This document shows, piece by piece, positions 1-53,160 of a stretch of 53,160 nt of DNA. A program made the translations under genes and the position numbers. This DNA comes from Burkholderiaceae bacterium (GTDB lineage: Bacteria > Pseudomonadota > Gammaproteobacteria > Burkholderiales > Burkholderiaceae_D). The notes under the pieces are model-generated. The model saw only the letters and a program-made list of their open reading frames with translations, was not told the origin of the DNA and searched no databases. Position 1 is the first letter of the stretch; the number at the start of each line of letters is the position of its first letter. The stretch is taken from positions 1 through 53,160 of the forward strand of contig JAOASL010000019.1 of the NCBI GenBank assembly GCA_030158675.1, in the 5' to 3' direction.

Positions 1-470
1 CCGGTTCGATACGAAAGTATGGCGTCACTACAGCGACCTTAAAATTCGACAAATCCATTTGTGCCTTGAAGCTTGGAAGCAATTAATTATGCTCAAATAA
101 ACGGGATATCTGATTAGGTGCTAATCGCTCAATCGATTTTTCGATCAATGCAAATTCTTTGCCACCGTAACAAGACTTATTCCAGATGAAACGCAGACTT
201 CGTTGGTGTTGCACTCAGAGTACGAGAATGATACCGCTCCAGTATAGAATTTCTTGTGAGAATACATGGATAATTAATGCGTGTCTGCACGGAGTTAACG
301 CTATTGTTGCTGTGAATTGCCGTACTCCCGAGGATTAGGTCGATGTGGCAATCCTGCACAAATAGTGCGGATTTCTATAATAATCCCACGATTTTATGCG
401 ATGTACCTGTCCGATAGAGTGTGATCACAGGTTTTTATCTGCACCGCGAATTGGGCTTGGAGAGAATCCG
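1..470. other. Gene-free AT-rich stretch at window edge
   Basis: No credible coding region is visible on either strand. The composition is clearly more AT-rich than the flanking genes. It lies downstream of the minus-strand transporter gene. Small dyads occur: GATTAG-gtg-CTAATC at 112-126, ATCGA-tttt-TCGAT near 132-145, and the 10-bp palindrome TGTGATCACA at 420-429. None matches a known operator with correct spacing. The left part may belong to the regulatory region of a gene outside the window. Confidence 0.5.
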
Positions 471-1673
471 TCAATCCGGTTGTGCTTGAATAGATGTCGC
501 AATCGAGACTCGCCAGAGCAATAATCCGATAAGTGCGAAAGCGAACTGTCCTGTAGCAAGTGCCAGCACGGAATCATCCAGCATCGGTGCTACCAGTCCG
601 GCCACTAGCGCTGACAGCATCGTCATCGTGAAAGACTGGCACGAGGCGACCGTGCCGCGCACCTGCGGAAACAGGTCGAGCACTTTCAGGGTCAAGCCCG
701 GCGCAACCATCGACATGCCGAGCGTATAAAGGAAAAGCGGCGCAACGGTCCACGGCAGGGCCGGCGCGAATAACAGGTGGTAAACGACGTTCGCCAACCC
801 CGCAGCCGTCAGCAATGCAAAGCCGATCCTTACCTGACGGTCACCACGGCGGCCAGCCATCCGGTTCGCTGCCAGCGCGCCGAGAAAAATGCCGGCGACC
901 GATGGAACGAACAGCCATCCGAACTGATTCGGCCCCAGTCCGAGGTGTCGCGTAATCAGCACCGGCGCGGACGCCACGTACAGGAAAAGTCCGGAGAAAT
1001 TGAAGGCCAGCGCGCCGGCTTTCAGCTGGAAGCGCGGGGACAGGAAGATCATCCGGTAGTTTCGCCACAGCATCGTCGGATGGAAGGGCTGTCGTCGCTC
1101 CGGTGGCAATGACTCCGGCAGATAGCGCCAGCACAGCACGACCAGCAGCAGCGCAAACACGAACAACAACTGAAAAATCATGCGCCAGTCCGACAGCGTG
1201 ATAATCCAGCCGCCGATGATGGGCGCAATCGCCGGCGATATCGAAAAGATCATCGTCACCAGCGACAGCATTTTTTCGGCTTCGGCGCCGGTGTACAGGT
1301 CGCGCGTAATTGCCCGGCCGATCACGATGCCGGCGCCAGCTGACACGCCTTGCAGCATACGGAAAATCCACAGTGATTCGACGCTGCCAGCCATTGCGCA
1401 ACCGAGCGACGCGGCTGCGTACATGGCAAGCGACACAATGATGATGTTGCGCCGACCGAACGCGTCCGACAATGCACCATGCCACAAGATCATGATCGAG
1501 AACGACGCCATATAGGCAGTCAGGGTCTGCTGGACTTCGATTGCACTGGCATCAAGTGTCTGTGCGATCGATGCAAATGCAGGCAGATAGGTATCGACCG
1601 AAAACGGCCCCAGCATTGACAGCAATGCCAGCAGCAGCGCTAGCCAGCTGGACGGCGCCAGTGAGATGCGCAT
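471..1673 (-). CDS. Bcr/CflA family drug resistance MFS transporter
   Basis: A 400-residue polytopic inner-membrane protein with about 12 hydrophobic segments, the normal size for the drug:H+ antiporter Bcr/CflA branch of the major facilitator superfamily. The first helix ends in SVDTYLPAF, typical of Bcr/CflA, and the loop between helices 2 and 3 carries the MFS signature GALSDAFGRRN. It likely exports drugs or small metabolites using the proton gradient; the substrate cannot be read from sequence. A GTG codon nine bases upstream (1682) is in frame, but GAGAAAG sits about eight bases before the ATG at 1673, so the ATG is preferred. It starts 14 bases after the preceding dehydrogenase stop and is probably co-transcribed with it. 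Confidence 0.9.
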   Translation of the reverse strand: MRISLAPSSWLALLLALLSMLGPFSVDTYLPAFASIAQTLDASAIEVQQTLTAYMASFSIMILWHGALSDAFGRRNIIIVSLAMYAAASLGCAMAGSVESLWIFRMLQGVSAGAGIVIGRAITRDLYTGAEAEKMLSLVTMIFSISPAIAPIIGGWIITLSDWRMIFQLLFVFALLLVVLCWRYLPESLPPERRQPFHPTMLWRNYRMIFLSPRFQLKAGALAFNFSGLFLYVASAPVLITRHLGLGPNQFGWLFVPSVAGIFLGALAANRMAGRRGDRQVRIGFALLTAAGLANVVYHLLFAPALPWTVAPLFLYTLGMSMVAPGLTLKVLDLFPQVRGTVASCQSFTMTMLSALVAGLVAPMLDDSVLALATGQFAFALIGLLLWRVSIATSIQAQPD

Positions 1674-1686
1674 CACTCGCACTTTC

Positions 1687-3165
1687 TCACATGCCGCCGA
1701 TGCACAGATATTTCAGCTCAAGATATTCATCAATGCCGTATTTCGAGCCTTCACGTCCGAGTCCGGACTGTTTGACGCCGCCGAAGGGGCCGACTTCATT
1801 CGAGAGGACGCCTGTGTTGATGCCGACCATGCCGTAGTCGAGCTTTTCGGCGACGCGCCACACGCGACTGATGTCTTGCGAATAAAAATAGCTGGCCAGT
1901 CCGTATTCGGTGTCGTTTGCCGCGGCGATTGCCTCGCTTTCATTCGAAAAGCGCGCAACGGCTGCTACAGGACCAAAGGTTTCCTCGCGCATCACCTTCA
2001 TGTCGTGGCTGACGTTCGACAGTACTGTCGGTTGATAGAACAGTCCGCCGAGCGCATGTGCGCCACCGCCCGCTTCCAGCCGTGCTCCCCGTGCGAGTGC
2101 GTCGCTGACATGCTCGCTGACTTTCGCCACTGCCTGGCGGTCAATCAGGGGTCCCTGCTGTACCTGCGGATCGAAACCATCGCCGGTTCTGATGGCGGCA
2201 GCGCCGGCGGCCAGTTTGCGCACGAACTCGTCGTACACCTTGTCCTGCACGTAAAAACGGTTCGTGCAGACACAGGTTTGGCCGGCATTGCGATACTTGG
2301 AGACCAGGGCGCCCTCGACTGCGGCGTCGATATCGGCATCCTCGAACACGATGAAGGGCGCGTGCCCGCCGAGTTCCAGCCCCAGCTTCTTGATCGTTGG
2401 TGCGCATTGCGCCATCAGCAGGCGGCCCACCGGGGTCGAGCCGGTGAATGACAGATGGCGCACGATCGAACTTGCGCACAGTGCCTTGCCGATCTCGACC
2501 GAATGTTCGCTGTCGGCAGTCAGCACATTGATGACGCCTGCCGGCATCCCCGCGCGCTGCGCCAGTTCGGCCAGCGCCAGCGCCGACAGTGGCGTCTGTT
2601 CTGCCGGCTTGATCACGATCGTGCAGCCCGCTGCGAGTGCCGGGGCGATTTTCCGCGTGATCATTGCTATCGGAAAATTCCATGGTGTGATCGCCGCGCA
2701 AACGCCGATCGGCTGTTTCAGCGTCATCAGTCGACGCTCTGTCGCCGGTGACGCCAGTACGTCGCCATTCACCCGCTTTGCTTCTTCCGCAAACCATTCG
2801 ACAAAGCTGGCGCCGTACATCACTTCGCCGCGCGCTTCGGCGACAGGTTTGCCCTGTTCGGCCGTCATCAGGCGCGCCAGGTCATCGGCATTTGCGACGA
2901 TCAGGTCGAACCACCTTCGCAGGATGACAGCGCGTTCCTTGCCGGATTTCGCCGCCCATCGGGGAAAGGCTTGCTGCGCGGCGGCGATGGCCTGTTCGGC
3001 GTCGTCTGCGGTCTGGTTCGGCACGGACGTGATCACCACGGCATTGGCGGGATTGATCACATCGAAACGACTACTGGCCTCGACCCAGTCGCCGTTGAGC
3101 AATGTGCGGGAGCGAAGCAGGCGGGTGTCGGACAGCGCCGGCAATCCTTGATCGTTGGTCTGCAT
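1687..3165 (-). CDS. gabD: NAD(P)-dependent succinate-semialdehyde dehydrogenase
   Basis: A 492-residue cytosolic aldehyde dehydrogenase oxidising succinate semialdehyde to succinate, the last step of GABA degradation. The family landmarks are present: the PWNFP cofactor-binding segment near residue 161, FTGS at 240-243, ELGG with the general base Glu264, and GQTC with catalytic Cys298. The C-terminal GLGREGSKYG segment fits the GabD subgroup. The ATG is preceded by GAGGAAA at good spacing. No GABA transaminase is adjacent, so the physiological aldehyde could differ. The MFS gene follows by 14 bases. Confidence 0.93.
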   Translation of the reverse strand: MQTNDQGLPALSDTRLLRSRTLLNGDWVEASSRFDVINPANAVVITSVPNQTADDAEQAIAAAQQAFPRWAAKSGKERAVILRRWFDLIVANADDLARLMTAEQGKPVAEARGEVMYGASFVEWFAEEAKRVNGDVLASPATERRLMTLKQPIGVCAAITPWNFPIAMITRKIAPALAAGCTIVIKPAEQTPLSALALAELAQRAGMPAGVINVLTADSEHSVEIGKALCASSIVRHLSFTGSTPVGRLLMAQCAPTIKKLGLELGGHAPFIVFEDADIDAAVEGALVSKYRNAGQTCVCTNRFYVQDKVYDEFVRKLAAGAAAIRTGDGFDPQVQQGPLIDRQAVAKVSEHVSDALARGARLEAGGGAHALGGLFYQPTVLSNVSHDMKVMREETFGPVAAVARFSNESEAIAAANDTEYGLASYFYSQDISRVWRVAEKLDYGMVGINTGVLSNEVGPFGGVKQSGLGREGSKYGIDEYLELKYLCIGGM

Positions 3166-3420
3166 GGCGGTTTCCTCAGATTCATGGGCAAAGAAAGAAG
3201 GATAGCCTACCCCCGTACCCGCTTGGGCGAGCGCCTGTCGGGGGAGTATTGAATTTGCGTCGAGATAATGCAGCGATAGGCGTCTGGCTTAGGACGCTTA
3301 ATTTTCAACCATTGAGAACTGAATGTTGCACAAGGTCACCTATCGCGTGCCGTTCGTCAGCATCAATCGTATTTAGGTCTCGACGAGCACCGATTAATCC
3401 AGAACCTCAGTGGGGCAAGT

Positions 3421-5148
3421 ATGAGTAAACCTAATTCCGTGGGCCAGGCCACCCGTCAAGTATTCGTGCGTACCCGAACGACCCGCAGCCTCGCGGGCGA
3501 CGCCAATTCCGCCAGCGAGTCTGCCTCCGGTAGCAACAATAGCGATAGCCATAGCAGCGGCAATCCACAAATACCTCGGCTCAACACCGTAAAGGTGGCG
3601 AGGAACGCGATTCCGGAGATGGAAATGGATGGGTATCTCCTGAAGAGTCAGTTCAATAGTTCCAAGGACTCCGACGGCGATGCTGACGAAATGGTGGCTC
3701 TCGCGCTATGGGGCCATAAATTCGATGTGGAGGTGGCCGAATATGAGCGGCTTACTGCGAAAGCGCACGCAAGGGAGCGAACCACTGCGGCCCGCGAGGC
3801 TATCGCTATGCAGGAAGGGTGTCCGGTGATTGTGGCAGGGCAGAAGCCGCTGCAGCCACAGCCGAGTAGCGAACCCCGCTTTCAAAGATTAGGTCGCTCA
3901 CGAATGATGTCGGAGACATTCCGTGGAGGTTTCCGGCTTACTGCGCGCGCTTCCCTGAATGCCGACAGTATGCAGAGTCTAACCCTCGGTGATCTGGCGA
4001 AATCGCGCTGGGTGGCCAAAGGAGAGGTGAAAGTCGACGAAGAGAGCTTTCCCATTCTGGACAAACTTCCTGCGAAGTTCAGGCGCGCTTTGGCAAACGA
4101 ATATAAGGAATTCTCAGGCAAAGTCACCAATCAGGGACTCGTCAGCGAGGAGCGGGAAGAGCAGCTGAAACAGGCACTGGCAAAGAAATTTCTTGCCCTG
4201 ACTTTGCTCGGACCCGACAGCGAATTCGATAAGTCGAAGATAGGTTCGATGACTGCTATCAACCAGTATCTTTCAAGGACTTATGGTTTGCAGATTGATT
4301 CGGCGCCTGTGTCGGCGCGGGAGGATGCGGCGGTTTCGCCTCGGTCTCCGAGTTCTCCGAGGTCTCAAAAATTCTCATCGTCTTCATCGTCATCATCATC
4401 GTCATCGTCATCGCCACGGCGGCATGCCAGTACCGATTTCCGCGACCTACTGGTGCAGGATGCAGTGCATCGGTCGCGTAATTTTCAGGTCAATTATTCA
4501 CTTGATTTAAGCCATCTTGATGATGATTCGTTCGAGAAAAAAATCATCGATGGCGAAATTGAAGCCAACAAAAAGCACGAGAAAGTTGGCAAAGGAGAGC
4601 GTGCCGATTTAACGAATATTTTCCAGCGCGATTTTAAAAACTCAACGTACGAATATGAGACCGTCGATGGGACCATCGTAAAACTTCAATCGATCGACGA
4701 ATTTGTAAATTTCATTGGTGATTCCCTGCAAACCGAGTTACCGAAGGCGGTGAGTGCTTATGCGTGCCAGACTCTTGGGATTATCATCAAAAACCTGCTG
4801 TTCTTGCGCAGGGATGCCAATGGTAATTTGCAGTCACCGGTAAGATTATTCGACGGTACGCCAGTGAATTTCAGCGCCCTCGGGGCTGCTCGTTATAGAT
4901 TCAAGAAAGGGAGCGATGGTGCGGTGACTCTGCATTATAGGTCGGAGATTGATACCGGAGAAGCATCAAAAACGGGTAAGGCTGCGGCCAAGCTGATTCT
5001 ATCGCCTGACGGCAGTAAATTTTCTTCCCGCCAGATAGACCATGCTAAGGCCGTCATGAACCTCGATATCGTTTTCCACCCGGACGGTACTGTCCGAATG
5101 GGCACCTTGAACCTTCGTGCCGAAGGCTGGAATCAGCTCGACGAATGA
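3421..5148 (+). CDS. Orphan Ser-rich hypothetical protein, candidate secreted effector
   Basis: A 575-residue protein with no family that I recognise. Residues 1-60 are rich in Ser, Asn, Gly and Thr and lack a hydrophobic signal peptide, as in many type III substrates. The middle (about 170-290) is charged and helical. A 13-residue Ser run (319-331) links it to a C-terminal domain of about 240 residues that looks globular, with alternating strands and helices (residues 340-575). Codon use is more AT-rich than its neighbours, especially from 4440 on, which suggests horizontal acquisition. It stands alone between gabD and rlmL, with a 255-bp upstream gap and its own terminator. No chaperone or secretion gene is adjacent, so the effector idea is inference. 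Confidence 0.75.
   Translation: MSKPNSVGQATRQVFVRTRTTRSLAGDANSASESASGSNNSDSHSSGNPQIPRLNTVKVARNAIPEMEMDGYLLKSQFNSSKDSDGDADEMVALALWGHKFDVEVAEYERLTAKAHARERTTAAREAIAMQEGCPVIVAGQKPLQPQPSSEPRFQRLGRSRMMSETFRGGFRLTARASLNADSMQSLTLGDLAKSRWVAKGEVKVDEESFPILDKLPAKFRRALANEYKEFSGKVTNQGLVSEEREEQLKQALAKKFLALTLLGPDSEFDKSKIGSMTAINQYLSRTYGLQIDSAPVSAREDAAVSPRSPSSPRSQKFSSSSSSSSSSSSSPRRHASTDFRDLLVQDAVHRSRNFQVNYSLDLSHLDDDSFEKKIIDGEIEANKKHEKVGKGERADLTNIFQRDFKNSTYEYETVDGTIVKLQSIDEFVNFIGDSLQTELPKAVSAYACQTLGIIIKNLLFLRRDANGNLQSPVRLFDGTPVNFSALGAARYRFKKGSDGAVTLHYRSEIDTGEASKTGKAAAKLILSPDGSKFSSRQIDHAKAVMNLDIVFHPDGTVRMGTLNLRAEGWNQLDE
4375..4413 (+). repeat. TCA/TCG trinucleotide repeat encoding 13 serines
   Basis: Thirteen consecutive serine codons, twelve of them TCA or TCG and one TCT, form an imperfect trinucleotide microsatellite inside the orphan Ser-rich gene. 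Slippage would change the linker length in steps of one residue without breaking the frame. Confidence 0.9.
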
Positions 5149-5155
5149 TAAATCT

Positions 5156-6352
5156 TCAGGCGGGGCGCCGGTTCGACCCCGCCACCATATCGAAGCGGAA
5201 CAATCTGCATTCGATAGCGCCGTTGAAAAACGGCGTTTTTTTTGCTTCCTTCAATCGCAGCATGCGCGGCAGCGTCAGATCGGCGGTGAACAGGCAGACG
5301 GTCCAGCCGGCAAAGCGGCTTTTGAGCGTACTGCCGAAGGCGCTGAAGAAAGCCGTTGCCAGCTCATCGGGTTCCTGCGATTGGTCGCCACGCACGCCGA
5401 TACGCTCACCATACGGTGGGTTGGCGATCAACAGACCGGGCATGCCGGTCGGCGGTTTAATTTCCTGCGCATCGATCTGCTTTAACGGAATATCGAAGGT
5501 AATGCCTGCGCGCTGCAGGTTGTTGCGAGCCATCACCAACATGTCGCCCGAGATGTCGCTGCCGAAGATGGTGGGCTTGGTCGGCAGTGGCGCAGGCTTC
5601 ACGACCGCGCGGATTGCGTCCCAGTCTGCCTGCCTGAAATTCTTGAATTTCTCGAATGCGAAAGCGCGGTTCAATCCCGGCGGAATGCCTGCCAGCATTT
5701 GCGCGGCCTCGATTAGCAGTGTGCCTGAGCCGCACATCGGATCCAGCAGTGGCATACCTGGCTTCCAGCCGGCGGTACGCAGCAGTCCCGCAGCGAGGTT
5801 TTCGCGCAGTGGCGCGTCGCCGGTCTCCATGCGCCAGCCGCGCTTGAAGAGCCCTTCGCCTGAGGTGTCGATATACAGGGTGACGTTGCGCGTATCGAGG
5901 AAGCCCCAGATCCGCATGTCCGGTGCGCGCGTATTCACCGACGGGCGCTCGCCTGTGCGGTCGCGGAAGCGGTCGCATAGGCCGTCCTTGATTTTCAGTG
6001 TGGCAAACTCGAGGCTCTTCAACGGCGATTTGATCGAATTGACGTCGACGCGGATCGTATGCTCAAGATCGAACCAGTTCTCCCATTTCGAATCGAGCGA
6101 GAGATCGTAAATGTGATTCTCGTTCGCGTAGCTGCCGTGCGCAATACGCAGCAGCACACGTGAGGCGATACGCGAGTGCAGGTTCAGCAGCATTGCATCG
6201 GTCATCAGGCCCGAGCAATGCACGCCGCCATTGACGGTGTTGTGTACTTTCAGCGTGCTGCTCATGGCGGCGATTTCGGCCAGTTCTTCGGCGAGCGCCG
6301 TTTCGAGGCCGCGTGGGCAGGGGCAGAAATAGGAATAGGAAATCGGGTTCAT
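5156..6352 (-). CDS. rlmL: 23S rRNA (guanine-N2) methyltransferase, RlmL/THUMP type
   Basis: A 398-residue class I SAM-dependent RNA methyltransferase. The N-terminal ferredoxin-like/THUMP part spans roughly residues 1-165. The Rossmann methyltransferase domain follows, with the LLDPMCGSGT SAM-binding loop and the catalytic NPPYGER motif that positions a guanine amino group. Length fits the single-domain RlmL of betaproteobacteria, which lacks the RlmK half of the E. coli fusion (about 700 residues). It probably makes m2G2445 in 23S rRNA. It ends seven bases from the convergent orphan gene, whose terminator lies inside this reading frame. AAAAGG lies upstream of the ATG. Confidence 0.88.
   Translation of the reverse strand: MNPISYSYFCPCPRGLETALAEELAEIAAMSSTLKVHNTVNGGVHCSGLMTDAMLLNLHSRIASRVLLRIAHGSYANENHIYDLSLDSKWENWFDLEHTIRVDVNSIKSPLKSLEFATLKIKDGLCDRFRDRTGERPSVNTRAPDMRIWGFLDTRNVTLYIDTSGEGLFKRGWRMETGDAPLRENLAAGLLRTAGWKPGMPLLDPMCGSGTLLIEAAQMLAGIPPGLNRAFAFEKFKNFRQADWDAIRAVVKPAPLPTKPTIFGSDISGDMLVMARNNLQRAGITFDIPLKQIDAQEIKPPTGMPGLLIANPPYGERIGVRGDQSQEPDELATAFFSAFGSTLKSRFAGWTVCLFTADLTLPRMLRLKEAKKTPFFNGAIECRLFRFDMVAGSNRRPA
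5218..5243 (+). terminator. Rho-independent terminator inside the rlmL 3' end
   Basis: CGCCGTT (5218-5224), a GAAA tetraloop (5225-5228), AACGGCG (5229-5235), then eight T (5236-5243). It is 70 bases past the stop of the plus-strand orphan gene and overlaps the antisense of rlmL codons. Confidence 0.85.
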
Positions 6353-6424
6353 CGGGGGCCTTTTGTCCGTTGTGGGCCAGGCATCTATTGCCTGACCGTG
6401 TCGCTTTCAGGGAATGTGGCAGCC

Positions 6425-6454
6425 GCCGGATCGCCGCGAATGCAAGGATCCGGC
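6425..6454. repeat. Intergenic hairpin without U-tract
   Basis: GCCGGATC (6425-6432) and GATCCGGC (6447-6454) form a perfect 8-bp stem with a 14-nt loop in the gap between rlmL and the isomerase stop. No T-run follows on either strand, so it is not a standard intrinsic terminator. A smaller dyad (AGGCA-N5-TGCCT) lies near 6383-6397. Confidence 0.45.
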
Positions 6455-6462
6455 CGTCTTGG

Positions 6463-7068
6463 CTATGGGCGCTGCAATGCGCGCTCGACGAAGTCCAGCC
6501 GGTCCTGTCCCCAGAAACCTTCGCCGTCCACGCGATACCAGGGAACACCGAATACATTCGCCGCAATCGCGTCATCGGTATTGCGCGCATAGTCCGCCGT
6601 GACTGCGTCGCCGGCCGCCAGCGTCAGCAGCGCCGCGCCGTCAAGGCCGAGGCTGTTCGCGATCGCCACCAGCGTGTCGGTGTCGGCGATATTTTTTTCC
6701 CCGGCCCAGCAGGCGCGTCCGAGCGCACCGAGCAGATCGAGCGCCTTGTCCGTTCCGGCCGCATGCAGCGCTGCGATGATCAGCTTCGCGCCCGGCTCGC
6801 CGGCCACGGGGAAGAACTTCGGATGCAGCGTCAGTGGCGTGTCGAGGAAATGGCTCCAGCGCGTCAGTTCGGCCAAACGATAATCCTGCCGCTGAGGCGG
6901 ACGCTGGCTGACCGGCACGCCGCCGGATGCGGCGAATACTTTGACCACGTCACACGGCTTGAGCAGCACCTGGGCGCCATGCTTATTTGCAATGGCTACA
7001 AAGCGCTCATGTCCGAGGTAAGTCCATGGCGATTGCGGTGCGATGAAATATTCGACAGTCTTGCCCAT
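6463..7068 (-). CDS. 2-hydroxychromene-2-carboxylate isomerase, DsbA/GST-kappa fold
   Basis: A 201-residue cytosolic thioredoxin-fold protein of the GST-kappa/NahD family. Characteristic features are the N-terminal VEYFIAPQSPWTYLG, where the Ser after PQ corresponds to the glutathione-binding serine, and the C-terminal GVPWYRVDGEGFWGQDRL cis-proline region. NahD isomerises hydroxychromene carboxylate in naphthalene degradation, but many chromosomal paralogues outside degradation operons have unknown substrates. No aromatic-degradation genes are adjacent here, so only the family is firm. AGGAG precedes the ATG. It follows hemJ by 29 bases. Confidence 0.85.
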   Translation of the reverse strand: MGKTVEYFIAPQSPWTYLGHERFVAIANKHGAQVLLKPCDVVKVFAASGGVPVSQRPPQRQDYRLAELTRWSHFLDTPLTLHPKFFPVAGEPGAKLIIAALHAAGTDKALDLLGALGRACWAGEKNIADTDTLVAIANSLGLDGAALLTLAAGDAVTADYARNTDDAIAANVFGVPWYRVDGEGFWGQDRLDFVERALQRP

Positions 7069-7097
7069 CGATGTCTCCTGTTGTTGGTTTCAGAAAT

Positions 7098-7526
7098 TCA
7101 GAACGGCTTGACGACGACGAGAATCACGGCGGCAAACATGGCCAGCACCGGCATCTCGTTGAACCAGCGATACCAGACATGCGAACGGGTGTTTTCACCA
7201 CGCTCGAATTTCGTCAGCAGGCTCTTGCACATGTGGTGATAGCCAATCAGCAGCAGCACGATGGCCAGCTTCGCATGCATCCAGCCGCTGTCCGGACCCT
7301 GGCCGACGCCATAGCCCAGCCACAGCACCAGCCCGAGCGCCAGTGCCGGAATCATCAGGATCGTCATGAAGCGGTACAGCTTGCGGGCCATTGTCAGCAG
7401 ACGTGCGCTGGCCGTCGGCTCGGTTTCCATCGCCAGATTGACAAAGATGCGCGGCAGGTAGAACAGGCCGGCGAACCAGGAAGCGATGAAGACGATATGC
7501 AGCGCCTTGATCCAGAGATAAGCCAT
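7098..7526 (-). CDS. hemJ: Protoporphyrinogen IX oxidase HemJ
   Basis: A 142-residue inner-membrane protein with four hydrophobic helices (about 2-22, 52-72, 84-103, 122-141). The pattern LHIVFIASWFAGLFYLPR with His10, and the GWMHAKL segment with Lys87, match the conserved haem-binding/active-site residues of HemJ (UPF0093). HemJ oxidises protoporphyrinogen IX to protoporphyrin IX; ferrochelatase, the next enzyme, is encoded at 20778 in this window. It lies three bases after proA in the same orientation, so the two are probably co-transcribed. A generic CopD-like membrane protein is the less likely alternative. Confidence 0.85.
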   Translation of the reverse strand: MAYLWIKALHIVFIASWFAGLFYLPRIFVNLAMETEPTASARLLTMARKLYRFMTILMIPALALGLVLWLGYGVGQGPDSGWMHAKLAIVLLLIGYHHMCKSLLTKFERGENTRSHVWYRWFNEMPVLAMFAAVILVVVKPF

Positions 7527-7529
7527 GCG

Positions 7530-8795
7530 TCAGGCCCTCACTTCGCCGTGCCCGAGCACGACGTACTTCAGCGACGTCAGACCTTCGAGGCCGACCGGGC
7601 CACGCGCGTGCAGCTTGTCATTCGAGATGCCGATCTCAGCGCCGAGGCCGTACTCGAAGCCATCGGCAAAGCGGGTTGACGCATTCACCATCACCGACGC
7701 CGAATCCACCTCGCGCAGGAAGCGCATAGCGCGCGAATAGTCTTCGGTAATGATGGCGTCGGTATGCTGCGACGACCAGGTATTGATGTGATCGATCGCC
7801 TCATCAATACCGGAGACGATCTTCACCGCGAGGATCGCATCCAGATATTCGGTGGCCCAGTCTTCGGTGGTGGCCGGCGTCAGCTTCGGATAACCGGCGA
7901 GAATCTGCAGCGCTTCGGGATCGGCACGCAATTCGACTGCTTTGTCTGCATACAGTGTCGCCAGTTGCGGCAGCACCGTCGGTGCGACAGTGCGCGCAAC
8001 CAGTAGCGTTTCCATGGTGTTGCAGGTGCCGTAACGATGGCACTTCGCGTTGAAGGCGACCGGCAGCGCCTTCGCCAGATCGGCGCTGTCATCGATATAG
8101 ACATGGCAGATGCCATCGAGGTGCTTGATCATCGGCACCTTCGATTCCTTCATCAGCCGTTCGATCAGCCCCTTACCGCCTCGCGGGACAATCACATCGA
8201 CATACTCGGGCATCGTGATCAGCGCGCCGACCGCAGCACGGTCAGTGGTCTCGACGATTTGCACCGCTTCGGCCGGCAGCCCGGCGCCTTGCAGGCCTTC
8301 TTTCACCAGCTTCGCCAAGGCCTGATTGCAGTGGATCGCTTCCGAACCGCCGCGCAGGATGGTCGCGTTGCCACTCTTGATAGACAGTCCGGCGGCGTCG
8401 ACCGTCACGTTCGGGCGGGCCTCATAGATGATGCCGATGACGCCAAGCGGCACGCGCATCTGGCCGACCTGGATGCCGGTCGGGCGGTATTTCATGTTGG
8501 TGATCTCGCCGATCGGATCCGGCAGGGATGCGATCTGCTCCAGGCCCTCAGCCATCGTTGCGATCGCTTTTTCCGACAGCGTCAGTCGGTCGACCATTGC
8601 CGCTGCGAGGCCGGTTGCGCGAGCAGCATTGAGGTCTTTCTGGTTGGCGACGGTCAGTAGCGCGGTATCGCGGCGGATGCCGGCGGCGATCAGTTGCAGT
8701 GCACGGTTCTTCGCCGCAGTGTCGGCCTTGGCCATGGCGCGCGATGCCTTGCGCGCGGCCCGGCCGAGGTCGGTCATGTATTGCTGGATGTCCAT
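7530..8795 (-). CDS. proA: Glutamate-5-semialdehyde dehydrogenase
   Basis: A 421-residue cytosolic enzyme reducing gamma-glutamyl phosphate to glutamate semialdehyde with NADPH, the second step of proline synthesis. Hallmarks are [12 protein letters not shown], the glycine-rich [14 protein letters not shown] segment, VPRGGKGLI and the catalytic cysteine in the [11 protein letters not shown] segment. An in-frame extension reaches 8870, but AAGGAAA precedes the ATG at 8795, and the extension would overlap holA by 59 bases with low-complexity sequence, so 8795 is the start. proB is not in the window. Confidence 0.95.
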
Positions 8796-8811
8796 CGTCG
8801 TTTCCTTTGCT

Positions 8812-9843
8812 TCATTTCCTTGCCACTGCCAGCGCGAGCTGCAGCAGCGCATCCCAAGAGTCGCCGGCAAATTCTTTCGTGCGCAGTCCCTTGATCATGC
8901 GGTCAACCTGTGCTGCCCTGGACAGCGCGTCTTCGAGCGCGGCCAGTTTTACCCGCGCCAGTGCCGGCGCGATCAGCCGCTCGCGCGGCCCCCAGATTCG
9001 GTACTCCTTCAGCAGTGCCGCCAGCGGACGGCCATCTGCGGTGCCGAGCTTCAGCTTCAGCAGCGTGCGTATCTCTTCGGCGATGGCCCACAATACCAGC
9101 GGCGGCGCCTCGCCTTCGCCTTTGAGGCCGTCTAGCATGCGCACTACGCGGCTGACGTCGCCGGACAGCATCGCTTCGGACAGCTTGAATACGTCATAGC
9201 GGGCGACATTCAGGACAGCGTCCTGCACCTGTTCGAACGACAGGCGACCTTCAGGATACAGCAGCCCCAGCTTGCGGATTTCCTGGTGCGCAGCCAGCAG
9301 ATTGCCCTCGACGCGCTCGACCATGAACTCCAGCGCGGTCCGGTCCGCGCTCTGCCCCTGCGCACCCAGTCGCAGCCCGATCCAGTCGGCGAGCTGGTGG
9401 CGCTCGACGTTCGGTATGTCGATGTACACCGCCTGTCGCTGAAGTGTGCCGACCCACGCGCTTTTTTGCGTGGCCCAGTCGAGTTTGGGCAGGGTGATCA
9501 GTGTCAGTGTGTCGCCGGCCGCGGACGATGCCGTGCACGCCGCCGCGTATTCTTGCAGTGCCTGTCCGCCATCCTTGCCCGGCTTGCCGCCCGGGATGCG
9601 CAGCTCGATCAGCTTGCGGTCGCCAAACAGCGACATGGCCTGGTTCGCCGCCAGCAGCTCTCCCCATTTGAAGAAGCGTTCGGCGACCAGCACCTCGCGC
9701 TCGGAAAAGCCGGACGCGCGCGCCTTGGCGCGTATGCGATCTGCCGCTTCCAGCGCGAGCAGATGCTCATCGCTGCTGACGACGTAAAGTGGCGCCAGCG
9801 CCTTCGACAGGTGCGCGTCCAGCGCCTCGGCGCGCAGCTGCAT
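8812..9843 (-). CDS. holA: DNA polymerase III delta subunit
   Basis: A 343-residue clamp-loader subunit, the wrench that opens the beta sliding clamp. The N-terminal segment [20 protein letters not shown], the degenerate AAA+ core without a Walker A motif, and the C-terminal alpha-helical collar (about 215-343) match the HolA family in order and length. It sits between lptE and proA, the usual leuS-lptE-holA-proA order of Burkholderiales, and starts eight bases after the lptE stop, so it is co-transcribed with lptE. Confidence 0.93.
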
Positions 9844-9851
9844 CGCCAGCC

Positions 9852-10355
9852 TTACTCTTGGCTGATCTGCGCCAGTTGGCGCATGATCTGTGCAACTGCG
9901 TCGCGCCGCAGGTCGTCGAAAATCAGTCGCTCTTCCTGTTCCTTGGCCAGCACCTGCGATTCGCTGTAGGACAGGATAGTCTGCAGCGCAATCTCTGACA
10001 TCGGCAGCAGTTTCTTGTTGTTTTTGCCCGCCACTTCATAGTGAATGCGGTAAGTCAGGCTATATTCGCGCACCTGGCCCTGCGAGTTCAGCGTCAGCAC
10101 CTTGCGTTCCTGCTTATCGCTCAGTATTCGCAGCAAGACCGCCGCCGCTTTCGGGTCGTCGAGCAGTTTGGTCGTGCGTTGCGAGCGGATCGCCGTGCGC
10201 AGTTCGCGTTCGAGTGGCGTGCCGGACGGCGTGTCCACGTAAACCGACTCGAATGACAGCTGCGAATCCGGCGTACTGCCACGAAGGTAATAGCCGCAGC
10301 TGGCCAGCGGTATGGCCAGCAGTACGGAGACAAGACTACGACGTGCACGGTTCAA
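9852..10355 (-). CDS. lptE: LPS-assembly lipoprotein LptE
   Basis: A 167-residue outer-membrane lipoprotein that plugs the LptD translocon and helps insert lipopolysaccharide. A short positive N-terminus is followed by a hydrophobic helix and the lipobox LASC with the lipidated Cys20. CGYYLRG after it is the typical LptE start of the mature chain. The start codon is TTG, decided by a very strong GAGGAGA ribosome-binding site five bases upstream and no alternative ATG before the signal peptide. It lies ten bases after the leuS stop. Confidence 0.92.
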   Translation of the reverse strand: MNRARRSLVSVLLAIPLASCGYYLRGSTPDSQLSFESVYVDTPSGTPLERELRTAIRSQRTTKLLDDPKAAAVLLRILSDKQERKVLTLNSQGQVREYSLTYRIHYEVAGKNNKKLLPMSEIALQTILSYSESQVLAKEQEERLIFDDLRRDAVAQIMRQLAQISQE

Positions 10356-10365
10356 GGCGCTCTCC

Positions 10366-13167
<2,802 letters not shown>

Positions 13168-13170
13168 TCA

Positions 13171-13196
13171 CCCGATCCCGGGCGGCCGAGATCGGG
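13171..13196. repeat. Intergenic hairpin after the exbD stop
   Basis: CCCGATC (13171-13177) and GATCGGG (13190-13196) make a 7-bp stem in the 201-bp gap between leuS and the end of the exbBD-tonB unit. It would close the minus-strand exbD message but has no U-tract, so intrinsic termination is doubtful. Confidence 0.4.
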
Positions 13197-13212
13197 AGTC
13201 AGGCGGGCGGCC

Positions 13213-13638
13213 TTATTTGCCGACGTCCTTCGGATCGGTGACGAAGCCGATCTTGGTCATGCCGTTGCCCTGGGCGGCTGCCATGACCTGGGCGATCACT
13301 TCATAGCGCGTACCTTTGTCGGCGCGCAGCTGCAGCTCGGGCAACGGCTTTTTGCCGGACGAGGTCACGAAGCGGCCGGGCAGTTCTTCGAGTGCGACCG
13401 GCGCGTTGTTCCAGAACAGCCGGCCTTCCGCATTGATCGCCAGCGTAATCGTTTCTGGCTTTTCGGGAGCCGGCGCCGAAGCGGCGCTCGGCAGCTCGAG
13501 CTTGATCGCGTGCGTGAACAGCGGCGCGGTGATGATGAAGATCACCAGCAGGACCAGCATCACATCGACCATTGGGGTCACGTTGATGTCGGCCATCGGT
13601 GCCTGCTGGCCGTTATCGTTAAAGCCGCCGAATGCCAT
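13213..13638 (-). CDS. exbD: Biopolymer transport protein ExbD/TolR
   Basis: A 141-residue inner-membrane protein with one N-terminal transmembrane helix (about residues 20-42, VDVMLVLLVIFIIT) containing the membrane Asp that couples proton flow, and a periplasmic TolR-type domain. It works with ExbB and TonB to energise outer-membrane receptors. An in-frame extension to 13680 overlaps exbB; AAGGAGA is placed correctly for the ATG at 13638, so that start is used. It is the last gene of tonB-exbB-exbD. Confidence 0.93.
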   Translation of the reverse strand: MAFGGFNDNGQQAPMADINVTPMVDVMLVLLVIFIITAPLFTHAIKLELPSAASAPAPEKPETITLAINAEGRLFWNNAPVALEELPGRFVTSSGKKPLPELQLRADKGTRYEVIAQVMAAAQGNGMTKIGFVTDPKDVGK

Positions 13639-13651
13639 CGCGTTCTCCTTG

Positions 13652-14359
13652 TCAGGATTTTTTGGTGCGCGCGCTGACAATGCGCGAGCCGGTGGTCAGG
13701 AACGCGTGCAGGTCGTGTGCGAACGCGTCGAGCTCACCGAGAGTTAGCCGGTTTACCCGTGTGAATGCGTTGTAGCCAAGTACGGCCGGAATCGCGACTA
13801 CCAGACCAATCGCCGTCATGATCAGCGCTTCACCGACCGGTCCGGCCACTTTGTCGATCTGGATGGTGCCGGATGCGGACACGGCAGCCAGTGCGTGGTA
13901 GATGCCCCAGACCGTGCCGAACAGCCCGATGAAAGGCGCGGTCGAGCCGACCGACGCCAGCAACGTCAGGCCGCTTTCAAGTCGCGACGATACGCGATTC
14001 ATCTGCTGGCGCAGCGTGCGCGTGACCAGCTCGCTCGGGTCAACGTTGGCATTGAGCGAACTGCTGTTGGCCTTCACGTTGACCGCCTCGACCGCATGGG
14101 TCGCCAGCGGCGCGTACACCTGCTCGGAGTCGGCATGGTTGAGCAGCGTGACTGCGTCGTCCATCGTCGGGGCGTCCCAGAAGCTTTCAACTGCGTTGGC
14201 GCTCTTGCGGATGCGCCAGGAGCTCCATGCCTTGGACAGGATGTAATACCAGCTGGCCATCGACATCAGCAGCAGCACATAAGCCACGCTGTGGGTGACG
14301 ACATCGCCTTGTGCCCAATAGTGGGCAAAGCCGAGGTTCTGGGTCAGGGTTTCGTTCAT
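13652..14359 (-). CDS. exbB: Biopolymer transport protein ExbB (MotA/TolQ family)
   Basis: A 235-residue inner-membrane proton-channel protein with three transmembrane helices: about 25-43, then two near 130-160 and 180-205. The family motifs GTVWGIYHAL and GPVGEALIMTAIGLVVAIPAV, with the conserved channel Thr/Glu region, are intact. It forms the pentamer that powers TonB. It begins 12 bases after the tonB stop and ends 13 bases before exbD. Confidence 0.94.
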   Translation of the reverse strand: MNETLTQNLGFAHYWAQGDVVTHSVAYVLLLMSMASWYYILSKAWSSWRIRKSANAVESFWDAPTMDDAVTLLNHADSEQVYAPLATHAVEAVNVKANSSSLNANVDPSELVTRTLRQQMNRVSSRLESGLTLLASVGSTAPFIGLFGTVWGIYHALAAVSASGTIQIDKVAGPVGEALIMTAIGLVVAIPAVLGYNAFTRVNRLTLGELDAFAHDLHAFLTTGSRIVSARTKKS

Positions 14360-14371
14360 GCTCTTGTTCGC

Positions 14372-15160
14372 TCAGTTCAGTTTGAAGGGTATCGGAACGA
14401 TATACCACTCGTCGATCGACTTGCCATCCATGGTCGCCGGGTTGAAGCGCCAGGTTTTTACGGCTTCGATGGCCGCCTGGTCCAGCCGAGGGTAGCCACT
14501 GGAGGATTTTACTTCGACTGTGCCGGCAGTACCGTCACGCTTGACCAGCACCCGCACGGTGACCGTACCCTGTTCGCTGAGTCTTTGCGACATGCGCGGA
14601 TAGGCTGGCTTTACGTTGGTGGCGCTGTAGCTTGCCGAAATGCTGACCTCGGTGCGCGGCGCTGAAGGGGCGGTTGGTGCCGGCGGGGCGGGCAGGGTCG
14701 GCTTTGCGGGCGCAGGCTCGGGCGGCGCGGGTCTCGGCGCCGGCTGATGTACGGGTTCAGGCCGGGGTTCCGGTCGGAGCTCGGGCTTGGATTCAGGCCG
14801 GGGCTCGGGCTTGGGTTCCGCCTTCAGTTCGGGCTTGGGTTCCGGTTTAGGCTCGGGTTTGGGTTCCGGTTTAGGCTCGGGTTTGGGTTCCGGTTTAGGC
14901 TCAGGCTTCGGCTCGGGTTTGGGCTCAGGCTTGGGCTCGGGTTTGGGCTCAGGCTTGGGCGGCTGGGGCTGCGGCGGTTGGGGTTTCGGTTGCTCCGTCA
15001 CCTGTGCCGGCGGAGGCGGCAGCAGCTGCACGACCACTGTCGGCGGCTCGATCACGGGTTTTTTCACATGCTCGAGCACGCCCGAGATCACCAGCAACGC
15101 CATTGCGGCGTGCAGTCCGACCGCCAGCACGGCGGCCATTGCGGATTGCCTCGACACCAT
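14372..15160 (-). CDS. tonB: TonB family energy transducer
   Basis: A 262-residue protein with a single N-terminal signal-anchor helix (about 8-27). A very long Pro-Lys-Glu spacer (about 57-140) spans the periplasm. The C-terminal TonB domain (about 175-262) contains [21 protein letters not shown] and ends with the segment [14 protein letters not shown]. It transmits proton-motive force from ExbBD to TonB-dependent receptors for iron complexes and other nutrients. An internal Met at residue 8 is an alternative start; no strong ribosome-binding site decides. Confidence 0.93.
14807..14959 (-). repeat. 12-bp tandem repeat encoding (Lys-Pro-Glu-Pro)n in tonB
   Basis: About thirteen imperfect 12-bp units, partly arranged as 24-bp higher-order copies (GGTTCCGGTTTAGGCTCGGGTTT on the plus strand is seen repeatedly with small changes). 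Each unit encodes Pro-Lys-Pro-Glu. Copy-number change keeps the frame and alters the periplasmic reach of TonB. Confidence 0.9.
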
Positions 15161-15198
15161 CTGCTGAGCCAGTTTGCGACGTCTTCGTGCCGGCGCGC

Positions 15199-16005
15199 TC
15201 AGCGCAGGCCGAGCACGTCTTGCATGTCATACAGGCCGGTATCCCGGTCCTGCAGAAAGCGGGCGGCGCGCAGGCTGCCGTGCGCGTAAGTGACGCGGCT
15301 CGACGACTTGTGCGTGATCTCGATGCGCTCGCCGATACCAGCGAACAGCACGGTATGGTCGCCGACGATGTCACCACCGCGGATGGTCGCGAAACCGATT
15401 GATGACGGATCGCGCTCGCCGGTGACACCTTCGCGCGCAAACACGCCAACTGTGTTCAGGTCGCGGCCGAGCGCGTCGGCAATCACTTCGCCCATCTTCA
15501 GCGCGGTGCCGGACGGCGCATCGACCTTGTGCCGATGATGAGCTTCGATGATCTCGATGTCATAGCCGTGCGAGAAGCTTTTTGCCGCCAGTTCGAGCAG
15601 CTTCATCGTGACGTTCACGCCCACGCTCATGTTCGGCGCGAACACGATGGCCGTCTTTTTCGCAGCAGCGGCGATTGCGGCCTTGCCAGCGTCATCGAAG
15701 CCGGTGGTGCCGATGATCATTTTGATGCCATGCGCGGCGCAATGATCGAGGTGTTTCAGCGTGCCTTCCGGACGGGTGAAGTCGATCAGAAAGCCAGCGT
15801 CTGCCAGACCTTTGCGCAGGTCGGATTCAATCGCCACGCCGGCCGGCTGCCCAAGGAATGCGGCGGCATCGGTGCCGATGCGCGGCATGCCTGCGACATC
15901 AAGCGCGCCGCTGAGCTGTGCATCCGGATCGGCGACGATCGCTTCGATCAGCATGCGGCCCATGCGGCCGGACGCCCCGGCCACGGCGATTTTCATTACA
16001 GTCAT
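15199..16005 (-). CDS. dapB: 4-hydroxy-tetrahydrodipicolinate reductase
   Basis: A 268-residue cytosolic NAD(P)H-dependent reductase of the diaminopimelate/lysine pathway. The nucleotide-binding loop GASGRMGR is at about 10-17, DFTRPEGTL and GTTGF follow, and the signature [15 protein letters not shown] carries the catalytic His and Lys. ATG codons at 16005 and 15996 are both possible; MKIAVAG would give the shorter form. It follows bamE by 16 bases on the same strand, and tonB follows by 38, so bamE-dapB-tonB-exbB-exbD may be one transcript. Confidence 0.96.
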
Positions 16006-16021
16006 TGAGTCAGTGTCCCGG

Positions 16022-16501
16022 TTATTTTTGTTCTGGCGCGGCGATCAGCTTCAAGTACTGCTTTTCTTCCGGCACCTGGCCGCCGTCGAAGCTTGCTACC
16101 CGGCCTTCTTTGAATCGGACCACCACGTGGCTACTAGTCACCGCGCCGTCACCGCGCTTCATCAGGAACGGATAGTCCCACCTCTCGCCATGGAAAACGT
16201 CGACGATCAGCGGTGTGCCAAGCACAAAGCGCACCTGTTCCGGCGTCATGCCGACCTTGATCTGATCGACCATTTCGCGCGATATGAAATTCCCCTGCTG
16301 TACATTCGGCCGGTAGATAGGCAGCAAGCCGAACGTGCGGGTGTTTTCGACCGTTTGCTTTACGCCGTTCGACGCTGCTGTGGCATTATCGTTTCGCTTC
16401 GCAAACATGCTCTGATACGAGCAGCCAGACAGCAGGAAACCGACGGCCAGTGCGAGCGTGGCGGCGGAAAAGAGGGGCTTGCGATCGGACAGCAGGAACA
16501 T
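16022..16501 (-). CDS. bamE: Outer-membrane assembly lipoprotein BamE
   Basis: A 159-residue lipoprotein subunit of the BAM complex. The signal helix (about 10-26) ends in the lipobox LSGC with lipidated Cys27. The mature part has the SmpA/OmlA fold signatures [32 protein letters not shown] (residues about 85-116) and [12 protein letters not shown]. It is divergent from fur with 74 bases between the start codons, the classical bamE-fur arrangement of beta- and gammaproteobacteria. Confidence 0.95.
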
Positions 16502-16575
16502 GATGACGAAGGTAGAATACCCGCTTGCTCAAAACGCCATATGATAAAGCAGTTCCTGTTCCTTCAAACGAAATC

Positions 16576-17007
16576 ATGCCGCCTAATCACCTCGATCTGA
16601 AATCCAGCGGGTTGAAGGCCACGCTGCCGCGACTGAAGATCCTTGAGATTTTCCAGAACAGCCGGGTCCGGCACTTGTCGGCCGAAGATGTTTACAAGCT
16701 GCTGCTGGCCGAAAATCTCGATGTCGGACTGGCAACGGTCTACCGCGTGCTCACGCAGTTCGAGCAGGCGGGTCTGCTGTCACGTAATCACTTTGAATCC
16801 GGCAAGGCCGTGTTTGAGCTCGACCAGGGCGCACATCATGATCATCTGGTCTGCCTGGATTGCGGCCGGGTCGAGGAGTTCTTCGACGAGGAAATCGAGA
16901 AGCGGCAACACTTGATCGCTGCCGACCGCGGCTTCAAGCTGGCCGAGCACGCGCTTGCCTTGTACGGTACCTGTACCAAACAAGATTGCCCGCACCGGAG
17001 CCGCTAG
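16576..17007 (+). CDS. fur: Ferric uptake regulator Fur
   Basis: A 143-residue DNA-binding repressor that uses Fe(II) as co-repressor to silence iron-uptake genes. The winged-helix domain (about 1-85) contains [11 protein letters not shown] and the recognition helix segment [17 protein letters not shown]. The metal/dimer domain carries [11 protein letters not shown], and a C-terminal CTKQDC gives the second Cys pair. The family start [14 protein letters not shown] is used; an upstream in-frame codon at 16525 gives a non-conserved 17-residue extension. tonB-exbBD on the other strand is a plausible target, but no clear Fur box was recognised. Confidence 0.96.
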
Positions 17008-17039
17008 CGACTTACCCGGTTGCTGTATTGCCGGCCGAT

Positions 17040-18053
17040 CTACGGGTACGACAAAGCATTCGACAGCAGCCGCGCCGTGATTTCCACGATTGGTATCACC
17101 CGCTCGTAGGCCATGCGCGTCGGACCGATCACGCCGAGGGTGCCAATAATGCGACCGTTTGATTCATAGGGCGCGGTCACCACGCTCATTTCTTCCAGCG
17201 GCACCAGCTTTGACTCGCCGCCGATGAAGATCTGCACACCGTGCGCCTTGCTCGAGTTGTCCAGCAGCGCCGCCAGGCTGGTCTTCTGCTCGAACAGGTC
17301 GAACATCTTGCGCAGCGATCCCATGTTGGATGCCAGGTCTGTCACCGATAGCAGATTGTGTTCGCCTGAGATGACGACTTCTTCCTCGCCCTCGTGCATT
17401 GCATCGCTGCCAGCCTCAAGTGCTGCCTGCATTAGTCGCGTAATGTCGTCGCGCAGCTGGTGCAATTCCTCGGTCAGCTTGAAACGTACCTCGTCCAGCG
17501 GCAGACCCGCGTAGTGCTGGTTGATGTAATTCGCTGCCTGCACCAGTTCCGAAGGCGTGTAGTCAGTTTCTGTCAGCAGCAAACGGTTTTGCACATCGCC
17601 ATTCGGAGCGACGATGACCAGCAGGATGCGCTTTTCCGATAGCCGCAGGAATTCGATCTGCTGGAAGATACTATCCCGGCGCGGAGCAAGCACCACGCCG
17701 GCAAATTTCGACAGTTGCGACAGTACTTGTGCTGCGCTGGCAATGATTTTGTGTGATGACGTCCCCGATTGCAGCCGCGACTCCACTGCGCTCTCGTCGA
17801 TCGGTTTCATGGTCAGCAGGCTGTCGACGAACATTCGGTAGCCGCGTGGCGTCGGAATGCGGCCGGCCGAGGTGTGCGGGCTGCCAACCAGCCCGAGCTC
17901 CTCCAGGTCAGCCATGATGTTGCGGATCGTGGCAGGGGACAGGTCTAGCCCGGAGATCTTGGCGAGCGCACGCGAGCCGACCGGCTGGCCGTCTGCGATG
18001 TAACGCTCGACCAGGGCCTTGAGCAGGGTTTGTGCGCGGTTATCGAGTTGCAT
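17040..18053 (-). CDS. hrcA: Heat-inducible transcription repressor HrcA
   Basis: A 337-residue repressor that binds CIRCE elements and releases them on heat shock when GroEL is titrated. The N-terminal winged helix contains [14 protein letters not shown] and [17 protein letters not shown]; the GAF-like dimerisation domain follows, ending [18 protein letters not shown]. Length is normal. It is divergent from nadK with 68 bases between the starts. I found no CIRCE inverted repeat (TTAGCACTC-N9-GAGTGCTAA) in the window, so its target, probably groESL, is elsewhere. Confidence 0.96.
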
Positions 18054-18121
18054 GTGCTTTATTCTAGCTGCCGAGTCGCCTTCGTTCCAGCCGGCAGTCT
18101 AATTATGGTCTAATCGCCGCC

Positions 18122-19021
18122 ATGTCTTCTCCTTCCGCCTTCCCGACTATTGCCATCATCGGCAAGCATGGCGACACCACCGCCACGGCAGAATTGACGC
18201 AGCTCGCCGAGTTCCTGCATGAGCGCGGACACAACGTGGTGTTCGAATCCGAGACTGCGCGCGATCTGGGTCGTCCGGGCCCACAGGCCATGACGCCTGA
18301 GCAAATCGGCGCGAATGCGCAGCTGGCCATTGTGGTCGGTGGAGATGGCACGATGCTGGGCATTGCCCGACAGCTCGCACCATTCCGCGTGCCACTGATT
18401 GGCGTGAATCAGGGGCACCTCGGTTTCATGACCGATATTGCATCGGACCGCATGTTGCCGGTACTAGCCGACATGTTGGACGGCAATCGCGAATCCGAGC
18501 AGCGTACGCTGCTGGAGGGTACCGTACTGCGTGAGGGCCAGGCGATTTTTCATGGCGTGGCGTTCAATGATGTGGTGGTCGCGCGCGGCACCGGCAGTGG
18601 GATGGTCGAGTTGCGTGTGAATGTTGATGGCCATTTCATGTACAACCAGCGCTCGGACGGCCTGATTGTCTCCACGCCGACCGGATCGACCGCCTACGCG
18701 CTGTCGGCCGGCGGGCCTATCCTGCAGCCGCAGCTTGGCGGGATCGTGATGGTGCCGATCGCGCCGCATGCGTTGTCGAACCGGCCTATCGTGTTGTCCG
18801 ACAGCCGCGTGATCGAGATCGAACTGGCCAGTGGTCGCGACTGCAGCGTGAATTTCGACATGCAATCACTCGCCACCTTACAGGTGCATGATCGTGTGGT
18901 GATCAAGCGTTCGCTGCACGCAGTCACCTTCCTCCATCCGCAGGGCTGGAGTTACTTTGACACGCTGCGCGAGAAGCTGCACTGGAACGAGTACCCGTCG
19001 GCTGTGGGTCAACTAAAATAA
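18122..19021 (+). CDS. nadK: NAD kinase
   Basis: A 299-residue cytosolic enzyme making NADP from NAD and ATP. The catalytic GGDGTMLG motif is at 73-80. The NQGHLGFMTD segment and the substrate-binding PTGSTAYALSAGGPI segment follow, all in normal order. It heads nadK-recN, with recN starting 23 bases downstream. No obvious ribosome-binding site precedes the ATG, but the start agrees with the family N-terminus. Confidence 0.96.
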   Translation: MSSPSAFPTIAIIGKHGDTTATAELTQLAEFLHERGHNVVFESETARDLGRPGPQAMTPEQIGANAQLAIVVGGDGTMLGIARQLAPFRVPLIGVNQGHLGFMTDIASDRMLPVLADMLDGNRESEQRTLLEGTVLREGQAIFHGVAFNDVVVARGTGSGMVELRVNVDGHFMYNQRSDGLIVSTPTGSTAYALSAGGPILQPQLGGIVMVPIAPHALSNRPIVLSDSRVIEIELASGRDCSVNFDMQSLATLQVHDRVVIKRSLHAVTFLHPQGWSYFDTLREKLHWNEYPSAVGQLK

Positions 19022-19044
19022 GGTTTTTTCAACTTTCCCGCCCC

Positions 19045-20703
19045 ATGCTGCGCACGCTGGCTATTCGCGATTTCGTGATCGTCGATGCGATCGAGCTCGA
19101 CCTGTCGTCCGGGTTTACGGTATTCACCGGTGAGACCGGTGCGGGTAAGTCTATCCTGATCGATGCATTGACCCTGGCGCTTGGCGGCCGTGCCGATGCG
19201 AGCGTGGTTCGCGAAGGCGCGGCGAAGGCCGACATCAGTGCCGAGTTCAGCGGTGAATTGTCGGCCGGGCTGCAAGGCTGGCTGGCTAACAACGAATTCG
19301 ACGCCGCCGATGGCACGGTGCTGCTACGGCGCGTAATCGACAACGGCGGTCGCTCGAAGGCCTTCATCAACGGCGTGACGGCGACCGTCGCGCAATTGCG
19401 CGACATCGGAGAGATGCTGGTCGATATCCATGGCCAGCACGCGCACCAGTCGCTGCTAAAGACAGATGCGCAGCGGCTGTTGCTGGATGCGCAGGCCGGC
19501 CTGCAGGAAGATGCCAGGGCCGTTGCCGCCGCGTACCGGCAGTGGCGTGCGCTCGCACGCCAGCGGGAAGAATTCGAACGCGATGCGAAAAACGTGCTGC
19601 AGGAGCGTGAGCGTCTCGAGTGGCAGGTCGGTGAACTGGAAAAGCTGGCGCCGCGACCTGGAGAGTGGGCCGAGATTGGCAACGAGCACAGCCGCTTGTC
19701 CCATGCGGTCAGCCTGATCGAAGGCGCGCAGCAGGCGTTGAACCTGCTGTCCGAGGATGAGTCGGCGCCGATGCTGTCGCAACTGAGCGCCATCGAGCAA
19801 AAATTGGACAAGCTGGCTGATATCGATGACAAGCTCAGGCCGGTGCTGGAGGCACTGGAGCCAGCGCGCATCCAGTTGCAGGAGGCTGTGTATGCGCTGA
19901 ATAATTATCTGGGCCGCATTGAACTGGATCCGGAGCGTTTGCGTACCGTTGAGGCGCGGCTGGAGGCGCTGCACTCGACCGCGCGCAAATTCCATGTGGC
20001 GCCGGACGACCTGCCGCAGGAATTCCTGGATTTGTCCGAACGTTTGCGCCAGTTGGCCGACGCGACTGACCTGGACGCGATGCGCGCCGAGGAGCAGAAG
20101 CTGGCGGATGCCTACTACGCGCTGGCCGGCAAGCTGTCGAAGGCACGCGCGAAGGCAGCCAGTGTGCTGTCGGCCACAGTGACCGCGGCGATGCAAGATC
20201 TGTCGATGTCGGGCGGGCGTTTCGAGATTGGGCTGACGGACTGTGCGCCGGCCGCGCATGGCGTCGATCAGGTCGAATTCCTGGTCGCCGGCCATGCGGG
20301 CACCTCTCCGAAGCCGTTGGCGAAGGTCGCTTCCGGCGGCGAGCTGGCGCGCATTTCTCTGGCCATCTCAGTGATTGCCTCGAGCGCGACGGCGACGCCG
20401 ACGCTGATCTTCGACGAAGTCGACAGCGGCATTGGCGGGGGTGTGGCGGAGGTCGTTGGCCGTCTGCTGAAGAAGCTCGGGCAGGACAGACAAGTGCTCT
20501 GCGTGACCCATCTGCCGCAGGTCGCAAGCCAGGCATCGCATCACTTCCAGGTCAGCAAAGGACAGGTCGCTGATGGCCGAACTGTGTCGCGCATTGAGCC
20601 GCTGGCCAGTTCCGAGCGTATCGAAGAGATTGCGCGTATGCTCGGCGGCCTCGAGATTACGGCGACCACACGCAGGCACGCGCGCGAGCTGCTGGCCTTG
20701 TAG
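19045..20703 (+). CDS. recN: DNA repair protein RecN
   Basis: A 552-residue SMC-like ATPase acting in double-strand break repair. Walker A GETGAGKS is at 29-36, a coiled-coil region runs about 160-380, and the C-terminal ABC signature LAKVASGGELARISLA is followed by Walker B LIFDEVDSGIGGG and THLPQVAS. It is translated just after nadK. There is no LexA box in front of it or in the hrcA-nadK gap, unlike recN in E. coli, so SOS control is not evident here. Confidence 0.95.
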   Translation: MLRTLAIRDFVIVDAIELDLSSGFTVFTGETGAGKSILIDALTLALGGRADASVVREGAAKADISAEFSGELSAGLQGWLANNEFDAADGTVLLRRVIDNGGRSKAFINGVTATVAQLRDIGEMLVDIHGQHAHQSLLKTDAQRLLLDAQAGLQEDARAVAAAYRQWRALARQREEFERDAKNVLQERERLEWQVGELEKLAPRPGEWAEIGNEHSRLSHAVSLIEGAQQALNLLSEDESAPMLSQLSAIEQKLDKLADIDDKLRPVLEALEPARIQLQEAVYALNNYLGRIELDPERLRTVEARLEALHSTARKFHVAPDDLPQEFLDLSERLRQLADATDLDAMRAEEQKLADAYYALAGKLSKARAKAASVLSATVTAAMQDLSMSGGRFEIGLTDCAPAAHGVDQVEFLVAGHAGTSPKPLAKVASGGELARISLAISVIASSATATPTLIFDEVDSGIGGGVAEVVGRLLKKLGQDRQVLCVTHLPQVASQASHHFQVSKGQVADGRTVSRIEPLASSERIEEIARMLGGLEITATTRRHARELLAL

Positions 20704-20777
20704 GGCCACCTTAGCGCCGGACCAGTGCCGGCTGCGCCGAATTTCCCCCGCAATTATCAGCAGAAAGGTATTTAACG

Positions 20778-21884
20778 ATGGGATTCAACCCGGAACCCGC
20801 GCATCGGCATGGCACGCTCGGCCAGGTCGGTGTCGTGTTGGCCAACCTCGGGACACCGGACGCGCCGACGCCTGCGGCCGTCCGCACCTACCTGAAGGAA
20901 TTTTTGTCGGACCCGCGCGTGGTCGAGATTCCGCGTGCGATCTGGTGGTTCATCCTGAACGGGATCATCCTGCCGCTGCGCTCGCGCCAGTCGGCGCACA
21001 AATACGCATCGATCTGGACTGATGCCGGATCGCCACTGAAGCTGCATACCGAAAAGCAGGCGCAGCTGCTGCAACAGCAGTTGAACGAACGCGGACATGC
21101 GGTGCGCGTCGCCTGGGGCATGCGCTACGGCAGTCCGTCGCTGTCGTCGGTGGTTGACCGATTGAAGTCCGACGGCTGCGACCGCATCCTGATCCTGCCG
21201 GCGTATCCGCAATATTCGGGCACCACCACGGCATCGGTATTTGACGCGCTGTTTGCGCATCTTTCCGGCATGCGCAACGTTCCCGAGCTGCGCCTGATCA
21301 AGCACTACCACGACGATGAGGGCTACATCGATGCGCTTGCCGCCAGCGTGCGAGCGCACTGGGAGCAGCACGGCCGGCCCGACAAGCTGGTAATGAGCTT
21401 CCATGGTGTGCCGAAACGCACGCTGCTGCTGGGCGACCCGTATCACTGCGAGTGCTACAAGACGGCGCGTTTGCTCGGCCAGAAGCTCGGGTTGATGAAG
21501 GATGATTATCTGGTGACCTTCCAGTCGCGCTTCGGCAAGGCCGAGTGGCTGCAGCCGTATACCGCGCCGACGCTGGAGAGCCTGGCAAAGCAGGGTGTTG
21601 GCCGGGTCGATGTGATGTGTCCCGGCTTTACCAGCGACTGTCTCGAGACCCTGGAAGAAATTGCAATGGAGGCCAAGCAGGACTTCCTCGCGGCCGGCGG
21701 CAAGACTTTCCACTACATTCCTTGTCTGAACGAAGATCCGCGCTGGATAGCGGCCTTGGCCACACTGGTCGAAACGCAAGCAGGTGGCTGGCCGTTGTCG
21801 GCGGCGCCTGATGCACAGGCGGTGCGGCGCACTGATGCCGAGCTCGGTCGCGCGCAGGCGCTGGCACTGGGGGCCCCCGACTGA
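20778..21884 (+). CDS. hemH: Ferrochelatase
   Basis: A 368-residue enzyme inserting Fe(II) into protoporphyrin IX, the last step of haem synthesis. Conserved segments are [15 protein letters not shown] near the N-terminus, [18 protein letters not shown], the metal-binding His209 in MSFHGVPKR, and [15 protein letters not shown]. It lies 74 bases after recN and ends at a strong terminator before grpE. HemJ, encoded at 7098 in the window, supplies its substrate. Confidence 0.96.
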
Positions 21885-21906
21885 CATCGACAGCAGCGAT
21901 CAGCGA

Positions 21907-21932
21907 CGGGGGCTGCGGCCCCCGAATTTTTT
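21907..21932 (+). terminator. Rho-independent terminator after hemH
   Basis: CGGGGGC (21907-21913), loop TGCG, GCCCCCG (21918-21924), then AA and six T (21927-21932). It lies 22 bases past the hemH stop and just before the grpE heat-shock promoter. Confidence 0.9.
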
Positions 21933-21953
21933 CGGAGTTTTGCGATTTCCTGT

Positions 21954-21979
21954 CTTGAAACGCCGATGGGTATCCCCAT
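21954..21979 (+). promoter_or_regulatory. Sigma-32 heat-shock promoter of grpE
   Basis: CTTGAAA (21954-21960), a 13-bp spacer, and CCCCAT (21974-21979) followed by AT match the sigma-32 consensus CTTGAAA-N11-16-CCCCAT almost perfectly. It lies 45 bases upstream of the grpE start and downstream of the hemH terminator. Confidence 0.88.
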
Positions 21980-22024
21980 ATTCAAGGCATTGTTTTTTAA
22001 GCCATTGAATTCCTTGGAGATTTT

Positions 22025-22594
22025 ATGACGCAAGGCGAACAGAATCCAACGCCGGAAGATCTGCAACCGACCCCGGAAGCCGCGGCGAATGCTCAGACGG
22101 GTGCGCAGCCTGAGTCCAGTGAGGCCGTCGGTGCAGAGGCTGTCCTGAACGCACAACTGGCCGAAGCGCAGGCCCGGCTGGCAGAAATGCACGATGCCTT
22201 CCTGCGGGCGAAGGCCGAGGGCGATAATGTCCGTCGCCGCGCCCAGGAAGATATCGCGAAGGCGCACAAATTTGCGGTTGAATCCTTCGCCGAGGCTTTG
22301 CTGCCGGTGAAGGACAGCCTCGAAATGGCGCTGAAAATTGATACGCCGTCGGTCGAATCGCTGAAGGAAGGCGTCGACATGACGCTCAAGCAGCTCATTA
22401 CCGCGTTCGAGAAAAATCGACTGGTCGAGGTCAATCCGCAGCAAGGCGAGAAACTCGATCCGATGAAGCATCAGGCAATCTCGATGGTACCGGCCGAGCA
22501 GGAAGCCAATACGGTCGTCAGCGTGCTGCAGAAGGGCTACATGATCGCCGACCGCTTGCTGCGCCCCGCGCTGGTCACGGTATCGCAGGCTTGA
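22025..22594 (+). CDS. grpE: Nucleotide exchange factor GrpE
   Basis: A 189-residue co-chaperone that releases ADP from DnaK. A low-complexity acidic N-terminus (about 1-45) leads into the long dimerising coiled coil (about 46-100) and the beta-wing domain ending in [24 protein letters not shown] (residues near 157-180). TTGGAGA precedes the ATG at eight bases. dnaK follows 90 bases later. Confidence 0.96.
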
Positions 22595-22606
22595 TCGCCG
22601 CAACGA

Positions 22607-22632
22607 CTTGAATTCCGCCGCCGTCGCCGCAT
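22607..22632 (+). promoter_or_regulatory. Possible second sigma-32 promoter before dnaK
   Basis: CTTGAAT (22607-22613), a 13-bp spacer identical in length to the grpE promoter, then CCGCAT (22627-22632). The -10 part departs from CCCCAT at one base. It sits in the grpE-dnaK gap, 52 bases before the dnaK start. Confidence 0.5.
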
Positions 22633-22684
22633 ATCTGCAGCATCCGCGCATCTAACCAGTTTCAGAATCAGAAGGGACATCATC

Positions 22685-24628
22685 ATGGGCAAAATCATTG
22701 GTATCGACCTCGGTACGACCAATTCCTGCGTCGCCGTTATGGAAGGCGGCCAGCCGAAGGTCATCGAGAATTCCGAAGGCGCACGCACGACGCCGTCGAT
22801 TATTGCGTACCAGGACGACGGTGAAATTCTGGTCGGCGCGCCTGCCAAGCGCCAGGCAGTCACCAACCCGAAGAACACGCTTTATGCAGTGAAGCGCCTG
22901 ATTGGCCGCAAGTTTGACGAAAAGGAAGTTCAGAAAGACATCGGCCTGATGCCTTACCAGATCATGAAGGCCGACAATAGCGACGCCTGGGTATCGGTGC
23001 GCGACAAGAAACTCGCGCCGCCGCAGATTTCGGCCGAAGTGCTGCGCAAGATGAAAAAGACTGCCGAAGACTATCTCGGCGAGGAAGTCACCGAGGCCGT
23101 AATCACGGTGCCGGCCTATTTCAACGACGCGCAACGCCAGGCGACCAAGGACGCTGGCCGCATCGCCGGTCTGGATGTCAAGCGCATCATCAACGAGCCG
23201 ACGGCGGCTGCACTGGCCTTTGGACTGGACAAGGCCGGCAAGGGTGACCGCAAGATTGCTGTGTATGACCTCGGTGGCGGCACCTTCGATGTGTCGATCA
23301 TCGAGATCGCCGATGTTGATGGCGAGATGCAGTTTGAAGTGCTCTCGACCAACGGCGACACCTTCCTTGGCGGCGAAGATTTCGACCAGCGCCTGATCGA
23401 CTACATCATCGAGGAATTCAAGAAAATCAACGGCCTGGATCTGGCTAAGGATCCGATCGCGCTGCAGCGTATCAAGGCGTCGGCCGAGCGTGCGAAGATC
23501 GAACTGTCTTCGTCGCAGCAGACCGAGATTAATGAGCCTTACATTGCGATGGCAAACGGTGCGCCGGTGCACCTGACGCTGAAGATTACCCGCGCCAAGC
23601 TTGAATCGCTGGTTGAGGACCTGATCGCGAAGACGATTGAACCCTGCCGCGTCGCAATCAATGACGCCGGCGTGAAAGTGTCCGATATCGATGACGTGAT
23701 CCTGGTCGGCGGCCAGTCGCGCATGCCGAAGGTGCAGGAAAAGGTGAAGGAGTTTTTCGGCAAGGAGCCGCGCAAGGACGTGAACCCGGACGAAGCGGTG
23801 GCCGTCGGCGCCGCGATCCAGGGCTCAGTGCTGTCGGGCGACCGCAAGGACCTGCTGCTGCTCGACGTGACCCCGCTGTCGCTGGGCATCGAGACGCTCG
23901 GTGGCGTGATGACGAAGATGATCAAGAAGAACACCACGATCCCGACCAAGTTCAGCCAGGTGTTCTCGACTGCCGATGATAATCAGCCGGCAGTGACGAT
24001 CAAGGTATTTCAGGGCGAGCGCGAGATGGCGTCGGGTAACAAGGGCCTCGGCGAATTTAATCTGGAAGGCATTCCGCCGTCGCCGCGTGGCACGCCGCAG
24101 ATTGAAGTCACGTTCGACATTGATGCCAACGGCATCCTGCATGTGTCGGCAAAAGACAAAGCGACCGGCAAGGAAAACAAGGTCACGATCAAGGCCAACT
24201 CCGGCCTGAACGAGGACGAAATCGAGCGCATGGTGCGCGATGCCGAGGTGAACGCGGCCGAGGATCATCGTCTGAAAGAGCTGGCCGAATCCCACAACCA
24301 GGGAGATGCGCTGGTGCACTCGACCAAGAAGGCACTGGGTGAGCATGGCGATAAGCTTGATGCCGGCGAGAAGGAAAAGATCGAGGCGGCAATCAAGGAG
24401 CTTGAAGACGCGCTGAAAGGTAACGACAAGGAAATCATCGATGCCAAGGTCGCCGGTTTGTCGACTGCTGCGCAGAAGCTCGGCGAGAAGATGTATGCGG
24501 ACATGCAGGCGCAACAGGCTGCAGCCGGTGGCGCAGACGGTGCCGGTGCCGAGCAGGCCAGTGGAGACGCCAAGCCGGCGGACGACGACGTAGTCGATGC
24601 CGACTTCAAGGAAGTCAAGGACAAGTAA
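22685..24628 (+). CDS. dnaK: Molecular chaperone DnaK (Hsp70)
   Basis: A 647-residue Hsp70. The ATPase domain begins [12 protein letters not shown] and contains [11 protein letters not shown] and VGGQSRMP; the hydrophobic linker [16 protein letters not shown] leads into the substrate-binding domain and helical lid, and the tail [10 protein letters not shown] carries the DnaJ-interacting EEVD-like end. Length is standard. It forms the folding cycle with DnaJ and GrpE encoded on either side. Confidence 0.98.
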
Positions 24629-24663
24629 CAACAACGCTGCGCAGCGGGGCTGCATGGGCATCA

Positions 24664-24701
24664 CCGGGCCGGGGCGGCATGTTGTCCCGCCCGGTTTTTT
24701 T
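24664..24701 (+). terminator. Rho-independent terminator between dnaK and dnaJ
   Basis: CCGGGC (24664-24669) pairs with GCCCGG (24689-24694), extended inward by GGG/CCC past a bulge, followed by seven T (24695-24701). It may attenuate read-through into dnaJ and lower DnaJ relative to DnaK. Confidence 0.85.
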
Positions 24702-24748
24702 GCTTGGAAGGGAATTACCTTTCCCGAGCATAGTCAGGACACCTGAAG

Positions 24749-25882
24749 ATGGCAAAACGTGATTTTTACGAAATTCTCGGCGTAGCAAAGAACGCGTCGG
24801 AAGAGGAAATAAAGAAGTCTTACCGCAAGCTGGCGATGAAATATCATCCGGACCGTAATCCGGACAGCAAGCAGGCGGAGGAAAAATTCAAGGAGGCCAA
24901 GGAGGCCTACGAGATGTTGTCCGACGCACAGAAGCGCGAAGCCTATGATCGCTTCGGCCATGCGGGCGTGGATCCGAACATGGGTAGCGGCGGTGCTGGC
25001 GGTTTCGGCGGCGGATTTTCGGATGCGTTCGGCGATATCTTCGGCGATATCTTCGGCGGTGCAGCAGGCGGCGGACGCGGACGCGGCGGTCCGCAGGTCT
25101 ATCGCGGCGCCGACCTGCGTTACAACCTCGACATTACCCTTGAGCAGGCCGCGCACGGTTTTGATACGACGATCCGCGTGCCGTCATGGGATGAATGCGA
25201 AACTTGCCACGGTTCGGGCGCGAAGCCGGGTACGGCGCCGACTGCCTGTGCCACTTGCGGTGGCCATGGTCAGGTGCGCATGCAGCAGGGTTTTTTCAGC
25301 ATTCAGCAAACCTGCCCGAAGTGCCATGGCACCGGCAAAGTGATTCAGGATCCGTGCGCCAGTTGTTCGGGCGCGGGCCGCATCAAACGTAACAAGACGC
25401 TGGAAGTAAAAATTCCGGCCGGCATTGATGACGGCATGCGGATCCGCTCCAGCGGCAACGGTGAGCCCGGCATGAATGGCGGTCCACCCGGCGATCTGTA
25501 CGTCGAAATTCATATCAAGCAGCATTCGGTATTCCAGCGTGATGGCGACGACCTGCACTGCGAGATGCCAATCTCGTTTGCACGTGCAGCGCTCGGTGGC
25601 GAGATCGAGGTGCCTACGCTGTCTGGCAAGGTGTCATTCAGCGTGCCCGAAGGTACTCAGACCGGCAAGACCTTTCGTCTGCGCGGCAAGGGCATCAAGG
25701 GTGTGCGCTCCGGATTCCCGGGTGACTTGTTCTGCCACATGATCGTCGAGACACCGGTCAAGCTGACCGAGAAGCAAAAAGATCTGCTGCGTGATTTCGA
25801 CCAGCTGACATCTGCAGGCGGCGCAAAACACAGCCCGCAAAGTAAGACCTGGATGGACAAGGTGAAGGAGTTTTTCGATTAA
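24749..25882 (+). CDS. dnaJ: Co-chaperone DnaJ (Hsp40)
   Basis: A 377-residue type I J-protein. The J domain has HPD at 33-35; a Gly/Phe-rich linker covers about 75-125. Four zinc-binding repeats [24 protein letters not shown] and CASCSGAG lie near 150-210, and the C-terminal substrate-binding domains follow. It stimulates DnaK ATPase and delivers unfolded proteins. It starts 47 bases after the dnaK terminator. Confidence 0.98.
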
Positions 25883-25931
25883 GCGTCATTACTCCTGTAT
25901 CGATGGAGATCAGAGATAGCTGATCAGAAAA

Positions 25932-25961
25932 CGCCGACTGCAAGTCGGCGTTTTTGTTTTT
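25932..25961 (+). terminator. Rho-independent terminator after dnaJ
   Basis: CGCCGACT (25932-25939), loop GCA, AGTCGGCG (25943-25950), then TTTTTGTTTTT (25951-25961). A run of A before the stem means it could also act on the opposite strand. Confidence 0.92.
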
Positions 25962-26108
25962 ATGGCCGTTATACGTCGGTTAAAGTCATTGGCAGAACAG
26001 TGGCTTGCGCCGTTTGCATACGCGCTTGCCAATTTTCATCCAGTCGCAGGACAAGTTCATTCGACCAGTAGACTTCGCGCTCGTTCGTCTTGTTCAGGAT
26101 CCCGGAAG

Positions 26109-28802
26109 ATGTCGTGCTGGCCGACACCCTTACACGAAGCGCTCACCTTAAAAAAGAATCCGCTCACTGCATTGATCGAGGCGATTCGCGCGCATCGCAA
26201 GAGGCGCAGCGACAACGAGCTCGAACAGTCGCTTGTGCGTATCGTGCTGGGCATGCTGCTGGTGAGCCTGTTTGGCTATCTGACCGGTTTGAAACCTGCC
26301 GGGCCACCGGGAATCCATCTGGAGATTGTGTCCGTACTGGCGGGTTTCCTGATTGTTTCGGTGGCGATCTCGGCAAATATTCTGGCCCGTCCCGGAAATG
26401 TTCCGATCAGGCGCGTCTGCGCGATCTTGCTGGATGTCGGTACGCTCACCTATCTGCTGCTGATCGGCGCGGAGCACTCTGCGCCACTGTACTTTTTTTA
26501 TCTTTGGATCATCATCGGTTACGGCTTTCGCTTTGGTCGTCGCTATTTGTTTTTTGCACTCGGCACTACGCTGGCAGGCTTCGGGCTGGTGATCGCGATT
26601 GCGCCGTATTGGCACGATGAACTTGGCTTGTCGATCGGATTGTGGCTCGGCACCCTGCTGATCTCAATTTATTTCAGTGTCCTGGTTGGCCGCCTGCTCA
26701 GGGCACTGGAGCAGGCAAATATTGCGAACGTCGCAAAGCGACAGTTCATCTGTGCTGTCAGCCATGAACTGCGCACGCCGCTGAACGCAATGATCGGAAT
26801 GCTCGACTTGCTGAAGACGACGCGCATCGACAGCGAACAAGAAGAGATGCTGGACTGCATGACGACTACATCGCAGGTGATGCTGTCGCAGATCGAGGAT
26901 GTACTGGATTTCTCTAAAATCGAGGCGGGCAAGATGTCGGTTGCGCACGTCGATTTCGATATATACCGGCTGGTGCACAGTATCCATGCGATGTTCCGCT
27001 ACCGTGTCGATCCGCTCACCACGGACTGGCTGATCCAGATCGATGGCGATCTGCCGGCAATGCTGAATGGCGATCCGCACCATTTGCGGCAGATTCTCGT
27101 GAACCTGGTCGGCAATGCCGTCAAGTTCACTGAGCAGGGGCGAGTGGCGTTGAGGCTGCGTCTTCTGGCTAGCAGCCGCTGCAGCGTAAAAATCTTGTTT
27201 ACCGTAACCGATACCGGCATTGGCATCGCAAGAGCGGTGCAGGGCCGGATTTTCGACAGCTTCACGCAAGCAGATGAATCCGTCGCTCGCCGGTATGGCG
27301 GTACGGGCCTCGGCACCACGATTTGTAAGCAGCTCGTCGAGCTGATGGGCGGGCGGATCGGTTTCTGCAGCGAGCCGGGTAAGGGGAGCGAATTCTGGTT
27401 CGAACTCGATTTTGAGCATGTGTCCGCGCAGCCGTTGCGCATGTCACCGCAGTCCACTGAAATGCATGTGATGACGGTAGGCTTGATGCACGATCAGGAC
27501 TTTCCGGAGCTTGCTGCTGATATCACTGCATTGTGCCGCGTCTCACCGACGGTGGCCGGCTGCATTGATGATGCAATCGAGGTGCTCGAGCGAGCGACTC
27601 TTTCAGACAACCCGGTTGCAATCGCCTTCATTCACGAGCCCTTCGTTGCAGGGGAATCGATGTCCGGCTGGACATCTCGAATGAACTTCCAACTGCGCCG
27701 CCTGCGAACCGCGGCCCACTCGACCGCGATGATCAATGTACTACTGCCATCAAAGGCTATGTCGAACGACCTGGCTCTTGAATTGGCCGAATCGGCCGGA
27801 TTTTTCGCAGTACTGCCAGTGGCGTATGACAAGATCATCCTGTCGCATCTAAGGCATGCGGCAGAGCTTTCCAGCACCGTCGAGGTTCTGTGCGTTCCCG
27901 AACCGGCCGGGCAGGACGTGGGGCCGCAGAGCATTCCTCTGCCGATCCGGTCGGTGGCAAATGACGATGATTTAGAGGTCATGATCGTCGAAGACAATCC
28001 GACGAACCGGCGTGTGCTGCAGAAAATACTGGAGCGTGCCGGCCATCGCTGCGTGCTGGCCAAGGATGGCGAGGAAGCGCTTGAGCTGATCGGCAAACAT
28101 CCTGTCGATGCGATCGTGCTCGATATGAACATGCCGGGAGTCTATGGCACCGAGGTGGCGCGCCTGTGCCGGCTCATGGGTGGCCGCCCTGCGGCAACGC
28201 CGATCATGATGTTTTCAGCCAATGTCACGCCCGAGGCGCGTGATGAGTGTCTGCGGGCTGGCGCAAATGTTTTCATGCCCAAGCCAATACAAGTCGAATC
28301 GTTTCTGAAAGCCCTGAGTGAGCTGGCAGGGGGGGGCAGCGGCTCAGTTACTGTCTCCGCTCAATGCCCGCCCCTGTCCGACAAGTCGCGGATCCTTTGG
28401 TGTTCGTCTGCCGAGCCGATACTTGATGTCCAGATCCTCAAGGGGCTTGAAAGCGTCAGCAAGGATCTGGTGTTTCTGGACGAGTTGATTGCCGAATATG
28501 TCGCGGAGAGCAGCAGGCTTTTAGATGTGCTTGCGCGTGCGATTGATGATGGTGCTGAGCATGAAATCAAAGAAACATTGCATGCATTGCGAGGCTCGGC
28601 GCTCAGCGTCGGTGCCATATCAATGAAGATGATTTGTAAGCGGCTAGAGCGCCTCATTCTTTCCGATTTGAAGGAACAAAAAGAAGAAATTTTTCTGGCG
28701 TTGAATCATGCATTCACGAAGTTGTGCAAGGAGCTGGATCTGTACCAGCAGCAACGCGTGCCGCAGCAGCTATTGCCGATGCCAATAAAAGATAGGTTCT
28801 GA
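26109..28802 (+). CDS. rpfC: RpfC-type hybrid sensor histidine kinase (DSF sensor)
   Basis: An 897-residue inner-membrane hybrid kinase. About five to six transmembrane helices (about 42-195) are followed by the H-box AVSHELRTPLN with His219, the N-box LVGNAVKF, VTDTGIGIA and YGGTGLGTT, then a degenerate receiver-like segment (about 475-600), a true receiver (about 622-740, phospho-Asp672 in VLDMNMPG) and an HPt domain (His825 in LHALRGSAL). The cytosolic N-terminus plus helix arrangement, with SAPLYFFYLWI..GYGFRFGRRYL, resembles Xanthomonas RpfC from memory, which senses the fatty-acid signal DSF. AGGA nine bases before ATG 26109 supports this start; the in-frame ATG at 25962 abuts the dnaJ terminator. 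The HO-fold gene follows after 25 bases and rpfF is convergent. Confidence 0.88.
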   Translation: MSCWPTPLHEALTLKKNPLTALIEAIRAHRKRRSDNELEQSLVRIVLGMLLVSLFGYLTGLKPAGPPGIHLEIVSVLAGFLIVSVAISANILARPGNVPIRRVCAILLDVGTLTYLLLIGAEHSAPLYFFYLWIIIGYGFRFGRRYLFFALGTTLAGFGLVIAIAPYWHDELGLSIGLWLGTLLISIYFSVLVGRLLRALEQANIANVAKRQFICAVSHELRTPLNAMIGMLDLLKTTRIDSEQEEMLDCMTTTSQVMLSQIEDVLDFSKIEAGKMSVAHVDFDIYRLVHSIHAMFRYRVDPLTTDWLIQIDGDLPAMLNGDPHHLRQILVNLVGNAVKFTEQGRVALRLRLLASSRCSVKILFTVTDTGIGIARAVQGRIFDSFTQADESVARRYGGTGLGTTICKQLVELMGGRIGFCSEPGKGSEFWFELDFEHVSAQPLRMSPQSTEMHVMTVGLMHDQDFPELAADITALCRVSPTVAGCIDDAIEVLERATLSDNPVAIAFIHEPFVAGESMSGWTSRMNFQLRRLRTAAHSTAMINVLLPSKAMSNDLALELAESAGFFAVLPVAYDKIILSHLRHAAELSSTVEVLCVPEPAGQDVGPQSIPLPIRSVANDDDLEVMIVEDNPTNRRVLQKILERAGHRCVLAKDGEEALELIGKHPVDAIVLDMNMPGVYGTEVARLCRLMGGRPAATPIMMFSANVTPEARDECLRAGANVFMPKPIQVESFLKALSELAGGGSGSVTVSAQCPPLSDKSRILWCSSAEPILDVQILKGLESVSKDLVFLDELIAEYVAESSRLLDVLARAIDDGAEHEIKETLHALRGSALSVGAISMKMICKRLERLILSDLKEQKEEIFLALNHAFTKLCKELDLYQQQRVPQQLLPMPIKDRF

Positions 28803-28827
28803 TTTCACACCACCAGGGGGAATGGAT

Positions 28828-29481
28828 ATGTCATTGACTGGACAGCTGATCGAAATTACCGATTCTAATCGGCACGAGATCGAAGCAATTCCGCAATTGC
28901 AGGATATGTTAAATGGTCAGTATTCTCGCCAACGGTATATTAATTTTCTGATTCAGTTGTATCCGATCGTTTCTCACTTTTGCCCGCTGATGGCGGCGGC
29001 TGCAAGTCGATGTGCAGATCGCTATCATGAGCTACGCGCTTATTTATACACGCATGTGATGGAGGAAAAGGACCATGAGCGTATGGTGCTGGACGATTTG
29101 GAGAGCATGTATGTTGATACCTCCTTCGTTTCCGAGCAGACGCCCTGTCCGCCGGTACAGGCGATGCTGTCATTCAATTACCATGCCATCAACACAGTTG
29201 ATCCGCATTGCGTACTCGGTATGATCTATGTGCTTGAAATTGTATCGTCGGTTTATGGCGGCAGGGTTGCACAGGCGATCTCCCGTAACGTCAATTTGCC
29301 CCTTTCACAAGGATTTTCATTTCTTGAATCGCATGCTGTCCTTGATGACGAGCATCTCGGCGAGCTCAGGAAAGTAATGCAGTCAGTGCAAGATGGCGAT
29401 CTGGAAGATCGGGTCATGAATAGCGTCAGTGTGAATTTTTATTTGTTCAGGCAAGTGCTCGGCTATACCGAAACTCATTGA
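28828..29481 (+). CDS. Haem-oxygenase-fold iron-containing redox enzyme
   Basis: A 217-residue all-helical protein resembling the TENA/PqqC/haem-oxygenase-like fold, of the kind annotated iron-containing redox enzyme. Candidate metal ligands are visible in THVMEEKDHERM (about residues 75-86) and LESHAVLDDEHLGEL (about 166-180), which fits the His/Glu/Asp pattern of HO-like di-iron oxidases. AGGGGG lies seven bases before ATG 28828; another ATG six bases upstream is too close. It directly follows rpfC and faces rpfF, which suggests a role in making, modifying or degrading the fatty-acid signal, but this is inference. Classical haem oxygenase activity is not supported, as no haem-uptake genes are near. 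Confidence 0.8.
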   Translation: MSLTGQLIEITDSNRHEIEAIPQLQDMLNGQYSRQRYINFLIQLYPIVSHFCPLMAAAASRCADRYHELRAYLYTHVMEEKDHERMVLDDLESMYVDTSFVSEQTPCPPVQAMLSFNYHAINTVDPHCVLGMIYVLEIVSSVYGGRVAQAISRNVNLPLSQGFSFLESHAVLDDEHLGELRKVMQSVQDGDLEDRVMNSVSVNFYLFRQVLGYTETH

Positions 29482-29515
29482 AAGATCATTTGAAAACTGT
29501 AGCGCTTCCCGATTC

Positions 29516-29560
29516 AGCCCAGTGATGCTCACCGTATCAAACTTTACGGTTGGGCTTTTT
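29516..29560 (+). terminator. Terminator after the rpfC-HO-fold unit
   Basis: AGCCCA (29516-29521) and ACCGTA (29531-29536) pair with TACGGT (29545-29550) and TGGGCT (29551-29556), leaving one bulge of nine bases; T run to 29560. It separates the plus-strand unit from convergent rpfF. Confidence 0.65.
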
Positions 29561-29601
29561 GGGCCGAACTCGGGGCGCTCATGAGCTTGTTATGCAAGCA
29601 T

Positions 29602-30552
29602 TCAGGCGATTTCAAGGCCGTTGCTGGTTTTATCTGTGTTTATCATGTTCCTTTGGTGTTTCGCATGGAGCGAGCACTGAGCCATGGCAAGCTGCTTCAT
29701 TAGTTGCAGATCTTTCCCTCCGATTTTTAATGCAGCATCGACCCATAGCATCGCAATATCACGCAGTTCTTCGAAGGTAATTGGCCAAAGATGATTTCGG
29801 CATTCGTAAATTGATCGCATGCCATTCAAGTGACGGTTCTTTTTTCTGATCAATTCCAGCACTGCATTTTCCCCTTCGCCCACAGGCGCCACCACATCAA
29901 TGACACCCATGTCGGCGAGTTCTTCAGCCCGGTAGGTATTACCACTTAGCATCATCTCCTCGGTTTTGCGCATGCCAATACGCCTTGCCAGAAAACTGTA
30001 GGCCCCCATGCCGGGGAAAAGGTTAAAAATAATCTCGGGCAGTCCCATCTTGGTATTGGCTTCGGCCACGATGATCTGGCTGGAGAGTGCGAATTCAAAG
30101 CCGCCGCCCAGTGCATCACCCTGAACCAATGAAATCGTAGTTGTCGCACAGTTGTATCCTTTGATTCGAGGGTACATGGCATCGACGCATAGCTTGGCGT
30201 ATTCCACCAGTGCATCGCGATTCTGCTCACGGATCAGATTGATGAACAACGCGAGATTCCCTCCCAGATTAAAGACTCCTTTGCGTCGCGATCCGATGAC
30301 ACAGTAATTTACTGGCTGCCAGTCCTCTTCGTGAAGAATATGAGATTCATGATGATTCAGTTCGTGAAAGACATGATGGAGCTCTTCGACCATGTCTTGA
30401 TTGAAACAGGGAACGCCTACCGGTTTCATGTAGGTCCAGAGCGCTCGCCAGGTTTTGTCATACACGAGATCGACTTGCTGGTACTGGCGCCTTGGCCAGA
30501 GGTCAGGACGATCGGTTTTCTTCAATTGAGGATTCTGGTCGGTGGGCAGCAT
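29602..30552 (-). CDS. rpfF: RpfF-type DSF synthase (crotonase family)
   Basis: A 316-residue enoyl-CoA hydratase/thioesterase that makes cis-2-unsaturated fatty acid signals from acyl-ACP. The crotonase core includes FNLGGNLALF (about 94-103), ALGGGFEFAL and GLPEIIFNLFPGMGAYSF. Glu153 and Glu173, 20 residues apart, correspond to the two catalytic glutamates known in Xanthomonas RpfF (141 and 161). Overall length, about 30 residues longer than plain hydratases, and the NLFPGMGAYSFLARR motif favour RpfF over EchA-type enzymes. AAGGAGA precedes the ATG. It is convergent to rpfC and the HO-fold gene, so synthase and sensor are linked but separately promoted. Confidence 0.9.
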   Translation of the reverse strand: MLPTDQNPQLKKTDRPDLWPRRQYQQVDLVYDKTWRALWTYMKPVGVPCFNQDMVEELHHVFHELNHHESHILHEEDWQPVNYCVIGSRRKGVFNLGGNLALFINLIREQNRDALVEYAKLCVDAMYPRIKGYNCATTTISLVQGDALGGGFEFALSSQIIVAEANTKMGLPEIIFNLFPGMGAYSFLARRIGMRKTEEMMLSGNTYRAEELADMGVIDVVAPVGEGENAVLELIRKKNRHLNGMRSIYECRNHLWPITFEELRDIAMLWVDAALKIGGKDLQLMKQLAMAQCSLHAKHQRNMINTDKTSNGLEIA

Positions 30553-30987
30553 CGTTTTCTCCTTCGGTCTGTGGTCGGTTGAACCTTCCGGGGGGCATCT
30601 GCAACATGGGGCAGCGGACGCTATGCGGTTTGGCAGATGAACTGTCGCTCCGCACCGGGTGATGCGATGGTCGATTGCTTTGCCGCAGGCTTTGCTCCGG
30701 GGCGCGCCCTATCGGTTGGCGTCTGGCTTGTCCATTTCTAAAATGATTCCGAAACGAACTTGATCTTTATGGTTTTCCCAAGCGATGCTGTTTGCTCTTG
30801 CTCAAACTTTTCGGCGGCATTTGCAGTTTATGAAGGCCGGTGTTGAGATAAAAAATAATTAGTGATGCGGTCGATCACGCTAATAATTTTTGCTCTTTGT
30901 CGCGTGTTTTTCTTTGTAAAAATCGAATGGAAGAGATCCTCACTTGCTGCGGTAAAATCAAGCGCTAACTTTTTGAATTGATTCGAT
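30553..30987. other. 435-bp divergent regulatory region between rpfF and the carbonic anhydrase gene
   Basis: No gene is visible. The part near rpfF is GC-rich; the part near the carbonic anhydrase gene is AT-rich and contains a large imperfect dyad at 30851-30891. Promoters for both divergent genes must lie here; I could not assign -35/-10 boxes with confidence. Confidence 0.6.
30851..30891. promoter_or_regulatory. 41-bp imperfect inverted repeat, possible operator or bidirectional terminator
   Basis: AAAAATAATTAGTGAT (30851-30866), centre GCGGTCG, ATCACGCTAATAATTTTT (30874-30891). The arms match except for one base and a two-base insertion. The core GTGAT-N7-ATCAC is perfect. A-tract before and T-tract after mean it could also form a bidirectional terminator, but no gene ends nearby, so an operator is favoured. 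Confidence 0.5.
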
Positions 30988-31653
30988 ATGCCTGCAAAGA
31001 ATTTCGATAGGGCACTGCGTGAACTCGTGGCCAATAACCGCCAGTGGGCGGCTTCGATGGTTGAGCAAGATCCTGAATTTTTCAAAAAACTCGTTGCACA
31101 GCAATCACCCGAATTCCTCTGGATAGGCTGCTCGGACAGCCGTGTGCCGGCAAATGAGATCGTCGGCTTGCAGCCAGGCGAACTGTTTGTTCATCGGAAT
31201 GTCGCGAATGTCGTTGTGCATACCGACCTGAACAGTTTGTCCGTACTGCAGTTCGCGATTGATCAGCTGGAAGTGAAGCATGTGATCGTAGTGGGCCACT
31301 ACGGCTGTTCAGGCGTACGCGTTGCGATGGAGCGCAGGCGCGTTGGCCTGGCAGATAACTGGCTACGGCACGTGCAGGACGTGCACATCAAGCATGCTCA
31401 GCTGTTGCCTGAGGAGATGGACGCCAACCTCAGGCATGACAGGCTGTGCGAGCTGAACGTGATCGAGCAGGTGGTCAACGTTTGCCAGACCACGATCCTG
31501 CAGGACGCGTGGGAACGTGGCCAGGATGTCACCGTCCACAGCTGGGTCTACAGTTTGCAGGATGGGCTGGTGCGCGACCTTGGTATGGCGGTCAGCAATG
31601 CCGACGCGATGGTGCCGCAGCTTGAGGCCAGCCTGGCTCGATACCAAGCCTGA
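30988..31653 (+). CDS. can: Beta-class carbonic anhydrase
   Basis: A 221-residue cytosolic zinc enzyme interconverting CO2 and bicarbonate. Zinc ligands Cys48, His104 and Cys107, and the Asp50-Arg52 dyad in CSDSRVP, are all present; GHYGCSG is the second signature. Length is standard for the Can type. It is monocistronic, convergent to panB with eight bases between the stops. Confidence 0.95.
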   Translation: MPAKNFDRALRELVANNRQWAASMVEQDPEFFKKLVAQQSPEFLWIGCSDSRVPANEIVGLQPGELFVHRNVANVVVHTDLNSLSVLQFAIDQLEVKHVIVVGHYGCSGVRVAMERRRVGLADNWLRHVQDVHIKHAQLLPEEMDANLRHDRLCELNVIEQVVNVCQTTILQDAWERGQDVTVHSWVYSLQDGLVRDLGMAVSNADAMVPQLEASLARYQA

Positions 31654-31661
31654 TCGTCCCT

Positions 31662-32477
31662 TCAGAAGCTGTGTTCCGATCCCGGAAAGCTGCGATTCTT
31701 GACCGCGGCGACATAGGCATCGATCGCGCCCGCCAGGCTGGACTGCCCGTGCATGAAGTCTTTCACGAATTTTGGACGGTGACCGGGAAAGGCACCGATC
31801 ATGTCGTGCAGTACCAGTACCTGACCTGAACAGTCCAGGCCGGCGCCGATCCCGATGGTCGGGATCTTCAGTTTTTTCGTCACGTCAGTCGCGAGCGGTG
31901 CCGGGATGGCTTCCAGCACGAGCATGGACGCGCCCGCCTGCTCCATCGCCAGTGCATCTGCCAGCAGTTGCTCGGCGGCGGTGTCCGTTTTGCCCTGGAC
32001 CTTGAATCCGCCAAGCTGGTGCACCGATTGCGGTGTCAGGCCAAGGTGAGCGCAGACAGGAATGCCACGTTCAATCAGCATCCTGACCGTTGGCGCCAGC
32101 CATTGCCCACCTTCGAGCTTGACCATTTCCGCGCCCGCGCGCATCAATCTGGCCGCATTGTCCATGGTCTGTTCCGGCGTGTTGTACGAGCCGAAAGGCA
32201 GGTCGCTGATCAGCAGGGGGCGTGAGCAGCCGCGCGCAACGCAGGCCGTGTGATAAGCGATGTCGTCAACCGTGACCGGCAGTGTGGTGCCATGGCCCTG
32301 AATGACCATGCCGAGCGAGTCGCCGATCAGAAGGGTGTCGACGCCGCATTGGTCCATCAATGCCGCAAAGCTCGCGTCATAGCAGGTCAGCATCGTGATC
32401 TTTTCATCGTTCGCGCGCATTTGCGCCAGCGTGGTGACGGTGACTTTTTTGCGCGCCGTGGATGCTTGGGTAGACAT
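31662..32477 (-). CDS. panB: 3-methyl-2-oxobutanoate hydroxymethyltransferase
   Basis: A 271-residue cytosolic enzyme forming ketopantoate, the first step of pantothenate synthesis. Motifs [31 protein letters not shown] and [15 protein letters not shown] are typical. Two ATG codons compete: 32483 overlaps the upstream stop as ATGA, while 32477 has GGAGA at better spacing and is used. It is the last gene of the seven-gene operon starting at 37468. panC is not adjacent. Confidence 0.95.
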
Positions 32478-32479
32478 GG

Positions 32480-33121
32480 TCATTCTCCGCGGTTGAAGAA
32501 TTCGCGCTTGCCACGCATTCCGGCGATGCGCTGCATCAGGAGTGAAAAATCGTCACTGCTCTCGATGGGATTCAGGCGATCCGCATTCACCATCAGCAAC
32601 GGCGATGTATCGTAATGATGGAAGAACCGGCTGTAACTGTCGCACAGCCTTTGCAAATAGGTTTCCGAAATCGCTGCCTCGATCGGCACGCCGCGGCGGC
32701 GTATCCGCTCGGACAAGGTGGCGGGCGCCGCCTGCAGGTAGATCACGAGATCCGGACGCGGGGATTCCCGGCTCAGGTGCGTGAACATCTGCCGGTAGAG
32801 ATTCAGCTCATCATCTGCCAGCGTCAGCGCGGCAAAAATTGGGTCTTTATCCAGCAAAAAATCCGACACGACCGGTGCCGAGAACAAGTCCGCCTGGGCC
32901 ATGTCCTTGAGCTGGTTCATTCGCTGGAACAGGAAAAACATCTGTGTCGGCAGCGCATAGCGTGCCGAGTCGCGGTAAAAGCGTTCGAGGAAGGGATTGT
33001 CCTGCGGCTGCTCAAGCAGCGCCTGCGCGCCGGTTTCGGCCGCGATGCGCCGTGCCAGGCTGGTCTTGCCGACGCCGATCGGGCCCTCAACAACGATGTA
33101 GCGGTATTTGGCCGGATTCAT
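32480..33121 (-). CDS. Deoxynucleoside kinase (dAdo/dGuo kinase family)
   Basis: A 213-residue P-loop kinase that phosphorylates deoxynucleosides for salvage. The Walker [10 protein letters not shown] is at 13-21; [27 protein letters not shown] (about residues 123-149) contains the LID arginines. The ATG at 33121 starts the conserved [13 protein letters not shown]; an in-frame TTG 36 bases upstream adds non-conserved residues. It lies between folK and panB, as in many betaproteobacteria, and overlaps panB. Confidence 0.9.
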
Positions 33122-33181
33122 GGGCGACGATGATACGTCATTGAGATCTGATGGCAATCCCCATTGGCATCAGCCACCCTT

Positions 33182-33691
33182 TCACTTTTGCGCATTGCCA
33201 CCTGGTGCGGCGAACTTTGCGATTGCCTGATCGCGCACGCCAGCAAGATGGGCCTGAGCAGTACCATGGCCCGGGATGATGATGTCCGGCGCCAGCTCAA
33301 GCAACGGCAACAACACAAATGCGCGCGCGCACATGCGCGGATGGGGAACATGTAGTTCAGGTTTGTCGATGATTTCGTCGCCGTACAGCAGGATGTCGAG
33401 ATCGAGCGTGCGCGGCGCATTACGGAAAGGGCGTGCGCGTCCGAACGCGAGCTCGATCTGCTGCAGTGCCTGCAGCAGATCATGCGGTGGCAGCGCTGTC
33501 TCGATCAGGGCGATCGCATTAATGAAATCATCGCCACTCGCATCGATCGGCGCGCTCGCATAGAGGGAAGAGCTGCGCACCAGCGCCGTCTGCGGGAGTT
33601 GCGCCAGTTGCATGATCGCGTCGCCCACGGTGCGGGCAGGATCGCCGAGATTGGCGCCAAGGCCGATGTAGGCAGCAACCCTGCGGGTCAC
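33182..33691 (-). CDS. folK: 2-amino-4-hydroxy-6-hydroxymethyldihydropteridine diphosphokinase
   Basis: A 169-residue HPPK of folate synthesis, transferring pyrophosphate from ATP to the pterin. YIGLGANLGDP at the N-terminus and the signature RPFRNAPRTLDLDILLYGD with the metal-binding Asp pair are intact, followed by PHPRMCARAFVLLPL. The start is GTG and overlaps the pcnB stop (GTGA), which indicates translational coupling. Confidence 0.95.
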   Translation of the reverse strand: MTRRVAAYIGLGANLGDPARTVGDAIMQLAQLPQTALVRSSSLYASAPIDASGDDFINAIALIETALPPHDLLQALQQIELAFGRARPFRNAPRTLDLDILLYGDEIIDKPELHVPHPRMCARAFVLLPLLELAPDIIIPGHGTAQAHLAGVRDQAIAKFAAPGGNAQK

Positions 33692-35043
33692 TGTGCGCCT
33701 TCTTCGCTGCCTTTGCTGCGATTGCGACTGCTGCGACGGCGTCGTTTTTTGGCCGGGGCTGCGCCGTCGTCCGATGGCTTTTTCGACAGCAGTATCTCGC
33801 GGCCGGTGTCATCAGTATCGATGAAATCGGTCCACCATTCGCCGAGCTCCTGGTCGATCTCACCGGAGGCGCAGCGCAGCAGCAGGAAATCGTAGCCGGC
33901 GCGCATACGCGGATGCTCAAGCAGCTTATGAGGTGATTTGCCGATGCGACGCTCGAAGCGCGGCTGCATCGCCCAGATGTCGCGCATGTCGGTTGCGATG
34001 CGACGCTGGATAGCCAGCTGCTCGGTCTGGCCGTCGAGCACATCATCGGCGGCCAGATGCAGCGCCGGAATAGGCAACTCACCGGCTGCGCGATACGCAT
34101 CCCATTTTTCCAGCACCTGGTGCCACAGCAACGAGGCGAACAGGAAGCTGGGCGATACCGGCTTGCCCTCGCGTATGCGCTCATCCGTATTGGCCAGCGC
34201 CAGCGTAACGAAGCGCTCGCCAAGCGGCTGCTCGAGCACCACGTCGAGCAGTGGCAGCAGGCCGTGATGCAGGCCTTCCTGGCGCAGCTGCCGCAGACAG
34301 GCCATGGCATGACCGCTCATCAGCAGCTTCAGCATCTCGTCGAAAACGCGGGCGGCGGGCACGTTATTGATCAGCGCGGCCATCACCTTGATCGGCGCGC
34401 GCGTCGGCTGTGCAATTGAGAAGCCCAGCTTGGCGGCGAAGCGAACCACGCGCAGCATGCGCACCGGGTCTTCGCGGTAGCGCGCCTCCGGTACGCCGAT
34501 GATGCGCAGCGTTTTGTTGCGAATGTCTTTCATGCCGCCGTGATAGTCGAGCACTTGCTGGCGCTCGGGATCGTAGTACATCGCATTGATGGTGAAGTCA
34601 CGGCGTTCTGCGTCTTCGTGCTGATCGCCGAAGGTATTGTCACGCAGCACGCGGCCGTGCGCGTCCTTCGGTGCTTCTTCAGATGAAGCGCCGCGGAAGG
34701 TGGTGACCTCGATCAGGTCCTGCCCGAACATCACGTGGACAATCTGGAAGCGGCGGCCGATGATGAAGGCCCGGCGGAACAGCCGCTTTACTTCTTCCGG
34801 CGTCGCATTGGTTGCGATATCGAAGTCTTTGGGTTTATGGCCGAGCACGAGATCGCGCACCGCGCCGCCGACGATGAACGCTTTATAGCCGGCGCGCTGC
34901 AGCGTCTGCGTGACGCGGATCGCGTTCGGCGACACATCGTCAAGCGGGATCCCATGTTCGGACGGCCCGAACAGCACCGGCTCGTTAGCTTTGTCGGCTT
35001 TCGTCGACACGCCGAGGATGCGACGGATAAATTTCTTGATCAT
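33688..35043 (-). CDS. pcnB: Poly(A) polymerase I
   Basis: A 451-residue class II nucleotidyltransferase adding poly(A) tails to RNA for decay. GGAVRDLVLG begins at 59 and the metal-binding pair Asp73/Asp75 is in DFDIA. RRDFTINAMYYDP and the basic Lys/Arg-rich tail (about 430-451) are typical of PcnB rather than the CCA-adding enzyme. The tail ends in a basic RNA-binding extension. It is six bases downstream of the HAD gene. Confidence 0.93.
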   Translation of the reverse strand: MIKKFIRRILGVSTKADKANEPVLFGPSEHGIPLDDVSPNAIRVTQTLQRAGYKAFIVGGAVRDLVLGHKPKDFDIATNATPEEVKRLFRRAFIIGRRFQIVHVMFGQDLIEVTTFRGASSEEAPKDAHGRVLRDNTFGDQHEDAERRDFTINAMYYDPERQQVLDYHGGMKDIRNKTLRIIGVPEARYREDPVRMLRVVRFAAKLGFSIAQPTRAPIKVMAALINNVPAARVFDEMLKLLMSGHAMACLRQLRQEGLHHGLLPLLDVVLEQPLGERFVTLALANTDERIREGKPVSPSFLFASLLWHQVLEKWDAYRAAGELPIPALHLAADDVLDGQTEQLAIQRRIATDMRDIWAMQPRFERRIGKSPHKLLEHPRMRAGYDFLLLRCASGEIDQELGEWWTDFIDTDDTGREILLSKKPSDDGAAPAKKRRRRSSRNRSKGSEEGAQ

Positions 35044-35049
35044 CGCTGG

Positions 35050-35721
35050 TTATTCCGCAAACAGCTTCAGTATGGGCCAGCCCTGTGCCTGCGCATGGCG
35101 GGTCAGGGCGGCGTTTGGATTGGTGGCTACCGGATGGGTGACAATCGATAGCAGTGGTATGTCGTTTTGCGAGTCGCTGTAGAAGGTGCTGCGCCCGAAG
35201 TCTTCCAGTTTCTTTCCGAGCGACGCCAGCCACGCATGGGCGTTGACTACTTTGCCGGCACCATAGGGCGGCGTGCCGAGCAGCCCACCGGTGATATCGC
35301 CATCGGCGGTCAGCTCGGGCTCGGCGGCGATCAGGTGATCGATGCCGAATGCACGGGCGATCGGGCCGGTGACGAAGCGGTTAGTCGCAGTGATGATGGC
35401 AACCAGCTCGCCTGCCTCCTTGTGCTGGTCAACCAGTGCGCGCGCTTCTTTGCGCATCGCCGGATGGATCACTTCATCCATGAAGCGGGTATGCCAGGCG
35501 TCGAGCTGCTTGCGTGGAAAGCGCTTCAACGTGCCGAATGCAAATTCCAGGTATTCGACCGGATTGAGTTTGCCTTGCTGATACTGCTGGTAGAACTCGT
35601 TGTTGCGGGCCGTGAAAGCCTCCGCATCGACCGCACCGACACGGCACAGGAATTGACCCCATTCATAGTCGGAGTCGATCGGGATCAGAGTGTGGTCGAG
35701 GTCGAAAAGCGCGAGGTTCAT
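35050..35721 (-). CDS. HAD-IB family hydrolase (SerB-like phosphatase)
   Basis: A 223-residue haloacid-dehalogenase hydrolase. The nucleophile motif DLDHT has Asp7 and Asp9; ITATNRFVTGPIA is motif II, and GKVVNAHAWLASLG with FYSDSQNDIPLL supplies the motif III Lys and acidic residues. It belongs to the HAD-IB subgroup that includes phosphoserine phosphatase and histidinol-phosphatase-like enzymes; the substrate is not readable. The start overlaps the hda stop (ATGA). Confidence 0.85.
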   Translation of the reverse strand: MNLALFDLDHTLIPIDSDYEWGQFLCRVGAVDAEAFTARNNEFYQQYQQGKLNPVEYLEFAFGTLKRFPRKQLDAWHTRFMDEVIHPAMRKEARALVDQHKEAGELVAIITATNRFVTGPIARAFGIDHLIAAEPELTADGDITGGLLGTPPYGAGKVVNAHAWLASLGKKLEDFGRSTFYSDSQNDIPLLSIVTHPVATNPNAALTRHAQAQGWPILKLFAE

Positions 35722-36404
35722 GGAATGGGAGTGGAGTCGCCCAGCTGCAGCAGTTCGCGCAGCAGCGGCATCGTGATCGGGCGCTGAGTCTCCAGCGAAT
35801 AGCGGTCCAGCGCATCCAGCATTGCCGACAGTGACTGCATGTCGCGCCGAAAATGCGTCAGCAGGTAAGGCAACACGCCAGCCGACAGTGCCAGCCCGCG
35901 TGCCTGTGCGGAATGCGACAGTGCGGCGATTTTTTCTTCGTCCGTCAGTCCGTGCAGCTGGTAGACCAAACCCCAGCCGAGTCGGGTGCGCAGGTCTTCG
36001 CGCAGCGCCAGTTGTGCCGGCGGCTGTCTGGCGGCGGCCACCAGCGTCCCGCCCGTGTCCTGCACCTGGTTGTACAGGTTGAACAACGCATGCTGCTGGC
36101 GCTCGCTGAGCCGCTCGCAGTCATCGATCAGATAGAGCTCGCATACTCGCACCCACATAAATTCGCGGGACGAGAGTTCGGGCGACAGCAGACGGGCTTT
36201 CCCGCTGGCCTTCAGCGCGTTCATCAGATGTGATTTGCCTGCGCCGGGCTCGCCCCAGATCGTCACGAAACGCTGGTTCGGCGTATCGGTGGCGCGGTTC
36301 GCTATGCGTCGCAGCAGAGCCGCAAGTTCCCGGTTTCTGCCGATGACAAAGCTGTCCAGGGTTTGCGGCCGGGCTGCACCCCAGTCGAGCAGCAACTGCC
36401 TCAT
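35718..36404 (-). CDS. hda: DnaA regulatory inactivator Hda
   Basis: A 228-residue AAA+ protein homologous to DnaA domain III that, with the DNA-loaded beta clamp, triggers hydrolysis of DnaA-ATP. The N-terminal QLLLDW is the clamp-binding motif. Walker A GEPGAGKS is at 51-58, with LIDDCERL as Walker B and the arginine-finger region after it. The DNA-binding domain of DnaA is absent, as expected. It overlaps the permease stop (ATGA) upstream and the HAD gene downstream. Confidence 0.92.
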   Translation of the reverse strand: MRQLLLDWGAARPQTLDSFVIGRNRELAALLRRIANRATDTPNQRFVTIWGEPGAGKSHLMNALKASGKARLLSPELSSREFMWVRVCELYLIDDCERLSERQQHALFNLYNQVQDTGGTLVAAARQPPAQLALREDLRTRLGWGLVYQLHGLTDEEKIAALSHSAQARGLALSAGVLPYLLTHFRRDMQSLSAMLDALDRYSLETQRPITMPLLRELLQLGDSTPIP

Positions 36405-37468
36405 GATTGATTGTAAAAACTGCTATTCAGGTAATGTCGGCGCAGGCGGCCGAAAACGACCGAGAGTATAGCCGACGCGGGCAGCGCCAACAGTATGCCG
36501 ACAAAGCCGAACAGTTGTCCGAATGCCAGCAGAGCAAAGATCACCGTCAGCGGATGCAGGCCGATGCGTTCGCCGACCAGCCGGGGTGTCAGGTAAAAAC
36601 TCTCGATGAACTGTCCGAGTCCGTACACGACAGCGACCGCGCCCAGCCCGTATCCGCCGTCGAATTGCAATATCGCTGCGATGATTCCCAGCGCCAGTCC
36701 GAGGCCGTAGCCAATATAGGGGATGAACACCAGCAGGCCGGTGATCATGCCGACCGGCAGCGCCACATCGAAACCGGCGATGGCCAGTCCGATCGAATAG
36801 TAAGAGGCCAGCAGCAGCATTACCAGCAGCTGGCCGCGCAGGTACTGGGCCAGCAGGCTGTCTGCCTCGGCCGCCATGTCACCGAACAGCGTGTTCCAGC
36901 GGCGCGGCACCGTGTCGGCGATCCGCCGGCGCAAGCCATGCCAGTCGAGCAAAAGATAAAACAGCACGATCGGAATCAGGAACAGCGTCGCCGCCCAGCC
37001 CAGCAGCGCACTGCCGCCGATGCGCAGCCAGGTCAGTACCGCGCCGCCGGTGCCGTCGCCGGCGGCCAGGCGGGACGCTACAGCCTTCTGCAGCGCGGAA
37101 ATGTCGATGTTTGTTCCTACGCCCAGTTGCCGCAGCCAGGGGCCGATGGCCATGTCGATTTTGGCAAGCAGCACCGGGATGCGTTGCCGCAGCAGCGGCA
37201 GTTCATCGCCCAGTATCGGCAGCACGACCAGGAGCAGCGCGGCGATCAGCATGCCCATGCCGGCAATGGCGATCAGTACGGCGAGCACGCGCGGAATACG
37301 CCGCTGCTCCATCCAGTCGACGCCGGGATTGAGCACGTAGCCGACCACGGCCGCCGCAACGAAGGGCGTCAGGATCGGTGTCAGCAGCCACAGCAGGGCC
37401 AGCAGCACCAGGCCGACCGATACCCATAGCAAGGTCTGGCGTTGGTCTGGCTTGAGGACGGAGGACAT
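36401..37468 (-). CDS. AI-2E family membrane transporter (PerM/YdiK type)
   Basis: A 355-residue inner-membrane protein with about eight hydrophobic helices and the family segment YIGYGLGLALGIIAAILQF; the C-terminal part has LVGERIGLHPLTVIFALLAFGQLFGF (about residues 294-319). Members include the autoinducer-2 exporter TqsA and Na+/H+ antiporters, so the substrate is open. GAGG lies close to the ATG at 37468; an in-frame extension to 37675 would cross into purM and is rejected. It heads the operon and is divergent from purM by 125 bases, an arrangement common in betaproteobacteria. Confidence 0.88.
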   Translation of the reverse strand: MSSVLKPDQRQTLLWVSVGLVLLALLWLLTPILTPFVAAAVVGYVLNPGVDWMEQRRIPRVLAVLIAIAGMGMLIAALLLVVLPILGDELPLLRQRIPVLLAKIDMAIGPWLRQLGVGTNIDISALQKAVASRLAAGDGTGGAVLTWLRIGGSALLGWAATLFLIPIVLFYLLLDWHGLRRRIADTVPRRWNTLFGDMAAEADSLLAQYLRGQLLVMLLLASYYSIGLAIAGFDVALPVGMITGLLVFIPYIGYGLGLALGIIAAILQFDGGYGLGAVAVVYGLGQFIESFYLTPRLVGERIGLHPLTVIFALLAFGQLFGFVGILLALPASAILSVVFGRLRRHYLNSSFYNQS

Positions 37469-37593
37469 GGTCGGGTTCGGGGGCGCGGGTGGGCGATTTG
37501 GTAAAATAGCGTGCTTCGCTGCCTTGTCACTGGGACAAGCCCGCATTCTACCGTTTTCGCTGTCTATCCCCTGTCCATTCTTTTTATCTCGCC

Positions 37594-38637
37594 ATGTCTT
37601 CCAAACCTCCGGTTTCCCTTTCCTATCGCGATGCAGGTGTCGACATTGACGCCGGCGATGCCCTCGTCGAGGCAATCAAGCCGTTTGCGAAGCGCACAAT
37701 GCGCGAGGGTGTGCTGGCTGGCATCGGCGGATTCGGCGCGCTGTTCGAGGTCAGTAAAAAATTCAAGGAACCAGTACTGGTAGCCGGCACCGATGGCGTC
37801 GGCACCAAGCTCAAGCTCGCTTTTCACCTGAATCGCCATGACACGGTCGGTATCGATCTGGTGGCGATGAGCGTTAATGACATTCTCGTACAGGGTGCCG
37901 AGCCGCTGTTCTTCCTCGATTACTTCGCCTGTGGCCGACTCAATGTCGCCGCGGCGACCGATGTGATCAAAGGCATTGCCGCAGGCTGCGAACAGGCCGG
38001 TTGCGCCCTGATCGGTGGCGAGACCGCCGAGATGCCTAGCATGTACCCGGACGGCGAATATGACCTCGCCGGATTTGCGGTGGGCGCTGTCGAAAAATCG
38101 AAGATTATCGACGGCCGCAAGATTGCTCCGGGCGACGTGGTGCTCGGCCTGGCGTCATCCGGCGCGCATTCGAACGGCTACTCGCTGGTGCGCAAGATCA
38201 TCGAGGTCGCCAAGCCCGATCTGAACGCGGATTTCCACGGTCGCCCGCTGGCCGACGTACTGCTGGCGCCGACCCGTATCTACGTCAAGCCGCTGCTGGC
38301 ACTGATGGAGAAGATCGAGGTGCGCGGCATGGTGCACATCACCGGTGGCGGTCTGGTCGAAAACATACCCCGCGTGCTGCAGCCGAACCTGACTGCGGTG
38401 CTGCGGAGCGATGCTTGGACAATGCCAGCGCTGTTCCAATGGCTGCAGCAGCATGGCGGTGTTGCTGATGCCGAGATGCACCGCGTATTTAACTGCGGCA
38501 TCGGCATGACAGTGATCGTATCAAAGGAAAATGCAGACGCGGCCGAGGCCGAACTCAAGCGTCTCGGCGAAACGGTGTACCGGATCGGCACGATCCGCGA
38601 GCGCAACGGCGACGAGGCACAGACTATCGTCGAGTAA
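37594..38637 (+). CDS. purM: Phosphoribosylformylglycinamidine cyclo-ligase
   Basis: A 347-residue cytosolic AIR synthetase of purine biosynthesis. [26 protein letters not shown], the [12 protein letters not shown] segment and [15 protein letters not shown] are all present in order, and length is normal. It is monocistronic and closes with the strongest terminator in the window. A TAAAAT box at 37502-37507 could be its -10 element. Confidence 0.97.
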
Positions 38638-38691
38638 GGACGGTGGGCGGCTGCCATGCCGGCACCGCAGCGCGACGCTAAGCTAAGCGAT

Positions 38692-38729
38692 AAACCCCCC
38701 CGCCTGTTGAGTCAGGCGGGGGGGTTTTT
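38692..38729 (+). terminator. Strong rho-independent terminator after purM
   Basis: A perfect 12-bp stem CCCCCCCGCCTG (38695-38706) / CAGGCGGGGGGG (38713-38724) with loop TTGAGT, flanked by AAA and five T (38725-38729). Confidence 0.95.
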
Positions 38730-38753
38730 ATTGTCAACCCGGTGATCCACACC

Positions 38754-38801
38754 CGGCCCTGATCGTGACTGTTCGGCGCTCGGAACGCCGCATCAGGGCC
38801 G
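38754..38801. repeat. Long stem-loop downstream of the Anbu operon
   Basis: CGGCCCTGAT (38754-38763) and ATCAGGGCCG (38792-38801) form a perfect 10-bp stem. The 28-nt loop contains a second dyad, CGGCG (38774-38778) with CGCCG (38786-38790). No U-tract follows on either strand. It lies 53 bases past the Anbu stop. Confidence 0.6.
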
Positions 38802-38853
38802 TACTTGCCGTCCGGTCGGACAGCGACTGGGATGCAGACAGTCGAGCCCACGC

Positions 38854-39732
38854 TCAGTGTTGCTGCTGCTGCCCGCTCTGCTGCGCCAGCGTCTGCAGCG
38901 GCGCCACCGCGTCGTCGACACGAGTCAACGATGGCGGTGGCTGCACGCGCACCGGCTGGTTCTGATTGCTGATACTAGACAGCACATTCGTCGTGGCCTC
39001 CGGTGCGGCATTCCAGACTGGATCGGCGATACCCTCGAAGACCGACTTCAGCTGCTTGCCCCAGATCGAGTGGATCATCTGGAAGTACTGGTTTTTTTCG
39101 TCGATCGTCACGAAGCGTTTGATTGACAGACTGTCCTTATCATAGAGCAGCAAATCGAGCGGGAAACCGACCGAAATATTCGAGCGAAGCGTGGAATCCA
39201 TCGAGATCAGCGCGCACTTCGCCGCTTCATCGAGCGGCGTGGCAGGGGAGACCACGCGATCAATGATGGGCTTGCCATATTTCGATTCGCCGATCTGGAA
39301 ATATGGGTTTTCGTCATGCGATTCGATGAAATTGCCAGCCGAGTACATCTGGAACAGCCGGCAGCGTTCGCCCCGGATCTGACCGCCGAAAATCATGCTG
39401 ACGTTGAAGTCAATACCGAACTGCTCGAGCGACTTCGCATCGCGTTTGTGCACCATCCGGATGGCGTCGCCAACGATCTGCGCTGCTTCGTACATCGATG
39501 AGGCGGTCCATATACTGGTACCGTCGGGCGACAGGTGTTCGGCGATGGTTTGCCGCACCGATTGCGAGATCGACAGGTTCCCGGCGGTCAGCAGCACCAT
39601 CACCCGGTCGCCCGGGTTCTCGAATACCGACATCTTGCGAAAGGTGCCGACATGGTCGACGCCCGCATTGGTGCGGGAGTCTGAAAGAAAGACGAGGCCG
39701 GAATTCAGTCGCATCGCCACGCAATAAGTCAT
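38854..39732 (-). CDS. Anbu proteasome-like peptidase
   Basis: A 292-residue member of the proteasome beta-subunit superfamily (Anbu/BPH), an N-terminal nucleophile hydrolase. The protein begins Met-Thr, so removal of Met exposes Thr as the putative nucleophile. YCVAMRLNSGLVFLSDSRTNAGVDH is residues 3-27; the SDSRT segment corresponds to the proteasome Asp17 region. The C-terminal 50 residues are Gln/Pro-rich (SGQQQQH end), probably disordered. It is the last gene of the four-gene ATP-grasp/alpha-E/transglutaminase operon, which is the context known for Anbu. Substrates are unknown. Confidence 0.9.
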   Translation of the reverse strand: MTYCVAMRLNSGLVFLSDSRTNAGVDHVGTFRKMSVFENPGDRVMVLLTAGNLSISQSVRQTIAEHLSPDGTSIWTASSMYEAAQIVGDAIRMVHKRDAKSLEQFGIDFNVSMIFGGQIRGERCRLFQMYSAGNFIESHDENPYFQIGESKYGKPIIDRVVSPATPLDEAAKCALISMDSTLRSNISVGFPLDLLLYDKDSLSIKRFVTIDEKNQYFQMIHSIWGKQLKSVFEGIADPVWNAAPEATTNVLSSISNQNQPVRVQPPPSLTRVDDAVAPLQTLAQQSGQQQQH

Positions 39733-39787
39733 GAGGTTCTCTACTCAGATGTTTGCCGGGACGGGACCATCGGTGCTGGTCCGCCGC

Positions 39788-40606
39788 TCATGCGTGCGCC
39801 ACCGAGACCTGCACGAACAGTGTCTCGTCGCCGCCGCCGCGCCGTATCCCGCGCACCGGCGCGACTGATTCATAGTCGCGACCGACCGCGACACGGCAAT
39901 AGTCGGCACTCTGCAGGCGCGAATGCGTGATGTCAACTGCGACCCACCCGGAGTAGCCGGGCTCCTCGACCCATGCATCGACCCAGGCATGGGTGGCGCC
40001 GTGCCCGACTTCGCCGTCGCCCGGATGGATGTAGCCGGACACGTAGCGTACCGGCACACCGATCGCGTGACAGCAGGCGATAAACAGATGCGCATGATCC
40101 TGGCAGACACCCTGGCCCAGCCGCAGCGCATCGCTGGCCGTGCTGCTGATGGCAGTGGCGCCCGGCCGATAGCTGACAGCGCCGCAGATCGCCTCGGCCA
40201 GCCCGAGCAGTTGCGCGCTGTCGGACCGGGCAGTGCGCAGGTAACGCGACGCGAACTGCCGGATGGCGTCGGTCGGCTCGGTCAGGTGGGTCGGCACGGT
40301 GAACGCGAGCACCGGCAGCAGCATGCGCTCGGGTATGCGGCCTTGCTGAGGCGGCTGGATCGCGACGGCGCCGGACACGATGATCCGCACTTCGTCATGC
40401 GGCGTCGTCAGCGTGACGATGTCGCCATGGTTGCCGAAGGCATCTGTCATGCCGCGCCGGATACCGGGCGAGCTGATCTGCCATTGCAGTGTCTGCTGCA
40501 AGGGTTCGCTGCGTGGCGTCATGCGCAGCCGCTGTATCGTGTAGGCAGCCGGACGCGCAAAGCGGTAGCGCGTTTCGTGCCGGATGGCCAGGGTAACCGG
40601 GTTCAT
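39788..40606 (-). CDS. Transglutaminase-like cysteine peptidase (Anbu operon)
   Basis: A 272-residue protein with an N-terminal beta-sandwich (about 1-100) and a transglutaminase-like core. The catalytic triad is visible: Cys168 in GQGVCQDHAH, His206 in THAWVDAW and Asp225 in WVAVD. Such proteins in Anbu operons are thought to cleave or cross-link isopeptide bonds made by the partner ligase. It overlaps the alpha-E gene by four bases (ATGA) and is followed by Anbu after 55 bases. No signal peptide is seen, so it is probably cytosolic. Confidence 0.92.
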   Translation of the reverse strand: MNPVTLAIRHETRYRFARPAAYTIQRLRMTPRSEPLQQTLQWQISSPGIRRGMTDAFGNHGDIVTLTTPHDEVRIIVSGAVAIQPPQQGRIPERMLLPVLAFTVPTHLTEPTDAIRQFASRYLRTARSDSAQLLGLAEAICGAVSYRPGATAISSTASDALRLGQGVCQDHAHLFIACCHAIGVPVRYVSGYIHPGDGEVGHGATHAWVDAWVEEPGYSGWVAVDITHSRLQSADYCRVAVGRDYESVAPVRGIRRGGGDETLFVQVSVAHA

Positions 40607-41547
40607 GCGGCGAGCGGCAGCAGAAAATCGCGACTGACGCGGTTGCCCAGCTCGTAGACCTGCTCAAGGAACTCGGTCAGGTAGTCGTGCAGGCCGCGTT
40701 GCATGATGTCGTCGATGCTGTTGAAGCGCAGGGTCGAGTGCAGCCTGCCGGCGAAGCGCTCGGTCTCGCGCGATACATCGTTGCGTACCTGCTCGAGGTT
40801 GCCCACCACTTCGGTCAGGCACGCCATCAGCGAGCGCGGCATGTCGCCGCGCAGGATCAACAATTCGGCGACGCGTTCGGGTGTGATCACATCATGGTAG
40901 GCCTTGCGGTAGGTCTCGAATGCCGAGACCGATCGCAGCACTGCGGCCCAGTGATAAAAATCGCGGTCCGCCGCCATCACATGTGCGCGTCCGGTGCCGT
41001 GGAACTTTACATCCAGCAGGCGGGCCGTGTTGTCGGCGCGCTCAAGGAAGGTGCCGAGGCGAATGAAATAAAACGATTCGTCCTTCAGCATGGTACCGAT
41101 GGTCACACCGCGCGACAGGTGGGAGCGGTGTTTGACCCATTCAAAAAACTCGCCCGGGTCACGCGCCAGGATGCCGCCGTCGAGCAGCTGGTTCATTTCG
41201 AGCCAGCTGGTGTTCAGCGTCTCCCATACCTCGGTGGTCAGCGTGCCGCGCACCGCGCGAGCGTTTTCGCGTGCGCTGGTGATGCACGATGCAATTGACG
41301 ACGGATTCTCCGGGTCGCTCACCATGAAGTCGAGCACGTCCTCCGGCGTCAGCAGCCCGTATTTTTCATCGAATGCCGGCTGCAACTCGGAAATTCCGAG
41401 TACCGCGCGCCAGCCTTGTTCGGCCAGTTCGGCGGACTGGGGTAATAGCTGGGTCTGAATGTTTACGTCCAGCATACGTGCCGTATTCTCGGCCCGCTCG
41501 GTATACCGGGCCATCCAGTAAAGGTGATCAGCGGTTCGGCTCAGCAT
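40603..41547 (-). CDS. Alpha-E domain protein (COG2307)
   Basis: A 314-residue all-alpha protein beginning MLSRTADHLYWMARYTERAENTARMLDV (residues 1-28), the defining N-terminus of the alpha-E family. A second copy of the motif, FLERADNTARLLDVKF, occurs near 167-182, consistent with an internal duplication. It always accompanies the circularly permuted ATP-grasp protein and is believed to be its partner. GGAGAAA precedes the ATG, one base after the ATP-grasp stop. Confidence 0.92.
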   Translation of the reverse strand: MLSRTADHLYWMARYTERAENTARMLDVNIQTQLLPQSAELAEQGWRAVLGISELQPAFDEKYGLLTPEDVLDFMVSDPENPSSIASCITSARENARAVRGTLTTEVWETLNTSWLEMNQLLDGGILARDPGEFFEWVKHRSHLSRGVTIGTMLKDESFYFIRLGTFLERADNTARLLDVKFHGTGRAHVMAADRDFYHWAAVLRSVSAFETYRKAYHDVITPERVAELLILRGDMPRSLMACLTEVVGNLEQVRNDVSRETERFAGRLHSTLRFNSIDDIMQRGLHDYLTEFLEQVYELGNRVSRDFLLPLAA

Positions 41548-41548
41548 G

Positions 41549-42964
41549 TTATTTCTCCAGTACCCAGGTATCCTTGGTGCCGCCGCCCTGCGACGAATTG
41601 ACCACCAGTGATCCTTCTTTCAGTGCTACGCGGGTCAGGCCGCCCGGCACCATGGCCACGCTCTTGCCGGACAGGACGAAGGGCCGCAGGTCGATGTGGC
41701 GTGGTGCGATACCGGATTCGACGTAGGTGGGGCAGGCCGACAGCGCCAGGGTGGGCTGCGAGATGTAGCCCTCGGGTTTAGCGATCACCCGCTGCCGGAA
41801 CTCTTCAATTTCCGCCTTCGTTGATGCCGGCCCGACCAGCATGCCGTAGCCACCGGCGCCATGCACTTCCTTCACCACCAGCTTCTCGAGGTTGTCCAGC
41901 GTGTACTGGAGATCGTCTTTTTTCCGGCACTGCCAGGTCGGTACGTTGTTCAGGATCGGCTCTTCCGACAGGTAGAAGCGAATCATGTCCGGAACGAATG
42001 GATAGATCGATTTGTCGTCAGCGACGCCGGTGCCGATCGCATTTGCCAGCGTCACGCGGCCGGCGCGATACACCGACATCAGTCCCGGCACGCCGATGGC
42101 CGAATCGGGACGGAATACCAGCGGGTCGAGGTAGTCATCATCGACGCGACGATAAATCACATCGATGCGGCGCGGGCCGCGCGTGGTGCGCATGTACACA
42201 TGGTTGTCGTCGACGAACAGGTCCTTGCCCTCGACGAGCTCGATGCCCATCTGTTGTGCGAGGAATGCATGCTCGAAGTAGGCCGAGTTGTACATTCCCG
42301 GAGTCATCAGCACGATGGTCGGTTCATCGATGCCCTGTGGCGCGACTGAGCGCAGCATGTCGAGCAGCAGATCGGGATAGTGGGCGACTGGCGCGATCTT
42401 GTGGCAAGCGAACAGCTCTGGGAACAGCCGCATCATCATCTTGCGGTCTTCCAGCATGTACGACACGCCGGACGGTACGCGCAGGTTGTCCTCGAGCACA
42501 TAGAATTCGCCCTCGCCTGCGCGCACGATATCCACGCCCGCGATATGCGCATAAATATCCGAGGCGACCGTGATGCCCTGCATCTCGGGCCGGTACTGCG
42601 CATTGCGGAATACCTGCTCGGCAGGCATGACACCGGCCTTCACGATGGTCTGCTCGTGATACAGGTCATGGATAAACGCATTCAATGCCTGTACGCGCTG
42701 CATCAGGCCCTTTTGCAGCAGGGTCCATTCGGCCGCCGGAATGATGCGCGGGATGATATCGAACGGGATCAGCCGCTCGGTACCGGCGTCGCTGCCATAC
42801 ACCGCAAAGGTAATGCCGACGCGGCGGAACATCAGGTCCGCTTCGACGCGCTTGCGCGCGACGATGTCAGCGGGTTGCCCGGCCAGCCAGCGCTCGAACT
42901 CTCTGTAGTGCGGCCGCGCTATCGGACCGCTGTCTGCGTACATCTCGTTGAAAACCCCCGCCAT
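41549..42964 (-). CDS. Circularly permuted ATP-grasp type 2 ligase (COG2308)
   Basis: A 471-residue predicted peptide-bond-forming ligase. Family segments are FNEMY near the N-terminus, PFDIIPRIIPAAEW, VLEDNLRVPSGVSYML (residues near 160-175), KEVHGAGGYGMLVGP and RHIDLRPFVLSG, with the nucleotide and magnesium ligands characteristic of glutathionylspermidine-synthase-like ATP-grasp enzymes. In the Anbu operon it is predicted to make a small peptide or tag that the transglutaminase-like protein and Anbu process. It is the first gene; the 66-bp leader contains CTTGATT-N14-AATCAAG (42983-43010). Confidence 0.93.
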   Translation of the reverse strand: MAGVFNEMYADSGPIARPHYREFERWLAGQPADIVARKRVEADLMFRRVGITFAVYGSDAGTERLIPFDIIPRIIPAAEWTLLQKGLMQRVQALNAFIHDLYHEQTIVKAGVMPAEQVFRNAQYRPEMQGITVASDIYAHIAGVDIVRAGEGEFYVLEDNLRVPSGVSYMLEDRKMMMRLFPELFACHKIAPVAHYPDLLLDMLRSVAPQGIDEPTIVLMTPGMYNSAYFEHAFLAQQMGIELVEGKDLFVDDNHVYMRTTRGPRRIDVIYRRVDDDYLDPLVFRPDSAIGVPGLMSVYRAGRVTLANAIGTGVADDKSIYPFVPDMIRFYLSEEPILNNVPTWQCRKKDDLQYTLDNLEKLVVKEVHGAGGYGMLVGPASTKAEIEEFRQRVIAKPEGYISQPTLALSACPTYVESGIAPRHIDLRPFVLSGKSVAMVPGGLTRVALKEGSLVVNSSQGGGTKDTWVLEK

Positions 42965-43030
42965 GCTCGCCGCTTTCTGGTTCTTGATTGGTGAGTTTTA
43001 ATCAATCAAGAAATGTGCCAGCGAGAAAAA

Positions 43031-45067
43031 TCAGGGCTGGCGTAAGCGGTCGACCAGAGCCGTGGCTTCCGGGTCGGGCGGTAAGGTGAGCAAAGTCACG
43101 ATGATCATCGCCGCAAACCCTGCCGGCACGCCGAAAATCCCGGCCGACACCGACGCGATGTGGAACCACTGATGGGCTGCACTGCCGCCCAGTGTCGGAC
43201 TGGTCTGCACCAGATAGATAAGGCAGACGATGAAACCGGTGAGCATGCCGGCGATTGCACCTTGCTGGTTCGCGCGACGCCAGAAAACGCCCAGAACCAG
43301 TGCGGGAAACAGCGTCGAAGCCGCCAGCGAGAAGGCGCCACTGACCATCGACAGGATATCGCCGGAGCGAAACGATGCGGTGTAGGCCGCCAGCAGCGCG
43401 ACCACCAGCAGCAGCAGTTTCGATACGGTCACCTGACGCTGGCTCGATGCCGATGGATTCACCATCTTGAAATAAGTGTCGTGCGACAGTGCGCTTGAGA
43501 TCGTCAGCAGCAGGCCGTCTGCGGTCGACAGTGCCGCCGCCAGTGCGCCTGCGGCGATCAGCGCCGACAGCACATAGGGCAGGCCGGCGATTTCCGGGGT
43601 GGCCAGCACGATCATGTCGCCGTCGAGCGCGATCTCGGCCAATTGCACGAGTCCGTCGGCATTGATGTCGGCAACGCTGATCATGGGTTTGCTGCGGTCA
43701 ATATTAGACCAGTAGCTGACCCATGACGGCAGCTGCGCATAGTCGGCGCCGACCAGCGTGGTGTAGATCTCATATTTCACCAGCACGGCCAGCGCCGGCA
43801 GCGCGGTGTACAGCAGCAAGATGAAGAATAATGCCCAGAACACCGAAATCCGCGCCTGCGGCACCGAACGCGTAGTGTACGAGCGCACCAGTACATGCGG
43901 CAGCGCGGCCGAGCCCAGCATCAGACAGAACACCAGCGCGAGGAAGTTGTTGCGCTTGATGTCTGACGCATCGTCGTCGGCACCGGGGAAAGCCTGGGTG
44001 TGAGGTTGCAGGGGCTGTGCGCGTGCCAGCACGTCATCGCGTTCGGCTTCCCAGTGGCGGCGCGCGGCGTCCGGGCTTTTCGGGTAATCGGCCAGTGCGC
44101 GATTAGCTTCCTTGAGCTCGATCAGCGAGGCATTGCTGCTCTGCAGTTCCTGCAGCCGGCGACGCGTCTCGGCCCGCCCCTCATCCCAGGAGCGCGGCAG
44201 CGAGGCGATCTTTGCCTCGAGAGCGGCGGCACGGCGCCGGTATAACTCGTGTACCTGCTGCTCGCTGCCCGATTCGGCCAGCGCCTTTTCCTGCCGGCTC
44301 AGGCGCTCCAGCGCCGAACCGTAGGCCACTTGCGGCACCGGTATGCCGGTCTGCTTCATTGCCAGCCATGACACCGGGATCATGAACGCCACGATGATGA
44401 TCACGTATTGCGCAGTCTGGGTCCAGGTGATCGCGCGCATGCCGCCGAGGAAAGAACAGACCAGAATGCTGGCCAGCCCCAGGAAAATGCCGACCGAGAA
44501 ATCGATGCCGGTGAAGCGCGACGTGATCAGCCCGACGCCGTAAATCTGCGCTACCACGTAGGTGAACGAGATGATCAGCGTAGCGCCGACCGCAAGTATG
44601 CGTACAGTATGGATTCCATATGGGCCCGCATAGCGCTCGGCCAGATAGTCGGGCACGGTGTATTGGCCGAACTTGCGCAGGTAGGGGGCGATCAGCAGCG
44701 CGACCAGACAATAGCCGCCGGTCCAGCCCATGATGTACGAGAGCCCGTCGAAGCCTTGCAGATAGAGGCCGCCGGCGAGACCGATAAAGCTGGCGGTTGA
44801 AATCCAGTCGGCTGCAGTCGCCATTCCGTTGAACAGCGCCGGCACGCGCCTGCCGGCGACATAGTATTCGCCGACTTCGGTGGTGCGGCTGAAGACGCCG
44901 ATGAGGGCGTACACGACGATGGTTGCGAACAGGAACAGATAGCCGAGCCAGTAGCGCGGGAATCCTTCGTGCTCGAGAATTGCCAGCGTGACCAGCAGTA
45001 TGCCGAAGCCGGCGGTGTACAGCGCGAAGTAGCGGGTCAGCTGGCGTGGAAAGGCGTCAGGGTGCAT
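43031..45067 (-). CDS. Sodium:solute symporter, VC_2705 subfamily (ActP-like)
   Basis: A 678-residue inner-membrane symporter with about 13 helices; GTPDYLAERY-like VPDYLAERYAGPYGIH and LVRSYTTRSVPQARIS fit the acetate/carboxylate branch of the SSS family. A hydrophilic insertion (about 260-370), rich in Glu, Arg and Ala and predicted coiled coil, interrupts the transmembrane core. The start MHPDAF overlaps the DUF4212 gene by 11 bases; an in-frame extension to 45094 is less likely. The upstream two-component genes probably regulate it. Substrate is likely a short organic acid. Confidence 0.9.
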   Translation of the reverse strand: MHPDAFPRQLTRYFALYTAGFGILLVTLAILEHEGFPRYWLGYLFLFATIVVYALIGVFSRTTEVGEYYVAGRRVPALFNGMATAADWISTASFIGLAGGLYLQGFDGLSYIMGWTGGYCLVALLIAPYLRKFGQYTVPDYLAERYAGPYGIHTVRILAVGATLIISFTYVVAQIYGVGLITSRFTGIDFSVGIFLGLASILVCSFLGGMRAITWTQTAQYVIIIVAFMIPVSWLAMKQTGIPVPQVAYGSALERLSRQEKALAESGSEQQVHELYRRRAAALEAKIASLPRSWDEGRAETRRRLQELQSSNASLIELKEANRALADYPKSPDAARRHWEAERDDVLARAQPLQPHTQAFPGADDDASDIKRNNFLALVFCLMLGSAALPHVLVRSYTTRSVPQARISVFWALFFILLLYTALPALAVLVKYEIYTTLVGADYAQLPSWVSYWSNIDRSKPMISVADINADGLVQLAEIALDGDMIVLATPEIAGLPYVLSALIAAGALAAALSTADGLLLTISSALSHDTYFKMVNPSASSQRQVTVSKLLLLVVALLAAYTASFRSGDILSMVSGAFSLAASTLFPALVLGVFWRRANQQGAIAGMLTGFIVCLIYLVQTSPTLGGSAAHQWFHIASVSAGIFGVPAGFAAMIIVTLLTLPPDPEATALVDRLRQP

Positions 45068-45323
45068 CGGCGTCCTCCGTGCGCGCAAGCGCATCTATGC
45101 GCCGCATCGCGAACGCATAGATACCAATGATCGCAAGATAGACTAGCGTGACGCCTTGCGCCGCCAGATAGAAATGCAGCGGCCAGCCCCACAGCGAGAC
45201 ACCGGACAATTCGCGCGCCCAGAACACCACGGAAAAGCTGACCGCGAACCACAGCGCCAGCAGTACCAGCGTCAGCCGCTGTACGCGTTGCCAATAGTGG
45301 ACCAGGCGCGGAGCGCGGGCCAT
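45057..45323 (-). CDS. DUF4212 small subunit of sodium/solute symporter
   Basis: An 88-residue inner-membrane protein with two hydrophobic helices (about 18-36 and 49-70). It matches the DUF4212 family found immediately upstream of SSS-type symporters, and the segment FYLAAQGVTLVYLAIIGIYAF is typical (residues near 51-71). Its start overlaps the kinase stop as ATGA and its end overlaps the symporter start, so all are translated together. Confidence 0.9.
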   Translation of the reverse strand: MARAPRLVHYWQRVQRLTLVLLALWFAVSFSVVFWARELSGVSLWGWPLHFYLAAQGVTLVYLAIIGIYAFAMRRIDALARTEDADAP

Positions 45324-46831
45324 CAGGTGCTCTCCCTGGCGTCGGACTGCACGATGCGCAGGCTGATACGGAACAGCGCGCCGGGGAAGCGCGGGTCGGT
45401 GCTGTGTGGATTGTGGGTGACCGTCACCGTTGCGCCATGCCGCTGCGCGATCTCGCGCACGATGGCCAGGCCGAGTCCGCTGCCCTCGACCTCGCTGCCG
45501 AGGATGCGATAGAAGCGCTCAAATACCTGGCTGCGCTCGGACAGCGGAATGCCGGGGCCGTTGTCTTCAACTTCGATGATGGCCAGCTTTTGCACCGGGT
45601 TACGGCGTACACGCACGGTCACGCTGCCACGCCGCTGCGTGTAGCGCAACGCATTGTCGATCAGATTGTTCATCATTTCGCGCAGCATGGTCGCATTGCC
45701 GGCCACGATGATCGGTTCCTCGCCCGCCTCGAAGCCGAGGTCGATCTCGCGTCCCTGCGCGGCGCCGAACCATTCCTGCACGGTGTCACGCGCGAGCGCG
45801 ATCAGGTCGATGTCCTTCAGCGGTGTCGCCTGCGGCGAGTCATTCTCGGCGCGTGCCAGCGCCAGTAACTGATTCACCAGTCGAGTCGCTGACGCCGAGC
45901 TTTTCGCCAACTGCTCGAGTGAGCGCTGGATCTCTTCCCGCGAATCCTGCCGCAATGCGAGCTCGGACTGCATGCGCATGCCGGCCAGCGGCGTTTTCAT
46001 CTGGTGGGCCGCATCGGCAATGAAGCGCTTCTGCGACTGTATGCTCTGCGACAGCCGTCCCAGCATCTCATTCAGCGAGCGCACCAGTGGCGAAATTTCT
46101 TCCGGTACCGCGCGCGAGTCGATCGGCGACAGATCGTCCGGACGGCGCGAGCGGATGTTTTCCTGCAGGCTCGTCAGCGGCGACAGTCCGCGCGACAGCG
46201 CGAACCACAGCAATGCGATCGCTATCGGCAGGATGATGAACTCGGGGAGAATTACGCCCTTGATGATCTGGTTCGCCAGCAGTCGCCGTTTTTCCAGCGT
46301 TTCGCCCACCTGCACCAGCGCATAGCGCGTGTCGCCCGGATTCAGTCCGGTCATGCGCGAGGGCTGCAGGTTCACATAGGTGTAGGCGATGCGTACGTCG
46401 GCGTTGCGCATTTCCGCGTCGCGCAGCACCACAGCCCATGGCACCGGCGGATCCTCGTCATCGGGCAGCGGCATGTCACTGTCGCCGGCGATCATTTGGC
46501 GCTGCGGGCCGCTGACCTGGAAATACACATTGTCGATATCGTCGGCGCGCAGGATGTCGCGCGCTGAGAAGGGCAGCCGTGCGCTCACTTCGCCGTTCAT
46601 CTCTTTTACCTGCTGCGCCAGCACGGTCACGCGGTCCTCGAGCGAGCGGTCGAATGGTTCATTGGCGATCGATTTCGCGATCACATAAGTGACGCCGATC
46701 GACAGCGGCCACAGCAGCAGCAGCGGCATCAGCATCCAGTCGAGGATTTCGCCGAACAGAGAGCGCTGGGTGTGCGGGTCCTTGCCGTCGACCGCTGGCA
46801 CGGCCGCTATTTTGCGACTGTCGGCGCGCAC
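45323..46831 (-). CDS. TctE-like sensor histidine kinase
   Basis: A 502-residue membrane kinase. TM1 (about 32-52), a periplasmic 2CSK_N-like sensor region to about 185, TM2 (about 190-212), a HAMP-like stretch, the H-box DAAHQMKTPLAG with His276, N-box NNLIDNALRY, DNGPGIP and GSGLGLAI. The 2CSK_N sensor is found in kinases controlling organic-acid uptake. The open frame continues upstream inside the regulator gene; GTG at 46831, just past the regulator stop, is the likeliest start, although no clear ribosome-binding site is seen. A CTG overlapping the stop is an alternative. Confidence 0.88.
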   Translation of the reverse strand: MRADSRKIAAVPAVDGKDPHTQRSLFGEILDWMLMPLLLLWPLSIGVTYVIAKSIANEPFDRSLEDRVTVLAQQVKEMNGEVSARLPFSARDILRADDIDNVYFQVSGPQRQMIAGDSDMPLPDDEDPPVPWAVVLRDAEMRNADVRIAYTYVNLQPSRMTGLNPGDTRYALVQVGETLEKRRLLANQIIKGVILPEFIILPIAIALLWFALSRGLSPLTSLQENIRSRRPDDLSPIDSRAVPEEISPLVRSLNEMLGRLSQSIQSQKRFIADAAHQMKTPLAGMRMQSELALRQDSREEIQRSLEQLAKSSASATRLVNQLLALARAENDSPQATPLKDIDLIALARDTVQEWFGAAQGREIDLGFEAGEEPIIVAGNATMLREMMNNLIDNALRYTQRRGSVTVRVRRNPVQKLAIIEVEDNGPGIPLSERSQVFERFYRILGSEVEGSGLGLAIVREIAQRHGATVTVTHNPHSTDPRFPGALFRISLRIVQSDAREST

Positions 46832-46839
46832 TGTCGTGC

Positions 46840-47535
46840 TCAGGCCGTGCCGGTGTCGGCCACCGGCGCTGCGAATTTTTCCAGGCAATAGCCGAGGCCG
46901 CGTACCGTGGCGATGCGCACGCCACCACTCTCGATCTTCTTGCGCAATCGGTGCACATAGACCTCGATCGCATTGTTGCTGACCTCTTCGCCCCACTCAC
47001 ACAGGTGGTCGACAAGCTGCTCTTTCGATACCAGCCGTCCGCTGCGCTTTAACAGCACTTCGAGCAGCCCGAGTTCACGCGCAGACAGGTCGATCATGTG
47101 GTCGTTCAGGTAAGCGATGCGTCCGACCTGGTCGAACGACAGCGGACCGTGCCGGATGACGGTCGGGCCGCCGCCGGAGCCGCGCCGCGTCAGCGCACGC
47201 ACACGCGCTTCCAGTTCGGACAACGCGAACGGCTTGGACATGTAGTCGTCGGCACCGAGATCGAGGCCCTTGACGCGTTGCTCAACCGAGTCATTCGCCG
47301 TCAGGATCAGCACCGCCATTCGCGAATCACGCGCACGCAGCCGGCGCAGCACTTCCAGTCCGCTCATTTTCGGCAGGTCGAGGTCGAGTATCAACAGATC
47401 GAAGTCCTGGGTCGACAGCGCGCTGTCGGCGGCCTGTCCGTCATTGACGCAATCGGTCACATAACCGGATTGGCGCAGCGAACGTGTCAGGCCATCGGCC
47501 AGCACACTGTCATCTTCGGCGAGCAGGATGCGCAT
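46840..47535 (-). CDS. TctD-like OmpR-family response regulator
   Basis: A 231-residue regulator: receiver domain (1-115) with phospho-acceptor Asp51 in LILDLDLP and conserved Asp8/Asp9, and a winged-helix DNA-binding domain (about 125-220) ending VRGLGYCLEKF. It pairs with the kinase downstream and probably activates the DUF4212-SSS symporter operon in response to a carboxylate. It is the first gene of the four-gene unit and is divergent from recA. Confidence 0.93.
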   Translation of the reverse strand: MRILLAEDDSVLADGLTRSLRQSGYVTDCVNDGQAADSALSTQDFDLLILDLDLPKMSGLEVLRRLRARDSRMAVLILTANDSVEQRVKGLDLGADDYMSKPFALSELEARVRALTRRGSGGGPTVIRHGPLSFDQVGRIAYLNDHMIDLSARELGLLEVLLKRSGRLVSKEQLVDHLCEWGEEVSNNAIEVYVHRLRKKIESGGVRIATVRGLGYCLEKFAAPVADTGTA

Positions 47536-47754
47536 GCGGGTTGCGGTATCGTGAGTCCGGTTGAGGCCGGGTTAGTATGAATTTAATAAGTCCCGGTGAT
47601 TCGCGGACGGCGCTTCGCGGGACCTCGCAACGCAGCCAGAGCCATCCGTGTACCGGAGTCTATTGGGTTTGGATGTTGCCGGCAACAAATGCCATTGGCA
47701 AGGCATTCCGCCAGTTTGCCGGTCTGGCAAGGCCAGGTCATGGCGATTTGCCCC

Positions 47755-47783
47755 TTGCGCTTTCTACTGGATTTTTATACAGT
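47755..47783 (+). promoter_or_regulatory. Probable sigma-70 promoter of recA
   Basis: TTGCGC (47755-47760) as -35, 17-bp spacer, TACAGT (47778-47783) as -10. The -10 box overlaps the right arm of the LexA box, which gives a simple steric repression mechanism. Confidence 0.6.
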
Positions 47784-47784
47784 A
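47765..47784 (+). promoter_or_regulatory. LexA (SOS) box of recA
   Basis: TACTG (47765-47769), ten mostly A/T bases, CAGTA (47780-47784): both half-sites match the consensus TACTG-TA-rich-CAGTA perfectly. It lies 36 bases before the recA ATG. Confidence 0.93.
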
Positions 47785-47820
47785 CTGTTTCACGATTCCC
47801 ACCGCACTGAGAAAGCACGC

Positions 47821-48930
47821 ATGGACGACAAAAAAGTGGCAAATCCGGACAAGGCGAAGGCCCTGAGCGCCGCGCTGGCACAGATAGAAAAGCAGTTCGG
47901 CAAAGGCTCGGTGATGCGCATGGACGGTGCGGTCGCCGAAGAGGTGCAGGTAGTCTCCACTGGTTCGCTCGGTCTTGATGTCGCGCTGGGTGTTGGCGGC
48001 CTGCCGCGCGGCCGCGTGATCGAAATCTACGGACCGGAATCGTCGGGCAAGACCACGATGACTCTGCAAGTGATCGCCGAGATGCAAAAAGTCGGCGGTA
48101 CCTGTGCATTTATCGACGCGGAGCATGCACTCGATACGGGTTACGCGCAGAAGCTGGGCGTCAATCTGGAAGACCTGCTGATCTCGCAGCCGGATACCGG
48201 AGAGCAGGCGCTCGAGATCACAGATGCGCTGGTACGTTCCGGCGCGGTTGATCTGGTAGTGATCGACTCGGTCGCCGCACTCACCCCGCGCGCGGAGATC
48301 GAGGGGGATATGGGTGATTCGCTGCCAGGTCTGCAGGCACGCCTGATGTCGCAGGCGCTGCGCAAGCTGACCGGTTCGATCAGTCGTACCAATACGATGG
48401 TGATCTTCATTAACCAGATTCGCATGAAGATTGGCGTCATGTTCGGCAACCCCGAAACCACGACGGGCGGTAATGCGCTGAAATTCTATGCGTCGGTTCG
48501 CATGGACATTCGCCGCACCGGCTCGATCAAGTCGGGTGATGAGGTGATCGGCAATGAGACCAAGGTGAAGGTCGTCAAGAACAAGATCGCGCCGCCGTTC
48601 AAGGAGGCGCATTTCGACATCTTGTATGGCGAAGGCGTATCGCGCGAGGGCGAGATCATTGATCTGGGCGTCGAGGCGAAGGTGGTCGAGAAATCGGGCG
48701 CCTGGTACAGCTATGGCACCGAGCGCATCGGCCAGGGCAAGGACAATGCACGTCAGTACCTGAGGGAGCGTCCGGAAATGGCGTATGAGATCGAGAACAA
48801 GGTGCGTACCCACCTCGGTGTGCGGCCGTTGCCGCCGCTGCAAGGTGCAACCGGGGGCGCTACGCCGACACGCAAGTCCAAGGCTGCTGCAGCGCCTGCT
48901 CCTGCACCTGCACCTTCGGCGGAGGAATAG
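47821..48930 (+). CDS. recA: Recombinase RecA
   Basis: A 369-residue strand-exchange ATPase and LexA co-protease. Walker A GPESSGKT is at 71-78; [26 protein letters not shown] and [14 protein letters not shown] follow, and the C-terminus is Ala/Pro-rich ending in SAEE. The open frame extends upstream to 47596, but this part crosses the promoter and LexA box and is not conserved; the family start MDDKK at 47821 is used. recX follows by 17 bases. Confidence 0.98.
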
Positions 48931-48947
48931 TCGGCAGACCGATTGCC

Positions 48948-49427
48948 ATGCCCCGCGAAAAGCCTAGCCTGAAAGCCCGCGCATTGCGCTACCTGGCGGC
49001 GCGCGAGCACAGCCGCCAGGAACTGGCGCGCAAGCTTGCGCAGCACGCAGACGAAGGTGATGACATTGAGGCTGTGCTCGACTGGCTGCAGGCACAGAAA
49101 TTTCTGTCCGAAGAGCGTTTCGCCGAGTCGCTTGTAAACCGGCGAGCCGCGCGCTACGGCAGCGCGCGCATTGTGTCCGAGCTGCGCAGTCACGGGCTCG
49201 ACGATTCTACGGTCGCATCAATGAAATCCGGCTTGTTGGCGGGCGAGAGCGAACGCGCATGGGAAGTGTGGTCGCGCAAATTCGGCCGCCCTGCAGCCGA
49301 TGCGGCAGGCTTGTCTAAACAAATACGCTTCCTGCAGCAGCGTAGTTTTTCCCATTCGTCCATCCAGTCTGTATTGCGACGCGCAAAGCGCCTCAATGAC
49401 GACATCAGCGACGATATCAGCGAATAA
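48948..49427 (+). CDS. recX: Regulatory protein RecX
   Basis: A 159-residue helical protein that inhibits RecA filament extension. Three-helix repeats are seen: LKARALRYLAAREHSRQELARKL near 8-30, AVLDWLQAQKFLSEERFAES near 44-63, and the C-terminal FLQQRSFSHSSIQSVLRR near 128-145. It sits just after recA, the usual context, and probably shares the SOS promoter. Confidence 0.93.
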   Translation: MPREKPSLKARALRYLAAREHSRQELARKLAQHADEGDDIEAVLDWLQAQKFLSEERFAESLVNRRAARYGSARIVSELRSHGLDDSTVASMKSGLLAGESERAWEVWSRKFGRPAADAAGLSKQIRFLQQRSFSHSSIQSVLRRAKRLNDDISDDISE

Positions 49428-49608
49428 AATTAACGAAATTCCGGGCGCTTTCCGCCCATACGGCCACTCAGACGCTGCATTGGCTGTGCTAAACTGCCGC
49501 AGCTTTGCAGCGCCGCAGAAGCGGCACCAGTCGTAGAAACTGCGACGGTCTGTACAACTACTCATTCTGAGCGCATGCCGTTTCGGCACCCAGTGCGCCC
49601 ACCGCCTT

Positions 49609-50181
49609 ATGCCTTTGTCAGCCCCGAAAACTTCTCGTGCGCCGCGGCATCTCCGTAGTATTTCCGCACAAGCTTTCGAACGCGACGATGGCTTATGGGA
49701 CATCGAGGCCAGGCTGATTGACAGCCGGCCGACGGAAGTGCGGCTGGCCTCCGGGCTGCGCCCTGCCGGCGAGCCCATCCATGACCTGTGGTTGCGAATC
49801 ACGGTCGACACTCAATTCAATATCGTCGATGCTGAGGCCGCGTCGGACGCTGTACCTTACCCGGGTCATTGCGACACCATCGGTCCGGCTTATCGACAGC
49901 TGATCGGCATGAATCTGTTGCAGGGATTCCGGCGCGCGGTTCGTGATTGTCTGAGTGGCACTGCCGGCTGTACGCACCTGACCGAACTTGCCAGTATTCT
50001 GCCCACCGCAACTGTCCAGGCCTTTGCCGGTACGGTCGTGCCGACTCGCGACGGACATCATGAAGATGACGAAACACAGCCGCCGTTCCAGCTTGACCGC
50101 TGCCATGCGCTGCGGCGCGACGGCCCGGCAGTCGAGAAGTATTACCCGCGCTGGACGATCCTGCCAGTAGACCGGACTTGA
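49609..50181 (+). CDS. DUF2889 domain protein
   Basis: A 190-residue soluble protein of the DUF2889 family, recognised by HLRSISAQAFERDDGLWDIEARLID near the start (about 14-38), HDLWLRITVD and the His/Cys-containing PGHCDTIGPAYRQLIGMNLLQGFR (residues near 85-108), and CTHLTEL. Function is unknown. Proteins of this family are common between recX and sucC in Burkholderiales. The ATG lacks a clear ribosome-binding site; a 181-bp gap follows recX. Confidence 0.87.
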   Translation: MPLSAPKTSRAPRHLRSISAQAFERDDGLWDIEARLIDSRPTEVRLASGLRPAGEPIHDLWLRITVDTQFNIVDAEAASDAVPYPGHCDTIGPAYRQLIGMNLLQGFRRAVRDCLSGTAGCTHLTELASILPTATVQAFAGTVVPTRDGHHEDDETQPPFQLDRCHALRRDGPAVEKYYPRWTILPVDRT

Positions 50182-50234
50182 GAACCAATACGCACTTGAT
50201 CATTGAACTATTGCGCCTTTAAGGGGAAGACTGC

Positions 50235-51410
50235 ATGAAAATCCATGAGTACCAGGGAAAAGAGATCCTGAGGAAGTACGGCGTCACCGTGCCGCGTGGC
50301 ATACCGTGCCTGAGCGTTGACGAAGCCGTAAAAGCAGCCGAGACCCTGGGCGGTCCGGTCTGGGTCGTAAAGGCACAGATTCATGCGGGCGGCCGGGGCA
50401 AGGGCGGCGGCGTGAAGGTCGCGAAATCCCTCGAGCAGGTGCGCGAGTATGCAAATCAGATTCTTGGCATGCAGCTGGTCACGCATCAGACCGGCCCGGA
50501 AGGTCAGAGAGTGCGCCGCCTGCTGATCGAAGAAGGTGCGGACATCAAGAAAGAATTGTATGTGTCGATGGTCACTGACCGCGTGTCGCAACGCGTGGTG
50601 CTGATGGCTTCCAGCGAAGGCGGTATGGACATCGAAGAAGTGGCTGCATCGCATCCGGAAAAGATCTACAAGGTCGCCATCGACCCGGCTACCGGCCTGA
50701 AGGATGCTGAAGCCGATGACATCGCCGCGAAAATTGGCGTGCCGGCCGCATCAATCGCTGATGCGCGCGTACAGCTGCAAGGTTTGTACAAGGCGTACTG
50801 GGACACCGACGCATCGCTGGCCGAGATCAACCCGTTGATCCTGAGCGGCGACGGCAAGGTCATCGCTCTGGATGCGAAATTCAATTTCGATTCGAACGCG
50901 CTGTACCGCCATCCGGAGATCGTTGCCTACCGCGATCTGGATGAGGAAGATCCGGCTGAAGTCGAAGCGTCGAAGTTCGACCTCGCGTACATTTCGCTCG
51001 ACGGCAACATCGGCTGCCTGGTGAACGGCGCCGGCCTCGCGATGGCGACGATGGATACCATCAAGCTGTTCAATGGCGAGCCGGCCAACTTCCTCGACGT
51101 CGGCGGCGGTGCGACGGCGGAGAAGGTTACAGAGGCATTCAAGATCATGCTGAAGAACCCGGGCCTGAAGGCCATCCTCGTGAACATCTTCGGCGGCATC
51201 ATGCGCTGCGACGTGATCGCCGAAGGCGTGATCACCGCATCGCGCGCGGTGCAGCTCGGTGTGCCGCTGGTCGTGCGTATGAAAGGCACGAACGAAGAGA
51301 TCGGCAAGAAAATGCTGGCCGACTCCGGTCTGCCGATCATTGCGGCGGACACGATGGAAGAGGCTGCGCAAAAAGTCGTTGCCGCCGCTAACGGTACGCT
51401 GGGCAAATAA
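50235..51410 (+). CDS. sucC: Succinyl-CoA synthetase beta subunit (ADP-forming)
   Basis: A 391-residue ATP-grasp subunit of the TCA-cycle enzyme converting succinyl-CoA to succinate with ATP formation. [12 protein letters not shown] starts the chain, [17 protein letters not shown] is the nucleotide-binding loop, and [21 protein letters not shown] and [13 protein letters not shown] form the ligase domain. AAGGGGA precedes the ATG. sucD follows by 20 bases. Confidence 0.98.
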
Positions 51411-51430
51411 TTCACGAGGAAGAACGCACA

Positions 51431-52312
51431 ATGTCTATCCTGATTAACAAAGACACGAAGGTCATTACCCAAGGCATCACTGGCAAGACCGGTCAGTTCC
51501 ATACCCGTATGTGCCGCGACTATGCGAACGGCAAAAATTGTTTCGTCGCCGGCGTGAATCCGAAGAAGGCCGGTGAAGATTTCGAAGGCATCCCGATTTA
51601 CGCAAACGTGCGCGAGGCCAAACACGCGACCGGCGCGAATGTGTCGGTGATCTACGTACCGCCGGCCGGTGCGGCCGATGCAATCTGGGAAGCGGTTGAA
51701 GCTGAGCTGGATCTGGCAATCTGCATCACCGAAGGCATTCCGGTGCGCGATATGCTCGCGCTGAAGGACAAGATGCAGAAAGCCGGCAGCAAGACGCTGC
51801 TGCTGGGACCGAATTGCCCGGGCCTGATCACGCCGGACGAAATCAAGATCGGCATCATGCCGGGCCACATTCACAAGAAGGGTCGCATCGGTGTGGTGTC
51901 GCGCTCAGGCACGCTGACTTATGAGGCGGTTGGTCAGTTGACCGCGCTGGGCCTGGGCCAGTCGTCGGCCGTCGGCATCGGCGGTGACCCGATCAATGGC
52001 CTGAAACACATCGACATCATGAAGATGTTCAACGACGATCCGGACACGGACGCGGTGATCATGATCGGCGAGATCGGCGGTCCGGACGAGGCGAACGCGT
52101 CTTACTGGATCAAGGACCATATGAAGAAGCCGGTAGTGGGCTTCATCGCCGGTGTGACCGCGCCTCCGGGCAAGCGTATGGGCCATGCGGGCGCGCTGAT
52201 TTCCGGCGGTGCTGACACGGCCGATGCGAAGCTGGAAATCATGGAAGCGTGCGGCATTACGGTGACGCGCAATCCGTCCGAGATGGCGCGACTGCTGAAG
52301 GCGATGCTGTAA
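51431..52312 (+). CDS. sucD: Succinyl-CoA synthetase alpha subunit
   Basis: A 293-residue subunit that binds CoA and carries the phosphohistidine. The CoA-binding Rossmann domain begins QGITGKTGQFHT; GPNCPGLITPDE follows, and the active-site His252 is in GHAGALISGG. GAGGAAG precedes the ATG. It ends 18 bases before a bidirectional terminator shared with pilA. Confidence 0.98.
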   Translation: MSILINKDTKVITQGITGKTGQFHTRMCRDYANGKNCFVAGVNPKKAGEDFEGIPIYANVREAKHATGANVSVIYVPPAGAADAIWEAVEAELDLAICITEGIPVRDMLALKDKMQKAGSKTLLLGPNCPGLITPDEIKIGIMPGHIHKKGRIGVVSRSGTLTYEAVGQLTALGLGQSSAVGIGGDPINGLKHIDIMKMFNDDPDTDAVIMIGEIGGPDEANASYWIKDHMKKPVVGFIAGVTAPPGKRMGHAGALISGGADTADAKLEIMEACGITVTRNPSEMARLLKAML

Positions 52313-52329
52313 TTTTCGCTAAGACGAAA

Positions 52330-52364
52330 AATAACGGGGAGCCCAGGCTCCCCGTTATTTTTTT
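52330..52364. terminator. Bidirectional terminator between sucD and pilA
   Basis: A 13-bp stem AATAACGGGGAGC (52330-52342) / GCTCCCCGTTATT (52347-52359) with a 4-nt loop. T run to 52364 on the plus strand, and the A run just before the stem gives T on the minus strand, so it can end both convergent transcripts. Confidence 0.93.
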
Positions 52365-52373
52365 CAAGCTTTA

Positions 52374-52844
52374 TCAGACCCTCGGGCGGAGTTTTTCCGG
52401 CACCTTGCTTGTGGGGTCGATCGACCATGTCAAGCCAGTACCAGGATTGCAACTGGCCTCATAGACAAGCGTGTCATCCACTTTCATTCCTGGGATGCCA
52501 TCGGTGTACGTGATCGTGAGTTTTGCCGTTTTCTCGTCACTAGCCTTTACCTCAACTGATTTGACTCGATTGCCCTTGATGTCACTTGAATTAGGCAATC
52601 CAAGATCCTGGTGGCTCAACTCACTTTTTTTTGCCGACCACGTCCCATCACTGCAAGCGATACCTAGCGCTGTCATTGCTGGCGCTGCGATGTTCGGTCC
52701 TTCTGCTACGCGTGCCTTCGCCGTGTAATCTTGATAGGCTGGTATTCCCACTGCAGCCAATATGCCGATGATCGCCACTACGATCATCAATTCAATCAGT
52801 GTAAAACCTTGCTCAGCATGGCGAGGTTGATCTTTCTTTGTCAT
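52374..52844 (-). CDS. pilA: Type IV major pilin
   Basis: A 156-residue type IVa prepilin. The short basic leader [13 protein letters not shown] is cut by PilD before Phe in [18 protein letters not shown], and Glu5 of the mature chain is present. The globular domain has two Cys, in IACSDG and EASCNPG, forming the expected C-terminal disulfide loop. CAAGGAGC lies before ATG 52844; an in-frame extension to 52922 crosses the sigma-54 promoter and is rejected. It serves twitching, adhesion or DNA uptake; the pilus assembly genes are elsewhere. Confidence 0.95.
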
Positions 52845-53160
52845 AGGCTGCTCCTTGTCGTATCGCGAATAAAGATGGAATCCACAGCGTGGATCCGGTC
52901 GCAACGGCAAGTTGTGTGCCAAATGAGGTGTGGGTGAGGCGGTTTTCGATGATCGATTGGTCAGCGCAGAACAGGCTGCTCAGAGCCGATTGGCGTGCAT
53001 TTTCCGTCGCCAAAAATCTGATCATCGAGTCGTCGATCGCAATATCGACAAGCCCCATAGGGCGACTCAAAGCACTCGTTTATCGCTTATCAGTTCGGCT
53101 GAAGACAAAAATTCTCAAGAACGATAAAAATTGTTTGTCTTGGCAAAAATTTGTCTGAGC
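52845..53160. other. pilA upstream regulatory region at window end
   Basis: No convincing gene. It contains the sigma-54 promoter at 52907-52921 and, further upstream, AT-rich sequence to the window end where PilR-type activator sites would be expected. Two short open frames (52813-53070 minus, 52889-53158 plus) lack coding character. Confidence 0.55.
52907..52921 (-). promoter_or_regulatory. Sigma-54 promoter of pilA
   Basis: On the minus strand TGGCAC (52921-52916), five bases, TTGC (52910-52907): an exact -24/-12 element with the invariant GG and GC ten bases apart. It lies 63 bases upstream of the pilA start, as expected for PilR/RpoN control. Confidence 0.9.

Follow-up and report, generated by a model that had tools for sequence, protein, structure and literature searches.

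A haem-oxygenase-like, probable diiron oxidase gene between rpfC and rpfF in a DSF-type signalling locus of a Burkholderiaceae bacterium

Introduction

The synthase RpfF is usually taken to yield DSF signals directly. The window analysed here, i.e. the whole 53,160-nucleotide stretch of contig JAOASL010000019.1 from a Burkholderiaceae bacterium, contains a DSF-type locus whose preliminary description named an RpfC-like sensor kinase and an RpfF-like synthase. That description had overlooked a third gene, hdo, located between the two and coding for a haem-oxygenase-like protein.

Results

Sensor kinase and synthase

The rpfC and rpfF genes lie on the + and − strands, respectively, and are convergent, spanning positions 26109–30552, as originally described. 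The hybrid histidine kinase gene (rpfC-like; 26109–28802, + strand) encodes HisKA, HATPase, REC and HPt domains, all found by Pfam and preceded by five hydrophobic segments in a simple hydropathy analysis, which agrees with the domain order first proposed. Its receiver matched the RpfC receiver chain 3m6m_D with 82 bits. The open reading frame begins at 25962, and because a 13-pair terminator-like hairpin between dnaJ and rpfC (25927–25955, + strand; consensus match only) ends at 25955, the start placed at 26109 by the preliminary description is the likelier one. A weak hairpin of the same kind is located in the hdo/rpfF gap (29531–29550, + strand; consensus match only); eight terminator-like hairpins were observed in the region 25860–31000, compared with 5.5 expected from shuffles. 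Near the N-terminus of the kinase, the motif R-S-D-N-E-L-E-Q (26205–26228, + strand) has the spacing of Xanthomonas RpfC, for which the DSF-sensing residues are given as R-x-D-S-E-x-x-Q (PMC5391125). Four of the five residues that correspond to Arg15, Asp17, Ser18, Glu19 and Gln22 are identical, and the serine is replaced by asparagine. The exact motif R-x-D-S/T-E-x-x-Q is present in 9 of the 17 relatives that could be aligned among the 47 loci of the HDO scan (see below).

The rpfF gene (29602–30552, − strand) encodes a 316-residue DSF-type synthase of the crotonase family, assigned from the catalytic residues, structure matches and a tree. Residues 153 and 173, the catalytic pair of the crotonase pocket, are both glutamates, as had been noted before. 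The best four solved relatives (7zq7, 3m6m, 6dgn and 5fus) scored 189–172 bits, and the next chain scored 64 bits. Two of these structures are named RpfF (3m6m and 6dgn), and the others a crotonase/enoyl-CoA hydratase family protein (7zq7) and a putative enoyl CoA hydratase (5fus); the 5fus match is nearly identical to the 6dgn match, and 7zq7 is nearest to 3m6m in the RpfF tree. Grouping with ordinary enoyl-CoA hydratases, the alternative raised in the preliminary description, was not seen in these matches. With the NCBIfam model NF053515 (RpfF), the protein scored 221 bits, below the cut-off of 550; the established synthase of Burkholderia cenocepacia scored 188 bits, so this cut-off misses some synthases. 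Together, the sequence features support an RpfC/RpfF-type locus, the synthase of which would make a cis-2-unsaturated acid.

The hdo gene and its predicted metal ligands

The hdo gene (28822–29481, + strand; 219 residues) starts 19 bases past the rpfC stop codon. Its assignment as haem-oxygenase-like is based on Pfam PF14518, on profile matches to 3dde, MboA, CADD and UndA, and on a structure model (pLDDT 92.2) whose fold matches are haem-oxygenase-like. The sequence is 21% identical to 3dde, a Shewanella denitrificans protein without an assigned function, and is distant from UndA, a fatty acid decarboxylase of the HDO superfamily. The complete 3H/3C set of HDO ligands is present and aligns with those of UndA and CADD: Glu82 and His85 (codons 82–85, 29065–29076, + strand), with the ExxH spacing of UndA, Glu139 (29236–29238, + strand), and His171, Asp175 and His178 of an HxxxDxxH motif (codons 171–178, 29332–29355, + strand). 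In CADD, the spacing differs by three extra residues between the glutamate and the first histidine. Omission of L108, L113 and duplicate rows reduced 123 sequences to 106, including that of the window, and in this alignment the two glutamates and three histidines are present in all 106 rows and Asp175 in 105. The product of hdo is therefore a probable diiron oxidase with a metal centre predicted from conserved residues and the modelled fold. A haem oxygenase proper is not favoured by the residues: the proximal histidine of such an enzyme would presumably be located in the first helix, and the 19-row seed alignment, all seeds of which came from rpfF loci, shows no invariant column ahead of Tyr39.

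In the tree of the 106 sequences, the rpf-linked HDOs form one clade (50 rows versus 56 others, SH-aLRT 100), in which all six ligands are retained in 49 of 50 rows, five of them in every row and Asp175 in 49. Residues F53, C54, N119, Y145 and F167 are specific to this clade. Searching the order and phylum with profiles gave 136 distinct HDO places, and neighbours were checked at 58 of them with fetched loci of ∼3.6 kb. In the sister clade, all 53 examined loci instead contain a row of AMP-binding, HDO and SDR genes, with the AMP-binding gene upstream of the HDO gene and the SDR gene on the same strand.

Linkage of hdo to rpfF

A scan of named genomes with HDO sequences returned 47 loci, 17 of them repeats of seed loci, and rpfF adjoins hdo in 45. 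The two exceptions break off at or close to the end of a contig: L108 ends inside hdo, and in L096 319 bases are left beyond hdo. When the 17 loci with an RpfF identical to that of an earlier-fetched locus are omitted, rpfF is present in 28 of 30. The two matches lie 36–522 bp apart in 44 of the 45 loci; in L082, a desaturase gene and a second, partial copy of HDO stand between them, and the distance is 2048 bp. A convergent rpfF downstream of hdo is the most common order (37 loci), followed by rpfF>hdo> (5) and rpfC>hdo>rpfF> (3, all Noviherbaspirillum), with the loci scored without rpfC in this count partly reflecting contig ends or split matches. Outside the scan, the order hdo>rpfF> was found in genome G264 and on a Methylibium plasmid, where the two frames share 4 bases and 18.6 kb contain no rpfC match. 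Both betaproteobacteria and alphaproteobacteria appear in the titles of records with this adjacency, which is also found on a plasmid. Since the gene orders vary and the plasmid pair has no rpfC match nearby, hdo tracks the synthase rather than the sensor. Genes of fatty-acid desaturase families were found beside rpfF as single cases (PF00487 in L082, PF03405 in L109). These desaturase genes, the relation to UndA and the AMP-binding/SDR partners of the sister clade are hints to the substrate of the HDO.

Comparison with known systems and history of the locus

The layout had been described as different from that of Xanthomonas; however, in X. campestris, rpfF and the rpfGHC operon are likewise convergent (PMC4504480, PMC8357829). 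The two systems also share an RpfF with both glutamates and a five-segment RpfC with an HK-REC-HPt arrangement and four of the five residues of the DSF-sensing motif, whereas the window locus has hdo between rpfC and rpfF and lacks rpfG and rpfB. The latter two genes were correctly placed outside the window, as the whole contig contains neither an HD-GYP nor an AMP-binding (RpfB-type) match. No rpfG (REC-HD-GYP) is found beside rpfC at this locus, whereas it is in 20 of the 47 scanned loci, so the output regulator would be encoded elsewhere. The genome encodes two short receiver-HD-GYP proteins (domains judged from sequence and tblastn), which fall outside the locus-RpfG group in an HD-GYP tree, on such long branches that the tree settles little. 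It also contains 17 AMP-binding and 17 EAL matches; a query with the FI domain of RpfR found no match in the genome, and the same query also missed an EAL protein beside RpfF in Methylobacterium, so that RpfR may still act as a sensor here.

RpfC-type DSF loci outside xanthomonads, including betaproteobacteria, are described as rpfF-rpfG-rpfC clusters in Thiobacillus, Methylobacillus and Leptospirillum, and the published descriptions of these clusters (PMC4504480, PMC8357829), on which the comparison is based, do not mention an HDO in the passages concerned. The RpfF/RpfR system of Burkholderia likewise has a crotonase-type synthase convergent with the sensor gene, but its sensor is RpfR, not RpfC, and no HDO match at E 1e-12 was found in a 7.8-kb stretch of B. 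cenocepacia.

The preliminary description also suggested a distinct or transferred system. A recent import is not supported. RpfF matches of E 1e-40 or better were found in 13 of the 15 further genomes sampled from the genus (one of the 13, G352, over residues 7–165 only; none in G538 and G567), the window RpfF lies inside a supported 16-row clade with its genus relatives, and the locus is near dnaJ in the genus, in one Herminiimonas MAG and in two Lacisediminimonas loci. RpfF is patchily distributed, being present in 62 of the 349 genomes searched in the order, and the locus may have been transferred long ago. The RpfF tree omits 17 loci that were identical in RpfF and scores L048 as lacking hdo although its contig ends before that place; because the branches of the PDB and B. 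cenocepacia rows are long, the deep order of the tree was not used.

Discussion

Retention of hdo beside rpfF in many relatives hints at a dedicated enzyme that modifies or destroys the signal. Our main reading, to which we assign a probability of about one half, is that this DSF-type RpfF/RpfC locus has a third dedicated part, an HDO that oxidises the acid released by RpfF and most likely tailors the signal. The evidence consists of the genes, their linkage, the HDO clade, the predicted fold and the conserved ligands; we infer the metal, substrate, reaction and direction of effect of the HDO as follows. RpfF, judged from its family, would dehydrate a 3-hydroxyacyl-ACP and free a medium-chain fatty acid with cis-2 unsaturation. 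This free acid would be bound through its carboxylate, in the way that lauric acid is bound by UndA, and oxidised by the HDO, presumably an Fe2/O2 enzyme of the cytosol; the most likely outcome is a tailored product (further desaturated, hydroxylated or oxidatively decarboxylated) in the form read by RpfC. The receiver/HPt relay of RpfC would then pass the signal to the output regulator. UndA provides a precedent for an HDO that acts on a C12 fatty acid (PMC13108848), and its product 1-undecene is an example of an HDO product that serves as a signal (PMC10614000).

The same enzyme could instead clear the signal: by destroying what RpfF makes, through oxidative decarboxylation for instance, it would set the decay rate of the signal. 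The chemistry of UndA, which takes off the carboxylate (PMC13108848), and the absence of an RpfB-type gene from the contig favour this role, and in the most common gene order hdo follows rpfC on the same strand, which would place the off-switch in the operon of the sensor. However, the AMP-binding matches elsewhere in the genome indicate that other routes of signal turnover exist, and the plasmid, Noviherbaspirillum and alpha-type loci, with hdo on the rpfF strand, fit biosynthesis at least equally well. We consider clearance unlikely. More doubtful still is a regulatory HDO, non-catalytic or gated by O2 or iron, whose binding to the signal or to RpfF would tune RpfF activity: hdo lies directly behind rpfC, and RpfR and RpfC have been described as holding the activity of RpfF (PMC8357829), but near-complete retention of six ligands in the rpf clade is expected for catalysis, and the Methylibium plasmid pairs hdo with rpfF and has no rpfC match nearby. 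That hdo is a passenger doing unrelated work and carried by chance in an ordinary Rpf locus is very improbable, for although it adjoins rpfF in only 5 of the 62 RpfF-bearing genomes of the order (a count that takes the RpfF and HDO genome samples to be the same draw, as handles and numbers agree), the adjacency persists through several gene orders, beta- and alphaproteobacterial records and a plasmid, and one HDO clade is devoted to it.

Tailoring by the HDO leads to a more tentative proposal, which we hold as a possibility somewhat short of even odds: in a branch of DSF signalling in Burkholderiales and some Alphaproteobacteria, the signal would be an oxidised member of the DSF class, perhaps even a volatile alkene, made by a second enzyme that depends on O2 and iron, and by virtue of these dependencies it would report oxygen and iron besides cell density. 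Among open-licence PMC papers, a search that paired DSF or rpfF with an HDO-type enzyme returned none that was, by title, about such a gene. Cultured hosts are offered by records named Noviherbaspirillum and Lacisediminimonas, in which the locus is present. A probable diiron oxidase that remains next to rpfF while the gene order changes would add a new enzymatic step to DSF signalling, with a product that can be searched for, and the rpf-linked hdo would provide a biological context for one unassigned branch of the large HDO superfamily.

RpfC/RpfF locus of the window

Downstream of dnaK-dnaJ and a terminator-like hairpin of 13 pairs lie a hybrid histidine kinase gene (rpfC-like; 26109-28802, + strand, in an ORF that opens at 25962), a 219-aa gene termed hdo (28822-29481, + strand), whose haem-oxygenase-like product (HDO) is a probable diiron oxidase, and a crotonase-family gene (rpfF; 29602-30552, − strand), followed by a carbonic anhydrase gene. 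The preliminary description identified an RpfC/RpfF pair, and this assignment holds for both proteins. The crotonase protein contains Glu153 and Glu173. Among solved structures it matches best 7zq7 (which bears only a superfamily name), RpfF 3m6m, RpfF 6dgn and 5fus, with scores of 189–172 bits (64 for the next chain). Against the NCBI RpfF model it scores 221 bits, and the known Burkholderia cenocepacia synthase scores only 188, so the curated cut-off of 550 does not exclude the window RpfF. The kinase comprises five hydrophobic segments and HisKA, HATPase, receiver and HPt domains, and its receiver matches the RpfC receiver 3m6m_D. The first hydrophobic segment is preceded by R-S-D-N-E-L-E-Q (26205-26228, + strand), an altered form of the DSF-sensing motif of RpfC. 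According to an excerpt of PMC5391125, Arg15, Asp17, Ser18, Glu19 and Gln22 of Xanthomonas RpfC are essential for DSF sensing; four of the five are present in the window protein with equal spacing, and Ser is replaced by Asn. The motif varies within the genus of the window, with further changes in relatives.

The aligned RpfCs of loci with an HD-GYP gene all have R-x-D-S/T-E-x-x-Q (6/6). Such a gene lies upstream of rpfC in 20 of the 47 loci from the HDO scan described below, and none lies beside rpfC in the window. The window's genome contains five HD-GYP genes (6 matches), and two of them encode short receiver-HD-GYP proteins that fall outside the locus RpfGs in an HD-GYP tree with very long branches. 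Also in this genome (L004:997-3535), a receiver-HD-GYP gene is followed by one for a protein full of GGxGxD-type repeats.

The convergent layout, previously said to differ from that of Xanthomonas, is in fact the same, as rpfC and rpfF are convergent there too (PMC4504480, in part); the same excerpt names RpfC-type clusters in Thiobacillus and Methylobacillus. A recent arrival of the locus is likewise not borne out. Of the 15 further genomes of the genus that the draw contains, 13 have an RpfF match at E 1e-40 or better (in one of the 13, G352, the match spans residues 7–165 only), and the window RpfF belongs to a supported 16-row clade of genus and Oxalobacteraceae records. The locus is near dnaJ in the genus. 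The same holds for two Lacisediminimonas loci and a Herminiimonas MAG, where an HD-GYP gene intervenes. The locus may derive from an old transfer, since RpfF is patchy across the order (62/349 genomes).

Linkage of hdo and rpfF

The hdo gene goes with the synthase gene, though it is not always present. Scanning named genomes with an HDO profile, whose seeds all came from rpfF loci, yielded 47 loci, 45 of which contain rpfF; of the other two, L108 breaks off within hdo, and L096 extends 319 bases beyond it. In 17 of the 47 loci RpfF is identical to that of a locus fetched earlier, and with these excluded the count is 28/30. The hdo and rpfF matches are 36–522 bp apart, with the sole exception of L082 (2048 bp), in which a desaturase gene and an incomplete second copy of HDO lie in the gap. 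rpfF is convergent downstream of hdo in 37 of the 47 loci, the order rpfC>hdo>rpfF in one direction occurs in three (all Noviherbaspirillum), and rpfF>hdo in five, with titles of alpha- or unspecified proteobacteria. Outside the scan, hdo>rpfF was found in genome G264 (L118) and on the Methylibium petroleiphilum PM1 plasmid (L109), where the two annotated frames share 4 bases and 18.6 kb contain no RpfC match. Linkage across such varied gene orders indicates that hdo follows the synthase. In the family draw, hdo is present in 16 of 20 fetched RpfF loci, including the window; L048, counted as lacking it, is cut short by the end of its contig. In L054, L057 and L061, rpfC faces rpfF without hdo between them. 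Mapping hdo presence on the RpfF tree requires 9 changes, at least 6 of them forced by starred branches, and hdo was therefore gained or lost several times.

HDO matches from the order and phylum served as a control group. An HDO match at E 1e-10 occurs in 53 of the 349 genomes from the order, 12 of which carry RpfF as well. HDO and RpfF are neighbours in five (the window's own, G065, G103, G264 and G271; 235–348 bits) and unlinked in seven (G005, G039, G055, G170, G311, G340 and G347; 130–143 bits), separated by 290 kb or more or placed on different contigs. The order and phylum draws gave 136 HDO places, from which 58 loci of ~3.6 kb were fetched. Five contain rpfF and no AMP-binding neighbour; the remaining 53 (L119–L171) each carry an upstream AMP-binding gene and a same-strand SDR gene, joined in 50 by a TPR gene, and lack rpfF in the 3.6 kb fetched. 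A single branch of the HDO tree (SH-aLRT 100) splits the rpf-linked from the AMP-binding/SDR group (50 versus 56 rows). The AMP-binding > HDO > SDR row is widespread, mostly with a TPR protein next, and resembles an acyl pathway. A T_hemolysin-family gene lies upstream in all three of the larger sister-clade loci covered (L110–L112).

Putative function of HDO

Judging by its family, RpfF would release a free medium-chain acid. We consider oxidative tailoring of this product to be the putative role of HDO, with a probability of about one half. L082 (326-2989) carries, besides the partial tandem HDO copy, a PF00487 membrane fatty-acid desaturase gene that immediately follows rpfF in the same direction. 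In L109 (8980-11532), hdo, rpfF and, after rpfF, a "ferritin"-annotated gene that matches FA_desaturase_2 (PF03405) are co-directional. Searches with both desaturases (tblastn) found no further desaturase gene in loci up to L173. The RpfF acid, these two loci, the AMP-binding, SDR and T_hemolysin neighbours of the sister clade, and UndA, an HDO that takes dodecanoic acid with the carboxylate on iron (PMC13108848, in part), point to an acyl compound as the putative substrate. However, other HDOs act on amino acids (same excerpt), and by profile MboA is nearer to HDO than UndA is. That HDO instead clears the signal is unlikely, and a regulatory role is more doubtful still. There is a precedent for an HDO-made signal, as the UndA product 1-undecene is reported, in an excerpt of PMC10614000, as a communication molecule in Pseudomonas fluorescens MFE01.
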